From a virus: a DNA stretch of 55,719 bases. Below are positions 1-55,719 of this stretch, one piece after another. The stretch spans positions 1 to 55,719 of the IMG/VR virus record IMGVR_UViG_3300033141_003115, one strand, 5' to 3'. The position numbers and the translations under genes are program-made. The number at the start of each line of letters is the position of its first letter. Within the stretch, counting starts at the first letter, position 1. The notes beneath the pieces were generated by a model. That model saw nothing but the letters and a program-made list of their open reading frames with translations. It was not told the origin of the DNA and made no database searches.

Positions 1-1644
1 ATCGCTTTCAGGAACATAATATATCAATTTATTAACACATTGAGACTCAATAGTAAAGGACATACCTCGTATCCACTCATAAAGAATATCAGTTTCATCA
101 CTGAACATATTATTGAACCATGAAACTGCATGCTCTATTGCAGATGCATTTGTTGGGCGTATTAACGGCTCTGCTTTTAACTTAATGAATTGTACAATGT
201 AATCTTGCGTTACACTACCAAATTTTACTATTATTCTATTTTGAGCTGTTTCAGGCATTACAATAGATTCAGTAGAATATGTTAATTGAATTTCCTTATA
301 TGTATCAGCAGTAACATCTACATTCATAAATGTTGTTGGAGTACTAACAGTTAAAGTACAATCATGCGATCCTTTAATAAGAATATAATGATCCAAAGTA
401 GGTGTATAAGTTTCATATAATATATAAGCTCGATTCATTTTTGCTTTCTTATAAATACGCGCATTAACAATGTCTTGAGAAATAGACGTATCTACAATGA
501 TTGCTGTATCTGTAACATCTGTTATCGTACGCTTATAATAATTCGTTCCATCTGTGATTATGATTGAATCTCCAATATCATAAAATACTGTATATGGTAC
601 AGATATGGTAGAATTTCCTGCACTTATATCTGCAATAGTATACTGAGTATATACGTCAAATGAAACATCATCAACAGGTATATCCACAGATGTATGAACT
701 CGTAAATAAGTTGTCCATAAATATGTTTGAACTGTATACATATCACCAACAGTAATACCTGGTGAATGTGTGCTACTAATCAGCCGTCTATAATCAACAT
801 TTCTAAGAATATATTCAGGATGTAAACTATAAACATGATGTATCTCTGAGCGAGTAAATACATTAACAAAGTTGAACTTATAACCAAATCCTAAAGTCAA
901 TAATGTGCTTCCTAAACTTGAATAATCAAAAATTGATTTGTTCAAAGTCCCAAATTGACTTTGAACAATATAACCAATATATTGTGTTGTATGAAATTGC
1001 GATAATGATGGTCGTGCACTGACCACATTACTACCAAATTGACTATCTGTAATGTACTCTGTTGAAAGGTTGTTGCTTATATAATTCTGCTTGAAAGAAT
1101 GCGTTATATAACTATCTGATGCATTAACTGCTCTTATGTGCTTATTAAGAACTTCTGTCCATATGCTATAATCTTTTGGTATTCCTCCACTAACATTCAA
1201 TCCTATAAAATCTGATACAGGTACACCTAAAATAAGACTTTGAATTACTGGTTTATACCATACTTTATGTATTATATGCACTGTATCAATCTGAGGTTGT
1301 CTTTTATTACCTACATAGTTTACATTACTATGTATAATACTATAATAAGATGCATCTGCAGATAATGAAACCGATTGTAATTTTGGAGATGGTACAGTAA
1401 AATCAGGTAAAGCAGTATCAAAAGATACTGTAAATGATTGTAATATTGGACTTTGTACTGCAGGCTGTTCTTCTAAGGTTGCTTGAAATGATAATGTAAA
1501 AGTTTGCAATATCGGACTTTGCATCTCAGGTAATTGACTCTCTAAAGTCGGTTGAAATGACATTGTAAACGACTTTAATTTAACAGAAACAGGAACTTTG
1601 TTGTTATTTACCTGTGCTCCGTAATAATAAACAACCTCAGCCAT
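1..1644 (-). CDS. Virion tip/appendage protein, 3' end cut by window edge
   Basis: An open frame of 548 codons runs leftward from an ATG at 1644 and is still open at base 1, so the C-terminus is missing. The start follows an AGGGGG ribosome site. I do not recognise a family. The N-terminus carries three tandem repeats of 21-24 residues with the pattern F-T-x-S-F-x-x-x-L ... S-P-x-L-Q (residues about 25-91). The rest is beta-rich, with many Thr, Ser and Tyr. Its place downstream of the tail fibre and tip genes in the same direction suggests a tail-tip or appendage component; that is inference from position and composition only. Confidence 0.75.
   Translation of the reverse strand, partial: MAEVVYYYGAQVNNNKVPVSVKLKSFTMSFQPTLESQLPEMQSPILQTFTLSFQATLEEQPAVQSPILQSFTVSFDTALPDFTVPSPKLQSVSLSADASYYSIIHSNVNYVGNKRQPQIDTVHIIHKVWYKPVIQSLILGVPVSDFIGLNVSGGIPKDYSIWTEVLNKHIRAVNASDSYITHSFKQNYISNNLSTEYITDSQFGSNVVSARPSLSQFHTTQYIGYIVQSQFGTLNKSIFDYSSLGSTLLTLGFGYKFNFVNVFTRSEIHHVYSLHPEYILRNVDYRRLISSTHSPGITVGDMYTVQTYLWTTYLRVHTSVDIPVDDVSFDVYTQYTIADISAGNSTISVPYTVFYDIGDSIIITDGTNYYKRTITDVTDTAIIVDTSISQDIVNARIYKKAKMNRAYILYETYTPTLDHYILIKGSHDCTLTVSTPTTFMNVDVTADTYKEIQLTYSTESIVMPETAQNRIIVKFGSVTQDYIVQFIKLKAEPLIRPTNASAIEHAVSWFNNMFSDETDILYEWIRGMSFTIESQCVNKLIYYVPESD
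1372..1572 (-). repeat. Three in-frame tandem repeats in the left-edge protein
   Basis: Three consecutive units of 24, 22 and 21 codons encode similar peptides beginning SFTMSF, FTLSF and FTVSF and ending SPILQT, SPILQS and SPKLQS. The DNA of the units has diverged but still aligns. The repeats sit just after the N-terminus, where virion proteins often attach to the particle. Confidence 0.8.
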
Positions 1645-1656
1645 GAAAACCCCCTA

Positions 1657-3408
1657 CTAATCAGCTAACAAAGAAATTCGAAATTGAGCATATCTGTATG
1701 GAGGTAATTGTTCATTGGATTCAATTTTTTGCCATTCAGATGCAGTATCCCAGGTTGCTTCGGGGTCCCAGTAAGCATGCTCAACCCCATCTGAGTCGGT
1801 AATAGTTCCTGTTGCCGTTCCAGCTGGGGGATAAATAGAATAACGCCATTCAATTTCTTTTGGATCAATATTATCTGTATCTATACGTCCGTAAGTTTCG
1901 TCTGCTACCCAAGATATACTAAAATCAGGAGGCTGCATCCCTAAATCTATAATAGGTGAAAGCCAGTATCCAGCAGTGCCTGTAGTGAAATTACGCGGTA
2001 TATCATAGAAGCGCACTATTTTATCCGCTTTTTCAGCAGTATCATCCCCTGTTACTAAATTCATTATTTCTGGAATAAATCCTATTCCCATAATTCGATA
2101 TACTTTAACTCCATTATTTAGATATAATTTGAAATATTCACAACTAGTAGTCGAACAAGCATACGCGTCCCACTTATGCCCCGAATCATATTCAGATATA
2201 CCCGTTAATCCTTTTATATATCCATATACAGGTTGTATATACTGATCTTTTTCTACCCAAGAAGTAAATGAGCTTATAAATCGTTGTTCTAATAATGGTG
2301 CAAAAAGTTTTTTTGCTTCAAGTGTACCCCCAATAACCACTGGGGCTTTAACATATAAACCATAATACTCGTTTGATGTATTAGAATCCATATGAAAGTA
2401 AGATAATAGGTCCGTTATTTTATAATCACCAGTACAATCATAAGCTATATGACCTAACTGTATAAATGTACTTGATGTTGTCCATCCTGTAGTATCTAAT
2501 ATCTCTAAATCCGTAACCCATATTGGAAAAAAAGCCCTGCCATTATAATCTGCTTCATGATAATATTCTAAATAGCCAAATGCAGATGACCGAGGATTAT
2601 CTTCATAATTATAAAAACGAACATACTCCCCTTCTATACATAATTGTGGTGCACTATCAACTCCAGTCAAATAGGTATCAGTTGCTATTATATTACTAGT
2701 AGTCACAGTTATCGTATCAGGATCAAGCCCCGTAATATATCCTGGAATTTGAGGGTGTATAATTACAAAAGGTGGATATGATAAATCTTGTGCATATGAA
2801 CTGGGAGCATTAGTCATAATATATATTTTTATTGTAGAATTGTTAGGAAACAAAATAGGAACATCATCAATTGTTTTTAACTGAATAACATAAGCTGTAT
2901 ATTTTTTTGGATAATCAAAGGCTATACGCCAAAACTTCAAGATATTACCATATTGATCCGTAAAATATATATGTCGTCCAACAATACCATCTTGGTTAAC
3001 AGGTATTAATTTATATGACCCTTCTGGTACAGATGCGTAAAAATCATAATTTGTTCCATCAACAGAATATTGTATGTCATAACCATCAATACGAGGGGGG
3101 GCCACTACATATAATACATCAGCTACTTCATCTAAAATATAAGTGCTCTTAGCTGTACCATCCGCCAAAACTATAGTTATATAATCTCTATCAAATTGCA
3201 AAACTGATAAAGGCGTAAACTCCCACTTCAAAGCATCAAAATCTGGCCCTATAAATTCAATAAAGAAGGGCTTTCCACTCAAATCTTGACCTGTATTATT
3301 AGTTATCTCAATATATTTCAAAGTAATATATCCATTAACATCTTCTTCGGTATTAACAAATTTTCCTAACTGCCAGCTTCCGTTGGTAGGAAAAGATATT
3401 GATATCAT
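1657..3408 (-). CDS. Putative tail-tip/appendage structural protein, 583 aa
   Basis: The gene has an ATG start behind GGAGGG at a spacing of about 7. The protein is rich in aromatic and beta-forming residues with no transmembrane helix or signal peptide. The last 100 residues (WLSPIIDLG ... ISW ... YRYAQFRISL) have the look of the small beta-sandwich modules found near the ends of phage tail and fibre proteins. Cysteines lie near residues 255, 327 and 420-425 (CSTTSC). It sits 48 bases after the hairpin that follows the 318-residue gene and 12 bases before the left-edge gene. It is probably an adsorption-apparatus component; the exact role is unknown. Confidence 0.75.
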   Translation of the reverse strand: MISISFPTNGSWQLGKFVNTEEDVNGYITLKYIEITNNTGQDLSGKPFFIEFIGPDFDALKWEFTPLSVLQFDRDYITIVLADGTAKSTYILDEVADVLYVVAPPRIDGYDIQYSVDGTNYDFYASVPEGSYKLIPVNQDGIVGRHIYFTDQYGNILKFWRIAFDYPKKYTAYVIQLKTIDDVPILFPNNSTIKIYIMTNAPSSYAQDLSYPPFVIIHPQIPGYITGLDPDTITVTTSNIIATDTYLTGVDSAPQLCIEGEYVRFYNYEDNPRSSAFGYLEYYHEADYNGRAFFPIWVTDLEILDTTGWTTSSTFIQLGHIAYDCTGDYKITDLLSYFHMDSNTSNEYYGLYVKAPVVIGGTLEAKKLFAPLLEQRFISSFTSWVEKDQYIQPVYGYIKGLTGISEYDSGHKWDAYACSTTSCEYFKLYLNNGVKVYRIMGIGFIPEIMNLVTGDDTAEKADKIVRFYDIPRNFTTGTAGYWLSPIIDLGMQPPDFSISWVADETYGRIDTDNIDPKEIEWRYSIYPPAGTATGTITDSDGVEHAYWDPEATWDTASEWQKIESNEQLPPYRYAQFRISLLAD

Positions 3409-3429
3409 TTACATCCCTCCAAAACCGAA

Positions 3430-3458
3430 GAGGTTGAGGGATTTAACCCCTCAACCTC
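3430..3458 (-). terminator. Perfect 11-bp hairpin overlapping a stop codon
   Basis: GAGGTTGAGGG at 3430-3440 pairs perfectly with CCCTCAACCTC at 3448-3458 across a 7-base loop. On the minus strand it overlaps the TGA stop of the 318-residue gene and is followed by TTCGGTTTT, a weak U-rich tail. It may be a partial terminator or mRNA 3'-end stabiliser that keeps the 318-residue gene more highly expressed than the two genes downstream. Confidence 0.6.
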
Positions 3459-4413
3459 AAGGCGTAGTGGCTTTCTCTATAGCTTTCGTAACTACAGCCA
3501 AGTCACGATAATTCTGCACAGGAGTGTTTTGAGGAACAACCGCTTTTACATAGAAAGATGTCATATTACCATCTGACAAATTACCCAGATCAATATAAGA
3601 AACTGCAAGGATTGAAGCTCCATCCGCAGGAGCAGATGAAAATACTATATCATCACCAGATACTGTATAATCTGTGCCACTTGTCTGAAGTGTTCCATCA
3701 ACATATACAGCGAACAAAGCTGTACCAGAAAATGCTGTCAATGTAAATGTTGTGGTTGTACCATCCCCTGTAAACGCCTCTGCTACAGTTTGATACGCCG
3801 ATCCATCCGTAGATAGAGAATGCCATGTAAGATCAGCACCGTCTCCAAAGAAATAATCATACATAGCTACTTGAATGGAATCATAATTATAACCAGATGC
3901 TTCAACCCAAATCTGTTGTGTACGTGTACGATCATTTACATCTACAGAATTGGATAAGAATGTATAACTTTCAAAGATTCGTTCTCCTGCACTAAATGCT
4001 ACCCACTTCTCGCCAGATGGAGGAGCACTGGATAAGGTTACCGTAGAACCATCACAAGTCCATCCTGCAGTAGCTACTATCTTTGCCCCATTCGCAGGAG
4101 CAGATACAAATACTATATCATTACCTGATACAGAATAATCCGTACCCTCGCCTGTCTGAAGTGTTCCATCAACATAAACTGCTGTAAGTTCAGCTATATT
4201 AAAATCAGTAACAGTAAATGTTGTAGTTGTACCGTCTCCTGTCCATGCTTGACTTTTCTTTTGTCCATATGGATATGTAGCACTATAACGCCTTAACTCC
4301 TCAGGAAACTCAGTAACATTAAATGTTGTTGCTGCACCATCACCATCTAAAGAGCCTAATTCAATGCGCAAGGGACGGGTTTTTCCAGAATCTGCATAAA
4401 GATTCAAAGCCAT
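3457..4413 (-). CDS. Virion protein with two inserted beta modules, 318 aa
   Basis: The ATG follows GGAGGTG at good spacing. The protein contains two closely similar modules of about 58 residues (GDGTTTTF ... AVYVDGTLQT ... DIVF-SAP), a motif type common in phage fibre and appendage proteins. Both modules interrupt other beta domains. The first splits a more diverged copy of the same fold: GDGAATTF lies before it and CDGSTVTLSSAPPSGEKW after it. The second sits in a loop of a C-terminal domain (WHSLSTDG ... DLGNLSDGN). The gene is bracketed by a small coiled-coil gene upstream and a hairpin at its stop. It is probably an abundant tail or capsid surface protein; binding specificity cannot be read from the sequence. 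Confidence 0.75.
   Translation of the reverse strand: MALNLYADSGKTRPLRIELGSLDGDGAATTFNVTEFPEELRRYSATYPYGQKKSQAWTGDGTTTTFTVTDFNIAELTAVYVDGTLQTGEGTDYSVSGNDIVFVSAPANGAKIVATAGWTCDGSTVTLSSAPPSGEKWVAFSAGERIFESYTFLSNSVDVNDRTRTQQIWVEASGYNYDSIQVAMYDYFFGDGADLTWHSLSTDGSAYQTVAEAFTGDGTTTTFTLTAFSGTALFAVYVDGTLQTSGTDYTVSGDDIVFSSAPADGASILAVSYIDLGNLSDGNMTSFYVKAVVPQNTPVQNYRDLAVVTKAIEKATTP
3598..3777 (-). repeat. Repeat copy B of inserted beta module
   Basis: This is the second copy of the roughly 180-base module in the 318-residue protein. It shares the AVYVDGTLQT core and a stretch of identical DNA over that core with copy A at 4063-4245, which suggests a recent duplication or transfer followed by divergence. 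Confidence 0.8.
4063..4245 (-). repeat. Repeat copy A of inserted beta module
   Basis: This is the first copy of the module, flanked on both sides by tryptophan codons (W-TGDG at the start, ATAG-W at the end). It sits inside an older, diverged copy of the same fold. Confidence 0.8.
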
Positions 4414-4438
4414 TTAATTCACCTCCATAATAAACTCA

Positions 4439-4618
4439 TTAATCTTCATCTGAATCAGATGATTTCTCTAAAGAACTGATTTTATCCTTTAATTGTTGCC
4501 TTTCTGCCATCATCTCATTTAATACTCCTACAACATCTTGAAGAAATCCTCGCAATAAGTACGAAATACCTTCTTCCAAGCCCACCAATGCCTTATTCAA
4601 ACGACGCTCAAAATCCAT
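4439..4618 (-). CDS. Small coiled-coil protein, 59 aa
   Basis: This short gene has an ATG behind an AAGGGGGTGAT ribosome site and ends in TAA 25 bases before the start of the next gene. The protein starts MDFERRLNKALVGLEEG and ends with an acidic Ser/Asp tail. The middle (residues 20-50) has heptad-like Leu, Ile and Val spacing, suggesting a short coiled coil. It fills an otherwise empty 264-base gap in a tightly packed operon, which supports it being real. A role in assembling the neighbouring fibre or surface protein is possible but not shown. Confidence 0.65.
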   Translation of the reverse strand: MDFERRLNKALVGLEEGISYLLRGFLQDVVGVLNEMMAERQQLKDKISSLEKSSDSDED

Positions 4619-4677
4619 CTTATCACCCCCTTGTAACTACTGGTTATCTTCTTTTTGATACGTCTGTCAAATGTCTA

Positions 4678-7600
4678 TTAAAACGCAGATACAGTTTCAC
4701 CTGTTACCTTTCTCCATGTGCCATATGCATCCTTATAGTATAAATAAGATTTGTATACAAACATAGTGCCCTCAGGATATCCTAATATAGGATTACTTAA
4801 AAGTACACTAATAGGTGCTCTCTTAAACTCAAAAATACCGTTATAATCTTCTACAACATCAAATTCTAACGATGCGCTGGCTTCCATTGCATCATGATAA
4901 ATTTCCCAAACATCTGCTATATGTAAACCTGATACTACAAATCTTCGTTCTCCTCTCAGAGGACCCCCAGTACTTCTTTCTTGATGAATATGCAAAGTCC
5001 AACTTGTACGTGAAATATGATCATCATCAAAAGACCGAGAAACATCCCCTACAATATAACCGCCTTCTTGTAAATTGCTTTTAAGACTCTGGTCACTATA
5101 AAAAGGTATCTGTTCTGTTATCACTCTATTTTCTAAAGCCCAATATACATGTCTTATAACAGCATTATCGTTATACAACGTATCATAACGCCAATGAGCT
5201 AAAGATGCTGTTTCTGAACTTAAATTCATACTATCAGGATCTTCGTGTTTATAAATTATACCATGACATTTACAAATACCCCCACTTGAGGATGATTGAA
5301 AATAATGCATAAAATCACTTAATTCTATTACAGAATCATCAAAACGAATTACATTACTATCAACACCTACAACCAAATTCCCAAACACATGAAGATTCAC
5401 CCCATCCCAACTAAGATAACTATTTTCACCATCACCAATAACCACAGAACCTTCCTTGAATTGAAAATCATTAGCATATATAGTACCATTTATGGCATCT
5501 AATGTTATACCCCCTGCTGATATTGTATTATCACTTATTAACCATCCACCTATTGTTCCACTTTTTGCTGTAATATTACCTGATACTTCTAAATTTGTAC
5601 CATCGAACTGTAAATATTGCGTACCTGTACCTACTCTAAACTTGCCTTGAGATACATTATCATCCCATACAAAATAGTTAGATGCATCAATATATAAACC
5701 GTGCTGTCCTGACGCTACATTATACCCAAACTTAACAGTGCGAGATGCTCCTTCAACAGTGATTTGTTTTGTATCAGCGTCTAAAGTCATCGCTCCACTT
5801 ACTAATTTTCCATCAGAAATATCCCAATCACCTATATAACCTGTATCAGCCTCTATATGACCTCGTACCCAAACATCTCTAAATTCAGCAGTACCGTCTT
5901 CAGCTAAACGCCAGCCATGCGTACCATACATGTAATCAGCAGATTCTATATAACCCACTGAACTTATAATTATACCCGTACCATCTGGATTCACTTTTTG
6001 TATTGCCGTGTCTGTAATATCCCAGCCACCTAATTCAGCAACTGTTGCTTCTATTTCTGCATCTATTGTTAAATTTCCTTCTGTATCCCAGGAAATTTTT
6101 CCTTGAGCTAAAAACCCCGAACCATCTGAATTAATCTGAACAGTAGGTGTGCCTGTACTTATGTCATAAAACTCAACATCTTGATGTGTGTATTTTACAA
6201 ATAAATCTCCTGACGCACCATCTTTGATAAATAATCCAAGATCAGCACCTTCAGTTCCAATACGAAGAATCTCCTGTCCTGATCCATTTTTCAATATAAT
6301 ATCTGCATCATTTTGTACAATCCAATCACCACTAATCTGTTGAATAACTTCTTCATCTGGGGGAGCTTCTATGTATAAAGCATTTGGAGCTCCTACCCAA
6401 ATACCAAATTCTGATGCATCATGTCCTCCAACACCACCTAAATATCCCACAGCAAGTTTTATTGTACCAGCACTTTGAATTTCTAACCTATTATCCACAG
6501 ACTTTAAAAACAATCCATTATTTGGTGATTTAAGTTCAGAAGACGTTATCGTCCAACCAGCAATAGAACCTCCATCTGCAGTTATATTACCCTTCACAGT
6601 AACATCTGAACCATCAAATAAAATGTAATTTGATGTCGATCCAGCTCGAAACATACCCGTGCTTGATGTCTTTGCATAATAGAAATAATTATGTTCATCA
6701 ATTTTCAAGCCTGCAGCATCTGATACTACGTCTTGCCCCAATAAAACCTGCCCATTATTAATTTTAATTTGCTTATTAGCCGCATCTAACACAATATCAG
6801 TACCACTACGTAACGATGTAGAAGTAATTTCCCATCCACCAACAGTACCTGTGGTTGCATCTACTTCCCCTCGAACTTTAATATCATTAAACTCAGCAGT
6901 ACCATCACCCGCAATCTTCCAGCCAGATGTATCTTGCTCATAATCTGCACTTCGAATTTCCCCTACAGAATCAATTATTATATTACCACTACTAAGCTGA
7001 GATAAACTTATATCCCAGCCGCCTATTTGACCACTGCTCGCTTCTATATGTCCTCGTGCCACAATATCATTAAATTCAGCAGAACCATCACCTGCAATCT
7101 TCCATCCCTGTACACTTTCAAGATAATCAAGAGTTTTAATCTCACCTAAAGCACTTAATTCAATATTTCCTGAATATAAACGCAATGGCTCAATAACCCA
7201 ACCAGCAATTAACGCACCATCAGCACGATACGAACTCAAAACATCTCCATCTGCATTGTAAAAATACAATCCTCCACCTACAAGCTGTGCTAATAACTTA
7301 GGTTCAGGCGTGTCTGTAGTAATAGTCTTATCCCATATACCATATATTTCTAATCCTGTAGATGTGAGTCTTACACTTCCATCACTGTTAGTAACAGTAA
7401 GCCCATCATCCAGTGTGAGCTCTCCTGTTATCGTACCTGCATCAACGCTATTAATAGGTAACCATTCAGGATATTGCCTCAAAGCAAGCATGCTCCAAGC
7501 ACCAAATCCACGTAAAACCTGTAATGACGAGCTTTCTTTATCTAACCCAAACATATATCCTTCTGGATTGGGAGGTACATATATGTATGCTAATATTATA

Positions 7601-7926
7601 CCTTTAATATTATTAGCATTTTCTATTGGAATAAGAGATACCGTATCTTTACCTATGAGAACAAATTCTTGCTTTATGTCCATCTTATCTATGTATACTG
7701 CACTATTAACCCATTCTATACCACCAAATCTACCCGCCTGTACTGATACAGTATACGCTGTCTCAGTTTCCTCTATCGTGATCTCTGGTAATTGAGCATC
7801 AGTCGTCATAATTGTAGTACTTCCTATGGGAGTTGCTGCAACATTTATAAGTATGTTCTCAAATCGTTGTCGCAAAACTTCATTTTGAATCAATTGTCGA
7901 AATAAATTTACTAAGCGTTCAGACAC
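4678..7926 (-). CDS. Tail-tip fibre with repeated GWxI/AEF modules, 1082 aa
   Basis: The start is GTG, behind GAGGTGAT. From about residue 190 to 870 the protein is built of repeats: GGWDI or GW-I, then SGNI or L-SG, then GWKIAGDGTAEFNDI-VRGHIEA. Short stretches such as NYFVWDDN and KFRVGTGTQYLQFDG recur between them. This pattern is typical of the distal part of long-tail central fibre and host-specificity proteins (gpJ-like and related Gram-positive phage tip proteins). The last 200 residues differ (FKRAPISVLLSNPILG, YKDAYGTWRKVTG) and may form the tip. It lies directly downstream of the hub-like gene, as expected for a receptor-binding or straight-fibre subunit. Confidence 0.8.
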   Translation of the reverse strand: MSERLVNLFRQLIQNEVLRQRFENILINVAATPIGSTTIMTTDAQLPEITIEETETAYTVSVQAGRFGGIEWVNSAVYIDKMDIKQEFVLIGKDTVSLIPIENANNIKGIILAYIYVPPNPEGYMFGLDKESSSLQVLRGFGAWSMLALRQYPEWLPINSVDAGTITGELTLDDGLTVTNSDGSVRLTSTGLEIYGIWDKTITTDTPEPKLLAQLVGGGLYFYNADGDVLSSYRADGALIAGWVIEPLRLYSGNIELSALGEIKTLDYLESVQGWKIAGDGSAEFNDIVARGHIEASSGQIGGWDISLSQLSSGNIIIDSVGEIRSADYEQDTSGWKIAGDGTAEFNDIKVRGEVDATTGTVGGWEITSTSLRSGTDIVLDAANKQIKINNGQVLLGQDVVSDAAGLKIDEHNYFYYAKTSSTGMFRAGSTSNYILFDGSDVTVKGNITADGGSIAGWTITSSELKSPNNGLFLKSVDNRLEIQSAGTIKLAVGYLGGVGGHDASEFGIWVGAPNALYIEAPPDEEVIQQISGDWIVQNDADIILKNGSGQEILRIGTEGADLGLFIKDGASGDLFVKYTHQDVEFYDISTGTPTVQINSDGSGFLAQGKISWDTEGNLTIDAEIEATVAELGGWDITDTAIQKVNPDGTGIIISSVGYIESADYMYGTHGWRLAEDGTAEFRDVWVRGHIEADTGYIGDWDISDGKLVSGAMTLDADTKQITVEGASRTVKFGYNVASGQHGLYIDASNYFVWDDNVSQGKFRVGTGTQYLQFDGTNLEVSGNITAKSGTIGGWLISDNTISAGGITLDAINGTIYANDFQFKEGSVVIGDGENSYLSWDGVNLHVFGNLVVGVDSNVIRFDDSVIELSDFMHYFQSSSSGGICKCHGIIYKHEDPDSMNLSSETASLAHWRYDTLYNDNAVIRHVYWALENRVITEQIPFYSDQSLKSNLQEGGYIVGDVSRSFDDDHISRTSWTLHIHQERSTGGPLRGERRFVVSGLHIADVWEIYHDAMEASASLEFDVVEDYNGIFEFKRAPISVLLSNPILGYPEGTMFVYKSYLYYKDAYGTWRKVTGETVSAF

Positions 7927-7937
7927 GCTTTATCACC

Positions 7938-10900
7938 TCAGTTAAAATTAAATCCTGTAACACCCGCAACATGTTCTCTACTATCAGAAATAATTGCATC
8001 TTTAACCCAAAAATATGTTGGATACGTATTCGTATCTTCTGAAGGTTCAGAACCGTGCGTTACTGCTGATCGTTGCATTAAACAATAACCATTGTCAAGA
8101 TAAAAATGTGCGTCATAATATTGAAATGGAGAAGCTACAAAAGTTAATGTAAAAACATTGGGTTCTGTACTGCTTAATTCAGCAAAGCTATTATAATCCA
8201 AATCTTCCAATGTTACCTCAATACTTTTATAATCTTGTGTTGGACTTAAATCCAACCGTACAAGTTCTAATCTATTGTATTTCCAGTTTAGAGCTCTATA
8301 TGTCCACCATAAAGAACCTTCATACTTATACTTGAGTACTAACATAGACAATCTGTAAGGTATATCAGTTATATACTTTAATTTATAATCAAATACATTC
8401 CTACCCAAAGTTTCACTATCTATTACCTTCCATTGATCCATATCAATAATACAGTTATCTTTTATATAATTATAAACATAGCTTCCTTCAGCAGTTAAAG
8501 TACTGTGTGAAGAATCACTTAAAATCTGAAATCTATTATCATTTCCAAAAAACGATACATTTTCAAATACACTTAGCTTAAACTGATCCCCATCCCAATA
8601 CAGAGTTAAACCTTTTGAAGGTGGAGGTACATCTATAAGAATATAATCACCAATAGGAACCCAACGATATTGTTTTATATTTGAATCCCAAGCCTGGATA
8701 AAGGCTACTAATAAAAACTTCCGAGAAATCAATAAAGCATCATTACCACTCTTCTCACACAATAAATTAAATGCAACTGTTTGCTGATCATTAAAAACTC
8801 CTTGACATGAGAACCAAGTGTTAGCTTTGAACGATACAGGAGATTCTACATCCAAATTCACTCCAGCCCATTCTGAAAATGGTAATTCTGTCAAATTTAC
8901 AGGTGCTTTATCAAGATTCTTCTTCCAGAAATCTAATTTGAATACAACTTCTTGTAACAATGCATATCGATACGAATCATTGGGCAATGAACGCATATCA
9001 TATATTAACTGTCCATCACTGATCTCAAAGTTCAATAAAGGTATAGCTACAAAAGCTAAAATAGGTCTTTTCAATCTATCAGAAATACTTGAATAAGTTA
9101 AAGCATAATTTAATGATATAGTATAATTGAAAACACCTTCAGAATATAAAGTGTTTTTTGACACCTGTAAATATTTTATCGGTGTATGAGTTCCTGTCCC
9201 ATCTGCACTACATAATGCAGAAAATTCGCTTTCTATATCTGCTGCATTACTAAATCCTGTCCATGTATCCTCATCAGGATCATAAAGATCATCAACATCT
9301 TTCTCTATGACTTTATACCCTGGTGTATCTATCTGTTGAAATCCTTTTGTTGCTATAGGAAACCAAGTAATATTTCCATCATAACCATATACAGTTAGTG
9401 TATAAGTTTTTGACTGTCTCCATGCCACTCTGACTTTACGCCCTACTGGCACTCTAACAATGTTTGTTGTCAATAATGATTTTATATCAGTTGAAAGTAA
9501 TGGAGAATTCCAAGTAAACGTAAACTTACTTAAATCATCTATCTGAATTTCTCGTCCACCAAACAACTCTTCTAATGGAATATATACCTTTTTCACGATG
9601 TTAATTAACGATAAACGCGAAGTACCTTTTCCTAACCAGTCTATATTCTTGGATACACTATCAACTTCTAATAATGGAGTAGAACCAGTTCCCATAGTTA
9701 TATTATCATCGGATAATTTTACATTTAATCTATTATACGGATTTAATCTAAAAGCATATAATGTATCAATATTAAGACTACCTACATTAAAAGCATATTG
9801 ATTCAATATATTAGAGGCAACAGCTTCAGCTTGCGAATCAGATAATATAAGTGGATGCTGAAATACCATGTGCCTGCGCCCGAAATGTCTTATAGATGTA
9901 TTATTTTGAACATATGCTGAATACATCTTACCTGCACCATATTCTTGACCTAATACAGTCACTGCATTTCGTAAATTAGCATCATTATAATTATATCCAA
10001 AAGATGACATTAAAGATTCAGATAATGTTCCTTCATGTACAATATTATTAGAATCAAAGAATACCTGCAAAATGCCTGTAGCTGGATCAATTCGCCAATT
10101 AACTCCTAAAGTCTGCATTAAATTTTCAAGCATATTCGAAATGGTATCATATGGATTTGTCTTAAAATAATATCCATCAGATAAAGTTTCATCTGGATTA
10201 GGATATTCAGGTGAATAAGGTAAACGCAAGGAATTCAATTCACCATATAATCGTAATACAACTGCTTCATAACTATCCCAATATACCTTATATTCAACAT
10301 ATCCTGTCTTGTTTATAACACTTACAGATTCCCAATCTGGGGGTAACATTCCCGCATAATGCATCAATGCTAAAAGTAAATTTGGTAATGTCCAACCATC
10401 CCATACAGAGGGATATACCCCATTAGATTGTAACAGACTTAACAGTTCTGCATCTTTTCCTGTTTTGAATAACTTTTCGTACATTGTCTGTTCAGGATAA
10501 GATATATTCATATTTGTCTGAAATAAATATGATGTATCAACAAAATTCAAATCCATATATTTCTCAGTAGTAGTTCTGGTAACTGTAGAATCTGTTAAAT
10601 ACATGAAGTAAGTCTCTTTATCTGATAACGAATTTATTGTCTGTCGTATAGATGCTTCAGATGCAGACCAATCAACAGCATTTCGTGGAACTATATCTAA
10701 ACGATATAAATATGATCCCTTGAACAAAGACGGCGTAATGAAATATTTGTCCCCATCCACAAATGTTTGTGGTCTTAATACCTGTAACTCTTGTGTGGCA
10801 TGTGTTCCAGTACCATATTTTGATGCATTACTCTCATATGGCATACGAAGCATAATCGATGTTGCTGCATCTCTGCTGGCTGTTATAGATACTTCCACAA

Positions 10901-11090
10901 TATTATTATAAAAAGCCGTAACAGAATCAAATTGCACTAAACGTAATGCATTCTTTATAGTTGTCGATTCCACACTCGGCATAGCAAAAGGAGATGGCAT
11001 AGTCCAAATTCGACCATCATCAGTCATAAATGTATATGCTCGTAAAACTGCTCTGTACTTTCGTGATTGAAAGATATCAGTTATGTACAT
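7938..11090 (-). CDS. Baseplate hub / tail-associated (gp27-fold-like) protein, 1050 aa
   Basis: I place the start at the ATG at 11090 (MYITDIF) because GGAGGTAAAT lies just upstream; an ATG 7 codons earlier has no ribosome site and overlaps the tape measure stop. Residues of roughly 230-500 (LLLALMHYAG; NMLENLMQTLGVNWRID; LRNAVTVLGQEYG; GTSRLSLINIV) resemble the hub domains of siphovirus Tal and T4 gp27-type proteins, which plug the tail tube and carry the fibre. The C-terminal half is beta-rich and unfamiliar. The position between tape measure and fibre fits this role. Family placement is from motif style, not a search. Confidence 0.7.
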   Translation of the reverse strand: MYITDIFQSRKYRAVLRAYTFMTDDGRIWTMPSPFAMPSVESTTIKNALRLVQFDSVTAFYNNIVEVSITASRDAATSIMLRMPYESNASKYGTGTHATQELQVLRPQTFVDGDKYFITPSLFKGSYLYRLDIVPRNAVDWSASEASIRQTINSLSDKETYFMYLTDSTVTRTTTEKYMDLNFVDTSYLFQTNMNISYPEQTMYEKLFKTGKDAELLSLLQSNGVYPSVWDGWTLPNLLLALMHYAGMLPPDWESVSVINKTGYVEYKVYWDSYEAVVLRLYGELNSLRLPYSPEYPNPDETLSDGYYFKTNPYDTISNMLENLMQTLGVNWRIDPATGILQVFFDSNNIVHEGTLSESLMSSFGYNYNDANLRNAVTVLGQEYGAGKMYSAYVQNNTSIRHFGRRHMVFQHPLILSDSQAEAVASNILNQYAFNVGSLNIDTLYAFRLNPYNRLNVKLSDDNITMGTGSTPLLEVDSVSKNIDWLGKGTSRLSLINIVKKVYIPLEELFGGREIQIDDLSKFTFTWNSPLLSTDIKSLLTTNIVRVPVGRKVRVAWRQSKTYTLTVYGYDGNITWFPIATKGFQQIDTPGYKVIEKDVDDLYDPDEDTWTGFSNAADIESEFSALCSADGTGTHTPIKYLQVSKNTLYSEGVFNYTISLNYALTYSSISDRLKRPILAFVAIPLLNFEISDGQLIYDMRSLPNDSYRYALLQEVVFKLDFWKKNLDKAPVNLTELPFSEWAGVNLDVESPVSFKANTWFSCQGVFNDQQTVAFNLLCEKSGNDALLISRKFLLVAFIQAWDSNIKQYRWVPIGDYILIDVPPPSKGLTLYWDGDQFKLSVFENVSFFGNDNRFQILSDSSHSTLTAEGSYVYNYIKDNCIIDMDQWKVIDSETLGRNVFDYKLKYITDIPYRLSMLVLKYKYEGSLWWTYRALNWKYNRLELVRLDLSPTQDYKSIEVTLEDLDYNSFAELSSTEPNVFTLTFVASPFQYYDAHFYLDNGYCLMQRSAVTHGSEPSEDTNTYPTYFWVKDAIISDSREHVAGVTGFNFN

Positions 11091-11107
11091 ATTTACCTCC
11101 CACACGA

Positions 11108-14100
11108 TCAATACACTCGTCTTACAGAATTCTCAACAGCTCTGGCAATTTTATCAATATCAGAATCTGGAATTCCTCCTTGCCCGTTCACATTTACTGT
11201 AACAGTTACTGACGCTGGAACTCCTGCTGGAGCTATAGCGGGCGTCATAGCTGATGCTGGCACAAAAGCGTATCCAAATTCACTTGGAGCATTGTATAAT
11301 GTAGCACGCATACGGGATAAGATATCTGTTAATGCTTCTAATGCTACTGTATTTCGTTCTAATGCACTTAAGTGATTCTGTATTGCTTCTGTTTCTTGCT
11401 CCTGTGATTGATTAAATAGATTAAATATCTGCATTAATCCACCAATGAATAATAATCCGACTCCAACCCAGCCTAAGCTACCTGCCACTGTTCCTATTAA
11501 AGTTTGTGAAGCTAAAGCAGTTTGTGCAGCAGCTTGAAGTTCCATCATCCGTGTTGCTGTATTGGAAATAATGTTAATTGCTTGTACGATTTTACTGGTA
11601 GCATCTTGCATGGACGGGAACGTATTACCTAATGTAGTAAGAAAGTCAGTAAGAGAATCAAGAAATCCAGTAAAAGCATTTCTAATAGCTTGTTGTTGTT
11701 CTTGTAACTCACGTTCGGCTTCATTTATCTGTTCTTTATTCCGTTGATATGCGTCTATAATAAATTGAGCAAACTCTTGATGCTCCATTAAATAACTTAT
11801 TATAGCTTGCTTATTTCCTTGTTCAAGTAATGTTCTTAAAGTAGCCCATTCAGTATCAAATCGGCTTCTCAGCTCATTCTGAAGTGCAGCTTGATCTGCA
11901 CCATATGTCTCAAGCCATGTTACTAAATCAATACCATATTCCTGAGACAAGCGAGCCAATTCTTGCTTGAATTTAGTAGTATCTTTACTATAACGTTCAC
12001 GTAAATCCTGTACTCTATCCATAATCTCAATAGCTAAAACCTCTATTGCAGTGTTTGCATATTCGCCAATTATATCTGATAATTTAGCTTCATCTGTTTC
12101 TGCAAATATCTGCTCTAATTCCTGTTTCATATCCTGAACATCAAATGCAACTGTACGTAATCTCGATATAAATCTATCAAAATCTAAATCTTTCAACATT
12201 TCTGCAATATCTTGACTGGCTTCAGCTAAGTCTCCAAAAATCGCTTGTAATAATTTCAAAAGAGGAATTACCCACGAACCCATTTCAGTTAATTGTGCTT
12301 CTGTAATCTCTCCTTCTCTGCTGAGAATTTCTAATAATTCTTCTACATGAGCACGTATTACTGCTACAAATTCTGCTTTAGATAGTTCTTTTATCTTCTT
12401 TGTTTGTGGGTCTAAAATTTCTACACCATATTTCTCGCTCAATGATTGTAATGCATCTATCCATTCCTGTGTACCTTCACCATATTTTTTCTGAATGTCT
12501 ATTATATCTCTGGATAACTGCACATACATAACATCTATTGCATCAGAAAGTGATTCCATAATGTAATCTATCTTAGAAGTTCGATCAGTCTGAAAATCAC
12601 GTAACCATTGCACAAAATCCATGTTAATTTGTCCAACTGTATTCTCAAGTGTACCAAATAATGTTTCTGGATCAAAAATTCCTCGGAAATTAATCCCTTC
12701 AATAGCATCTTGTGTTTCTGATACCCAATCCTTGATCTTTGTTCCATATACATCAAACAATACTAACAAGAACTTCTTCTGTTCGTCTGTAAGTTGACTT
12801 ACATCTCCAGTTTCTAATGCTTTTCTAATAGCTTCAAAATTATTCTGTATCCAAGTCTCTAATTCAGTGTACACATATCCACGTAATGTAGTAACAAAAG
12901 TTCCTAAGGAAATTACATCAAATTGACCTTCTGCAATAAACCTATCAATATATTTCTTAATCTGATTTAATGTATCCGTTGATAGAATACCACTGAAAGC
13001 AGTTCTCCATGCCTCCCAAACGTTGGTTAAAGTCTCACGTACATCTCCTTCTGTTAACTTACCTCTTACCTGCGCTAAACTAAGTAACTTATCTAAATCA
13101 GATGTATATTGATCTACTAATTGACTGACAACATCACTGGATGCACTTTGTACTACATCACTTAATTTAGTTATTATCAATGGAAGCTCACTTCGAGGAA
13201 TCTGAGATAATTGCTCTTGTACCAAATCGTCTATATCCATTTCATCCCGTACATCAGCAAACGCTCTTCGTAAATCATCTAAGAAATTATTCAATGTAGT
13301 ATATAACCCAGTCTTCAAAGCATTCTTCAGGTTTATGTATGCTTCTTCAAAACGTTCAATACGAAGAACATCTCGTAAACGTGTACCATACTCTATCAGG
13401 AATGCTTTTGTTTCCTGACTGAGATCATCTATACTCTTAATCTCTCCTTTTGCAAGTGCAAGTAGTTCAGTATAAACTTTATCTAATGTTTTTACTTCAA
13501 TGTCAAGAGCTTTATATTGTACTTGTGCCTGCTCTATCTCAGCTTTAATACGTTCACGATCAGAATCAGAAGCACTGGTTAATGCATTTTGTAAATCTTC
13601 TATATGCTGCGCTAAAGCATTCATTTCCTTTAATGTAGTAGTATAAGAAAGATTTATAGCATAAAGCAAGGATTCTATACGCTTCTGCGCTAAAGCAATT
13701 GCTTTTTGCCCCGACTCAGTAACAAGTCTCTCACTGAGAGTTGCTGTGGTTTCCTTAGTTATCGCCGTCTCAACAGTTTCAGTTATTTGATCCATTAAAT
13801 TCATATATCCTTGAGAAACACCAGATTTGAACCCGTTAATTAAATTAGTAATATCATTACCAAATTTTTCTATGATAAAGTCATATCCTTTCTGTAATGC
13901 TGTACGTAATAAATCTAAAGCATTACTTATAGCATTACTAATCTTCTCATAATTTTCTCTGATTTGTGTATAATCAACACTTCGAATTTCATCGGCTGTA
14001 TCCTCACTTTCACTTCGTACAAACTGTAAAAACTCCTCTATCATAGCAGCATACTCTTGAGCAACTGCAAGCTGATCTTCCTTTATAGCTTCTTCCATCT

Positions 14101-17100
14101 TGTCGAACCAATGTTGTAAAATCTTACCATAATCAGCTCGACGTTTCGATTCTGGGGGCAATAATCGTTCATATTCTTCTCTATAACGCTGAAGTTTGAC
14201 CTTTAATACGTCTAACGTATCTATACCAAAAGCCTCAGCTAAAGCACGTTTGCCTTCATCTGAAATACTTTTAGCAAGAGCTTCTAAATCTGCTTGAACC
14301 TGTTCTTTTGCTTGTTTCTTAATTATATTCTTCAACATTTCCTTTGCCTTGGGATCAACTTCAGCTAATTTCTGCAATTTAGCTACATCTAAATCTTTAT
14401 AAGAGGCTATCTCACCCCAAACAGCTTCCCATTCTTCTGGAGTGAATAGATTTCTAACTTCTTCTATAACTTTATCTGTAATATTCAATGGGATATTAAA
14501 TATTTCTTCAATGTTAAGTTTAATAGATTCTAAGTCTTGTAATTTCTGATCAACAGAATTTTGTAATTGCTTCTGCTTGTTCAACACATCATTCCAATTA
14601 TTTTTAGCTTCCCGTGCTCGTGGTAAAACATTATTAGATAAATGATCGCTAAACTCTTTTAGCTGGAACAATCGTTCTCTCGTGGAAACAATACTTTCTA
14701 ATCGAATATACTCATCTTGCAAAGCCTCAAGCTCTTGCTCAAAACTCTTCTTATCCTGCTCAGACATATCAGATAACATATCTCGAATTTCATTAAGCTG
14801 GCTATTAATATCTCTTTTAACAGAATCTATTTCTGTCGGAAGTTCTAATCCGTGCTCAGCATATACTTCTTGTAACGATTTCAAGAATTCTCTTCGCCAT
14901 ATCGGTTCTAAGAGCTCTTCCATTTCTTGTGCTACTGAAGCATCTTCTTGAGCTAATACTTTGGCTGTTTCTACAATATCTGTAACTACTATCTCATGCT
15001 TCTCAGCTAATTTGCGTATCCATTCTTTGAAATCTTCTCCATAAGTGTCTATTAAAGTTACTATATCCTGTGTAGTAAAACTTATCTGATCAAAACCTTG
15101 AGATAAATAATCTACCTCTATCTGTAATTGATTCCGTGTTTGTTCTAAACGATTTCTTATATCATTTAAGAGATCATTTTCCACATTATATATTATATCC
15201 AATATAGATGTAATTTTTATCAAAGATAATGCTGCGGCTGCAAAATTACCTCCTACTTTATTTGCTTCCGCCTCAATATCATCTAAACTTCTAAGTATCG
15301 CCATGGATAATACTTTGTTTTTCTCCATCAACGCTTCTGCACGTCGTCGTGCATCCTCAAGCTCTTTATCAAATTCTTCTCTGGACATGCCAGCAATTAA
15401 TTCAGCAAGAATATCTGTTCCACTTTCATGTAATACTTTAATAACATCACCTAATAAACGATTTATCGTAGGTTTTAATATATTACCTAATATAAAATCT
15501 ATAATATCTTGATTACCTTCTTGTACCTGTCTTCTAAGAGCACCTAATAACGTTTCATCAGGTTTGGCATAACCCTGTGCTTGCAAAACCTTTAACAAAT
15601 CTTCTTGAGTAGTACCTAATTCTTCTACAAATTCTTCTAAATCAAAACCAGTTTCTAATATCTGTTCAACAAATATCTGTGCAAAGTTAATCTGCTCATT
15701 TAATACATTCTGTACTTGATCTTGCCATCTTTGCCATGTATCTCTATATGCAGATGTGGTTTCTTCTGCTGATACTTTCCCTGTTGATCTTTGTAATGCG
15801 AAAGTAAGTAATTGCAAGAAACCTATAAAACCTTTAATACTCTTATCTAATTCTTCTCCTTGTATCTCACCCGCTTGAATCATACGCTGTAATTCATCAT
15901 ACATGGCTTTAGCATCATTTACATATTTTATTACTACTTCATTTCCTTCATTGTACAAATCTTCAAATTGATTTATAAAATCATCCATAGCTTTCTTAAG
16001 TTCATCTTGTGGAGTTAATCCTGCTTCTAACGCTAAACTTTGTAAAATATCTTCCTGTCCAAAATACTTTCGAATAAGGCTACCTAATAGCTTCTTTGAA
16101 GCCTCTACTGCTTTAGATGAATAATATACTCTCACTAAATCTTTGACTATACTTAATCCTTCTTCATATCCCTGCTGTAATCCAAGTGCAAGAGCTTTTA
16201 TATTATCTTCTTGAATTCCTAATAATTCCTTTAGTTGTTTCAATACCTCAGCAGATAAATTCTGCATGGCAAACTCTGCTATTGCTTGCCATTCTGTCGC
16301 TTCCACCGAAGGAATTTCTTCTATCTCAACAGAAATTCCTAATAATTCTTTCAACACATCATTAACCATCTGATTTTCTTGTTCTTCAACAGTACTACGC
16401 ATATCTTCTATAGCAGATAAAACAGCTTTTTGACCATTAACAAATTTATCTAATAAATCTTTAACAGCCTCTGGAGCCTTTAAGGCTGTCATGTACAATA
16501 CTGCACGAACAGTCTCGGCTCCACCTACTCTTATATGCAACATGTTTTTCATAATTTTAATAAAATCATCACCATATTGAATAAACATATTATCTATGCT
16601 CTTAACTAAGTCACCAAACTCTTGCAACCGTTTTTTATCTGTTTCAGATAACGTTTTATATGCTAAGTCTAACATTTTACTGATCTTGCTTTGTACATCT
16701 CCCCAAGCACCTTCAGCAATTGCCTTTTGTACATCAGCAACAGCTTTTTCTAAATCACCCAAAAGCTTAGTAACTTCGCTGCGTTTATCTGGGTCTGCAA
16801 TATCTTCTATTTGTTCTCGTACAGAATTTATAAATTTAGTCATAGGCTCTATAACAGCTTTATTAAATACATCATCAAATAACATGCCTGTGCTTTCTCT
16901 AAATGATGTTCCAAAATTCTGTTGAGCAAAACTTACCAGTGAAGTAATAGCCCTCTTAGCTGCAACTTCACTGGGTTCATATTTATAAGTCCCTATTGTA
17001 ACTTCGCCTAATTCTCCTATACTAATATCAAATATATCTTGAATATTTAATAGAAATCCTTCAAATATAGAACGCCATAACCGTTCACCAAACGCTCTTT

Positions 17101-20100
17101 CAACAATATTAATAGTGCCCTCAATAATACGACGTTTAATTTCCTCAGCTGACAATTCTGCTTGCTGCTCTAAATCCGTATCAAGAGCTATGCCCATACT
17201 CTCAGCTAAGCTGCGTAAAAATAGGGATATATCACCCGCCAACCCAATTTGTATTTTCGTAATCTTTTCATTAAGCTCATTAAGATTTCGTTCTGCAGTT
17301 TCTAACGTAGAATTAATTTGTGGATCAATCTTTCTAATTTCTTTGTATTGATTCTCAAACTTATCTCTTAATTCTGCTATTCGAGCACGAATTTCACTTA
17401 TTTTTCCTAAAGCATCCTCTACTCTCATATTTCGCACAGAATCTACTAAACCTTCAACAGATTGTTCAATATCATTAACTAATTCTTGATCACTTACCAA
17501 TAATTGCTTTACATGCTCATTAGTAGAACGACTTAAAGTATCTATTTGATCAACAAGTGCATGAACCTCAGGAAAATATTGTGTAGTCAATATTTCGTTT
17601 ACTTCTTCTGCAGTATTATTAGCCATAACTACCGTGTCAGTAGATTGCGATGCTACGGCTTCTATATTACGAGCTGCTTCTGTCATAACAGCTTGGGTGT
17701 CTTTTATCTCATATCCTTGTTGTCTTAATTCCTCTACATAACTTTCCATTTTAACACTTAAAGGCTGCCAGTCAGCCCGTGCAGAAACCCTGGGAGCTTT
17801 TAACATACCCGCACGACGTAACCCCGCTGTCACCTCTTCGCGAGATAATCTAATAGCATTTATATCATCTATTACCTTAGTTTTTTCCTCTCTATATATA
17901 TCTATTAACTTTTGTGTTTCATCATGCTCTTCTTCTAAAACTTTATAAGCTACCAAAGTGGCTGCTTCAACCACACTAAGTTCTTTGCCCACTTTCGCAC
18001 GAATTTGCTCAATATTTGTTACTCTTTCCATAAAAGAATTATAAACTGCACCAAATGCTTCATCTAACTGCTCCTGTGTTTTATCTCCTAAAATTGATGC
18101 TAATTTTGTTATAGCATAAATAGCTCCAGCACCAAGTAATGCCCACGGAAAAGCTCTACCTATAACTGATACTAATATTGGAAATAACTGTGTTCCAACA
18201 CTTCGACTTATTAAAGCACCTATTTGTCGAATAAAAGTAGTAGCTGTAACAGCAAGAGCTAATTCTACAAATATCATAACAGTTCTATGTTTCTGCATCC
18301 ATTCTTGAAATTCTCCTGGAATAAGTCTAAGTATTATATCTGTAGCAAGAAAAGCTGCTGTCCCCGCTTTAATTCCAAACCCTATTTTCTGTAATAACTG
18401 CATCAATGCGGGACTTTGTCCAGCAGCACTTGCAGCACGAGTAATTGTACTTATTAATTGACCACCTAATAACAACTTAATAGCGCTGAATACAAATTTT
18501 AATTCAGCTATCAGTAATACAAAATCCCAACCACGTAAAATGCGTAGAACATTTTCAAGAGCCAGCTCTAACACAGTTAATATAAATTCAGAAACACCTG
18601 CTGCATTGAATTTATATTTGCCTTCAGGAGTCTTTATATATAAACCTAATATAACTCCAAATTCTAATAATAAATCTGGCAGGGTCATGCGTCCTTCAAC
18701 ACCAAAAATACCAGAAAACATTTCCATTATACTATCATAAACCATGACAAGCATTTTGCGTACAAAATCAGTTATAGTACCTTCAAAATCTTCTAAACCA
18801 AATAACGATATTACTGCATCCTTTATTACATTTGCAATTGCTCTTAAAATATTACCAAATTTTCGAGCAAGAATTGGAATTGTTATAGTATCTATACCCT
18901 GTATAAATCCCATCAAGTTATTATAAAAATCTAATATAGCATCACGTAAACGTTGTATAGAAGGTACTTGAGCAAACAAACCTAATATAGCGTTAGTTAT
19001 ATTCATAAATATTGTAGGTATTAATTCCAATTTCCCTTGTGTAAAAGCATCAACAAATTGCTGTATACCTATAGCAGCAATACGTACGGCTTCTCCAAGT
19101 AACGGAAACCGTTCACTAAATGCCTCAAAAAATTCAGTACCCTGCTGAGCTTGATAAATCAATACTGCAAATGCACTACTAAGGAGTCCAAACGGAGTAA
19201 GTAATCCTCGAACAACACCTGCAACTAAGGCCAATACTGCAAACGAACCATAAAACAGAGATGCAAACTTAGCAAAGTTAGATAATAAACTATCATATTT
19301 TTTAATAATCATACTACCTGCATTCAACAACGATATTCCTATTTCAGTAAAACTCTGTATAGCATCAGATGCCGCCTCTACAACAGAAATTTTAAATGCT
19401 TCCCAAGATGCTTTCAATCTTTCCATAGCAAAACTAACTGCTTTTATCTGTTTTTCATACGCACTCTCCATCGCTCCACCAACTTCTTGCTCATATTGCT
19501 GAGCTATTCGAGAGAATTCAGCAAAGTTATTAACCATAGCACGAAGTACACGAATCGCACGCATATCAAAACCTACTGCTGTAAGCATGCGCTCCTGTGC
19601 TTCTGTACTAAATCCAGCTAAACTATTAGTTAAATCTTGTATAACAGGAAGTAACCCACGAAATTCGCCACGAAGATCATACGCTCGTACACCTAACTCT
19701 TCTAATGCTCGAATTGTATCTGGATTAGCCAGTTCTTCATAAAGACGAGCCAAACCAAAAGCACCCATTTCAGGCGAAAGACCTACACGAGTCAAGAACG
19801 CTATAGAATAGTAAGTCTCTTTAAGCCGCTCCATCTGACCGCCTAAGGATGCAGCAGACTGATAAACACGACCCATAACCGATACTAACTCTTCATATCG
19901 AATAATACCTATCTTAACAGCTTCAAATTGAGCATCGAATATTTCAGTAAGATTTTTTGCACTCAATCCAAAAGCATACATAGCTTGAATTCCACCTTTT
20001 AATGCTATATCAACTGATGTGACACCAGCACGAGCAGCTTTCATGGACTGCTCTACAGTATAAAACATATCCGATACAGCAATACCTGCAGATAAAGCGT

Positions 20101-20860
20101 CGTAAAATGCTTTTGCTACATTAAGAGGAGTTTCACCAAATTTTACAGCTAACGATAATCCAGCTTGATTCATTATATCTACAATGTTAGTTAACTCATT
20201 GCCCATAACTGTAAGACGATAACTTGTTTCTTCCATTTCATCATTAATAAGAGACCATGCATTGTAAATTTCTCGATTATAATCCATAAAAGAATCTAAC
20301 AAAGGACCAAATACTTTTAACATAAGCCATATGTTCATAAATTGCATAAATAACTGATACTGAAACCACTCAAACGCTTTGAAAACTTTTTCTAATCCAC
20401 TGCGCAAAAAATCAAGCGCCTTTGTAACTAATGCAAAAGGCGCTTTTACCACAGTCCAAAGACCCTTAAATAATGTATTTATAGTGACCCTAATTCGACC
20501 AATAGTAACAATAATATCACTAAGAACAGATAGTAACCCCTTAAATCCACCAACTACTAAATCTATAGGATTGGCTAACTTAATTATTTCAATAGTTGCT
20601 ATTTTAACTAAATCCAAAAACGATCTTACAGAAAGACCTGCTCTACGCCATTGCTGTGTTGTCCCCTCTGTAGCTTTATTTAACCCTTGAATCGTAGTAG
20701 CAGCCTTTTCAATCGATTTATTAATCTCACCAAAAGCAGTATTAAATGTCTCAGTAATAGCTGCAGCAGCTTGCTGAGCTTCCCGAACTATATTAACAAA
20801 ATCCGATATTACTCGCTCATATTCGAGAACTATTTGAGCAGTTAGTTCATTCTGTTCCAA
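11108..20860 (-). CDS. Giant tape measure protein, about 3250 aa
   Basis: This is the largest gene of the window. Two TTG codons could start it; the one at 20860 sits 7 bases after AAGGAGG, whereas the one at 20866 is only one base away, so I choose 20860. Residues about 227-480 match the style of the TP901-type tape measure core domain (FGETPLNVAKAFYDALSAG, AAASLGGQ-like and VGFDMRAIRVLRAM segments). Hydrophobic stretches lie near residues 525-570, 885-925 and 3117-3148. The remainder is long charged helix and coiled coil. The protein sets tail length during tube assembly and is usually ejected with the DNA. At about 0.15 nm per residue it predicts a tail near 490 nm. Confidence 0.95.
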   Translation of the reverse strand: MEQNELTAQIVLEYERVISDFVNIVREAQQAAAAITETFNTAFGEINKSIEKAATTIQGLNKATEGTTQQWRRAGLSVRSFLDLVKIATIEIIKLANPIDLVVGGFKGLLSVLSDIIVTIGRIRVTINTLFKGLWTVVKAPFALVTKALDFLRSGLEKVFKAFEWFQYQLFMQFMNIWLMLKVFGPLLDSFMDYNREIYNAWSLINDEMEETSYRLTVMGNELTNIVDIMNQAGLSLAVKFGETPLNVAKAFYDALSAGIAVSDMFYTVEQSMKAARAGVTSVDIALKGGIQAMYAFGLSAKNLTEIFDAQFEAVKIGIIRYEELVSVMGRVYQSAASLGGQMERLKETYYSIAFLTRVGLSPEMGAFGLARLYEELANPDTIRALEELGVRAYDLRGEFRGLLPVIQDLTNSLAGFSTEAQERMLTAVGFDMRAIRVLRAMVNNFAEFSRIAQQYEQEVGGAMESAYEKQIKAVSFAMERLKASWEAFKISVVEAASDAIQSFTEIGISLLNAGSMIIKKYDSLLSNFAKFASLFYGSFAVLALVAGVVRGLLTPFGLLSSAFAVLIYQAQQGTEFFEAFSERFPLLGEAVRIAAIGIQQFVDAFTQGKLELIPTIFMNITNAILGLFAQVPSIQRLRDAILDFYNNLMGFIQGIDTITIPILARKFGNILRAIANVIKDAVISLFGLEDFEGTITDFVRKMLVMVYDSIMEMFSGIFGVEGRMTLPDLLLEFGVILGLYIKTPEGKYKFNAAGVSEFILTVLELALENVLRILRGWDFVLLIAELKFVFSAIKLLLGGQLISTITRAASAAGQSPALMQLLQKIGFGIKAGTAAFLATDIILRLIPGEFQEWMQKHRTVMIFVELALAVTATTFIRQIGALISRSVGTQLFPILVSVIGRAFPWALLGAGAIYAITKLASILGDKTQEQLDEAFGAVYNSFMERVTNIEQIRAKVGKELSVVEAATLVAYKVLEEEHDETQKLIDIYREEKTKVIDDINAIRLSREEVTAGLRRAGMLKAPRVSARADWQPLSVKMESYVEELRQQGYEIKDTQAVMTEAARNIEAVASQSTDTVVMANNTAEEVNEILTTQYFPEVHALVDQIDTLSRSTNEHVKQLLVSDQELVNDIEQSVEGLVDSVRNMRVEDALGKISEIRARIAELRDKFENQYKEIRKIDPQINSTLETAERNLNELNEKITKIQIGLAGDISLFLRSLAESMGIALDTDLEQQAELSAEEIKRRIIEGTINIVERAFGERLWRSIFEGFLLNIQDIFDISIGELGEVTIGTYKYEPSEVAAKRAITSLVSFAQQNFGTSFRESTGMLFDDVFNKAVIEPMTKFINSVREQIEDIADPDKRSEVTKLLGDLEKAVADVQKAIAEGAWGDVQSKISKMLDLAYKTLSETDKKRLQEFGDLVKSIDNMFIQYGDDFIKIMKNMLHIRVGGAETVRAVLYMTALKAPEAVKDLLDKFVNGQKAVLSAIEDMRSTVEEQENQMVNDVLKELLGISVEIEEIPSVEATEWQAIAEFAMQNLSAEVLKQLKELLGIQEDNIKALALGLQQGYEEGLSIVKDLVRVYYSSKAVEASKKLLGSLIRKYFGQEDILQSLALEAGLTPQDELKKAMDDFINQFEDLYNEGNEVVIKYVNDAKAMYDELQRMIQAGEIQGEELDKSIKGFIGFLQLLTFALQRSTGKVSAEETTSAYRDTWQRWQDQVQNVLNEQINFAQIFVEQILETGFDLEEFVEELGTTQEDLLKVLQAQGYAKPDETLLGALRRQVQEGNQDIIDFILGNILKPTINRLLGDVIKVLHESGTDILAELIAGMSREEFDKELEDARRRAEALMEKNKVLSMAILRSLDDIEAEANKVGGNFAAAALSLIKITSILDIIYNVENDLLNDIRNRLEQTRNQLQIEVDYLSQGFDQISFTTQDIVTLIDTYGEDFKEWIRKLAEKHEIVVTDIVETAKVLAQEDASVAQEMEELLEPIWRREFLKSLQEVYAEHGLELPTEIDSVKRDINSQLNEIRDMLSDMSEQDKKSFEQELEALQDEYIRLESIVSTRERLFQLKEFSDHLSNNVLPRAREAKNNWNDVLNKQKQLQNSVDQKLQDLESIKLNIEEIFNIPLNITDKVIEEVRNLFTPEEWEAVWGEIASYKDLDVAKLQKLAEVDPKAKEMLKNIIKKQAKEQVQADLEALAKSISDEGKRALAEAFGIDTLDVLKVKLQRYREEYERLLPPESKRRADYGKILQHWFDKMEEAIKEDQLAVAQEYAAMIEEFLQFVRSESEDTADEIRSVDYTQIRENYEKISNAISNALDLLRTALQKGYDFIIEKFGNDITNLINGFKSGVSQGYMNLMDQITETVETAITKETTATLSERLVTESGQKAIALAQKRIESLLYAINLSYTTTLKEMNALAQHIEDLQNALTSASDSDRERIKAEIEQAQVQYKALDIEVKTLDKVYTELLALAKGEIKSIDDLSQETKAFLIEYGTRLRDVLRIERFEEAYINLKNALKTGLYTTLNNFLDDLRRAFADVRDEMDIDDLVQEQLSQIPRSELPLIITKLSDVVQSASSDVVSQLVDQYTSDLDKLLSLAQVRGKLTEGDVRETLTNVWEAWRTAFSGILSTDTLNQIKKYIDRFIAEGQFDVISLGTFVTTLRGYVYTELETWIQNNFEAIRKALETGDVSQLTDEQKKFLLVLFDVYGTKIKDWVSETQDAIEGINFRGIFDPETLFGTLENTVGQINMDFVQWLRDFQTDRTSKIDYIMESLSDAIDVMYVQLSRDIIDIQKKYGEGTQEWIDALQSLSEKYGVEILDPQTKKIKELSKAEFVAVIRAHVEELLEILSREGEITEAQLTEMGSWVIPLLKLLQAIFGDLAEASQDIAEMLKDLDFDRFISRLRTVAFDVQDMKQELEQIFAETDEAKLSDIIGEYANTAIEVLAIEIMDRVQDLRERYSKDTTKFKQELARLSQEYGIDLVTWLETYGADQAALQNELRSRFDTEWATLRTLLEQGNKQAIISYLMEHQEFAQFIIDAYQRNKEQINEAERELQEQQQAIRNAFTGFLDSLTDFLTTLGNTFPSMQDATSKIVQAINIISNTATRMMELQAAAQTALASQTLIGTVAGSLGWVGVGLLFIGGLMQIFNLFNQSQEQETEAIQNHLSALERNTVALEALTDILSRMRATLYNAPSEFGYAFVPASAMTPAIAPAGVPASVTVTVNVNGQGGIPDSDIDKIARAVENSVRRVY

Positions 20861-20872
20861 TTTCAAGCCTCC

Positions 20873-21631
20873 TTAAAGGCTGGATTTATTTTTCTTACGC
20901 TGCTCGTTTTCTAAGTGTTCACCATAAGCCTTCTTTACAGTCATTATTGCTCTTATTAATTTATAAGGCTGCTTAGCAAGACCTCCTTCATAAGGAAGAA
21001 CAGAAAAATGACCACCATTAGGTGAAATACACATATTCATTAATGAAATAAAAGGTTCAAAAAAAGCAAGCTCACGAACTTTTTCTACTACAAAAGTTTT
21101 ATCTTCATCTGGTAAATTTTCAAATTCTGAACGTAATTTTATACTTCTCTGATAACTTTCATATCTACCTTCAAAGAAATCATACGCTACACGTTCTAAA
21201 GCATTCATAAAATCTGAATATATAGGATTATCCACTAACCAATAAAAGTACAATACAAATGAACTTAATATCTGACCAACATCAGTAGGTAAAAGATCAA
21301 CTGAAATATTAAGCAAAGTATTACTCAATAAATCATAACCAAAATCAAGGAATTGCGTTACTTTTTCTAATTCTGTCTCTATTTCATTAAAAAGTTCCAT
21401 CTCAGACGAATACCATTGATATTCTGAATAAGTAATATCTGAACGTAATAATACATACTCATCAGATTTAGGTTTAAATGATAATCGAATCTTCTTCTTT
21501 TTATCTAAATACAAATATACTGGAATGGGTTTATCCGATAAAATGGCTTTCCTCAGAATATTTTCCCACTCGGAAATCTGAGGAAAGCCTAACTTTTGCC
21601 AGGTTTTTATGTGCTCGTTAGAAAAAGACAT
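20873..21631 (-). CDS. Probable second tail assembly chaperone-type protein, 252 aa
   Basis: The ATG at 21631 (MSFSNEH) follows GAGGGGTGGGG; an upstream ATG at 21667 lies inside a hairpin and lacks a ribosome site. The protein is mostly helical with a charged C-terminus. It lies between the gpG-like gene and the tape measure, where many siphoviruses encode the second chaperone, often joined to the first by a frameshift. Here a stop at 21692-21694 in this frame rules out a simple -1 fusion, so it should be made from its own start. Function is inferred from position only. Confidence 0.6.
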   Translation of the reverse strand: MSFSNEHIKTWQKLGFPQISEWENILRKAILSDKPIPVYLYLDKKKKIRLSFKPKSDEYVLLRSDITYSEYQWYSSEMELFNEIETELEKVTQFLDFGYDLLSNTLLNISVDLLPTDVGQILSSFVLYFYWLVDNPIYSDFMNALERVAYDFFEGRYESYQRSIKLRSEFENLPDEDKTFVVEKVRELAFFEPFISLMNMCISPNGGHFSVLPYEGGLAKQPYKLIRAIMTVKKAYGEHLENEQRKKNKSSL

Positions 21632-21648
21632 TTCCCCACCCCTCTCCC

Positions 21649-21703
21649 GCTGTGAGCATGTGCCCATCCGGGCACACCATCCACAATATAATTAACTCAC
21701 AGC
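21649..21703 (-). promoter_or_regulatory. Nested RNA stem-loops before the second chaperone ribosome site
   Basis: An outer stem (GCTGTGAG at 21649-21656 with CTCACAGC at 21696-21703) encloses an inner GC-rich hairpin (TGTGCCC at 21659-21665 with GGGCACA at 21670-21676, loop of 4). In the mRNA it ends directly before the GGGAGAGGGGTGGGG ribosome site of the 252-residue gene. There is no U-run, so it is not a classic terminator. It may tune translation or RNA processing between the two chaperone genes. Confidence 0.55.
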
Positions 21704-21735
21704 AGCCAGTTAAAGCATCTTTCACTTATACCGCT

Positions 21736-22119
21736 TTACTCCACTGGTTCTTCTTCCTCTTCTTTCGCAGCTGCAGCAAAACCGTACATCTTCTTGATCT
21801 TGGTCAACAATTGAGTAATAACTTTATTTGGCAACTTATCTATATTCTCAGCAGTAATATCAGCTTCATCGCTCCATGCAACAATAACTTTCAACAAAAG
21901 CTCTTTATCCAGATCAAAAACTTCATCTTTCAATTTTACATTACCTTTTGAATCATAAGATGTAAATCTGTTTACTTTCTTCATATAAATTCTGTACTCA
22001 TGATAGGGTAGATGCGCTTTTACTTCAATCCACTCAGTACCTAAGTCTGGGTCTTCAACAACCTCTAACTCTGAAGTGATGTAGAACCTCTTAGTTTCAT
22101 CAGTCAACAACAAACCCAT
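21736..22119 (-). CDS. Tail assembly chaperone (gpG-like), 127 aa
   Basis: This is a small acidic protein between the tail tube gene and the tape measure. The start ATG follows GGGGGTG. It begins MGLLLTDETKRFYITSE, has a helical middle (LLLKVIVAWSDEADITAENIDKLP) and ends with an AAAAKEEEEE tail. Size, composition and location match the first tail assembly chaperone of siphoviruses, which coats the tape measure before tube polymerisation. No canonical slippery heptamer was found near its 3' end. Confidence 0.7.
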   Translation of the reverse strand: MGLLLTDETKRFYITSELEVVEDPDLGTEWIEVKAHLPYHEYRIYMKKVNRFTSYDSKGNVKLKDEVFDLDKELLLKVIVAWSDEADITAENIDKLPNKVITQLLTKIKKMYGFAAAAKEEEEEPVE

Positions 22120-22152
22120 ACAAACACCCCCACTAAAGAGATTTATTAACTA

Positions 22153-23412
22153 TCACACAGACAACTCTGGATGATAAGCAATTGCCTTACTCACATCAGC
22201 ATCTGCAACTATGCCTTTTGTTTCATCTGCTGTACCACCAATGTGAAGCAGATAACCTGCATTGGACAGATCAACAACAATCGGTTGCTGATCAGTTCCA
22301 CTTCTGGATGGGTCAAGAGCTGCTTGGAAATCAAGTCTGTGTACAATATTACCTCTATCATTAACATCATGCGAAATTGCAGTGATGTACAAGTTCTGAA
22401 GTTTAATAGTAATAGACGCTTTTCCATATACAACTACATCTGTGCTTACTTCACTAATCACAAGCGTGTTCGTCTCATAATCAGTAGATGTAATAGTATA
22501 TTCGGTAGATTCATCAGAAGCATCAACAACTTTATATACAGTTTCTGCATCCAATGTAGATAGAGTTATATTTCCACTGGCGTCAGAGGTCAAGGCTTCA
22601 CTTCTATCAATATCGGAATATGTAATCCATATGTCAGGAATATTATCACCAATATCCTTACCTTGCAAAATACCTGTTACCACTGTGTCAGTCTCATCTG
22701 GTGTGATTATTTCCAATGTTCCAGTCAAACCAAATTCACCAGGAACCACAGCAAAACGTCCCGATGCATCGAGTTTATAGTTATCCGCAGCAACGTTGTT
22801 GTTTATAGTAAATTCAACAGTAGTTGCATAATTCAATAGATCAACATCAGACGCTGCTTTCCATATAAGCCCTGTCAACTTGCTTGGAAACAGAACCACG
22901 TTCTTATTAATTTCAGTAGATGTCGCTGGAGTAGAAGATAGCTCAGCCCAACTCATACCAACCCAGTCAACGGTGGCAGCCAAAGGCGCTCCACCATTAA
23001 CGGAGAACCTGAAACTATTAGCATAACTATTCTGGAATTTGTAAATATATTTTCCACCACCGCCAGCACCGTGTTGAACTACTATATCATATACAGGAAT
23101 TGTAGAATTGTTCGGCAAAATCAATCTAACATTTGGCGTATCCCCAGATGCAGCGGTAAAACTAATATCACCCAAAGCTGCATACAAAAACACTGGTAGA
23201 TTTTCAAACCTGAATTCCACATCCGTAGAACCATCTGCTGTCGGGTTTCCTTTATCACCTATACCACGAACCCTGTCACCAAGAATTGCATTAGACGAAA
23301 TAAATGTACCACCTGGATTAAAACTTTCGCTGATGAACGGAAACGTTATATAAGTATCACCACTTGCTTTAGAAATTAGTATCTTAGAAGCGCCACCACT
23401 CAGAAATCCCAT
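22153..23412 (-). CDS. Major tail tube protein with inserted domain, 419 aa
   Basis: The start ATG follows AAGGAGGGATAATA. The gene lies just upstream of the chaperones, as tail tube genes do. The N-terminus (MGFLSGGASKILISKASGDT) and later motifs (GTFISSNAILGDRVRG, HRLDFQAALDPSRSGT) fit the two-beta-sheet tube fold. Residues about 270-333 form an extra beta-rich block (GNITLSTLDAETVYKVVD, TNTLVISEVSTDVVVYG) set in a loop, likely a surface-exposed Ig-like decoration. The phage tube is built of stacked hexamers of this protein around the tape measure. Confidence 0.8.
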   Translation of the reverse strand: MGFLSGGASKILISKASGDTYITFPFISESFNPGGTFISSNAILGDRVRGIGDKGNPTADGSTDVEFRFENLPVFLYAALGDISFTAASGDTPNVRLILPNNSTIPVYDIVVQHGAGGGGKYIYKFQNSYANSFRFSVNGGAPLAATVDWVGMSWAELSSTPATSTEINKNVVLFPSKLTGLIWKAASDVDLLNYATTVEFTINNNVAADNYKLDASGRFAVVPGEFGLTGTLEIITPDETDTVVTGILQGKDIGDNIPDIWITYSDIDRSEALTSDASGNITLSTLDAETVYKVVDASDESTEYTITSTDYETNTLVISEVSTDVVVYGKASITIKLQNLYITAISHDVNDRGNIVHRLDFQAALDPSRSGTDQQPIVVDLSNAGYLLHIGGTADETKGIVADADVSKAIAYHPELSV

Positions 23413-23435
23413 TATTATCCCTCCTTAACTAACAA

Positions 23436-23846
23436 TCAATGTTCGGCGAACTTAAATGCCACCAATACTGTTCCCCATCTTAATAAATTATTTGCCTGTG
23501 TAAAAGACCTGTAATCCCATGTAAGTGTAGATACTATTCCTTCTTCAGTTCCTACTCTTAATGTATACATTCTATCTGTAAACATAGACATAATATCATC
23601 CATTATGTTCCATACTAATATATCATCTTCTGGAACTGTAATAACACGTTCAACTGTAATATTAATACTGTACTCTTCTGAAAAATGAGATAAATGTATT
23701 ACTATGTTTTTATTTGCTGGATATACATAAATTGTAGGCTCCGTTGTACTTTTACCTAAAGGAACTCCTACACGAACATTAGTATATCCAGTAGTATTTT
23801 TAATATCCGTAGTTAAAGCCTGTAATAAATCCACTGTACGAATCAC
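23436..23846 (-). CDS. Probable tail terminator/completion protein, 136 aa
   Basis: The start is a GTG that overlaps the TGA stop of the preceding gene by four bases. The protein starts MIRTVDLLQALTTDIKNTTG and has the alternating strand-helix pattern of small tail-completion proteins that cap the tube at the head side. It directly precedes the tube gene. The preceding gene is also terminator-like, so which of the two is the true terminator is uncertain. Confidence 0.6.
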   Translation of the reverse strand: MIRTVDLLQALTTDIKNTTGYTNVRVGVPLGKSTTEPTIYVYPANKNIVIHLSHFSEEYSINITVERVITVPEDDILVWNIMDDIMSMFTDRMYTLRVGTEEGIVSTLTWDYRSFTQANNLLRWGTVLVAFKFAEH

Positions 23847-24229
23847 TCTATCACCCTTCCAGTGAATGTAATAACATACCTAATCTTTTTAACTCCAGCT
23901 ATTTCTTCTGTAAAATAAGCCGAAGATAATGCTTGTACATACAAATTTGTAGCCGTAGTTAATAATAAAGATTGCCTATGTAATACAGCATAAATTATGC
24001 TTTCTAAATCCATGGCTTCATTTAATGAATCAGATAAAATATTTATATCAAATAAAATATTTGTAGTATCTCCAAGCGCCTGTTCTTGAGCACTTATAAT
24101 TATAAACCAAATATATGTATCATGTACATCATCTATTTCAGGTACATGTGGAAAAATCTTTATAGAATCAGGTAATGCATCGCTTAAAGCTGTATAAACT
24201 GCACTTAGAAATTCTTTCTTTCGCTTCAA
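23843..24229 (-). CDS. Tail completion/terminator protein, DUF3168-like, 128 aa
   Basis: The best start is a TTG at 24229 that overlaps the previous stop (TTGA) and sits 9 bases from GGAGGG; a TTG at 24238 would lie directly on the ribosome site. The pattern AVYTALSDALPDSIKIFPHVP ... YIWFIIISAQEQ ... FDINILSD ... ESIIYAVLHR resembles DUF3168-type tail-completion proteins (SPP1 gp17-like). These form a ring at the tail end that joins the head connector. The match is by pattern, not search. Confidence 0.6.
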   Translation of the reverse strand: MKRKKEFLSAVYTALSDALPDSIKIFPHVPEIDDVHDTYIWFIIISAQEQALGDTTNILFDINILSDSLNEAMDLESIIYAVLHRQSLLLTTATNLYVQALSSAYFTEEIAGVKKIRYVITFTGRVIE

Positions 24230-24738
24230 ATCTCCCAACCCTCCGCTGGGCCTCTAAATACAAATGTCGGTACTTCCATATGTAACCACTGACCTATGGT
24301 TTCCTTAAACGACTTTCGCATAAATGGTCGAGCATCCATCTTCGATGTACCAAATTCTAAAAATACTGCATACGGTCTGGGAGCTATCATCTTGCCTATA
24401 ATTCTATGTTCTAATGGACGAAATTCTATGGTATAATAAATAACATCCTTTAAGTGCGGCTCATGCTGTCGACTTGGCGGTCTATATTTCGATACAGGCG
24501 CAATTTCTTTGATCCTTTTATGCCACTTCTCCATTTCCTCTTGAAATCTTGAAGTGATTTGTGCAACCGTAGCCTCACCTAACATTTCTGCACAAGCAGC
24601 TACATGAGTAGCATCTAATTTAACAATAGAACCAACCTGTGTTAAGTCAAAAGGTTGTGCATTCAAAGAATCAAATTTAACATATCCAGTTCTTGGTGTT
24701 TTCATTATAAAATTTAATTTGTACTTGTACTTATGCAT
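24226..24738 (-). CDS. HK97 gp10-like head-tail protein, 170 aa
   Basis: The ATG follows GTGAGGTTAG. The diagnostic motif is Y-A-V-F-L-E-F-G-T-S-K-M-D-A-R-P-F-M-R-K-S near residues 127-147, which closely resembles the FGT...PFlrpa signature of HK97 gp10-type proteins. A helical region lies upstream (EMLGEATVAQITSRFQEEM). These proteins work at the head-tail joint or in tail completion. The gene lies between the stopper-like gene and the terminator-like genes, the usual order. Confidence 0.75.
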   Translation of the reverse strand: MHKYKYKLNFIMKTPRTGYVKFDSLNAQPFDLTQVGSIVKLDATHVAACAEMLGEATVAQITSRFQEEMEKWHKRIKEIAPVSKYRPPSRQHEPHLKDVIYYTIEFRPLEHRIIGKMIAPRPYAVFLEFGTSKMDARPFMRKSFKETIGQWLHMEVPTFVFRGPAEGWEI

Positions 24739-24744
24739 CTAACC

Positions 24745-25107
24745 TCACTCTTTGCCTAAAGTTAATCTCAACCAATTATAGCCTAAAGGTGTAACTGATA
24801 AAACCTTATATGCTTCTCCATTTATTTGAACTCTATAACCTGGCTCTATCGTAAATGGAGCACCTAAATTATCAGGCCCTATAACTGATGCTTCTAAAAA
24901 TTCTTCAACATAAGCACCTGCTGAACTTGATCGAGGAGATGTAATACGTCGAATTCTATATACAATAGGCACATCTTGATATAATAAATTATATGTAAAA
25001 GTAGATTCACCTAACTCATTCGTAACTTCAAGAGGTTGATAAACATCACAACGCCCACCATACTTTTTCATTACTCTGCGCATGGTTGCTGTGATTCGTT
25101 TTTGCAT
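24745..25107 (-). CDS. Head-tail stopper/joining protein, 120 aa
   Basis: The ATG at 25107 (MQKRITA) is preferred over the ATG two codons upstream, since AAGGTG lies 7 bases before it; it overlaps the previous TAA by one base. The protein has the beta-barrel pattern of small head-tail joining proteins: KYGGRCDVYQP, VPIVYRIRRITSPR, GYRVQINGEAYKVLSV and LRLTLGKE at the C-terminus. It would close the portal channel after packaging. The family (SPP1 gp16 / phage head-tail joining) is inferred from pattern and order. Confidence 0.65.
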   Translation of the reverse strand: MQKRITATMRRVMKKYGGRCDVYQPLEVTNELGESTFTYNLLYQDVPIVYRIRRITSPRSSSAGAYVEEFLEASVIGPDNLGAPFTIEPGYRVQINGEAYKVLSVTPLGYNWLRLTLGKE

Positions 25108-25763
25108 TACCATTCACCTTCATTAATATCTAAAATATTTCTCGATGAAGTAAGTTTATAATCAGCTTTCATCAAATCAGAACTAACAGCTCCAGCATTA
25201 GACTGAACTAACCTCATATATTTCTGCAAATATGTAGATTTTCCTGACATGTTCACTCTTGTATCAAATTCAACACGGAAAATTCCATCAGAAATCATAG
25301 ATAAGAACTCGTTTCCATAAAGTTCCTTTTCACCTACAAAATGACATGCTAACCACAAAACCGCTAATTTATGCTTTTCTGGAATTGTTGTGCTTGTATC
25401 ATCTAATACGTGATTCGTATCATATTCAACATATACAGTATCATATTCCAAAGGCTTAAAAAATGATAATATGCCAATAACTGTATTGAATTCATAATCC
25501 CAGGGATTTAAGAATTTTTTGTATCCATCCTGCTCAGTATATACCTTAACATAAGATGAATATATAGGATTCGATAAAGTCAATACCGTCTGCCCCAATA
25601 CATTAGTAAACGTTTCTGTTACTCTATATGGTACATCAGACGAGTATACAGAAACAGCTAAATCTAATATATCATAAATATCCGTATCCATCCAATCATT
25701 TACATCAAGATCAAGTTCATCTCGAATTGCATTTATAAAATCTTGTCGAGTATTCAAATCCAT
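25107..25763 (-). CDS. Head-tail adaptor protein, 218 aa
   Basis: This is the first connector gene downstream of the capsid gene and one small gene. The start ATG follows GGGGGT. The N-terminal helix (MDLNTRQDFINAIRDELDLD) and a C-terminal helical pair flank a beta-rich middle (VYTEQDGYKKFLNPWDYEF). Adaptor proteins of the gp6/gp15 type dock under the portal ring. The assignment rests mainly on synteny with the stopper and gp10-like genes that follow. Confidence 0.6.
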   Translation of the reverse strand: MDLNTRQDFINAIRDELDLDVNDWMDTDIYDILDLAVSVYSSDVPYRVTETFTNVLGQTVLTLSNPIYSSYVKVYTEQDGYKKFLNPWDYEFNTVIGILSFFKPLEYDTVYVEYDTNHVLDDTSTTIPEKHKLAVLWLACHFVGEKELYGNEFLSMISDGIFRVEFDTRVNMSGKSTYLQKYMRLVQSNAGAVSSDLMKADYKLTSSRNILDINEGEW

Positions 25764-25779
25764 TCAAAAACCCCCACAA

Positions 25780-26028
25780 TTAATCTAAAAATACCACCTG
25801 CTTAGGACCTAACCGTACAGGAGTACCATTTATAAACACAATAATAGGACGATCTAATGGATTCCTCAATGCTTTTACTTCTTTTACAGGTTCGTCCGAC
25901 TCTTTCTCAACTTGCGGGGCTTCAGATGTATCCAATACAGCCTCAGATTTCTCAACTTCAGTATCTTTAACCTCTGTTGTAGATACAACTCTCTTCTTCT
26001 TATTCTTACTTCCTTTAGGACGAGGCAT
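25780..26028 (-). CDS. Small basic-acidic protein after the capsid gene, 82 aa
   Basis: The ATG at 26028 follows TAAGGAGGGATATA; an ATG 14 codons upstream has no ribosome site. The protein starts MPRPKGSKNKKKR, an AT-hook-like basic segment, followed by a Glu-, Ser- and Val-rich disordered middle and a short beta C-terminus (IIVFINGTPVRLGPKQVVFLD). It follows the capsid gene and its hairpin. It could be a small internal capsid or decoration protein; the function is unknown. Confidence 0.6.
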   Translation of the reverse strand: MPRPKGSKNKKKRVVSTTEVKDTEVEKSEAVLDTSEAPQVEKESDEPVKEVKALRNPLDRPIIVFINGTPVRLGPKQVVFLD

Positions 26029-26078
26029 TATATCCCTCCTTAATGTTTCAATGGGGTCCATTATAATCAAAGAAGAAG

Positions 26079-26123
26079 GCTCGCACTGCTACCATATCAT
26101 TCGAACATCTTAGCAGTGCGAGC
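26079..26123 (-). terminator. Perfect 12-bp hairpin after the major capsid gene
   Basis: GCTCGCACTGCT at 26079-26090 pairs with AGCAGTGCGAGC at 26112-26123 around a 21-base loop. It lies 12 bases after the capsid stop, and on the minus strand is followed by CTTCTTCTTT. It may act as a leaky terminator or stabiliser giving high capsid mRNA with reduced read-through to the connector genes. Confidence 0.65.
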
Positions 26124-26134
26124 TATACTATATG

Positions 26135-27349
26135 TCAAGCACGAGAAACAGCTTTGTAAGTAACCTTCATAGGTCCGGTCAAACCCGAACCAATTTTAAC
26201 TGCACCAGTTTCAATATCTACTACCATCTCAGTAGTATCTGGTGAAGGTTCGTCATCAAATCTGGAATCCCAGGTCACAATAGTAGCTGTAACTGGTTCC
26301 GTTGCACTGTCTTCAGCAGAAATAGATGTAGGATCAACAGGATAATTTGAAAGCTGTCCAGCACTATCTGTAATAGCTACAGATTCATTAGTAAACTGTT
26401 TAACAAACAACACCCTTGCCAAGGCCTCTCCTTGAAGAACCTTCATGGCAACTCTTGTACGTACAACATACTGTTTCTTATCATATTGAGGATCATATAC
26501 AGGCCCAACATATTGCATAGGCACATAAACACCGTAAACACCAAAGATTCTCTTCTGACCAACATACATAACTCCTGGAGTCACATTCACAGAACTAAAC
26601 ACTGTCAGGTTTCCAAGTCTACCCAACTCGCCTTGCAGGGACGTGTCTGGAATAGTATTAAACTGAGGCAATCTGGTAACATAGAAAGCCTGATCTATAT
26701 GCATGAGTATAAAATCCGCTCGGAATTTATTCTTAGCTATATTAGCAACTGCACTGGATACAGCCTGCCATAATGTGTCATAATACTCCATAGACGGATG
26801 TGTCGTACTCCAATCAGCTGGAATATCAACTTCCCAATATACATCTCCAGCCGAAGCAGCAGCATTCATAAGTTCAATCAATTTCTTATCAATCTGATCT
26901 GCTATTTCTTTTGCATCATATTCAAACGCCATCTGAAGCACATCTGCATTTATAACATTCTTATCTTCCAAAACTTCAGCAGTAAGCACAGATCTGTAAG
27001 CAAATTTTGTAGCTATAATAGTATCCATGCTGAAGCTAACTTTAGTCGTAGAAATAGCTCCACCTTCACTAACTTCAGCAGTCGTGGATTCTTTAGTAAA
27101 CGCTGCACGGGGCACTTGTACGGTCGGAGTATCCATTGTAACAGGTTCAAACAAGTTCAGTGCAACTGTCTGTGCAAAAGCTACTGGTATAATCTTTTCA
27201 CTAACCGTGGTTTTCATTGCATCAGGAACATCGCTTGTTTGCTGAAGCAAATCCGCCTCCAACAAAACATCAGAAGTATTCTCCAACCCATGAAGTTTCT
27301 GAATGTTCTTCTCTATAAAATTAAGAACTTTCGGATCAACCTTAACCAT
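26135..27349 (-). CDS. Major capsid protein (HK97 fold), 404 aa
   Basis: The ATG follows AAGGAGGGCGATAC and overlaps the protease stop by eight bases. The order protease-scaffold-capsid and the sequence style fit an HK97-fold capsid: a long N-terminal helix region (residues 1-50), an E-loop-like area with TVQVPRAAFTKESTTAEVSEGG, the spine helix (NADVLQMAFEYDAKEIADQ) and an A-domain with FILMHIDQAFYVTRLP. The final 80 residues (SISAEDSATEPVTATIV ... VKIGSGLTGPMKVTYKA) look like an added beta domain. No cross-linking was assessed. Confidence 0.9.
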   Translation of the reverse strand: MVKVDPKVLNFIEKNIQKLHGLENTSDVLLEADLLQQTSDVPDAMKTTVSEKIIPVAFAQTVALNLFEPVTMDTPTVQVPRAAFTKESTTAEVSEGGAISTTKVSFSMDTIIATKFAYRSVLTAEVLEDKNVINADVLQMAFEYDAKEIADQIDKKLIELMNAAASAGDVYWEVDIPADWSTTHPSMEYYDTLWQAVSSAVANIAKNKFRADFILMHIDQAFYVTRLPQFNTIPDTSLQGELGRLGNLTVFSSVNVTPGVMYVGQKRIFGVYGVYVPMQYVGPVYDPQYDKKQYVVRTRVAMKVLQGEALARVLFVKQFTNESVAITDSAGQLSNYPVDPTSISAEDSATEPVTATIVTWDSRFDDEPSPDTTEMVVDIETGAVKIGSGLTGPMKVTYKAVSRA

Positions 27350-27938
27350 TTGTATCGCCCTCCTTATCGACTACAAATTCATGTTTAGATAGTATGTCTC
27401 TAATTTGTGATCTAATATTACTTTCAGGGTCTGACACATTCTCTCCTACTTTAACAGACCCACCTTTCGGAAGTTTTTCAGATGTAACCTGTTTCTTAAG
27501 TTCCTCAATAATGATCTTAAAACTATCTACTATAGATTCAAGTTCAGATTTATATGCTTCTAATCTTTCCTCTAATGTACCCTCTTCAGGATAAGGAATC
27601 TTCTCAATATCTCTACTAATCTTATCAACAAACGTTTTAGAGGCTTTATACTCTCCAAGACTTTCAAGTATAGCTTTCTTAACATTATCAAAAACAACCT
27701 TTTCTGTAAGTTTGAGCTCTTCTTTCAAAGCCTCAAAAGATTCCTTCAACTTATTTAATTCATCTGTAAGAGCTTTATTTTCCTCTTCCAAATCAGATTT
27801 CTCTTTGCCTAAGAGCTCTAAAGCAGCTCGTAGCTCAGCAAGTTTTTCCTCATATTCCTTTTTTACACTATCTATGGAAACAACTTCCTCAGAGGCTTTC
27901 TCATCAACAGATTCAACAACTTCTTCTTTCTCAGGCAT
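27342..27938 (-). CDS. Nested scaffold-only product from internal start, 198 aa
   Basis: An in-frame ATG at 27938 (MPEKEEVVESVDEKA) lies 8 bases after AAGGAGG, a stronger ribosome site than that of the full gene. Translation from it yields only the coiled-coil scaffold part of the protease-scaffold protein. This repeats the lambda C/Nu3 arrangement, in which free scaffold is made in excess from inside the protease gene. The site is visible in the DNA; its use is inferred. Confidence 0.7.
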   Translation of the reverse strand: MPEKEEVVESVDEKASEEVVSIDSVKKEYEEKLAELRAALELLGKEKSDLEEENKALTDELNKLKESFEALKEELKLTEKVVFDNVKKAILESLGEYKASKTFVDKISRDIEKIPYPEEGTLEERLEAYKSELESIVDSFKIIIEELKKQVTSEKLPKGGSVKVGENVSDPESNIRSQIRDILSKHEFVVDKEGDTNG

Positions 27939-28571
27939 ATCTCTCCCCTCCTTGTTAACGCCTTCAACTGCTTTAGTTATGACCTCTCGCACAAATTTAA
28001 CCCATTTTTCATCTGCATCTTCTTGTGACTTCTCTTCATACGAATATACACGTACACTTGCTCCTGGGACAGACGGATTACTCGCAAAATCTATACCTAA
28101 AAGCATACCATCTTTAATCTTCAACGCTTTCTGCTCTTCTGTATCCATCTCTTCATAATCTAAAGGAATGTATCTAATACTTACTCCCTTAACAAAACCT
28201 TCCTTTATAAGCATCTGCACGTCTTTTCCTATACTCGTATTCGCGATCTTTGCTTTGAACCATGCGAGTTGTGTTTCTTCATCATACCAGGCACTTTCAA
28301 GTTTACCTACTGTATATAATATTGAATCTGGTGCAAAATGTGATGTCCACATGGTAATAGGCATATTAGATGAATTTATCTGTTCTACAAATTTCTTTAC
28401 TACTTCCTCAGGATAATAATATCCATTTGCACTTACAATTCCACTTTTCAAAAATACACCAGTAACATACATCGTTTCTTCTGTCTTGTTATCTGCTTCT
28501 GTAATTAAAGATTTATCATTTGATACACTTTCAAAATAATCAACAAAAGTTTCCTTCAAACTGATCACCAC
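27342..28571 (-). CDS. Prohead protease fused to scaffold, 409 aa
   Basis: Residues 30-180 form an HK97-type serine protease: His78 in TSHFAPDS and Ser131 in GFVKGVSIRY are the likely catalytic pair, followed by GIDFASNPSVPGA. Residues about 210-380 are a long charged coiled coil typical of scaffolds. The protease matures the procapsid by cutting the scaffold and capsid N-termini. The start here is GTG at 28571; a TTG at 28559 has better spacing from AAGGTGGTG and may be the true start. An internal start lies at 27938. The gene overlaps the capsid start. Confidence 0.9.
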   Translation of the reverse strand: MVISLKETFVDYFESVSNDKSLITEADNKTEETMYVTGVFLKSGIVSANGYYYPEEVVKKFVEQINSSNMPITMWTSHFAPDSILYTVGKLESAWYDEETQLAWFKAKIANTSIGKDVQMLIKEGFVKGVSIRYIPLDYEEMDTEEQKALKIKDGMLLGIDFASNPSVPGASVRVYSYEEKSQEDADEKWVKFVREVITKAVEGVNKEGRDMPEKEEVVESVDEKASEEVVSIDSVKKEYEEKLAELRAALELLGKEKSDLEEENKALTDELNKLKESFEALKEELKLTEKVVFDNVKKAILESLGEYKASKTFVDKISRDIEKIPYPEEGTLEERLEAYKSELESIVDSFKIIIEELKKQVTSEKLPKGGSVKVGENVSDPESNIRSQIRDILSKHEFVVDKEGDTNG

Positions 28572-28572
28572 C

Positions 28573-28839
28573 TTAATCTACTGTGGAATTATCGCCTCCT
28601 AAGCGTCCTGGCATCATGGCTTCGGCCATCGATCTAAATATCAATTCAAGTTTGGCATCTTCAAGTAAGTGCATTACATCACTTAACCTAACATCCTCTT
28701 TCTTACCTGGAACTATATTCATAACAAATGTATGATCTGGATTTCGAATCACATATACTCCAAAATCAAATTCCGCTTGATCTTTCCCCAAAGGCCCATT
28801 ATCTGTACGAACATCTTTCTTCTCATCCTTACTTGCCAT
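28573..28839 (-). CDS. Small head-module protein, 88 aa
   Basis: The ATG at 28839 (MASKDEKK) follows AAGAGGAGGGATATA; an earlier ATG lacks a site. A charged N-terminal 20 residues are followed by a small alpha-beta domain (FGVYVIRNPDHTFVMNIVPG, LSDVMHLLEDAKLELIFRSM). It overlaps the preceding gene by 11 bases and ends just before the protease gene. I do not recognise it; the location suggests a head-assembly role. Confidence 0.6.
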   Translation of the reverse strand: MASKDEKKDVRTDNGPLGKDQAEFDFGVYVIRNPDHTFVMNIVPGKKEDVRLSDVMHLLEDAKLELIFRSMAEAMMPGRLGGDNSTVD

Positions 28840-29098
28840 TATATCCCTCCTCTTGAACATCAAATTCTTCGTGTTGCAAAATTGTAGTTAAAATCATATC
28901 AAAAACCTCTGATGTATCTTTTACATAATCATAATAACTATCAATATCCTCGAAGGAGTAAGCATCTATAAGCTCTCCTTCTTTTAACAAATTCAATAAT
29001 TTTATATAATCTTGAAGTATTAATGCAACATTTTCCAAAGCCGACTTACCAACAAAAACCATGTACACATCATCTTTTTCATTATCAATCATTATCAA
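28829..29098 (-). CDS. Small acidic head-module protein, 89 aa
   Basis: The likely start is a TTG at 29098, six bases after GGGAG; an ATG two codons later is the alternative. The protein is acidic and helical (ALENVALILQDYIKLLNLLKEG, EDIDSYYDYVKDTSEVF). It overlaps its neighbours on both sides, so it is part of the tight terminase-portal-capsid operon. No family is recognised. Confidence 0.6.
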   Translation of the reverse strand: MIMIDNEKDDVYMVFVGKSALENVALILQDYIKLLNLLKEGELIDAYSFEDIDSYYDYVKDTSEVFDMILTTILQHEEFDVQEEGYNGK

Positions 29099-29693
29099 GA
29101 AAATCTCCCAAAACTCCTACCATATACTTCGTTAACTCTTCCCACTTTTGTACTGTATTTTTTTCTCGATCATTAAGCAACACATCTAAATCTACCACAG
29201 CTAATGTCTGCTCCACTATGAACTCAAGCAATTCTTCATCAATAGGAAAGCTATTATTAAGCTCCTTCACCAAAGATTTTATAAGAAATTCCAAGGCAAA
29301 TGTACTAAGAACATCCCACTGTTCTCTTTCGTCAGCAGAAAGTATCTCCTCGAACGGAGGAACTTTCATACCAAAATGTTTATAATGCCCAGCAAGATGC
29401 CTATGTACACGTTTCTTTACAGACAGAGGAATAAGAGTTCTTTTCAATCTCTGCATCGCTGCTCTGACTCCACCTTTAACAACAGTTAATTTTCCATTAA
29501 TCATTTTATGATGTGGCAAATGATAATCAGCTTTTCTTTCACTACCCTTTACATATGCTCCACAAGCCTTTCCAAGCAAAGACCATCCACCTTTGTTCAA
29601 AATCGCATTGCCATCTCTAGCCCAATCCCAATTCCATTCAGAATTATCAGAACTGGGAGTATTTACTACTGGGGGTACAACATAATCTGCCAT
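29085..29693 (-). CDS. LPHH-motif head-module protein (DUF6582-like), 202 aa
   Basis: The ATG at 29693 follows AAGGGAGGCG. A recognisable domain runs from WNWDWARDGNAIL through GGWSLLGKACGAY, KADYHLPHHK, GGVRAAMQRL and VHRHLAGHYKHFG to PPFEEIL (residues about 19-122). This LPHH and HLA-HY pattern recurs in phage head modules beside or fused to prohead proteases and portals. Its biochemical role is unknown to me. The C-terminal 80 residues are acidic and helical. It sits directly between portal and the small genes before the protease. Confidence 0.65.
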   Translation of the reverse strand: MADYVVPPVVNTPSSDNSEWNWDWARDGNAILNKGGWSLLGKACGAYVKGSERKADYHLPHHKMINGKLTVVKGGVRAAMQRLKRTLIPLSVKKRVHRHLAGHYKHFGMKVPPFEEILSADEREQWDVLSTFALEFLIKSLVKELNNSFPIDEELLEFIVEQTLAVVDLDVLLNDREKNTVQKWEELTKYMVGVLGDFLDND

Positions 29694-29714
29694 GCTACAC
29701 GCCTCCCTTAACAA

Positions 29715-31196
29715 TCAAGACATATCAATAGTTTCAGTATTATTATCTGCATCATCATCCGTAGCATCATCTGATCCATACATAGACATTTCCAATTCTC
29801 GTGCATGTACATAAGTATCCCAATCAATACCCATAATTTGAGCAAGTAACGGAGCTGGAAAGTCATTATATTTATTACTCAAGCGAGTTACTATCTTTGA
29901 AGCCTCTTCCAGATTCAACATGCCTGTATTTGGTAACACAATATCAATTTCAATATTATCAATATCCTTATCTTTTAAATATAATTCTGTATAAGCTACT
30001 TGTTTCATTAAAGATTTTACTTGATCCTGTAATAATACTATTAATCCATTTAGAAATTTCATTTGCAAATCTAAAGTAGCTCTATTCACAGATGCTCCAG
30101 AATCTATTACCCCCACAGGTAACCATAACGCAATAGCTAAAAGCTCAGCAAAATGTTTTATATCATTAGTAGAAGTAATTGGAGCATTATCTGATTCTAA
30201 CGTTGTAACTTTCCATACACCATCTGAATACAAATCAACGTTATATCCTCCACGATAACTTGCTTCAACTTTAGACTTATATTCATTAATAATAGCATCC
30301 GTAATCGGTTTTCGTGGCCCTGATGGATTCAAAACAGATAGATCAGGATAATGAAATCGTGTCTGTACAGATCGTGTCTCACGCGCTACCATGCTCAAAC
30401 GTTCCATCTTTCTGGCCGCTAAAAGAATGTCTTGTGACGAAATCAACAATCCCATTCCCACACCACTGGGTGATTCATCTATTTGATAATGAAGCACTTG
30501 ATAAGGATAAAATTCTGTTCCAATTTGAGAACTATAATTCTCTAAATAAACCCAACTACGAATTGTACCTTTGGAATCACAATTAGGAAGAATTCTGAGC
30601 AAATCTAAAGGTATTAATGCTAAAACCTCGTCTGGTTTATATACAATTTCATCAAAAGCATCGCCATACAATAAAGCATCTCGAAATCCTCTATACAATC
30701 TCTGCCAAATCTTTGTGCGATCAAAAACATCAACTACAAGATCAGCTATATCCTTCTCAGCAGATACTGTCTTCCGTATCTCAGTGAGAATTTTCTTGGC
30801 TTTAGTATCAATACCTTCAGATATGCTCTTTAATGTATATGGCGATAACGTTCCATGACTTAATAAATCTTCTACCTCTTCAGCAATACGAGGATACCTT
30901 AATCTAAGTATCGATAAAGCCTCTTCAACTGAAGGCTTATTCTCTATCTTAATCCGAAAAGAGTATTTACCACTCATTAAAGCAAATACAAGTAAATGAA
31001 CCGCTTTTTGAATACGAGGATCATATGCATATCGCTGTAATCGTCTGATAGTGTTTCTGCGACGTTGCCAAGCTGATACTATACTGTTATATAATAAATC
31101 ATCTGTCATAACCGCAGACGGGATGTTTGTGCTTTTTCTATACCGTGAAATCTCACCTTGACTTACAACTGTGGGAATTACTCGCTTTCGTGGCAT
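29715..31196 (-). CDS. Portal protein, 493 aa
   Basis: The ATG follows GTGGAGGTGCAC. The gene lies directly after the large terminase, and its size is normal for portals. Supporting segments include DPRIQKAVHLLVFALMSGKYSF, WQRLYRGFRDALLYGDAFDEIVY, YQVLHYQIDESPSGVGMGLL and an acidic tail (SDDATDDDADN). Twelve copies would form the DNA channel at one capsid vertex and dock the terminase. The match is by order and general portal features. Confidence 0.85.
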   Translation of the reverse strand: MPRKRVIPTVVSQGEISRYRKSTNIPSAVMTDDLLYNSIVSAWQRRRNTIRRLQRYAYDPRIQKAVHLLVFALMSGKYSFRIKIENKPSVEEALSILRLRYPRIAEEVEDLLSHGTLSPYTLKSISEGIDTKAKKILTEIRKTVSAEKDIADLVVDVFDRTKIWQRLYRGFRDALLYGDAFDEIVYKPDEVLALIPLDLLRILPNCDSKGTIRSWVYLENYSSQIGTEFYPYQVLHYQIDESPSGVGMGLLISSQDILLAARKMERLSMVARETRSVQTRFHYPDLSVLNPSGPRKPITDAIINEYKSKVEASYRGGYNVDLYSDGVWKVTTLESDNAPITSTNDIKHFAELLAIALWLPVGVIDSGASVNRATLDLQMKFLNGLIVLLQDQVKSLMKQVAYTELYLKDKDIDNIEIDIVLPNTGMLNLEEASKIVTRLSNKYNDFPAPLLAQIMGIDWDTYVHARELEMSMYGSDDATDDDADNNTETIDMS

Positions 31197-31217
31197 GTGT
31201 GCACCTCCACTTAATTA

Positions 31218-32762
31218 TCACCAATCACTTGAATCCAATAAATCAACTCCAATTACACCTAAATCTTCGTCAATAATTACACTTCTTTGTCTTTGTGCTG
31301 AATTTAACGTGCTTGTCGCTACATTAGGTCCTTCATATGTAATTACTGGCGTTTGTGTTGTTAAATAATAAATCGCAAAAGCTAATGAAAAAACAGTATC
31401 ATCATGAGCTTCTACTGTTTTTATAAGATCACCCTTCTGAATAAATCCCCATAACTCCTTTAACAATACTTGTGTGTATTCATTTGTGAATTCATGTGTT
31501 ATATCCGCAGGAACTCTTATTTTCTTTTTCTCTAAAACATATCTTAGTTTACTCAACATTTCAATTCTTAAGTTTCGAGTAGTGTTAACTCTGAAAACAG
31601 GAAACCCTTCTGATTCCAATTCTCGCGCTATGCTAATCTGTGTTCCTGTGCTCTCCATTACAATCATAGACGGATTCCATTTTTTATACAATTCACGCAA
31701 AATCGATAACATATCTGTCATTTTAAGACCATGACCACGAAAAACATCAATAATCACATAAGCAGATTTTAATTGAGCAACCACAGTATAAACTGTATAA
31801 TCAGCATCTTTTCTATTACTAAATGCAAAGTCACACCCAATAACAATAGATTCTACTTCTGATATATCTACGGGCAATTCACCTAATCTCATAGTAGGAC
31901 GTAAACATTCTTGTACCGCCCAGAATGGAAAGAAGCTCATTTGTGTTGTTTTCGGTTTTAACAAAAATTCCTGCGCAAATGCCTCTTCATCGGCTCGACG
32001 CCTTTTTTCCAAATCCTCTTTTGTCCAAAATTCTGGCCATAATATATGACCATTTTCGTCAATAGCTGGGTACTCTTTTACAACATATTCGGGATTCTCT
32101 TTTAATTCAGCATATAAATCATCATAACTTATAGGAGTACCTACAATAAGCATTTTCGAACCACGAGGACCTAACATATACTGAATAACACGATAAAAAT
32201 AATACTTAACATATTCTAATGTATAAATCCCTTTATCTGAAAGGACATCATCCAAAATTATTAAGTCAGGGTGTCGCCCACGAGCTGAACTACCTATGCC
32301 TTTACCACTGGCCTCTATACCCTTATCATTCGAACGTCTTGGCCGAGTTACAAATCTGGATTTTCCCCACGAACCTGAAGATTTATTCTCTAAAAACTTT
32401 AACCAAGGATTATTTTCTATTTCATCTCGCCAGCGCGTAACTACTCGTTGTGCTTCATCTTCTCTATGTGTATAAAATAATATCTCTTTTACATCTCCTC
32501 GAAACATGCGCCATAACGGATAGGCAAAACTGAAAAACATAGATTTTCCAGAATATCTGTGAGCAAGGACTACAAGTCTGTCATGATTGTAAACTAAATC
32601 CGCCCACTCACGATAATGATCAGGAATGTATAAACCCAATATGTTCTTCGAAAAATATATGAGGTCTTTCGATGCCTTAGCTATAACTTTCGTACGTTTA
32701 ACTTTATCTATAGGCACCTGTATGGGGGGTTTGCGTTCTAAATGTTCTATACGTTCGCTCAT
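31218..32762 (-). CDS. terL: Terminase large subunit, 514 aa
   Basis: The start overlaps the small subunit stop as ATGA. The ATPase part has a Walker A variant HRYSGKS (residues 68-74) and Walker B DLIILDD (166-172). The nuclease part has Asp311 (GCDFAFSNRKDADYTVY), Glu370 (MIVMEST) and Asp454/455 (EAHDDTVFSLAFA), the three acidic sites of the RNase H-type packaging nuclease. It pumps DNA into the prohead and cuts concatemers. Length is usual for the family. Confidence 0.95.
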   Translation of the reverse strand: MSERIEHLERKPPIQVPIDKVKRTKVIAKASKDLIYFSKNILGLYIPDHYREWADLVYNHDRLVVLAHRYSGKSMFFSFAYPLWRMFRGDVKEILFYTHREDEAQRVVTRWRDEIENNPWLKFLENKSSGSWGKSRFVTRPRRSNDKGIEASGKGIGSSARGRHPDLIILDDVLSDKGIYTLEYVKYYFYRVIQYMLGPRGSKMLIVGTPISYDDLYAELKENPEYVVKEYPAIDENGHILWPEFWTKEDLEKRRRADEEAFAQEFLLKPKTTQMSFFPFWAVQECLRPTMRLGELPVDISEVESIVIGCDFAFSNRKDADYTVYTVVAQLKSAYVIIDVFRGHGLKMTDMLSILRELYKKWNPSMIVMESTGTQISIARELESEGFPVFRVNTTRNLRIEMLSKLRYVLEKKKIRVPADITHEFTNEYTQVLLKELWGFIQKGDLIKTVEAHDDTVFSLAFAIYYLTTQTPVITYEGPNVATSTLNSAQRQRSVIIDEDLGVIGVDLLDSSDW

Positions 32763-33292
32763 TCAAGCTCCCCTTTAGATTCAGATAAAACTTGAGAAAC
32801 AACTTGAGATACCTCTTCTGGATCAACAACAATATCTCCTTGTTTGATCTTCTGAAGTTCATGCTTTTCTTTGCTAAGCTGAAGTTTAACATTATCTATA
32901 ATCATAAGATGTATATCATGAGCAACTTGACGATATACGTTCACTAAGTTAGAATATACACGAAGACCTTCTAAAACTAAACCAGGATTATCTGTATACT
33001 TGTTCAGTGTATCATTCAAGAAGGAAACTGCACCATCTATCGAATCCAGTAAATTCATTAAATGACTCCGTATCCATAAATCTAACATATCTGGATCATT
33101 ACGTAGATTATTTAAATCACTGTCCTTAAATTCCTGCTGATATATTTGAAGTAACTCTTGACCTTCCTCACTATTAAGAAAAGTGTTTATTTCCTTGGTC
33201 TGTATTCCTAACTGTTTACTTATCTGTGAGGCTGTATATCCTAAAACAGAAAGAAGCGCTATCTTATGTTCTTTAGCCAAAGTCATATCCAC
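32759..33292 (-). CDS. terS: Terminase small subunit, 177 aa
   Basis: The best start is a GTG at 33292, seven bases after GGGAGG; an ATG two codons later is possible. The N-terminus contains a helix-turn-helix (GYTASQISKQLGIQTKEINTFL), followed by helical oligomerisation segments and a charged tail. It directly precedes terL. It would recognise the packaging site and load the large subunit. It is the first gene of the leftward virion operon. Confidence 0.85.
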   Translation of the reverse strand: MDMTLAKEHKIALLSVLGYTASQISKQLGIQTKEINTFLNSEEGQELLQIYQQEFKDSDLNNLRNDPDMLDLWIRSHLMNLLDSIDGAVSFLNDTLNKYTDNPGLVLEGLRVYSNLVNVYRQVAHDIHLMIIDNVKLQLSKEKHELQKIKQGDIVVDPEEVSQVVSQVLSESKGELE

Positions 33293-33378
33293 ATTTACGC
33301 CTCCCACTATAATACGCCAAAAAAAGTCTTGATTTGTTTTAACAACACTTTACAGTTTTGTACCAGTTTGGTTAATAT

Positions 33379-33407
33379 TATATATTATTGCAACAGAAAA
33401 AGTGCAA
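33379..33407 (-). promoter_or_regulatory. Possible leftward promoter overlapping a palindrome
   Basis: On the minus strand TTGCAC (33407-33402) is followed after 17 bases by TATATA (33384-33379), with TATAAT two bases further on. The -35-like hexamer lies in the first palindrome, so a protein bound there would block it. It would drive the terminase-first virion operon with a leader of about 80 bases. This is inferred from consensus alone. Confidence 0.4.
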
Positions 33408-33418
33408 AAATTTGCAGT
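33401..33418. repeat. Operator-like palindrome, copy 1
   Basis: The 18-base sequence AGTGCAAAAATTTGCAGT matches the reverse complement of copy 2 at 33674-33693 in 17 of 18 positions. It has a perfect TGCAAA/TTTGCA dyad around two central A bases. Two such sites flanking the divergent region suggest a DNA-binding regulator or initiator acts here. Confidence 0.65.
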
Positions 33419-33503
33419 ATGAAAAGTTGATAAAAAATGTCGAGAAAAGCAATTATTTTCTTTCTATAACTATACTGTAGGGAAATTTCTTTTTATTTTA
33501 TGC

Positions 33504-33587
33504 CCCTCCAAAATTTATATATTATTTTATTATTTAGTACTAATATATTTATTATATAATAAATAATAAAAAATAAATTTTGGAGGG
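33504..33587. repeat. Large hairpin with mirror-image GGAGGG arms
   Basis: CCCTCCAAAATTTAT (33504-33518) pairs perfectly with ATAAATTTTGGAGGG (33573-33587). Inside, TTTATTATTTA pairs with TAAATAATAAA, extending the stem past a small internal loop. Transcribed from either strand it ends with TTTTGGAGGG, a ribosome-site-like sequence locked in the stem, but no gene follows it. It may be an origin cruciform or a bidirectional terminator. Confidence 0.65.
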
Positions 33588-33650
33588 TCTTATTTACAGT
33601 GTAAAAATAAAATATATTCCGCTCGCCCAGCGCTTTTTCGTTATACATGA

Positions 33651-33672
33651 CAAAAATTCTCCATAATTTTTG
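33651..33672. repeat. AT-rich 8-bp hairpin beside palindrome copy 2
   Basis: CAAAAATT and AATTTTTG form a perfect stem with the 6-base loop CTCCAT. It lies one base before the second operator-like palindrome. Confidence 0.5.
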
Positions 33673-33673
33673 G

Positions 33674-33693
33674 TACTGCAAATTTTTGCAGTA
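33674..33693. repeat. Operator-like palindrome, copy 2
   Basis: TACTGCAAATTTTTGCAGTA is a perfect 9-bp dyad around TT and an inverted, nearly identical copy of the site at 33401. It lies 144 bases upstream of the first rightward gene. Confidence 0.65.
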
Positions 33694-33738
33694 AAAAGGC
33701 CCCTATTTAATCTTTTTATATTTTATTATTCATATTTT

Positions 33739-33794
33739 TGATACAATATTGTATTATTTTCGTAAATAGAATTAGGGATTTATGTAGTATACTA
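33739..33794 (+). promoter_or_regulatory. Possible rightward early promoter region
   Basis: TTGATA at 33739 overlaps a perfect 14-bp palindrome (ATACAATATTGTAT, 33741-33754). About 45 bases on, TATACT at 33788 lies in a second short palindrome (TAGTATACTA, 33785-33794). Either TTGATA with TAAATA at 33763 or the later TATACT could form a promoter for the rightward genes. Neither is a full consensus. Confidence 0.35.
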
Positions 33795-33837
33795 TATTTG
33801 GAAAGCAAGAGAAGTGTATATTAAATAGGAGGCGTAT

Positions 33838-34941
33838 ATGATGGACAAAAATCGTGGAGAATGGGATGCACATTTTAATGACTTTATGCCTACAGAAGAT
33901 TATCAGGAAGCTGTACGTTGGTTTCGGCGTAACAATATACCTAAATTCAGTAAAGATTGGCAATGCTCAGTTCGAACTGCTCTTTTTGATGTACCTGGTG
34001 GTGCAGAGGTGCGATCTCGATTATCCCGCAAAGAATTTCAAAAAGGCAGGCATAAAACTTTATCTATTCGAAAACAACTTGAAGAACTTGCCAACGAATG
34101 GAATACATCTTATGACATAATGGCAGCATATATTCATAACGTATTTTGGTTTCAAAAAGGTCGTTTTGCTCGTATCATATATCCAGACTTATTCAAGTTC
34201 TTTGAATTCAAAAAGCAAAAGACAGAGTATACATTTCAGACTTTTTTGTCCAATCCTGTAAATAGAATTTTGTTGGATAATTATGATATAAATTACTGCT
34301 TCAGAGATAATGTTATTTTGTTTAACTTAAATGATGTAAATGAGTATCTCAATATGAATATTAGAGTACCAATACATTCAATCACAGTAAGTTTTTCACC
34401 ACGATATAGTAAGTATTTATATAAGGATTTTGGTTCTCTTTCACAAATTAAAACTCATATTATAGAAAGTTCTGATGTGATTCGTTATTTGCTTAGAGTC
34501 AAAGCAACGAAATTAAGTTCTGCTACTGGCTATGTTGCTAAGCTATTAAAAACAAATATTTATGATAAAGCTCCAGAAGGAATATTTTTTAGACCTGTCA
34601 ATTTCAGACATAGAGGTTATTATAAAGTCTTTTATGAAAAGATTACTGATCCTCTTCGAAAAAGAAGCGTTACTATGTCTAAACATCAATTTTGGGTTTC
34701 ATTCAATGCACTTAGTTTTATAGTAAGACATAATATACAAAGGTTATCTGATTCTGGAGCTTTTTATGCTAAAGTTGCTTGGAGACGCTGGCATGATCTT
34801 GAACGGGCTATTCTAAGTCATCCTGAGTTAAAATGGTATATGCAGCGTGGTTATAATCGCCCCTTGAGAAAAGAAGAACAAGAGCTTGTTAACATGATTA
34901 ATGATGATAACGAAGAGTTACTACAAGCCTTTGGTAGCTAA
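33838..34941 (+). CDS. Unknown protein, first rightward gene, 367 aa
   Basis: The start ATG-ATG follows ATAGGAGGCGTAT. The protein is basic and rich in Phe, Tyr and Arg, with no signal peptide or membrane segment. I see no catalytic motif or known family. It begins AHFNDFMPTEDYQEAVRWFRR and has a helical C-terminus (AWRRWHDLERAILSHPELKWYM). As the promoter-proximal rightward gene it is probably an early gene, perhaps nucleic-acid binding judging from its charge. Confidence 0.65.
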   Translation: MMDKNRGEWDAHFNDFMPTEDYQEAVRWFRRNNIPKFSKDWQCSVRTALFDVPGGAEVRSRLSRKEFQKGRHKTLSIRKQLEELANEWNTSYDIMAAYIHNVFWFQKGRFARIIYPDLFKFFEFKKQKTEYTFQTFLSNPVNRILLDNYDINYCFRDNVILFNLNDVNEYLNMNIRVPIHSITVSFSPRYSKYLYKDFGSLSQIKTHIIESSDVIRYLLRVKATKLSSATGYVAKLLKTNIYDKAPEGIFFRPVNFRHRGYYKVFYEKITDPLRKRSVTMSKHQFWVSFNALSFIVRHNIQRLSDSGAFYAKVAWRRWHDLERAILSHPELKWYMQRGYNRPLRKEEQELVNMINDDNEELLQAFGS

Positions 34942-34969
34942 TTTTACTTATCATACAGGAGGTGTAAAG

Positions 34970-35461
34970 ATGAATTCTGAGGCTAAAATCGTGTTTGTAT
35001 CTGGACCAAAAAAGGATGTATTACCAGAAGAGATTCAATATTTTACGAAACAAACTAAACTTGGTCCAATATCAGTGCCATATGTGCCCCAGCACAAAGT
35101 CATAAGATATTTACGAGAAAACTTTGGAGCAGCGTGTTCTCTAACTACCACGCGCAGTGAGCTTATTAAAATAGGAGGTGATTATGCGTGGCTTAGAAGC
35201 ATAAGATTCACGTATTATGTACAGTTACCAAACGGAGAAATAAAAGAACAACATGTAGATGCAGAAGGAGTAGCTCTTATTGACATGTCTCGAAAACTCG
35301 ATCTTAATCGAGTAGTACATTCAGCACACACATTTGCATTAAAGGAATTATTCAAAGTGCTTGGTTTAGGTTTATCGATTTTCGAACAGCTTGATTCAGT
35401 ACCCAGTGATGATGTAGTGAACGACACTGAGGAAGATGTTCTTGTAGATTTTGGTTTTTAA
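34970..35461 (+). CDS. Possible Rad52-like single-strand annealing protein, 163 aa
   Basis: The ATG at 34970 follows ACAGGAGGTGTAAAG. The middle and C-terminal parts resemble the Rad52/Sak type of annealing proteins: PYVPQHKVIRYLRENFGAA, then a beta stretch (IRFTYYVQLPNGEIKEQHVD), then AHTFALKELFKVLGLGLSIFE, which mirrors the T-x-A-l-K-r-x-x-x-x-f-G-l-G motif of that fold. Such proteins pair homologous single strands. The gene precedes a full set of recombination genes, which supports the idea. It is shorter than most relatives, so confidence is moderate. Confidence 0.5.
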   Translation: MNSEAKIVFVSGPKKDVLPEEIQYFTKQTKLGPISVPYVPQHKVIRYLRENFGAACSLTTTRSELIKIGGDYAWLRSIRFTYYVQLPNGEIKEQHVDAEGVALIDMSRKLDLNRVVHSAHTFALKELFKVLGLGLSIFEQLDSVPSDDVVNDTEEDVLVDFGF

Positions 35462-35490
35462 TTCAAAATTTCTTAAAGGGAGGAGTATGT

Positions 35491-35847
35491 ATGAATAAGG
35501 CTATTTTTAATATGGAAACTACTTGGGAGGATATTAAGGAATTTGTGGATATGAAATTACATAATCCTTTAACTATTAAAAATACTCTGGTATATAATTT
35601 CAATCCCAATAAGGTTGATATCAATAAACTTTATCGTTATGTAGAAACACATCCTGACGAAACATTACTTGTAATTCCTCATAGTATGAGTTCAGCTTGG
35701 GGAATCATGCTCCAGTTTATTCCTGATGATCTTCTTCAACGTGCTGTCTTCTTGAATTATCGTAAGAAACACTATGTTCCTATTTACAGTCCTCAACATT
35801 CTAATTATATCTTTAAGAAAGAAAAAGAAGAGGAGAATGTACAATGA
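35491..35847 (+). CDS. Unknown small protein, 118 aa
   Basis: The ATG follows AAAGGGAGGAGT. The protein has no membrane segment and ends in a Lys/Glu-rich tail. It contains a segment with HPDETLLVIPHSMSSAWGIML. No family is recognised. It overlaps the next gene by four bases (ATGA), indicating translational coupling. Confidence 0.6.
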   Translation: MNKAIFNMETTWEDIKEFVDMKLHNPLTIKNTLVYNFNPNKVDINKLYRYVETHPDETLLVIPHSMSSAWGIMLQFIPDDLLQRAVFLNYRKKHYVPIYSPQHSNYIFKKEKEEENVQ

Positions 35848-36047
35848 TATTAACAGTAGTTGTATCCATTATAATTGTATTAGCTTTAGGTATATTCAAT
35901 CCATCGGCAACATTATGTTTTGTGCTATTATGGGCTCTGAGTGCTTTATTGGAATTTCCACAGCAATTTGTAGAAAAACTCTTTTTACTTTATTTTATAA
36001 TACTTGGACTTAGCTCACTTATTGCGCTCTGGAAGAGTAAAACATAA
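35844..36047 (+). CDS. Small membrane protein with two helices, 67 aa
   Basis: It starts within the previous stop (ATGA). Two hydrophobic segments (residues about 2-31 and 43-62, ending ALWKSKT) predict an integral membrane hairpin. It could be an early host-membrane modifier; it is far from the lysozyme-like gene, so a holin role is less likely. Confidence 0.6.
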   Translation: MILTVVVSIIIVLALGIFNPSATLCFVLLWALSALLEFPQQFVEKLFLLYFIILGLSSLIALWKSKT

Positions 36048-36064
36048 CAAAAGGAGGCGACAAA

Positions 36065-37018
36065 ATGACATATACTAACGAGATGGATAATATAATTAAA
36101 ACTCTTAAGCAACAGGGTTTAACCTATACAGAAATAGCTTCAGTTGTAAATAAACAGTTTGGAATGAGCAAATCTTCTGAAGCTATACGTAAGAGATATT
36201 ATAGAATTCGTTCACGTCCTGATCATGTATTTGTTGATGAAACACCAGAATATATAGCAGAAGATGTCATTTCAGTTGAAGATGATGTTTTCGTTTTAGG
36301 TGTTATATCTGATACTCATTTAGGCTCGAAATATCATGCTGAAGAAGAGCTGAAAGATTTTTATGAATTTATGCGAGATCATAAAGTTCAACATGTTCTT
36401 CATGCTGGTGATGTACTTGAAGGTGATGGTTGGTTATTTCGTGGTCAGCTTTACGATATATTGAGTATTGGTATTGATAATATTCTTGATTATGTAGTTG
36501 AAAATTATCCTACATATGAAGGCTTAGTACAGCATGTTATAAGTGGTCAGCATGATGAAATATTCACAAAACGTTATGGTTATAACATTTTGAATCAAGT
36601 ATCATTACGCCGCGATGATATTATTTATTATGGTTCATTTATGACATATTTAACATTACAACATAAGAATCAAGAAATACACATAGTTTTACAGCATGGA
36701 TCAAATAGTCTTACCACAGCTCATAGTTATCGATTACAGAAATATGTAGATGTTTCCAAATCTATGTTTGCTGATGGTTTCGATATGTTGATTCTTGGAC
36801 ATTATCATTCTATGGCGATATTACCAGAATACAAACGTGTTATCAGCATAATGCCTGGATGTTTTCAGCATCAGACAAAACTGTTCGCTGAGAAGGGTTT
36901 AGTTCCTGTTATAGGGGGTTTAATTTTGAAAATACATTTTACTGATAATGGGTGGCATGTCGAGTATATTACACGAACTTATCCTGTGAAAACAGTATAT
37001 ATGATAGAACGGGGATGA
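36065..37018 (+). CDS. HTH-metallophosphoesterase fusion, 317 aa
   Basis: Residues 1-50 form a helix-turn-helix (LKQQGLTYTEIASVVNKQFG, SEAIRKRYYRIRSR). Residues 77-317 carry the calcineurin-like motifs: SDTHLGS (82-88), AGDVLEGDG (114-122), GQHDE (161-165, where GNHDE is usual), LQHGS (209-213) and GHYHS (245-249). The metal-binding residues except the motif III Asn are present. The enzyme should hydrolyse phosphoesters; the HTH suggests it acts at DNA. It is separate from the SbcD-like gene downstream. The start ATG follows AAAAGGAGGCG. Confidence 0.75.
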   Translation: MTYTNEMDNIIKTLKQQGLTYTEIASVVNKQFGMSKSSEAIRKRYYRIRSRPDHVFVDETPEYIAEDVISVEDDVFVLGVISDTHLGSKYHAEEELKDFYEFMRDHKVQHVLHAGDVLEGDGWLFRGQLYDILSIGIDNILDYVVENYPTYEGLVQHVISGQHDEIFTKRYGYNILNQVSLRRDDIIYYGSFMTYLTLQHKNQEIHIVLQHGSNSLTTAHSYRLQKYVDVSKSMFADGFDMLILGHYHSMAILPEYKRVISIMPGCFQHQTKLFAEKGLVPVIGGLILKIHFTDNGWHVEYITRTYPVKTVYMIERG

Positions 37019-37022
37019 TATT

Positions 37023-37550
37023 ATGTCAAATAAGTATCAGCAACAACACGACGACTTAGACATGGAACTATATTACAGTTTTATTCCTTTTGTGGTAAAA
37101 TCGTGGTTTTCGAGACATAATTATTCAATAAATTTGAAAGATTATTTAGATGACATTGTCAGTGAGTTATATTTAATGTACAAAACAGAAGATATATTTG
37201 AGCGATTACAATTACGCTGGCCAGAGGATATTGGTATGTGGTATGTTATTTTCTTTTATAGAGTGCCTAAGGCAATAAAGAATGCTATACCCAATTTTGA
37301 GTTATTAGATGAATTGCCTTATAATCAAGGTCAAGATGATGAACATGAAGCATTATTATTCGAAGAAATCTTAAATGGAGATATATTTACATCAACAGAA
37401 GGAAACATTCTATCGGCAGCATATTTATATTATATCAAATCATACTCAAGAAAAGATATAGCAGAAAAGTTTGAAGTTTCTGTTTCTACTGTGGGAAGAT
37501 GGCTTGATCAAGCTAAACGGATTCTTAAAAAAATTTTCTGGGAGGAATGA
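37023..37550 (+). CDS. Sigma-factor-like protein, 175 aa
   Basis: Residues 135-175 (ILSAAYLYYIKSYSRKDIAEKFEVSVSTVGRWLDQAKRILKKIF) have the helix-turn-helix layout of sigma region 4. The N-terminal 80 residues (MELYYSFIPFVVKSWFSRH ... LDDIVSELYLMYK) resemble region 2 of small sigma factors. A phage sigma-like protein made early could switch host polymerase to the late virion operon. Region 2 is weak, so it may instead be a simple HTH regulator. The gene overlaps the helicase gene. Confidence 0.55.
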   Translation: MSNKYQQQHDDLDMELYYSFIPFVVKSWFSRHNYSINLKDYLDDIVSELYLMYKTEDIFERLQLRWPEDIGMWYVIFFYRVPKAIKNAIPNFELLDELPYNQGQDDEHEALLFEEILNGDIFTSTEGNILSAAYLYYIKSYSRKDIAEKFEVSVSTVGRWLDQAKRILKKIFWEE

Positions 37551-37552
37551 AA

Positions 37553-38962
37553 ATGGTGAAGTTGTTTCGTTATCCAAATATTGTAGCTGTTAAGACAAAA
37601 AATCAAAGTGTGTATAAATTGTTGTATGAGAATTTAGCAGTAAGAAGTCCCAACTATTGGTTTTCAAAAGCATATAAAGAAGGTCGATGGGATGGATATT
37701 TTCGATTATTTAATCAACGACGTAAGATATTTCCATCAGGTTTGATTGATCAAGCTATTGATTTGATTGATCAAAATAAGATTTCTTATGAGCTTATAGA
37801 CAAAAGAACTAAACCTGAGCCCACATTAAATATCAATAGTAGTATTAAGTTGAGACCATACCAACAATATGCATTGGAACGGTTATTAAAAGATGAACAA
37901 GGTATTGTATGGTTACCTGTCAATGCTGGAAAAACTTACATAGCTTTACAACTCATAGCAAGGCGCCAGGTACCAACATTATGGGTAACACATCGGAAAG
38001 AATTAGCTATACAGACAGGAGAGTTAATAAAGAAATATTTGAACATTGAACCTGGGCTCATAGGCATGGGTCATAATATTATTCGACCAATTACTGTGGC
38101 GATGATACAGACATTATCTCAGCGTGTGAAAGAATCCACTAAATTTGCTCAAGAATTAAATGATAATTTTGATCAATTAATTGTAGATGAATGTCATCAT
38201 GTAGCTAAGAATATATATTATAATGCTATGATTAAATTGGAGATGTATTATCGTTATGGATTATCTGGGACACCTAAACATCGTAATGTTGTAGATGTAT
38301 TCTATACTAAAGCTGTATTTGGGCCTATTTTAGTACATATGCAGCAAAAGGAGCTTGTGAAATTAGGTGTTAGTGTTCAGCCCTGGGTGTATATGATACA
38401 ATTACCTGCAGATGTATCCACGACTATGGATTATGCAGACGTATATGACACAGTTGTGATTAATAATCCTACACGCACGGCTTATATAGCTAAAATAGCT
38501 TTGTCTTATGTACAAGAAGGTAAACAAGTATTAATTATGGTTGATCGTATTCAACATGGAGAGAATTTACTTAACGCTATTAAGGAACAATATTCTAATG
38601 TAGCTTTTATTAGTGGACAGGAAACCGCTGATGTACGACAAGATGCTATTAATCGATTCGAACAAAGTAAATTACAGATACTTATCGCTACCAATATTCT
38701 TAATGAAGGAGTTTCTCTTCACAGTATAGATGTCGTGATTGTAGCTGGAGCAGGAAAGAGTGCTGTGGCGACTATTCAGCGTGTAGGTCGAGCTTTGCGT
38801 ACTCGTATAGGCAAAGATCGTGCTATTATCATTGATTTCTGGGATATAGATAAGAAATATTTGAATTATCATGCGTCTAAACGTTATGCTGTATACAAGC
38901 GTGAATTTGAAAATGTAATAGTATTGGATCAAAATGGTAATCAAATTAATGTAGAATTGTAA
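37553..38962 (+). CDS. UvsW-like SF2 helicase, 469 aa
   Basis: The ATG at 37553 lies seven bases after GGAGG; one at 37547 is too close. Motifs in order are LRPYQQYAL (Q-like, 100-108), LPVNAGKTYIA (Walker A, with NAGKT in place of GxGKT), VDECHH (211-216), LSGTPKHR, IATNILNEGVS and QRVGRALRTR. The N-terminal 90 residues resemble the substrate-binding part of UvsW (YWFSKAYKEGRWDGYF). UvsW unwinds R-loops and moves branched DNA, steering recombination-dependent replication. Confidence 0.85.
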   Translation: MVKLFRYPNIVAVKTKNQSVYKLLYENLAVRSPNYWFSKAYKEGRWDGYFRLFNQRRKIFPSGLIDQAIDLIDQNKISYELIDKRTKPEPTLNINSSIKLRPYQQYALERLLKDEQGIVWLPVNAGKTYIALQLIARRQVPTLWVTHRKELAIQTGELIKKYLNIEPGLIGMGHNIIRPITVAMIQTLSQRVKESTKFAQELNDNFDQLIVDECHHVAKNIYYNAMIKLEMYYRYGLSGTPKHRNVVDVFYTKAVFGPILVHMQQKELVKLGVSVQPWVYMIQLPADVSTTMDYADVYDTVVINNPTRTAYIAKIALSYVQEGKQVLIMVDRIQHGENLLNAIKEQYSNVAFISGQETADVRQDAINRFEQSKLQILIATNILNEGVSLHSIDVVIVAGAGKSAVATIQRVGRALRTRIGKDRAIIIDFWDIDKKYLNYHASKRYAVYKREFENVIVLDQNGNQINVEL

Positions 38963-38967
38963 AGCAA

Positions 38968-38993
38968 ACCTGTTATTTGTATGTTATACTCTA
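38968..38993 (+). promoter_or_regulatory. Extended -10 promoter before the coiled-coil/SSB operon
   Basis: TGTTATACT ends at 38990, giving a TGnTATAMT extended -10 with no clear -35. It lies 18 bases before the next start codon, in a 46-base gap after the helicase gene. The same TGTTATA element recurs upstream of the exported lysozyme-like gene. Confidence 0.5.
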
Positions 38994-39008
38994 ACTGGAG
39001 GTGAAAAC

Positions 39009-39404
39009 ATGTGGGATTTCGTAAATTTGGATAATGTGGAGAAGTTAAAAGAGTTATTGGAAATTAGTACGGATTTTCACTCCATGGCCGAGCAGTTACC
39101 TACACAGCTCTTTTTGGTACATATGCAATATAGTCAAGCTCGAAAACAGTACATAGAAGCAGATTTAGCACTCAAGCATTATGAAGCTAATCGTTATCTT
39201 GAGCTGAGGCGTCGTGCTGCTGAAACAGGAGAAAAAGTTACAGAAAAGACTTTGGAAGCCAGTATTCGTAGTGATCCAAATTGGGTAAAATTGGTTCAAC
39301 AGCGTGCAGAAATTGAACGTAAAGTTAATACCTTGTCTGGATTAATAAATGCCCTGAACTCTAAAAGCCAGTTGGTCCAAGCATTAGTTAAAACTGGAAT
39401 GTAA
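39009..39404 (+). CDS. Coiled-coil protein beside SSB, 131 aa
   Basis: The ATG follows CTGGAGGTGAAAAC. The protein is almost wholly helical, with QARKQYIEADLALKHYEANRYLELRR, then GEKVTEKTLEASIRSDPNWV and a C-terminal helix. The GEKVTE-x-x-IEA-type motif is one I have seen in small proteins encoded next to phage single-strand binding and RecA-like genes. It may help load the recombinase, but this is inference from place. Confidence 0.6.
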   Translation: MWDFVNLDNVEKLKELLEISTDFHSMAEQLPTQLFLVHMQYSQARKQYIEADLALKHYEANRYLELRRRAAETGEKVTEKTLEASIRSDPNWVKLVQQRAEIERKVNTLSGLINALNSKSQLVQALVKTGM

Positions 39405-39429
39405 TTTATTATTAAAGGAGGCGTGAAAT

Positions 39430-40266
39430 ATGGCGTATGATTTGTCTTATTTAACAAATACCATGGAAAAGTTAGATGTTGGGGGTAACGGAGGTGTGCG
39501 ATACTTCAACATGAAAAACAGAAATCAAACAGTAATTAGATTAATACCTATAACACAAGAAAAACCTGTATGGCTTGTTGCTTATCATTATAATTTTGAT
39601 AATACAGTTACATCAAAGATACTTTGTCCAGCACGTACAGCCGTGTTGAATGATCAAATTGTACCTGAATGTCCTGTATGTAAGCATGCGCTTGAAGTTC
39701 CTTCCAATGAACGCAAACGCTGGATGCCTCGTGATCGAGTTATCTTTTATGTTATTGATGCAGCAGAAGTTCATGTAGGTGTTAAAGTCATGGATTTGTC
39801 TGTTTATGTAGCACGAGAGTTAGCTTCAATGGTAGCTGAGAATCCGGACAAATTTTTAGATTTGGCAAAGGGGCATCCTATAAAAATTAGTAAAGTTGTA
39901 AATGCAAACGGAAGTTATTATTATAACTATGTTCCTGTTGATGATAAAGTTGTTGATCTAACCAAGACAGTTCAAGTAAATGTAAATGGACAGGCTATGA
40001 CTGTTAATATTGCTGAGCTTATAGAATCTACTAAACCTGATCCTGAGATGTTATTTGCATTTCCAAGTGAAGCTGAATTAAAGGCATTTATTAATGATTC
40101 TTTTGAACCTGCACAACAGAATAAAGATGTAGTACCAACACTGATAACTCCTCAAGATTACAAAGCTGATACAGCTCAAGAATCTCAAAAGATTACACCC
40201 CCTACTGAAGATTTGAACAAGTTACAATCTTTGTTAAGTGATGTCACTGATTCCTTTGGAGGGTGA
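39430..40266 (+). CDS. Single-strand DNA-binding protein (gp32-like), 278 aa
   Basis: The ATG follows AAAGGAGGCGTGAAAT. An OB-fold-like core begins RYFNMKNRNQTVIRLIP and includes a zinc-type knuckle in a strand-helix setting: ILCPART ... ECPVCKHA. The C-terminus is a Gln/Pro linker ending DLNKLQSLLSDVTDSFGG, the kind of acidic tip used for partner binding. It lies directly before the RecA-like gene, as expected for an SSB that works with the recombinase and polymerase. Confidence 0.7.
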   Translation: MAYDLSYLTNTMEKLDVGGNGGVRYFNMKNRNQTVIRLIPITQEKPVWLVAYHYNFDNTVTSKILCPARTAVLNDQIVPECPVCKHALEVPSNERKRWMPRDRVIFYVIDAAEVHVGVKVMDLSVYVARELASMVAENPDKFLDLAKGHPIKISKVVNANGSYYYNYVPVDDKVVDLTKTVQVNVNGQAMTVNIAELIESTKPDPEMLFAFPSEAELKAFINDSFEPAQQNKDVVPTLITPQDYKADTAQESQKITPPTEDLNKLQSLLSDVTDSFGG

Positions 40267-40268
40267 TC

Positions 40269-41261
40269 ATGGATATATTGTCTTCTGGAGCAGTAGAAGA
40301 ATTTGTCAAACGTGAATCTACAGAGTATATAATTCCCACAGGTGTAGATATTATTGATCACTATCTATTATATAGAGGTGGATTTCCAACAGGCATTGTA
40401 GCTGAAATATCTGGCTGGGAAGGCTCAGGTAAAACTACTCTTGTAATGAACATAGCTAAGAACACACAAAAGATAGGTGGAGTAGTGCTTCTTGCAGATA
40501 TTGAGCCTTGGGATATTGATCGTATGAAACAAATAGGTATTGAAACGTCTCCAGATAAGCTCTTAGTTATTAAAGGTGAATTTATTGAAGAACGATTTGC
40601 AAACTTGATTAAAGCTATCTCCAATTTACAGCAAGCAAAAGATATTCCAGCGCCTATAACAATAATTTTTGATTCAATAGCATTAGGGATCACACGAAAA
40701 GAACTCAATGCTATTGTTAATGATAATGAAAATGCACCTATAGCAGCGAAAGCTCAAGTGTTAACTACACGGTTAGCCTTAGTTGAGAATCTTATCAGAA
40801 ACACCCCTATATTATTTATATTCGTAAACCAATTTCGTCAGAAATTAGAAATTCGTATGCCTTGGTTAGGGGGTGGGGGGATTTCAACACCTGGAGGACA
40901 TGCTCTACGTTATGCAGCCAGTGTACGCTTATATCTACAAGCTGGAAAAGCGTATGAAGAAGAACATCCTATTGGTTATATAGTTACTGTCTCTACGGAG
41001 AAGAATAAGATCGCTCCACCTTTAGCCAATGTAACGTATCTGCAATATTATAATGGTTCTTTTGGAAATTGGTGGAGTATAATAGAAGGAGGTGTTCAGT
41101 TAGGTATTATTGAGCAAAAACGAGGTTGGTATTCTTATAACAACAAATCTTTTCGTAAAAATTCAAAAATAGTACAAGAATCTTTCTATGAAGAATTACG
41201 TCAAGCCGTGATTGCTGGTTGGAAACAATATGTAGAACAAATTTATTCGCAGGAGGTATGA
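40269..41261 (+). CDS. RecA/UvsX-like recombinase, 330 aa
   Basis: The ATG at 40269 lies six bases after GGAGG. Walker A is GWEGSGKTT (49-57), Walker B TIIFDSIAL (131-139), and loop 2 region GGHALRYAASVRL follows. The N-terminal TGVDIIDHYLL-like segment is typical. It would form filaments on single-stranded DNA and pair it with a homologous duplex. It is closely coupled to the SSB gene, whose TGA lies just before this start. Confidence 0.85.
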   Translation: MDILSSGAVEEFVKRESTEYIIPTGVDIIDHYLLYRGGFPTGIVAEISGWEGSGKTTLVMNIAKNTQKIGGVVLLADIEPWDIDRMKQIGIETSPDKLLVIKGEFIEERFANLIKAISNLQQAKDIPAPITIIFDSIALGITRKELNAIVNDNENAPIAAKAQVLTTRLALVENLIRNTPILFIFVNQFRQKLEIRMPWLGGGGISTPGGHALRYAASVRLYLQAGKAYEEEHPIGYIVTVSTEKNKIAPPLANVTYLQYYNGSFGNWWSIIEGGVQLGIIEQKRGWYSYNNKSFRKNSKIVQESFYEELRQAVIAGWKQYVEQIYSQEV

Positions 41262-41268
41262 TATACAT

Positions 41269-42303
41269 ATGAATAAATTCGTTGTAATTGGTGATTTACA
41301 TTTGCGTACAGAGTTTTTAGATAAGTTTGAACCTTTCTTTAATATGCTTTCTACTTTTGATTGTCCCCTGATCTTTTTAGGGGACATCTTTCATTTCAGA
41401 GGAGCTTTTTCAGGTAAATTTTTAGTAGATGTTAAGAGCTTGTTTGATAAACTTAATAATCCTGTAACGATAATAGCTGGAAATCATGATAGGGTATATA
41501 ATGAGCGCACAATATTAGAATTATTTCAAGCACCAAATATGCGAGTTGTGAATCGGTTACTTATAGAGCCTCCTTATGCTTATGTAGCTTTTACTTCAGA
41601 TAATAGCATTCTGGAAGATTTATTCAAGCACAAAGACGTTAAGGTAATATTCAGTCATTTACCTATTGATGGGCATCCTTTAGCACGTAATGCGAAATTT
41701 GCTCCTGAACTGTTCAAAAATTTCGAATTGATATTCAATGGACACTGGCATTCTCCCAAATGTCTTAATAATATTGTGTTTACTGGATCGATTTATCATG
41801 TAACTAAAGCAGAAATAGGTAATCGTACTATGATTTACATAGTGGAAAACAACCAAGTAAAATCACAAGATGTATTGGTCTTGCATCGTGTTCGTGTAGA
41901 AGAATTCATGAAGGAATATAATACACCAGATTATATTATTTACACGCGTAGCGCAGATATAGCACAGCAATACACCAATGCATATAATGTTATAGTAGAA
42001 ACAAACACAACAACTTCAGATGCTGATGTAAAAAGCACATTACCTATGTTATCTTTCTGGGATGAGGTAGAAACACAGCTCATTGATTATTTAGCTGAAC
42101 GAGAGCTATCATCCAAAGAAATCGATACAGCATTAGCTTTATTACCAGATGATATATTAGCACATTGGAATAAGCATTCATTAGTTACTGCTATTATAAC
42201 TGAATATGAGAACAAGCTAAAAGAGTTACAAAATAATATTTCATCATACGATTCTGCAATACAAGCTATTATTAAGGAAGGTGAATCTCGTGATACGCTT
42301 TGA
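41269..42303 (+). CDS. sbcD: SbcD/gp47-like nuclease subunit, 344 aa
   Basis: The ATG follows AGGAGGTATG. Phosphoesterase motifs are GDLHLR (8-13), LGDIFHFR (38-44 region), AGNHDR (70-75), FSHLP and NGHWHSPK (157-164). The C-terminal part is helical and binds the partner. With the SbcC-like protein it forms the Mre11/Rad50-type nuclease that resects DNA ends. It overlaps the next gene. Confidence 0.9.
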   Translation: MNKFVVIGDLHLRTEFLDKFEPFFNMLSTFDCPLIFLGDIFHFRGAFSGKFLVDVKSLFDKLNNPVTIIAGNHDRVYNERTILELFQAPNMRVVNRLLIEPPYAYVAFTSDNSILEDLFKHKDVKVIFSHLPIDGHPLARNAKFAPELFKNFELIFNGHWHSPKCLNNIVFTGSIYHVTKAEIGNRTMIYIVENNQVKSQDVLVLHRVRVEEFMKEYNTPDYIIYTRSADIAQQYTNAYNVIVETNTTTSDADVKSTLPMLSFWDEVETQLIDYLAERELSSKEIDTALALLPDDILAHWNKHSLVTAIITEYENKLKELQNNISSYDSAIQAIIKEGESRDTL

Positions 42304-44014
42304 ACATGTACAGTTAAAGAATTTTCTATGTTATACTAACGCAGAATTGGATTTAGCAAATCGGGGTATTGTTAGAGTAAATGGTAAAAATGGTGCTGGT
42401 AAAAGTGCTCTATTTGAAAGTATCTTGTGGGCGTTATTTGGTAGAACTCCTCGTGGATTAGATTCTAAAAACATAATAAAATATGGTACAGATAATGCTT
42501 CGGTAGAATTAAGTTTAACATATCAGAATCATAATTATGTTATTAAACGAGAAGTTACACCATCTAAGCACACACTGATCTATTACAAAGATGGAACAGA
42601 ACATACGTTTCCTTCCGTACGCGAGGCTCAAGATGCATTAAATCAAGAATTGGGTCAGATAAGTGAAAGTTTAATATTACAGACTTTTTATTTGAAGCAA
42701 TATGATCATGATACTTTTGTATACTTGACTGATTCTAAACAAAAAGATATCTTGGAAGACATTCTTGGCATGGCTATGTTTGATTATACATTCAAGCTTT
42801 TGAAAGATACACACGATCAGATGCAAAGTTTGATATTAAAACATGAGCAAGAATTATCTCGTATACACTCATTAATACAAAATGTTGAAAGTTATATCGC
42901 ATTATTAGACACACAGAAAAGCTCATTAAAACGATCTGCGCCTACAATGAAAGAAGCGGATGTTCGAGCTAAACTGGATTCTTTAAACACTAAGCTAACA
43001 GAATATCAGAATAAATTACAACAGATATTAGATCAAGAACGACAGTTAAATGGTATAATCAATAAATTAGTAGAAGAAGCTCAGAAAGTTAAATCAGTAG
43101 CATCTTCAGATACATTATACATATTAAAATTATATACTACTGCTATACAGACAAAACAGTGTCCTGTGTGTCAACAGCATATAACAGATGATATTGAGAA
43201 TCGCATGAAAGCATCTATTGATTATATAAGATCGCAGATATATTCACACAATGTAGATGAATTAAAGACTCAACTAAGAGATGTTCAATTAAAGCTATCA
43301 TCTTTACGTCAAGAAGAAGAAAAATTACGAAATCTTATTGGTATAACAGAACAGGAGATATTAAAATTAGAAGCAATTCGAAGGGAGGTGTCGTCTCATG
43401 TTTCAGAGCTGGAGCGATTGGTTCTTCGGATCGACAAGCAAAAAGAACAACTCAATACTCTTCGATCTCAATTGGTTCAGTTTAGAGAGCAAAGCAAAGC
43501 CTCGGATTTGGTTTCTCTGGTCGAAATGGTTAGGATTTTGATGGATGCATTTGGCTCACAAGGGATTAAGAATAACATTATTGATAAATATGTTGCAGTA
43601 TTGAACCAGCATTTGAATAATGTTTTACAGTATATTTTGCCTCATGTTACTGCACAGGTTAGCACATATAGATATACTAAGACAAATCAATTACGACGAA
43701 AATTAACATTTCAAGTATTTTATAATGATACTGAGACAACATTCAAAGCTTTGAGTGGTGGAGAGCGTAAACGATTAGAGATCGCTACAATCTTAGCATT
43801 ACAGAAAGTAGTAGAGATGTTAGGTCGATTTCAAAGTAATATAATCATATTTGATGAAATATTTGATCAATTAGATGCTTCGGGTATTGAAGCCATAGTA
43901 GAATATTTACGTACTTATAATGACAAAGAGAGCTTGTTCTTAATCTCGCATTCACCTTATATCTTTACTGTGGATGATATAATAGATATTGATGGGGGTG
44001 AAATTCATGAATAA
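42290..44014 (+). CDS. sbcC: SbcC/gp46-like ATPase subunit, 574 aa
   Basis: The GTG at 42290 is six bases after AAGGAAGGTG; a GTG at 42281 lies within it. Walker A is NGKNGAGKS (31-39), the zinc hook CPVC at 291-294 sits between coiled coils, the signature is LSGGERKR (488-495) and Walker B is IIIFDEIFDQLD. It is shorter than cellular SbcC, typical of phage gp46. Codons 370-417 also contain an embedded frame (43398-43541); there all nine leucines avoid TTA, although TTA is the common leucine codon elsewhere. Confidence 0.9.
   Translation: MIRFEHVQLKNFLCYTNAELDLANRGIVRVNGKNGAGKSALFESILWALFGRTPRGLDSKNIIKYGTDNASVELSLTYQNHNYVIKREVTPSKHTLIYYKDGTEHTFPSVREAQDALNQELGQISESLILQTFYLKQYDHDTFVYLTDSKQKDILEDILGMAMFDYTFKLLKDTHDQMQSLILKHEQELSRIHSLIQNVESYIALLDTQKSSLKRSAPTMKEADVRAKLDSLNTKLTEYQNKLQQILDQERQLNGIINKLVEEAQKVKSVASSDTLYILKLYTTAIQTKQCPVCQQHITDDIENRMKASIDYIRSQIYSHNVDELKTQLRDVQLKLSSLRQEEEKLRNLIGITEQEILKLEAIRREVSSHVSELERLVLRIDKQKEQLNTLRSQLVQFREQSKASDLVSLVEMVRILMDAFGSQGIKNNIIDKYVAVLNQHLNNVLQYILPHVTAQVSTYRYTKTNQLRRKLTFQVFYNDTETTFKALSGGERKRLEIATILALQKVVEMLGRFQSNIIIFDEIFDQLDASGIEAIVEYLRTYNDKESLFLISHSPYIFTVDDIIDIDGGEIHE
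43398..43541 (+). CDS. Embedded overlapping gene inside sbcC, 47 aa aromatic-rich peptide
   Basis: In the +1 frame of the SbcC gene an ATG at 43398 follows AAGGGAGGTG with a gap of 9 bases, a near-perfect ribosome site. The frame runs 47 codons to TGA at 43539-43541. The peptide begins MFQSWSDWFFGSTSKK, continues LFDLNWFSLES and ends WFLWSKWLGF. It has six Trp and seven Phe and is net positive. Over just this stretch the SbcC frame stops using TTA leucine and AT-ending codons, consistent with dual coding. I recognise no family. A membrane- or protein-binding inhibitor is possible, but function is unknown. Confidence 0.6.
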   Translation: MFQSWSDWFFGSTSKKNNSILFDLNWFSLESKAKPRIWFLWSKWLGF

Positions 44015-44483
44015 AAACAAAGGTAAAGCGTCCAGAAAAGGGAAATACTTCGAAAGGCTTGTAGCAAAAGAATTAGCCAAGCAATTAGATAAGCCCTATA
44101 AATCGGTGGTTGTTCGAACTCCGAACAGTGGAGGCTTACAATGGAAAGGGGATATACAATTCTTAGATGGATTTCCATTATATGTTGAATGTAAGTTCGG
44201 ATATAACTTAAATTTGGATTCAATAATGAAAGGAGATCAAAAGATAAGATATTGGTGGGCTAAAGCAAAGAAAGAAGCTAAGACAGAAAACAAGACGCCA
44301 GTACTTATTTTCAGTCAACCTCGATTTGAACGCTATGTCTTAATTGATTATTCTATGATTAAGGGTGATTTATCTGCTATACCACATATGCTTACTAAGG
44401 ATGGATTAGTAATTTTTCCTTTGGACTATTTTCGTGAGGCATTGATTAAATGGAATTTTCTTAAAGGAGGAACGATAAAATGA
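44007..44483 (+). CDS. PD-(D/E)XK nuclease, possible Holliday junction resolvase, 158 aa
   Basis: The ATG at 44007 follows GGGGGTGAAATTC and overlaps the sbcC stop. The nuclease core reads SRKGKYFERLVAKEL (Glu16), VVRTPNSGG, KGDIQF (Asp49) and YVECKFG (Glu61, Lys63): the E...D...ExK layout of archaeal-Hjc or RecU-like enzymes. It probably resolves branched DNA before packaging. Other endonuclease roles are possible. Confidence 0.7.
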   Translation: MNKNKGKASRKGKYFERLVAKELAKQLDKPYKSVVVRTPNSGGLQWKGDIQFLDGFPLYVECKFGYNLNLDSIMKGDQKIRYWWAKAKKEAKTENKTPVLIFSQPRFERYVLIDYSMIKGDLSAIPHMLTKDGLVIFPLDYFREALIKWNFLKGGTIK

Positions 44484-45229
44484 CAGGTTATGATGCATAT
44501 AAACGTATATGTCATGTTATTCCTCTTTATAGTTATATGTGTCAAGACACTCGAAGAACAACATCTTTACCACGTTATGTTGGAAAAGAAAACAAATGGG
44601 ATGATCTTGCTCAGAAATTAGAATATCACAGTGCTTTACCTGAAGAATATGCAGAATTTATATGCAAATATATAAAAAGACCTTATACATCTGTGATTCT
44701 TTCATCAAGAGTATTTAATTCATTTATTCAGTTTAGACATACAGATAATTATACTACACACTTTCTAAGCAAAGCAGTACAAATAGAATTACTTCAGTTA
44801 GTACGAGATAGGTATATTTCTGTCACATTGCCCTTATCAGTTATGCGCGGGATATATTTGGGGGCTAAGTTTTCCTACTCAAATAATGTTTATAATTGGG
44901 AGAAATTACTTGAGAATTACAGTCTCGTATATCTTAGTTATAGATATCATCAAGGAACACTTGAGTTACCTGATGAACAGGGACGTATATACAATGAAGT
45001 CATTTCAACTCGATATATGATATACTTTTCTGTTATAGAAGATTTAGAGAAAATGACTCACGAATCATTAGAAGCAAAATATTGTGAAGCGTATGATTTA
45101 TTACGTCGTGTTGAATTCTTAACTTTTGATCCTCAATTAGAAAGAGCATATGTTTTGGACTTGATACGCAAAACTTGGATACCAGGCTTGCATCCTGAGC
45201 AGTATGAAGCACCTTTCGGGAGGCCTTAA
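44480..45229 (+). CDS. Unknown protein between nuclease and helicase, 249 aa
   Basis: It overlaps the previous stop (ATGA) after AAAGGAGGAACG. The protein is helical and rich in Tyr and Leu, with no catalytic motif that I recognise. It lies directly before the replicative helicase gene, where helicase loaders or accessory factors are sometimes found; there is no AAA+ motif here, so it is not a DnaC-type loader. Confidence 0.6.
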   Translation: MTGYDAYKRICHVIPLYSYMCQDTRRTTSLPRYVGKENKWDDLAQKLEYHSALPEEYAEFICKYIKRPYTSVILSSRVFNSFIQFRHTDNYTTHFLSKAVQIELLQLVRDRYISVTLPLSVMRGIYLGAKFSYSNNVYNWEKLLENYSLVYLSYRYHQGTLELPDEQGRIYNEVISTRYMIYFSVIEDLEKMTHESLEAKYCEAYDLLRRVEFLTFDPQLERAYVLDLIRKTWIPGLHPEQYEAPFGRP

Positions 45230-45230
45230 T

Positions 45231-46505
45231 ATGCAGGCAACTTTGATATTATCAGCGTTCATGCAATATCCACATTATTTGCGATTGTTAGATTCGATGC
45301 TCTTAAAAGGAACATCCAAAGAGAGTGCAGAATTAAGTTTTTTCTTAAGTGTTTTATATAATAAGTATAATCAAGCTAAGAAGGCTTATTATACGATAGA
45401 TAATTTAATTATTGAATTAGAACAAATTGATTTAGGTTTAACTTCAGAACAACGTGATTTGTTTCGTAAGTTCTTGATGAATGTTCCAGATGAATCAATG
45501 TCTGAAGATCAAGCAGATGAAATTATTAAAGAATTTCTATTCTATACAGCAACGAAGCATGTATTACCTACAATGTCCAAAGATAAAGGTGTATCTTATC
45601 TGAACAAATTATATACAGCACTAACATATGCACCTAAGCAAAGTATTTTACTCAGCCTGAAAGAGGATATTAATCAGATACAGGAAATTTACTCAACATT
45701 AGAAGCTATGAGAGAATTTCCAACAGGATTACCCCAGATTGATGCTGCACTACAAGGAGGCCTTGGTCGCGGAGAATTAGGTGTATTACAAGCCAGCACA
45801 AATGTCGGAAAAAGCTGGTATCTATTGAATGTAGCGCATATTAATGCCCGTAAGGGACATAATGTAATTTTTGTCTCTCTGGAAATGAGTGAGCGAGAAA
45901 TATTAAAACGTTTGGCTACATTAGTTCTGCATGTATCTTCAGTATATATAGAAACATATGGAACTAAGATTGCTGAACTTATGGCTGATTATGTTCAGAA
46001 TGAATTAAAAGGTAATTTGTATATTCTTCGTAGTGCTCCTTTTGAAATGAGTATATATGATTTTGAAAAGAAGTTAGAGCAATTAGAATTGGTAAATGCT
46101 TTTCCTGATTTAATAGTATTGGATTATGCTGATCTATTTCGTATGGGTAATGGCATGCTTTGGGACGAATTGGGGAAATTGTACGCTCATTTACAGCGTT
46201 TAGCTTTACATTATAATGTAGGAATTTGGACTGCATCACAATTAAATAAAGAAGCCATGAAACATTCAGATCGTACAGGATTGCAGTATACATCTGGATC
46301 AATTGAAAAAGTTAATCGTGCTGATATAGTTATACATATTGAAGTTCTACCTGATGGCTCACGTCGAGCTCGTATAGTTAAGTCGCGTCGTAGTCGAAAA
46401 GCTATTGAACAGATACTTATTCCTGATTTTGAAAGTGGAGATTTAGTAGGATCATCAGATCAAACCAAATTAGTTGATACGTTTGATTTGGATAAATTTG
46501 TTTAG
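45231..46505 (+). CDS. DnaB-like replicative helicase, 424 aa
   Basis: The ATG at 45231 follows GGGAGGCCTTAAT. The C-terminal RecA-fold has TGLPQIDAALQGGLGRGELG, Walker A ASTNVGKSW (188-196), FVSLEMSERE (214-223), Walker B DLIVLDYADLF, ASQLNKEAM and SGSIEKVNRADIVIHI. The N-terminal 150 residues are helical, as in DnaB. It unwinds DNA at the fork and works with the primase encoded downstream. Confidence 0.85.
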   Translation: MQATLILSAFMQYPHYLRLLDSMLLKGTSKESAELSFFLSVLYNKYNQAKKAYYTIDNLIIELEQIDLGLTSEQRDLFRKFLMNVPDESMSEDQADEIIKEFLFYTATKHVLPTMSKDKGVSYLNKLYTALTYAPKQSILLSLKEDINQIQEIYSTLEAMREFPTGLPQIDAALQGGLGRGELGVLQASTNVGKSWYLLNVAHINARKGHNVIFVSLEMSEREILKRLATLVLHVSSVYIETYGTKIAELMADYVQNELKGNLYILRSAPFEMSIYDFEKKLEQLELVNAFPDLIVLDYADLFRMGNGMLWDELGKLYAHLQRLALHYNVGIWTASQLNKEAMKHSDRTGLQYTSGSIEKVNRADIVIHIEVLPDGSRRARIVKSRRSRKAIEQILIPDFESGDLVGSSDQTKLVDTFDLDKFV

Positions 46506-46516
46506 GAGGTGTAAAA

Positions 46517-48874
46517 ATGCAATGTAAAGATTGTGAAATTTTGAAAACATTGAGTAATATACCTGAGAGTATAAAAATTATTCCTGCTGATATTGTGATA
46601 GTTGTACCTACATCTGAAAACTTAAAACATGTCGTTGCGCAAGCATTAGTACATCAATTGCGATTACATTATTCGGATAATGATAAGATACATTTAACGA
46701 GCTTATATAAATGTCCTGTTCAGCGTAAACTTACTAAAACACAGTTGCGAAAATGTCTGCCTATATTACGTAAAGAATTGGAGATATTGAAGCCTAAGTT
46801 CATACTTGTCTTTGGTGCAGATGCTGCGTCTGTGATTTTGCAAGATACAACAAAAGCTCGATTGTTTAATGTAGCTCATTATTCTTCTGAATTTGATGCA
46901 TATATTATACCTTTGTATACGTTAGATATGTATCAGGAAAATACAACTTTACGCGCAAACCTTCTGAAGAATATTATCCAAGTATTAAACTCTCCCACAG
47001 AAAAGCCTATGAATATTGAGTTGCTCATGGATGAGCAAGAAATCATAGATATGCTTACAGCATTAATTCATAGTACTGAAGATAAATTTGCATTTGATGT
47101 AGAAACTACTGATTTAGATATCTGGAAACCCGACGCTAAAATATTAACCTGTGCTATTGCATTTAATAATAAAGGGTATGCTTTCCCTATACAAGCCACT
47201 GTAAACGGAGCTTCTGTTATTGATAGTTCTAAAGTAATTTCAGTACTAAAACAACTTATGAGCACTAACAAGGTTAAGATTGGACATAATATAAAATTTG
47301 ATATGAACGCCTTAAAGCAGATTCTTGATATCGATGTAAGCATGCCCATTGCAGATACGATGATTATGCATTATACTATTAATGAAGAAACTCGAACACA
47401 CAGTCTTTCTGCATTGTTAGGACTTTTAGGTTTAGAAGATCATAAGCAATTTGATTTATCATTATTACAAAAAACATTACCTAACGCTTACTTATTGAAG
47501 CAGCTTTTGGAATATAATGCTAAAGATGCTTTAGCTACATTGTATTTACACGATTATTTATTGACAAAGATGGAGCCTCATAACAAATTAGTAACTAAGA
47601 TGCTTTATAATGTGACACATGTATTACATGACATAGAAGTACATGGATTTGCAGTAGATGTACAACGCTTACATAAAGTGAAAAATGAATTAGAACAAAC
47701 AATTTCAAATATTGAAGCTAAATTAAAATCTTATGATGTTATTGAAAAAGTTAAACAAGAACTTAATATTGATGATATAAATCTAAACTCTCCTCAACAA
47801 ATAGCTAAAATTTTTGAATTATTAAACCTACCTGTGATTCAAACGACTAAGACAGGGCAAATATCAACGGATAAGCAGACACTAACATATTTAGCTGAGA
47901 ATTATAATATAGAATTTGCGAAAGACTTACTGCAATATCGTGAATTAAATAAGATTATGCAGACATATGTTATTCCTTATTTGGAGAATGATATAGTAAA
48001 GAATGGACGTATCCATCCTACATATAATGTAACAGCTACAGTTACAGGAAGATTGAGTTGTTCTAATCCCAATCTTCAGCAGATTCCAAGAAATGCATTG
48101 ATAAAACAGATTTTTGTTCCAGATAATGATAATCATATACTTGTTAATATAGATTATAGTCAGGCTGAGCTCAGAGTTATGGCTATGTTATCTGGGGACG
48201 AAAAACTATCTAAAGCATATATTGAAGGTATTGATGTACACCGTCAAACTGCAGCTTTAGTATATAATAAACCTATTGATCAAGTTACAGATGAAGAACG
48301 TCAACTTGCGAAAATGGTTAATTTTGCTATAATCTATGGAAGTACACCTCAAGGATTAGCGAAACGGCTGAATCGGACTGAACAGGAGATGGTTCAATTT
48401 GTAAACACCTGGTTCAAAATCTATCCCGCGGTAAAAAGATTTGAGCATCAAGTTTTAATTACAGCACGCACACAGAAATATATTATGACTCCTTTTGGAC
48501 GAGTACGTCATCTTCCACAAATTGATTCGGATAATGCACAAATACGAGCACGTACTGAAAGGCAAGCAATTAATTACATCATTCAGAGTACAGCTGCTGA
48601 TTTTACGTTATTATCATTGATTCAGATACATAAATTATTAAAAGGAATGGATGCATATATTGTAAATACTGTACATGATTCTATAATGTTATCAATAAAT
48701 AGGAAGTTAGTATCAAATTTATTACCTCGTATTAAGTTGTTGATGGAGTCTTATGATTTTTCCTGGATGCGTGGAATTAGTCTAAAAGTAGATATATCAA
48801 TAGGTAAGAATTGGGGAGAATTAATAGAGTTAGACTCTTTAGATGATCTGGAAGGAGTGTTGAGTCAGCTATGA
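46517..48874 (+). CDS. Family A DNA polymerase with UDG-like Fe-S N-domain, 785 aa
   Basis: Residues 1-150 resemble a family 4 uracil-DNA glycosylase: the four cysteines C3, C6, C66 and C80 fit an iron-sulfur site, but the catalytic GExPG and HPS motifs are missing, so it is probably structural. The 3'-5' exonuclease has FDVETTD (193-199), GHNIKFDMN and YNAKDA (333-338). The polymerase has TVTGRLS, motif A DYSQAELR (546-553), motif B KMVNFAIIYG and motif C VHDSIML (Ser replaces the usual Glu). The gene follows GGAGGTG and overlaps the primase. Confidence 0.9.
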   Translation: MQCKDCEILKTLSNIPESIKIIPADIVIVVPTSENLKHVVAQALVHQLRLHYSDNDKIHLTSLYKCPVQRKLTKTQLRKCLPILRKELEILKPKFILVFGADAASVILQDTTKARLFNVAHYSSEFDAYIIPLYTLDMYQENTTLRANLLKNIIQVLNSPTEKPMNIELLMDEQEIIDMLTALIHSTEDKFAFDVETTDLDIWKPDAKILTCAIAFNNKGYAFPIQATVNGASVIDSSKVISVLKQLMSTNKVKIGHNIKFDMNALKQILDIDVSMPIADTMIMHYTINEETRTHSLSALLGLLGLEDHKQFDLSLLQKTLPNAYLLKQLLEYNAKDALATLYLHDYLLTKMEPHNKLVTKMLYNVTHVLHDIEVHGFAVDVQRLHKVKNELEQTISNIEAKLKSYDVIEKVKQELNIDDINLNSPQQIAKIFELLNLPVIQTTKTGQISTDKQTLTYLAENYNIEFAKDLLQYRELNKIMQTYVIPYLENDIVKNGRIHPTYNVTATVTGRLSCSNPNLQQIPRNALIKQIFVPDNDNHILVNIDYSQAELRVMAMLSGDEKLSKAYIEGIDVHRQTAALVYNKPIDQVTDEERQLAKMVNFAIIYGSTPQGLAKRLNRTEQEMVQFVNTWFKIYPAVKRFEHQVLITARTQKYIMTPFGRVRHLPQIDSDNAQIRARTERQAINYIIQSTAADFTLLSLIQIHKLLKGMDAYIVNTVHDSIMLSINRKLVSNLLPRIKLLMESYDFSWMRGISLKVDISIGKNWGELIELDSLDDLEGVLSQL

Positions 48875-49776
48875 TAGATGTAAAATTGTTGGAAACAAAG
48901 CTCAAAAAGCGGCGTGTAGCTAAAGGTGGAGAAGAAGTAGTCTTTATATGTCCTTTTTGTGAACGCAATGGTATGGGACCTGATCGACGAGGACATCTTT
49001 ATGTTAATAGTATCACAGGACAATTCATTTGTCATCGTTGTGGTGAACGAGGATCATACAAAACATTATTATGGTTATTACAACTACCGTATCAAAATAT
49101 AGCTATAACATCTGATATTGTGTTAGTACAAGAGCTTGATGATTTTTCACAGTTATATGTGAAAGAAGAATTGAATTCAGCATTTAAGTCATTTCGATAT
49201 TTAGATAAGAATCATGAAGCATATAAATACTTATTGAATCGAGGACTTACCTCAGATGATATCAAGCTATATCACTTTGGTATTTTTACTGATAAAGTTA
49301 AAGATTATGTTATTATTCCAATTATACATCAAGGACATTGGGTAACTTGGCAGGGAAGGGCTTATAAATCCACAGATAAGAAACGACGATATTATAATCC
49401 ACCCAATAGTCAGTTACATAATTATGTTTTCAATTATGATTTAGCCAGTATGTATAAGCATGTTATTATAACAGAAGGTATATTTGATGCAATATCTGCT
49501 GGGCATAATGGAATAGCTACATTCGGAAAGACATTAAGCAAGAAGCAGATATATCTTATAGTAAATACGTGGCCACAGGTGATTCTTGCTTATGACAGAG
49601 ATGCACAGAAGGAACAAGAACACATTGCTCGACAGTTATGTAACTACATTGATGTGTATATGTTTGATTGGAAAACAATTGATGATTCTATTAAGGATTT
49701 GAACGAATTACTTATACACAGTTCAAAAGATGATATACAAAAAATGCTTAAGCAAAATATTGTTAAATATTCTTAA
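48871..49776 (+). CDS. DnaG-like primase, 301 aa
   Basis: The start overlaps the polymerase stop (ATGA). A zinc-binding domain has CPFC (27-30) and CHRC (54-57). The Toprim core has IITEGIFDAIS (199-209), with Glu202, and ILAYDRDAQ (238-246), with Asp242 and Asp244. Length is short, as for phage primases without a helicase-binding domain. It would lay RNA primers for the polymerase encoded just upstream. Confidence 0.85.
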   Translation: MIDVKLLETKLKKRRVAKGGEEVVFICPFCERNGMGPDRRGHLYVNSITGQFICHRCGERGSYKTLLWLLQLPYQNIAITSDIVLVQELDDFSQLYVKEELNSAFKSFRYLDKNHEAYKYLLNRGLTSDDIKLYHFGIFTDKVKDYVIIPIIHQGHWVTWQGRAYKSTDKKRRYYNPPNSQLHNYVFNYDLASMYKHVIITEGIFDAISAGHNGIATFGKTLSKKQIYLIVNTWPQVILAYDRDAQKEQEHIARQLCNYIDVYMFDWKTIDDSIKDLNELLIHSSKDDIQKMLKQNIVKYS

Positions 49777-49799
49777 TTCAAATTGTAAAGTTATAGACA

Positions 49800-49833
49800 T
49801 AATAATCATATTTTTTGTGTTATAATTAAAAAG
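49800..49833 (+). promoter_or_regulatory. Extended -10 promoter before the lysozyme-like gene
   Basis: The 73-base gap after the primase holds TGTTATAATT at 49818-49827, a strong extended -10 (TGnTATAAT). It precedes GAAAGGAGGAAAAAGC, the ribosome site of the next gene. No consensus -35 is clear. It marks the start of a second rightward unit. Confidence 0.6.
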
Positions 49834-49849
49834 GAAAGGAGGAAAAAGC

Positions 49850-50734
49850 GTGAAATTCATTTTAATAGGAGGTGTTTTGATAGTGAGTGTATTGACATCT
49901 GGAGCAGATACTTGTTATAGGAAAACATTACAGGATTACTTGGTAACGCATTTATATTTATCTGAAAAACGAGCTCAAGAACTTCTTGATGGTATATATG
50001 ATGGTATCGAAGATGCTAAGGAATTTAATTCTATTATTAAAGTACATCCCATAGAAATGATTGCTATTTTAGAAGCTGAAAGTTCTGGTAGAAACATTAT
50101 GGGAGATAAAGGCACAGCCGTAGGATATTTTCAACTTCATTGGGAAGCTATTTGGTTTGTTTGGAGTTATTTCCCACATTTGAAGCGGGAAGAGTTTAAG
50201 AAAAAACCTTTAAATGTATTCATAGATTTTCCATACACACAAGCTCGATTAGCTACATTGTATTTATACTTACTAAAGCTGCAATTTGGTGATGATGCAT
50301 ATAGTGCATATAATGGATGGAATGATGCATATGCAGAACAGATTAGAGAGAATATCAAACGTATCACAGATTATTGTACGGAAACTTTTGGGCCTGTTTT
50401 AGTGCTTACAGATACTTTACCTAAGGAAATATTTATGCCTGCTGAAGAACAAACAGTTTTTATAACTCCTGTTACAACGCAAGATGTTTTAGCTATGTTG
50501 CCTCAGTATAAAGTGTTTGGTGATTTTGCTTATGATGGAGTTAAAATTGCAATAGAGAGATTTTTGGATATTAAAATTGATCCTGTACCAGATGATTTGA
50601 AGATGGATGAAAATGTAACATTGGTTAAATGCAGTTATTCTATAATAGAGACATATGACTATGGAGATTATATAGATGGCTACCCAGCAATTGATGATGA
50701 AGAACCTAAATTTCATATATATGAGATTCTGTGA
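49850..50734 (+). CDS. Exported lysozyme/lytic transglycosylase-like protein, 294 aa
   Basis: The GTG follows AAAGGAGGAAAAAGC. The N-terminus MKFILIGGVLIVSVLTSGAD looks like a signal peptide. Residues 65-165 have SLT-type motifs: EMIAILEAESSGRN with a likely catalytic Glu77, GTAVGYFQLHWEAIW and YSAYNGWNDAYAEQI. It should cut peptidoglycan glycan strands. The C-terminal 130 residues are acidic and unknown. A second perfect AGGAGGTG lies at 49867-49874, so an internal start at TTG 49877 or GTG 49883 could yield a form with a shortened signal. It could serve lysis or be an exported early protein. Confidence 0.7.
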   Translation: MKFILIGGVLIVSVLTSGADTCYRKTLQDYLVTHLYLSEKRAQELLDGIYDGIEDAKEFNSIIKVHPIEMIAILEAESSGRNIMGDKGTAVGYFQLHWEAIWFVWSYFPHLKREEFKKKPLNVFIDFPYTQARLATLYLYLLKLQFGDDAYSAYNGWNDAYAEQIRENIKRITDYCTETFGPVLVLTDTLPKEIFMPAEEQTVFITPVTTQDVLAMLPQYKVFGDFAYDGVKIAIERFLDIKIDPVPDDLKMDENVTLVKCSYSIIETYDYGDYIDGYPAIDDEEPKFHIYEIL

Positions 50735-50742
50735 GGGATGAT

Positions 50743-51123
50743 ATGATGTTGCTAAAAATAGAAACATTTATTTTGATGTCTTGGTTTATAGCTTTTCTTT
50801 CGGCACGATTGACAGTATATTTCATGTTTAAATCTCTGGATGATTTAGCGTTTGATGATATAGATGCTTTACATAAGCATGATTTTTGGGGACGTTTTTT
50901 TGCTGCTGTTCTTATGATTTGTTCATTTGGATTATTCAAGTATCCTTTTCCAGAGTTTCTCAATGAAAATGGTACAACACATAAAGAAAACTTTGACACT
51001 GAAATAGATGAAATAGTAATTTCAATCTTATCGGATTTGTCTGATAAACAAATTGAGGATATAGTTACCATGGCTAAAATACGTAGAGAATGGAAACAAT
51101 TGAGAGATGATGATAGTGTGTAA
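50743..51123 (+). CDS. Membrane protein beside the lysozyme gene, 126 aa
   Basis: The ATG at 50743 follows GAGGGATGAT; a GTG at 50731 is the alternative. A hydrophobic segment at about residues 8-30 (FILMSWFIAFLSARLTVYFM) and another near 50-65 (FFAAVLMICSFGLF) predict two membrane helices, followed by an acidic cytoplasmic-type tail. Next to the lytic gene it is a holin candidate, but the long soluble tail is unusual for one. Confidence 0.55.
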   Translation: MMLLKIETFILMSWFIAFLSARLTVYFMFKSLDDLAFDDIDALHKHDFWGRFFAAVLMICSFGLFKYPFPEFLNENGTTHKENFDTEIDEIVISILSDLSDKQIEDIVTMAKIRREWKQLRDDDSV

Positions 51124-51478
51124 AATTTTGAACACATTATGGCACATGATTCAAGACTTCTTTTATGTTCGGTTACGGATGGCATTTTTAACACGTCGTT
51201 ATTATCGTTGTGTTCAGATTCAGTTCATTCAGTGGTTCTTGCAGCAGCAAGCGAAGCACACAGATAATATAACTGAATTTGCTACGTATTTATATATGTC
51301 TGAAACAAAGGCTTATGATTTGATATCAAATACAACTTATTTATCTCTCAAGGATATGGTACGTATAGCTTTTCTATTAGGATATAAAATTGTATTACGC
51401 TTTGAACCTTTAAGTGAATGGGAAATGCAAGAAATTGAAGAGTTACGTGCCAAATTGGATGGAAAGTTTAATTCATAA
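51107..51478 (+). CDS. Small XRE-like HTH protein, 123 aa
   Basis: It overlaps the end of the previous gene; the ATG lies after a weak GAGAG site, so the start is uncertain. The middle (ITEFATYLYMSETKAYDLISN, SLKDMVRIAFLLGYKIVL) has the helix pattern of Cro/C1-type DNA-binding domains. The N-terminal 45 residues are basic and aromatic. It may regulate the accessory gene cluster. Confidence 0.55.
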   Translation: MMIVCKILNTLWHMIQDFFYVRLRMAFLTRRYYRCVQIQFIQWFLQQQAKHTDNITEFATYLYMSETKAYDLISNTTYLSLKDMVRIAFLLGYKIVLRFEPLSEWEMQEIEELRAKLDGKFNS

Positions 51479-51491
51479 GGAGGCTGATATT

Positions 51492-52367
51492 ATGTTTGAG
51501 AAAGCAGGTATACGAAAATTTTATGATTTTTATAATCAGTGGAAAGATTTCGTGAATGGCGCACCTGTATTTGAAGTTCGATGGGATATGTTTCCAGAAA
51601 GCTCTAAACCCGAAACAATTATAATGCGTTGGCGTCCTGAAAATAACCCAGTACATTTTGATGATGGAGTACTTGTTCCTGATAAAAAAACAATAACCGT
51701 ATTAACCAATATTGAACTAATAATTAAAAGAAAATCTGATTTAGACAATATGGCAACTTATCTTGATACAAAACTTCAAGTCACTAATATTTGGATGACC
51801 TATAAGCTACAAGAAGACAAATTTATACCTACATTGATATCATGGGATTGGACACATTACTATCTCTTTGAATATTGTCTATCTAATGATCGAGATATTG
51901 AGGTGCCACCGTGGTTTTTTGATTTTCTTAAGCATGTTTTTCAGGTAAAAGTTTACCAGACTGGAACAAACATAGAACAATCTACATTTAATTTTGATCC
52001 AGATGAGTTAGTAGAAGCAGTTGTAGAATTCTACGAACAGAATAAAGATAAAACAATTATTTATGGTAATTATGATGATTTCAATGTATGGATGCTTTTG
52101 AATGATATCACATATTTGAATTTCCTTGAAGGTGTTGCACGTTTTAAAACTATTACAAAACTTTCAACAAATGCGGTTTCTTCTATACAAGCTGAAGCTA
52201 CATGGCACGAACAGATCACAGCGAATTTAATTGAGTCTGATAAGAAATTGGAGCCTGTAACATACACCTTCTTGAAAGATACATATTCTATTAAAAAGTG
52301 GCCAGCAACAATTATAGAAGGAGTTAATTTAGCCAGTATTTTACGTGAATTATACTTTGGACGGTGA
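51492..52367 (+). CDS. Unknown accessory protein, 291 aa
   Basis: The ATG follows ATAAGGAGGCTGATATT. The protein is mixed alpha-beta, with many aromatic and acidic residues, no signal peptide and no membrane helix. I recognise no family. It lies between the HTH gene and the DUF1874-like gene in a run of small, likely host-directed genes. Confidence 0.6.
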   Translation: MFEKAGIRKFYDFYNQWKDFVNGAPVFEVRWDMFPESSKPETIIMRWRPENNPVHFDDGVLVPDKKTITVLTNIELIIKRKSDLDNMATYLDTKLQVTNIWMTYKLQEDKFIPTLISWDWTHYYLFEYCLSNDRDIEVPPWFFDFLKHVFQVKVYQTGTNIEQSTFNFDPDELVEAVVEFYEQNKDKTIIYGNYDDFNVWMLLNDITYLNFLEGVARFKTITKLSTNAVSSIQAEATWHEQITANLIESDKKLEPVTYTFLKDTYSIKKWPATIIEGVNLASILRELYFGR

Positions 52368-52394
52368 GAAGATGATTAAAACCGAAGGAGTGAT

Positions 52395-52742
52395 ATGATA
52401 ATGCTATATATTACGGATCATATATGGTCTGTATTAAAAAAACGACGTTTATATGATGTATCTATTTTGTCTATTACTGAAGCAGAGGCCCGATGGATTG
52501 TTGATCAAGCCAAGAAAATACAGTGGATTATTTTTGATGACACATTGAATAATGTATTGACACATAAATTTGGCCGTAGTATCCGATCTGCAAAACAACA
52601 TATAGAATTAGGTAATGAAGACTGGGCTATAGTAATAGATTATACAGGATCGCCTTTGACAGCTACAATGACGGATATACCTGAAGATGGGTGTTTGAGG
52701 TATTGGTTAATAGTCGTAAAGGAATATAAGGAAAATGTATGA
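52395..52742 (+). CDS. DUF1874 (AcrIII-1-like) protein lacking catalytic His, 115 aa
   Basis: The ATG at 52395 follows GAAGGAGTGAT; the ATG two codons later (MLYITDHI) also fits. The layout matches the DUF1874 family of viral ring nucleases and relatives: LYITDHIWSVL, DVSILSITEAEARWIV, DDTLNNVLTHKFGRSI, LGNEDWAIVIDY and a final strand WLIVVKEY. In AcrIII-1 the segment SIGH-x-x-T holds the catalytic His that helps destroy cyclic tetra-adenylate; here it reads WIIFDDT, and the later Arg is also absent. It may bind rather than cleave a ligand. The family call is by pattern. Confidence 0.5.
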   Translation: MIMLYITDHIWSVLKKRRLYDVSILSITEAEARWIVDQAKKIQWIIFDDTLNNVLTHKFGRSIRSAKQHIELGNEDWAIVIDYTGSPLTATMTDIPEDGCLRYWLIVVKEYKENV

Positions 52743-52779
52743 GTGTGATTCTAATGCCATAATGAAAGGAGGCTTAAAA

Positions 52780-53052
52780 ATGTTTAAATTAATTATTAAA
52801 ACGTGTTTAACACTATTAAAATTAATAGTACTGAGTATTTTAAAATTCATTAAATTCGTATGCAGGCGTTACCGTGTACCTCCTCACAGATTAGTAGATC
52901 ACGTATGGACTTCTTCACATACTGAAGCACAAATTGCAATGCAGAAATTTGCTCAAATCAAAGACCCTATAGTTGCAGAAAAGCGTAGTTACAGACATCT
53001 AATAAATCATTATAAATTATTTAAAGATGATACAGATTTGTTTGGTGATTAA
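52780..53052 (+). CDS. Small protein with cationic membrane-like N-terminus, 90 aa
   Basis: The ATG at 52780 follows GAAAGGAGGCTTAAAA. Residues 1-30 alternate Lys with Leu and Ile (MFKLIIKTCLTLLKLIVLSI), suggesting a membrane-associated helix, followed by CRRYRVPPHRLVDH and a soluble tail. Function is unknown. Confidence 0.55.
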   Translation: MFKLIIKTCLTLLKLIVLSILKFIKFVCRRYRVPPHRLVDHVWTSSHTEAQIAMQKFAQIKDPIVAEKRSYRHLINHYKLFKDDTDLFGD

Positions 53053-53144
53053 TGTATACATGTTTTTAGAAACTCATCTAAAGTTATAGATAATCATGAG
53101 GACCTTATTGAAACATTATCATATTTTGCAAGGAGGTGAATGAT

Positions 53145-53519
53145 ATGTCCAAAAGAAAACGTGTAAGAGTTCAATTAGATACAGAACCGTTAGAAAAACT
53201 TGTAAAGCTCACAGAAAAGTATAAGTACAAACGTTCAAACGGATGGAAATCTGTACCAGAAAGAGTAGCACGGAAGATTGTGCATGATTATTCTAACTAT
53301 TGGATCAATGTAATAGAGTCTGCAGGTCTTAAATTTGATTCTGAAAAGTATCTAATAAGAATGCCACAAATTAAGGTTTCGCCAGATATTGATAAGTTGG
53401 TATTTAAAATTCTACCACCACTATCATATTTAAGTTATAGTCCTGGAGTAGATGATACATTACCACCTAAAACATGTGAGTTTGATTCTGAGAAAGTTTT
53501 TGTAAAAAAGGAAGAATAA
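53145..53519 (+). CDS. Small basic accessory protein, 124 aa
   Basis: The ATG at 53145 lies eight bases after GGAGG; a GTG at 53136 is too close. The N-terminus is very basic (MSKRKRVRVQLD), suggesting binding to nucleic acid or acidic partners. The C-terminus is Ser-, Pro- and acid-rich. No family is recognised. An 83-base gap precedes it without a clear promoter. Confidence 0.6.
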   Translation: MSKRKRVRVQLDTEPLEKLVKLTEKYKYKRSNGWKSVPERVARKIVHDYSNYWINVIESAGLKFDSEKYLIRMPQIKVSPDIDKLVFKILPPLSYLSYSPGVDDTLPPKTCEFDSEKVFVKKEE

Positions 53520-53531
53520 GGAGGGATTTAT

Positions 53532-53909
53532 ATGATTGCGCGTGTTTATGATGGACAAGGTTTTGTGAAAGGCACTTCTGGTACATGGGAATTCATATTA
53601 CGGAAAGAAGATTCAACGCATATACGAATTGATTGGTCATTAGATTGGATCGACGTTTATATTGAAAACAGCTTTATAGCTTCTATAACATCTCAAAGTG
53701 TATATGTTAAAGGGTCATATACATATTCAGAGGAATATAGTATTTCAGAAAAACAATATAAGTTGCGTATTGCAGACTTATTCGAAATATCGTATACCAG
53801 GGGCAAATATCCTACTAATGAACTTGATTGGATTTTGTACGTTTATAGTATAGATGGTGATTTATGGCTTGTTGTCAGCACAAAAGATAAGTCGAAAGAA
53901 GATGAATAA
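53532..53909 (+). CDS. Small beta-rich protein, 125 aa
   Basis: The ATG follows AAGGAGGGATTTAT. The protein is mostly beta (GTWEFILRKEDSTHIRIDWSL, DGDLWLVVSTKD) and rich in Tyr and Trp, and ends in a charged KDKSKEDE tail. I recognise no family. It overlaps the next gene slightly. Confidence 0.6.
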   Translation: MIARVYDGQGFVKGTSGTWEFILRKEDSTHIRIDWSLDWIDVYIENSFIASITSQSVYVKGSYTYSEEYSISEKQYKLRIADLFEISYTRGKYPTNELDWILYVYSIDGDLWLVVSTKDKSKEDE

Positions 53910-54390
53910 GATGGAGAATACATCAAAGTTAAGTATAGTACATGATTTACTTAAGATTGGAGCTTCTTTAGATGATTTAAATCCTGATCTTGTTCGGGAA
54001 GCTTTATATGAAGCCTGTGAGCAGACTATTAAGGAACAACCTAAGCAAAGAGAACTAATACGCAAATTGGCGAGCAATAAATTACTACAAAATATAGCTC
54101 GTTATTTTAATGGGGATGTTATTTTATGTGGATCAGCTTTAGCCTTGGATACACCGCGAGATATTGATCTAAGATTGGTATTATCTGAAAAAGATTTTAT
54201 TACATTTTTCGGAAGCGCAGACAAATGGACAGGACAAGGTCAAACAGGAGATTGGCAAACAGAACGCTGGATTTGGGCACGGATTTGTGCTTTATTAAGT
54301 TACTTGCTTTCCTCTGAATTAGACTTGAATATAGATTTTCAGATAATTCCGTATTCAGTGGTTGGTGTAAAAATTGATTTTGTTGATTAA
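53902..54390 (+). CDS. Nucleotidyltransferase-fold protein, 162 aa
   Basis: Two starts are possible (53902 and 53911), both with a weak AAAGAAG site, suggesting coupling to the gene before. Residues 74-93 read ILCGSALALDTPRDIDLRLV: the GS plus D-x-D of Pol beta-type nucleotidyltransferases, with a third acid at Asp145 in LNIDFQII. A helical N-terminus precedes it. Such proteins add nucleotides to RNA or protein; toxin-like NTases also share this core. The substrate is unknown. Confidence 0.65.
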   Translation: MNKMENTSKLSIVHDLLKIGASLDDLNPDLVREALYEACEQTIKEQPKQRELIRKLASNKLLQNIARYFNGDVILCGSALALDTPRDIDLRLVLSEKDFITFFGSADKWTGQGQTGDWQTERWIWARICALLSYLLSSELDLNIDFQIIPYSVVGVKIDFVD

Positions 54391-54430
54391 TCTATAATTG
54401 CTTTTATAGTCTGTAATGGGGGTGAGTGAA

Positions 54431-54736
54431 ATGTTAAAATCACACTCGTATAATGTAACAGAATTCTTGAGTCAATATAATGTACCAGATGAGCTACTCG
54501 AATTTTTACGTTCTTATACCGAATTAGATGTAGATATTCAAATAAATCCTGAAGGTTATGAGCCTGGAGTTTATCTTTGGGTAGGAAATGAAGGTAAATC
54601 CATTGTACTGATTAAAGTCAATGATGATATTTTCTTCTCAGAGATAGGACAATGTTGGTATCGGAATAAACTACGAGATAAATCTCCTTCTATGATTCAA
54701 GATGGAGTTATTCAGTTTGCCACTAAATTGCAATGA
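54431..54736 (+). CDS. Small unknown accessory protein, 101 aa
   Basis: The ATG at 54431 follows GGGGGTGAGTGA. A helical N-terminus (TEFLSQYNVPDELLEFLRSY) is followed by a beta domain (PGVYLWVGNEGKSIVLIKV). No family is recognised. A weak 6-bp hairpin (CTATAA/TTATAG) lies in the short gap upstream. Confidence 0.55.
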   Translation: MLKSHSYNVTEFLSQYNVPDELLEFLRSYTELDVDIQINPEGYEPGVYLWVGNEGKSIVLIKVNDDIFFSEIGQCWYRNKLRDKSPSMIQDGVIQFATKLQ

Positions 54737-54765
54737 TTTGTGATGAGTTGAGGAGGTATACCAAA

Positions 54766-55131
54766 ATGGACTTGTCCAGTTCACAGAATTGTAAAGGTGT
54801 AGATTATATCATCTATGACTATGCTTATCAAGAATGGATTGCAGTAGTTACCTATGATGATAGAAGAACTGCATATCACATTGATTATGATGACGATAAT
54901 GATGTTCTATATGTATCCATAGGAAGAGCTTGTCCAGGTTATGGTGATGTGATTAATGATAACATAATAGTGCGTAGAAGTTTTAAGACTCAAAAGGTTG
55001 TAGGATATACATTTGTATGGTTCAAAAGTTTATTAGAAGATGATCAATTTTGGATTATTCTGAAATCTTTGCCACGAGGAGAAGAAATATATGAAGTTAT
55101 TAAAGCGTTTCTATCTGTGCATAAAGTGTAG
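54766..55131 (+). CDS. DUF2283 protein 1, 121 aa
   Basis: The ATG at 54766 follows GAGGAGGTATACC. The middle reads HIDYDDDNDVLYVSIG ... INDNIIVRRSFKTQKVVGYTFVW, matching the short DUF2283 pattern (YD-D-LY-hh ... VV-Gh). The flanking parts are unlike other proteins I know. A related copy follows directly. The biochemical role of DUF2283 is not established to my knowledge. Confidence 0.65.
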   Translation: MDLSSSQNCKGVDYIIYDYAYQEWIAVVTYDDRRTAYHIDYDDDNDVLYVSIGRACPGYGDVINDNIIVRRSFKTQKVVGYTFVWFKSLLEDDQFWIILKSLPRGEEIYEVIKAFLSVHKV

Positions 55132-55145
55132 AGGAGGTGAATATT

Positions 55146-55694
55146 ATGATAGAGAGTGTTTTGAAAGAGTTGGATATATTAGTTCCTACCTTAATTACAC
55201 GATTGGAAATATGGGAATCATTATTAACTTTCTTGAGTAAAAACGAAGAAACCAAGGCTTGCTATGAAGATTTATTGTATGTGTTTGACTGTTTAGCTTA
55301 CATATATGATGCAGCGACCTCGGCAACGGAGGATGAAGACTTAAAAGAAGATTTTGATGTGACAGCAGAACTGCTTTGGGATATGGTAGAGAAAGTTCGA
55401 GAACAGCAGAACAAATCAGAGGATAATTTGGATATAGATTATGATGCCGATGGTGATGTATTATACATATCTTTAGGAGAGTCTCGTAAAAGTTATGGTG
55501 AAACAGTCGGTGATTGTGTTGTAATTCGTCGAGATTCTGAAACTAAAGAAATAGTTGGATATACAATCGTAGGATTGCGTAAATGTATGGATTCTGGTAT
55601 CCTATGGAGAGAGTTAAAATTAGCACCAGAAGGTGATAAAATTAGGGATATTATTGAAAAATGGAATAAAGATCAAATTTATCGAGTTGAATAG
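55146..55694 (+). CDS. DUF2283 protein 2 with helical N-domain, 182 aa
   Basis: The ATG at 55146 is eight bases after GGAGG; a GTG at 55137 is too close. The first 95 residues are an acidic helical bundle (LEIWESLLTFLSKNEE, FDVTAELLWDMVEKV). Residues about 98-150 repeat the DUF2283 module: DIDYDADGDVLYISLG ... DCVVIRRDSETKEIVGYTIVGL. It is a paralogue of the previous gene with a new N-domain. After its stop 25 bases remain to the window edge, with nothing recognisable. Confidence 0.65.
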   Translation: MIESVLKELDILVPTLITRLEIWESLLTFLSKNEETKACYEDLLYVFDCLAYIYDAATSATEDEDLKEDFDVTAELLWDMVEKVREQQNKSEDNLDIDYDADGDVLYISLGESRKSYGETVGDCVVIRRDSETKEIVGYTIVGLRKCMDSGILWRELKLAPEGDKIRDIIEKWNKDQIYRVE

Positions 55695-55719
55695 ATAAAA
55701 GCGCACGCATTTATCGAAT

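Follow-up and report, generated by a model that had tools for sequence, protein, structure and literature searches.

The SbcC-like gene and its neighbourhood

The window, that is the whole 55,719-nt stretch that was analysed, has the same extent as the virus record and represents the 55.7-kb genome of a tailed phage that is so far unclassified. The gene of interest belongs to the SbcC-like family phrog_77 (E = 4e-77) and matches the Pfam domains SMC_N and AAA_23, both over the cut-off. Its start is placed at the GTG at 42290, which has a Shine-Dalgarno (SD) energy of -8.6, versus -2.3 at the start of the longest frame (42281). The protein carries a P-loop (Walker A), a CPVC zinc hook, the signature LSGGE and the Walker B motif DEIFD, and an SbcD-like nuclease gene (41269-42303) adjoins the gene; with Walker A/B, signature, zinc hook and nuclease partner all present, the gene is, by its sequence features, an SbcC/Rad50/gp46 ATPase.

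The neighbours, as assigned by PHROG and Pfam, include genes for UvsX-like and SbcD-like proteins, a RusA-like/PDDEXK nuclease, a DnaB-like helicase and a family A DNA polymerase. The polymerase gene (46517-48874, plus strand) encodes an N-terminal uracil-DNA-glycosylase-like domain (UDG, E = 6e-8), followed by 3'-5' exonuclease and PolA domains. A second calcineurin-like metallophosphoesterase is encoded at 36065-37018 (plus strand), in addition to the SbcD-like gene. On the minus strand, a tail tape-measure-like protein of 3,252 residues (11108-20866, PHROG tape-measure matches) takes ~17.5% of the 55.7-kb genome, thus the tail would be unusually long for the genome size. The 144-nt stretch with the highest G+C in the genome is at 21600-21684 (window from 21634, 0.514); it spans the start of the gene 20873-21667 (minus strand) and the gap to the next gene, and is probably an untranslated leader.

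The features of the overlap are listed below.

42290-44014, plus strand: SbcC/Rad50/gp46-like ATPase gene, the host gene of the overlap (PHROG, Pfam, motifs)
43379-43543, plus strand: tract of atypical SbcC codons (CTG, CTC, ATC, GAC, CGG, AGG, GCC, TCG, GTC; codon-usage scan)
43381-43390, plus strand: Shine-Dalgarno AAGGGAGGTG of the internal ORF, in the SbcC codons CGA AGG GAG GTG (sequence, duplex energy)
43398-43541, plus strand: internal ORF of 47 codons, ATG to TGA, in the +1 register of the SbcC gene (sequence; intact in the close relative)
43539-43543, plus strand: TGATG, formed by the TGA that closes the +1 ORF and an overlapping in-frame SbcC ATG at 43541-43543 (sequence; possible re-initiation point)

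The internal frame and its ribosome-binding site

The original prediction placed a hidden 47-codon gene at 43398-43541 in the +1 register of the SbcC gene, and these coordinates are exact. The product is a basic, Trp/Phe-rich peptide of 47 aa, MFQSWSDWFFGSTSKKNNSILFDLNWFSLESKAKPRIWFLWSKWLGF, whose six Trp and seven Phe had been counted correctly. The aromatic character held for Phe and not for Trp: seven Phe are above the expectation (mean ~3 among synonymous open versions, P = 0.003-0.012), and six Trp are near that for open +1 versions of the stretch (mean ~4, P ~0.1). Hydropathy and helical moment/amphipathicity are ordinary for the +1 frame of this SbcC stretch, and the AlphaFold model is an uninformative single helix (pLDDT 72, pTM 0.29). 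The peptide had been proposed to be a phage effector, which is speculation: no homologue was found in PHROG, Pfam, viral, phage or genome-contig searches (with a two-sequence alignment as query for the viral sequences), and no transmembrane segment was predicted (maximum Kyte-Doolittle mean ~0). GenBank matches of the peptide at E ~2 were taken as chance.

An almost perfect ribosome site with a 9-base gap had also been described, and it is present. The AAGGGAGGTG element ends 7 nt upstream of the ATG at 43398, or 9 nt if counted from GGAGG, and forms a duplex of -12.9 kcal/mol with the 16S tail; among the real starts of this phage, the median energy is -10.3 and the best decile -11.9. The site surpasses 90% of the real starts in strength and ranks first among those of 1,019 internal out-of-frame ATGs; the ORF is the only internal out-of-frame one of at least 30 codons with an SD ≤ -8. 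When the same SbcC residues were encoded by other synonymous codons, an SD this strong occurred in 0.77% of the versions (P = 0.0077).

For a genome-wide null, synonymous codons were permuted within all 49 genes in 2,000 replicates. An out-of-frame ORF of at least 40 codons with an SD ≤ -12.9 was found in 0 of the 2,000, and one with a looser SD ≤ -9 somewhere in the genome in 15.5% (P = 0.155). Out-of-frame ORFs of at least 40 codons are common (17 expected per genome by permutation, 22 observed), therefore the significance comes from the strength of the SD and not from length alone. Given the SbcC residues and the codon usage of the phage, the probability that the +1 register is open for 47 codons is 3.3e-4. 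By these calculations, the start, stop, open frame and ribosome site inside the SbcC gene together appear to lie beyond chance; as the tests overlap and were picked after the ORF was seen, the p-values must not be multiplied.

The main alternative is a chance frame, in which a piece of SbcC was acquired from a G+C-richer relative by recombination or arose by drift, the SD-like AGG GAG GTG is accidental, and a scarcity of NTA codons in the tract leaves the +1 frame open. We regard this as possible but rather unlikely. Local G+C rises from ~0.31 to 0.43, a level reached by 6.7% of the genome's 144-nt windows, and the probability of 47 open codons becomes ~0.01 once the G+C tilt of the local codon usage is taken into account; the ordinary Trp content, hydropathy and moment of the peptide, as well as the 15.5% of replicates with the looser SD, also fit an accident. 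Against it stand the failure of all 2,000 permutations to yield so strong an SD on such an ORF, the SbcC protein itself, in which neither an insertion nor a foreign domain was seen (two residues excepted), and the search for a donor sequence, in which none was found. The codon and substitution patterns described below also argue against a chance frame.

Codon usage and substitutions across the overlap

Of 15,142 windows in 49 genes, the one of 48 codons that begins at 43379, and so takes in the SD, scores lowest for codon usage (z = -4.9), and the scores that flank the tract within the SbcC gene are normal. The distortion sets in with the SD and tapers off where the frame ends, in agreement with the claim of the original prediction that it matches the ends of the frame; this coincidence of the atypical tract with the SD and the ORF is not expected of a chance frame. 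The segment of maximum surprise in SbcC is 43382-43522, with a permutation P of 0.0125 at the loosest setting and 0.08-0.25 at stricter ones. Conditioned on openness, the distortion exceeds that forced by an open +1 frame (P = 5e-4). The second-lowest window of the genome is at 21667, in a frame that begins MGTCSQRERGGEMSFS and appears to have an over-long (mis-called) start in the naive gene list, and the third-lowest is in the major capsid gene.

Avoidance of TTA had been put forward as a sign of dual coding. The counts are right: the nine Leu of SbcC codons 370-417 are encoded by TTG (four), CTG (two), CTT (two) and CTC (one) with zero TTA, versus 39 TTA among the 62 Leu codons in the remainder of the gene. 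As a separate argument it is partly circular, because TTA followed by A or G reads as TAA or TAG in the +1 register, as does any NTA codon before A or G as a stop, so that the avoidance largely restates the open frame. The codon usage of the +1 frame itself is unlike that of the phage's genes (LLR -6.8, under every real gene window), and young overprinted genes often differ in codon usage from their genome (PMC8227390).

The codon distortion alone could likewise reflect a non-coding constraint, i.e., an RNA structure, a DNA site or a promoter that constrains the codons and leaves the frame as a by-product. We consider such a nucleotide-level signal extremely unlikely. We discarded RNA structure, repeats and promoters as causes of the distortion, because the folding energy is ordinary (z = +0.57), the stretch is without direct or inverted repeats and promoter-like sites are no commoner than in shuffles; moreover, a signal of this kind does not predict changes at the third position of the +1 frame.

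Such changes were seen in the only close relative found, IMGVR_UViG_3300021591_000016 (loci L002/L085/L101), which has 98.6% DNA identity. At 1.4% divergence, its L002 locus keeps the SD unchanged along with the ATG, the open frame and the stop, and the peptide differs by one residue (I20T). There are 149 differences between the window and the relative across 10.2 kb. In the overlap, position 1 of SbcC codons is position 3 of +1 codons, and it holds three of the four changes in the ORF versus 18 of the 146 background coding changes (Fisher P = 0.009). Three of the four are silent in the +1 frame, and two of those three alter SbcC (E to K and I to V). With selection on SbcC only and background rates, the probability of at least three of four changes being silent in +1 is 0.009, a figure that rests on four changes in one relative.

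The log-likelihoods of the four changes are -20.6 for constraint on SbcC only, -17.6 on +1 only, -18.3 on both and -19.0 for an unconstrained 'flat' model, which is just 1.4 log units below the +1 model. The substitutions, four changes only, are thus suggestive of sparing the +1 peptide rather than SbcC, a pattern that a chance frame would give with a probability of ~0.01. Suppressed synonymous change in SbcC was not seen, with 2 observed versus ~1.9 expected at a divergence of 1.4% that affords no power, and the total number of changes in the ORF was 4 versus 2.1 expected in this one relative.

Distribution, candidate expression and comparison with known systems

Searches for further relatives gave distant genes. 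The gene had no match by blastn against GenBank phages, and tblastn against the same phages gave only SbcC genes with ~25% identity. Apart from the close relative, IMG/VR scans with SbcC, an SbcC alignment, DnaB, TerL, a peptide alignment and a DNA pattern for DEIFDQLD as queries returned distant genes, and no relative was present among genome contigs; SbcC relatives of intermediate divergence were found in none of these three collections. Among 83 gp46/SbcC genes (81 of them at ~25% identity), a comparable internal SD and frame at the same place is absent except from the window and L002, which have the strongest internal SD-plus-start among the matches listed. The other family genes lack the site and frame, so the internal gene, if real, is lineage-restricted in these collections. 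Literature searches found no published report of a gene inside gp46/sbcC.

With moderate confidence, we favour the interpretation that the ORF is a real, young and lineage-restricted overprinted gene, with an internal ribosome site of its own from which it is probably translated. The SD, the codon distortion and the relative's substitutions uphold the dual coding of the original prediction, while the partly circular TTA argument and the ordinary Trp content and hydrophobicity add little to it, and our confidence is held back because there is one close relative only. From the SD, ATG, open frame, stop, codon break and substitution pattern, all read in the DNA, we infer translation, selection and a function.

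Ribosomes would enter the sbcCD transcript internally at AAGGGAGGTG, begin at the ATG at 43398 out of the SbcC frame, and produce a short basic aromatic peptide that ends at the TGA at 43541. Point changes may have created the frame in a coiled-coil part of SbcC that tolerates sequence variation, directly upstream of the C-terminal ATPase lobe, and selection may now hold the frame open, which would explain both the distorted SbcC codons and the peptide-sparing substitutions. An accessory role, as a host-/membrane-directed or replication-associated microprotein, is perhaps the likeliest, because the ORF sits within a recombination/replication operon.

The position of the stop codon allows for another reading, in which the frame is a coupling device: its translation would bring ribosomes to the TGATG, and re-initiation at the ATG at 43541 would yield the 157-residue C-terminal ATPase lobe of SbcC, with the peptide perhaps secondary. 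The overlap of the stop with the in-frame ATG is exact and is kept in L002, the Met directly precedes the GIKNNIIDKY segment, with which the C-terminal lobe opens in the alignment of the family, and short stop/start overlaps are common in this phage. Endolysins offer known cases in which a single phage gene also yields an in-frame internal product (PMC9430671, PMC7098653). However, the SD of the ATG at 43541 is weak (-4.0, with 10% of in-frame internal ATGs as good), a TGA formed out of TTG|ATG is not rare by chance, and coupling alone needs neither a 47-codon frame nor a codon pattern along it, so we judge this reading very unlikely. It is highly improbable that sbcC gives three products, namely full SbcC, the 47-residue microprotein and a free C-terminal ATPase lobe made by re-initiation at the TGATG; if it did, the microprotein frame would also set the dose of the SbcC fragment.

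Should the overprinted gene be translated, core recombination genes of mid-sized tailed phages would be shown to harbour overprinted microproteins, and a local break in codon usage together with an internal Shine-Dalgarno of unusual strength could flag embedded genes from one genome. Frames that are wholly embedded on the same strand are not called by annotation programs.

The enclosing gene belongs to the SbcC/Rad50/gp46 family (phrog_77, SMC_N/AAA_23) by its P-loop, CPVC hook, LSGGE, DEIFD and adjacent SbcD-like gene, and differs from the family members examined (83 genes) in the internal SD and frame, which only the window and its close relative have. As in the two-polypeptide endolysins (PMC9430671, PMC7098653), there is an internal ribosome site in a phage gene, a likeness that recalls re-initiation at the ATG at 43541; unlike in those endolysins, the strong site here would drive an out-of-frame ORF, and an in-frame SbcC fragment is merely possible.

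The closest parallel in arrangement is an overprinted out-of-frame phage gene such as that for protein E within gene D of phiX174 (PMC8227390), where, as here, a short accessory frame with its own ribosome site lies wholly within an essential-type gene. Unlike E, the candidate ORF is known from sequence alone and from a single lineage, and has no predicted E-type transmembrane segment; unlike gene D, the enclosing gene encodes a recombination ATPase and belongs to a tailed phage with a genome of 55.7 kb. Like overprinted phage genes of the phiX174 E type, the ORF is without homologues, encodes an aromatic product and has atypical codon usage, and, if real, it fairly probably belongs with the known overprinted phage microgenes.
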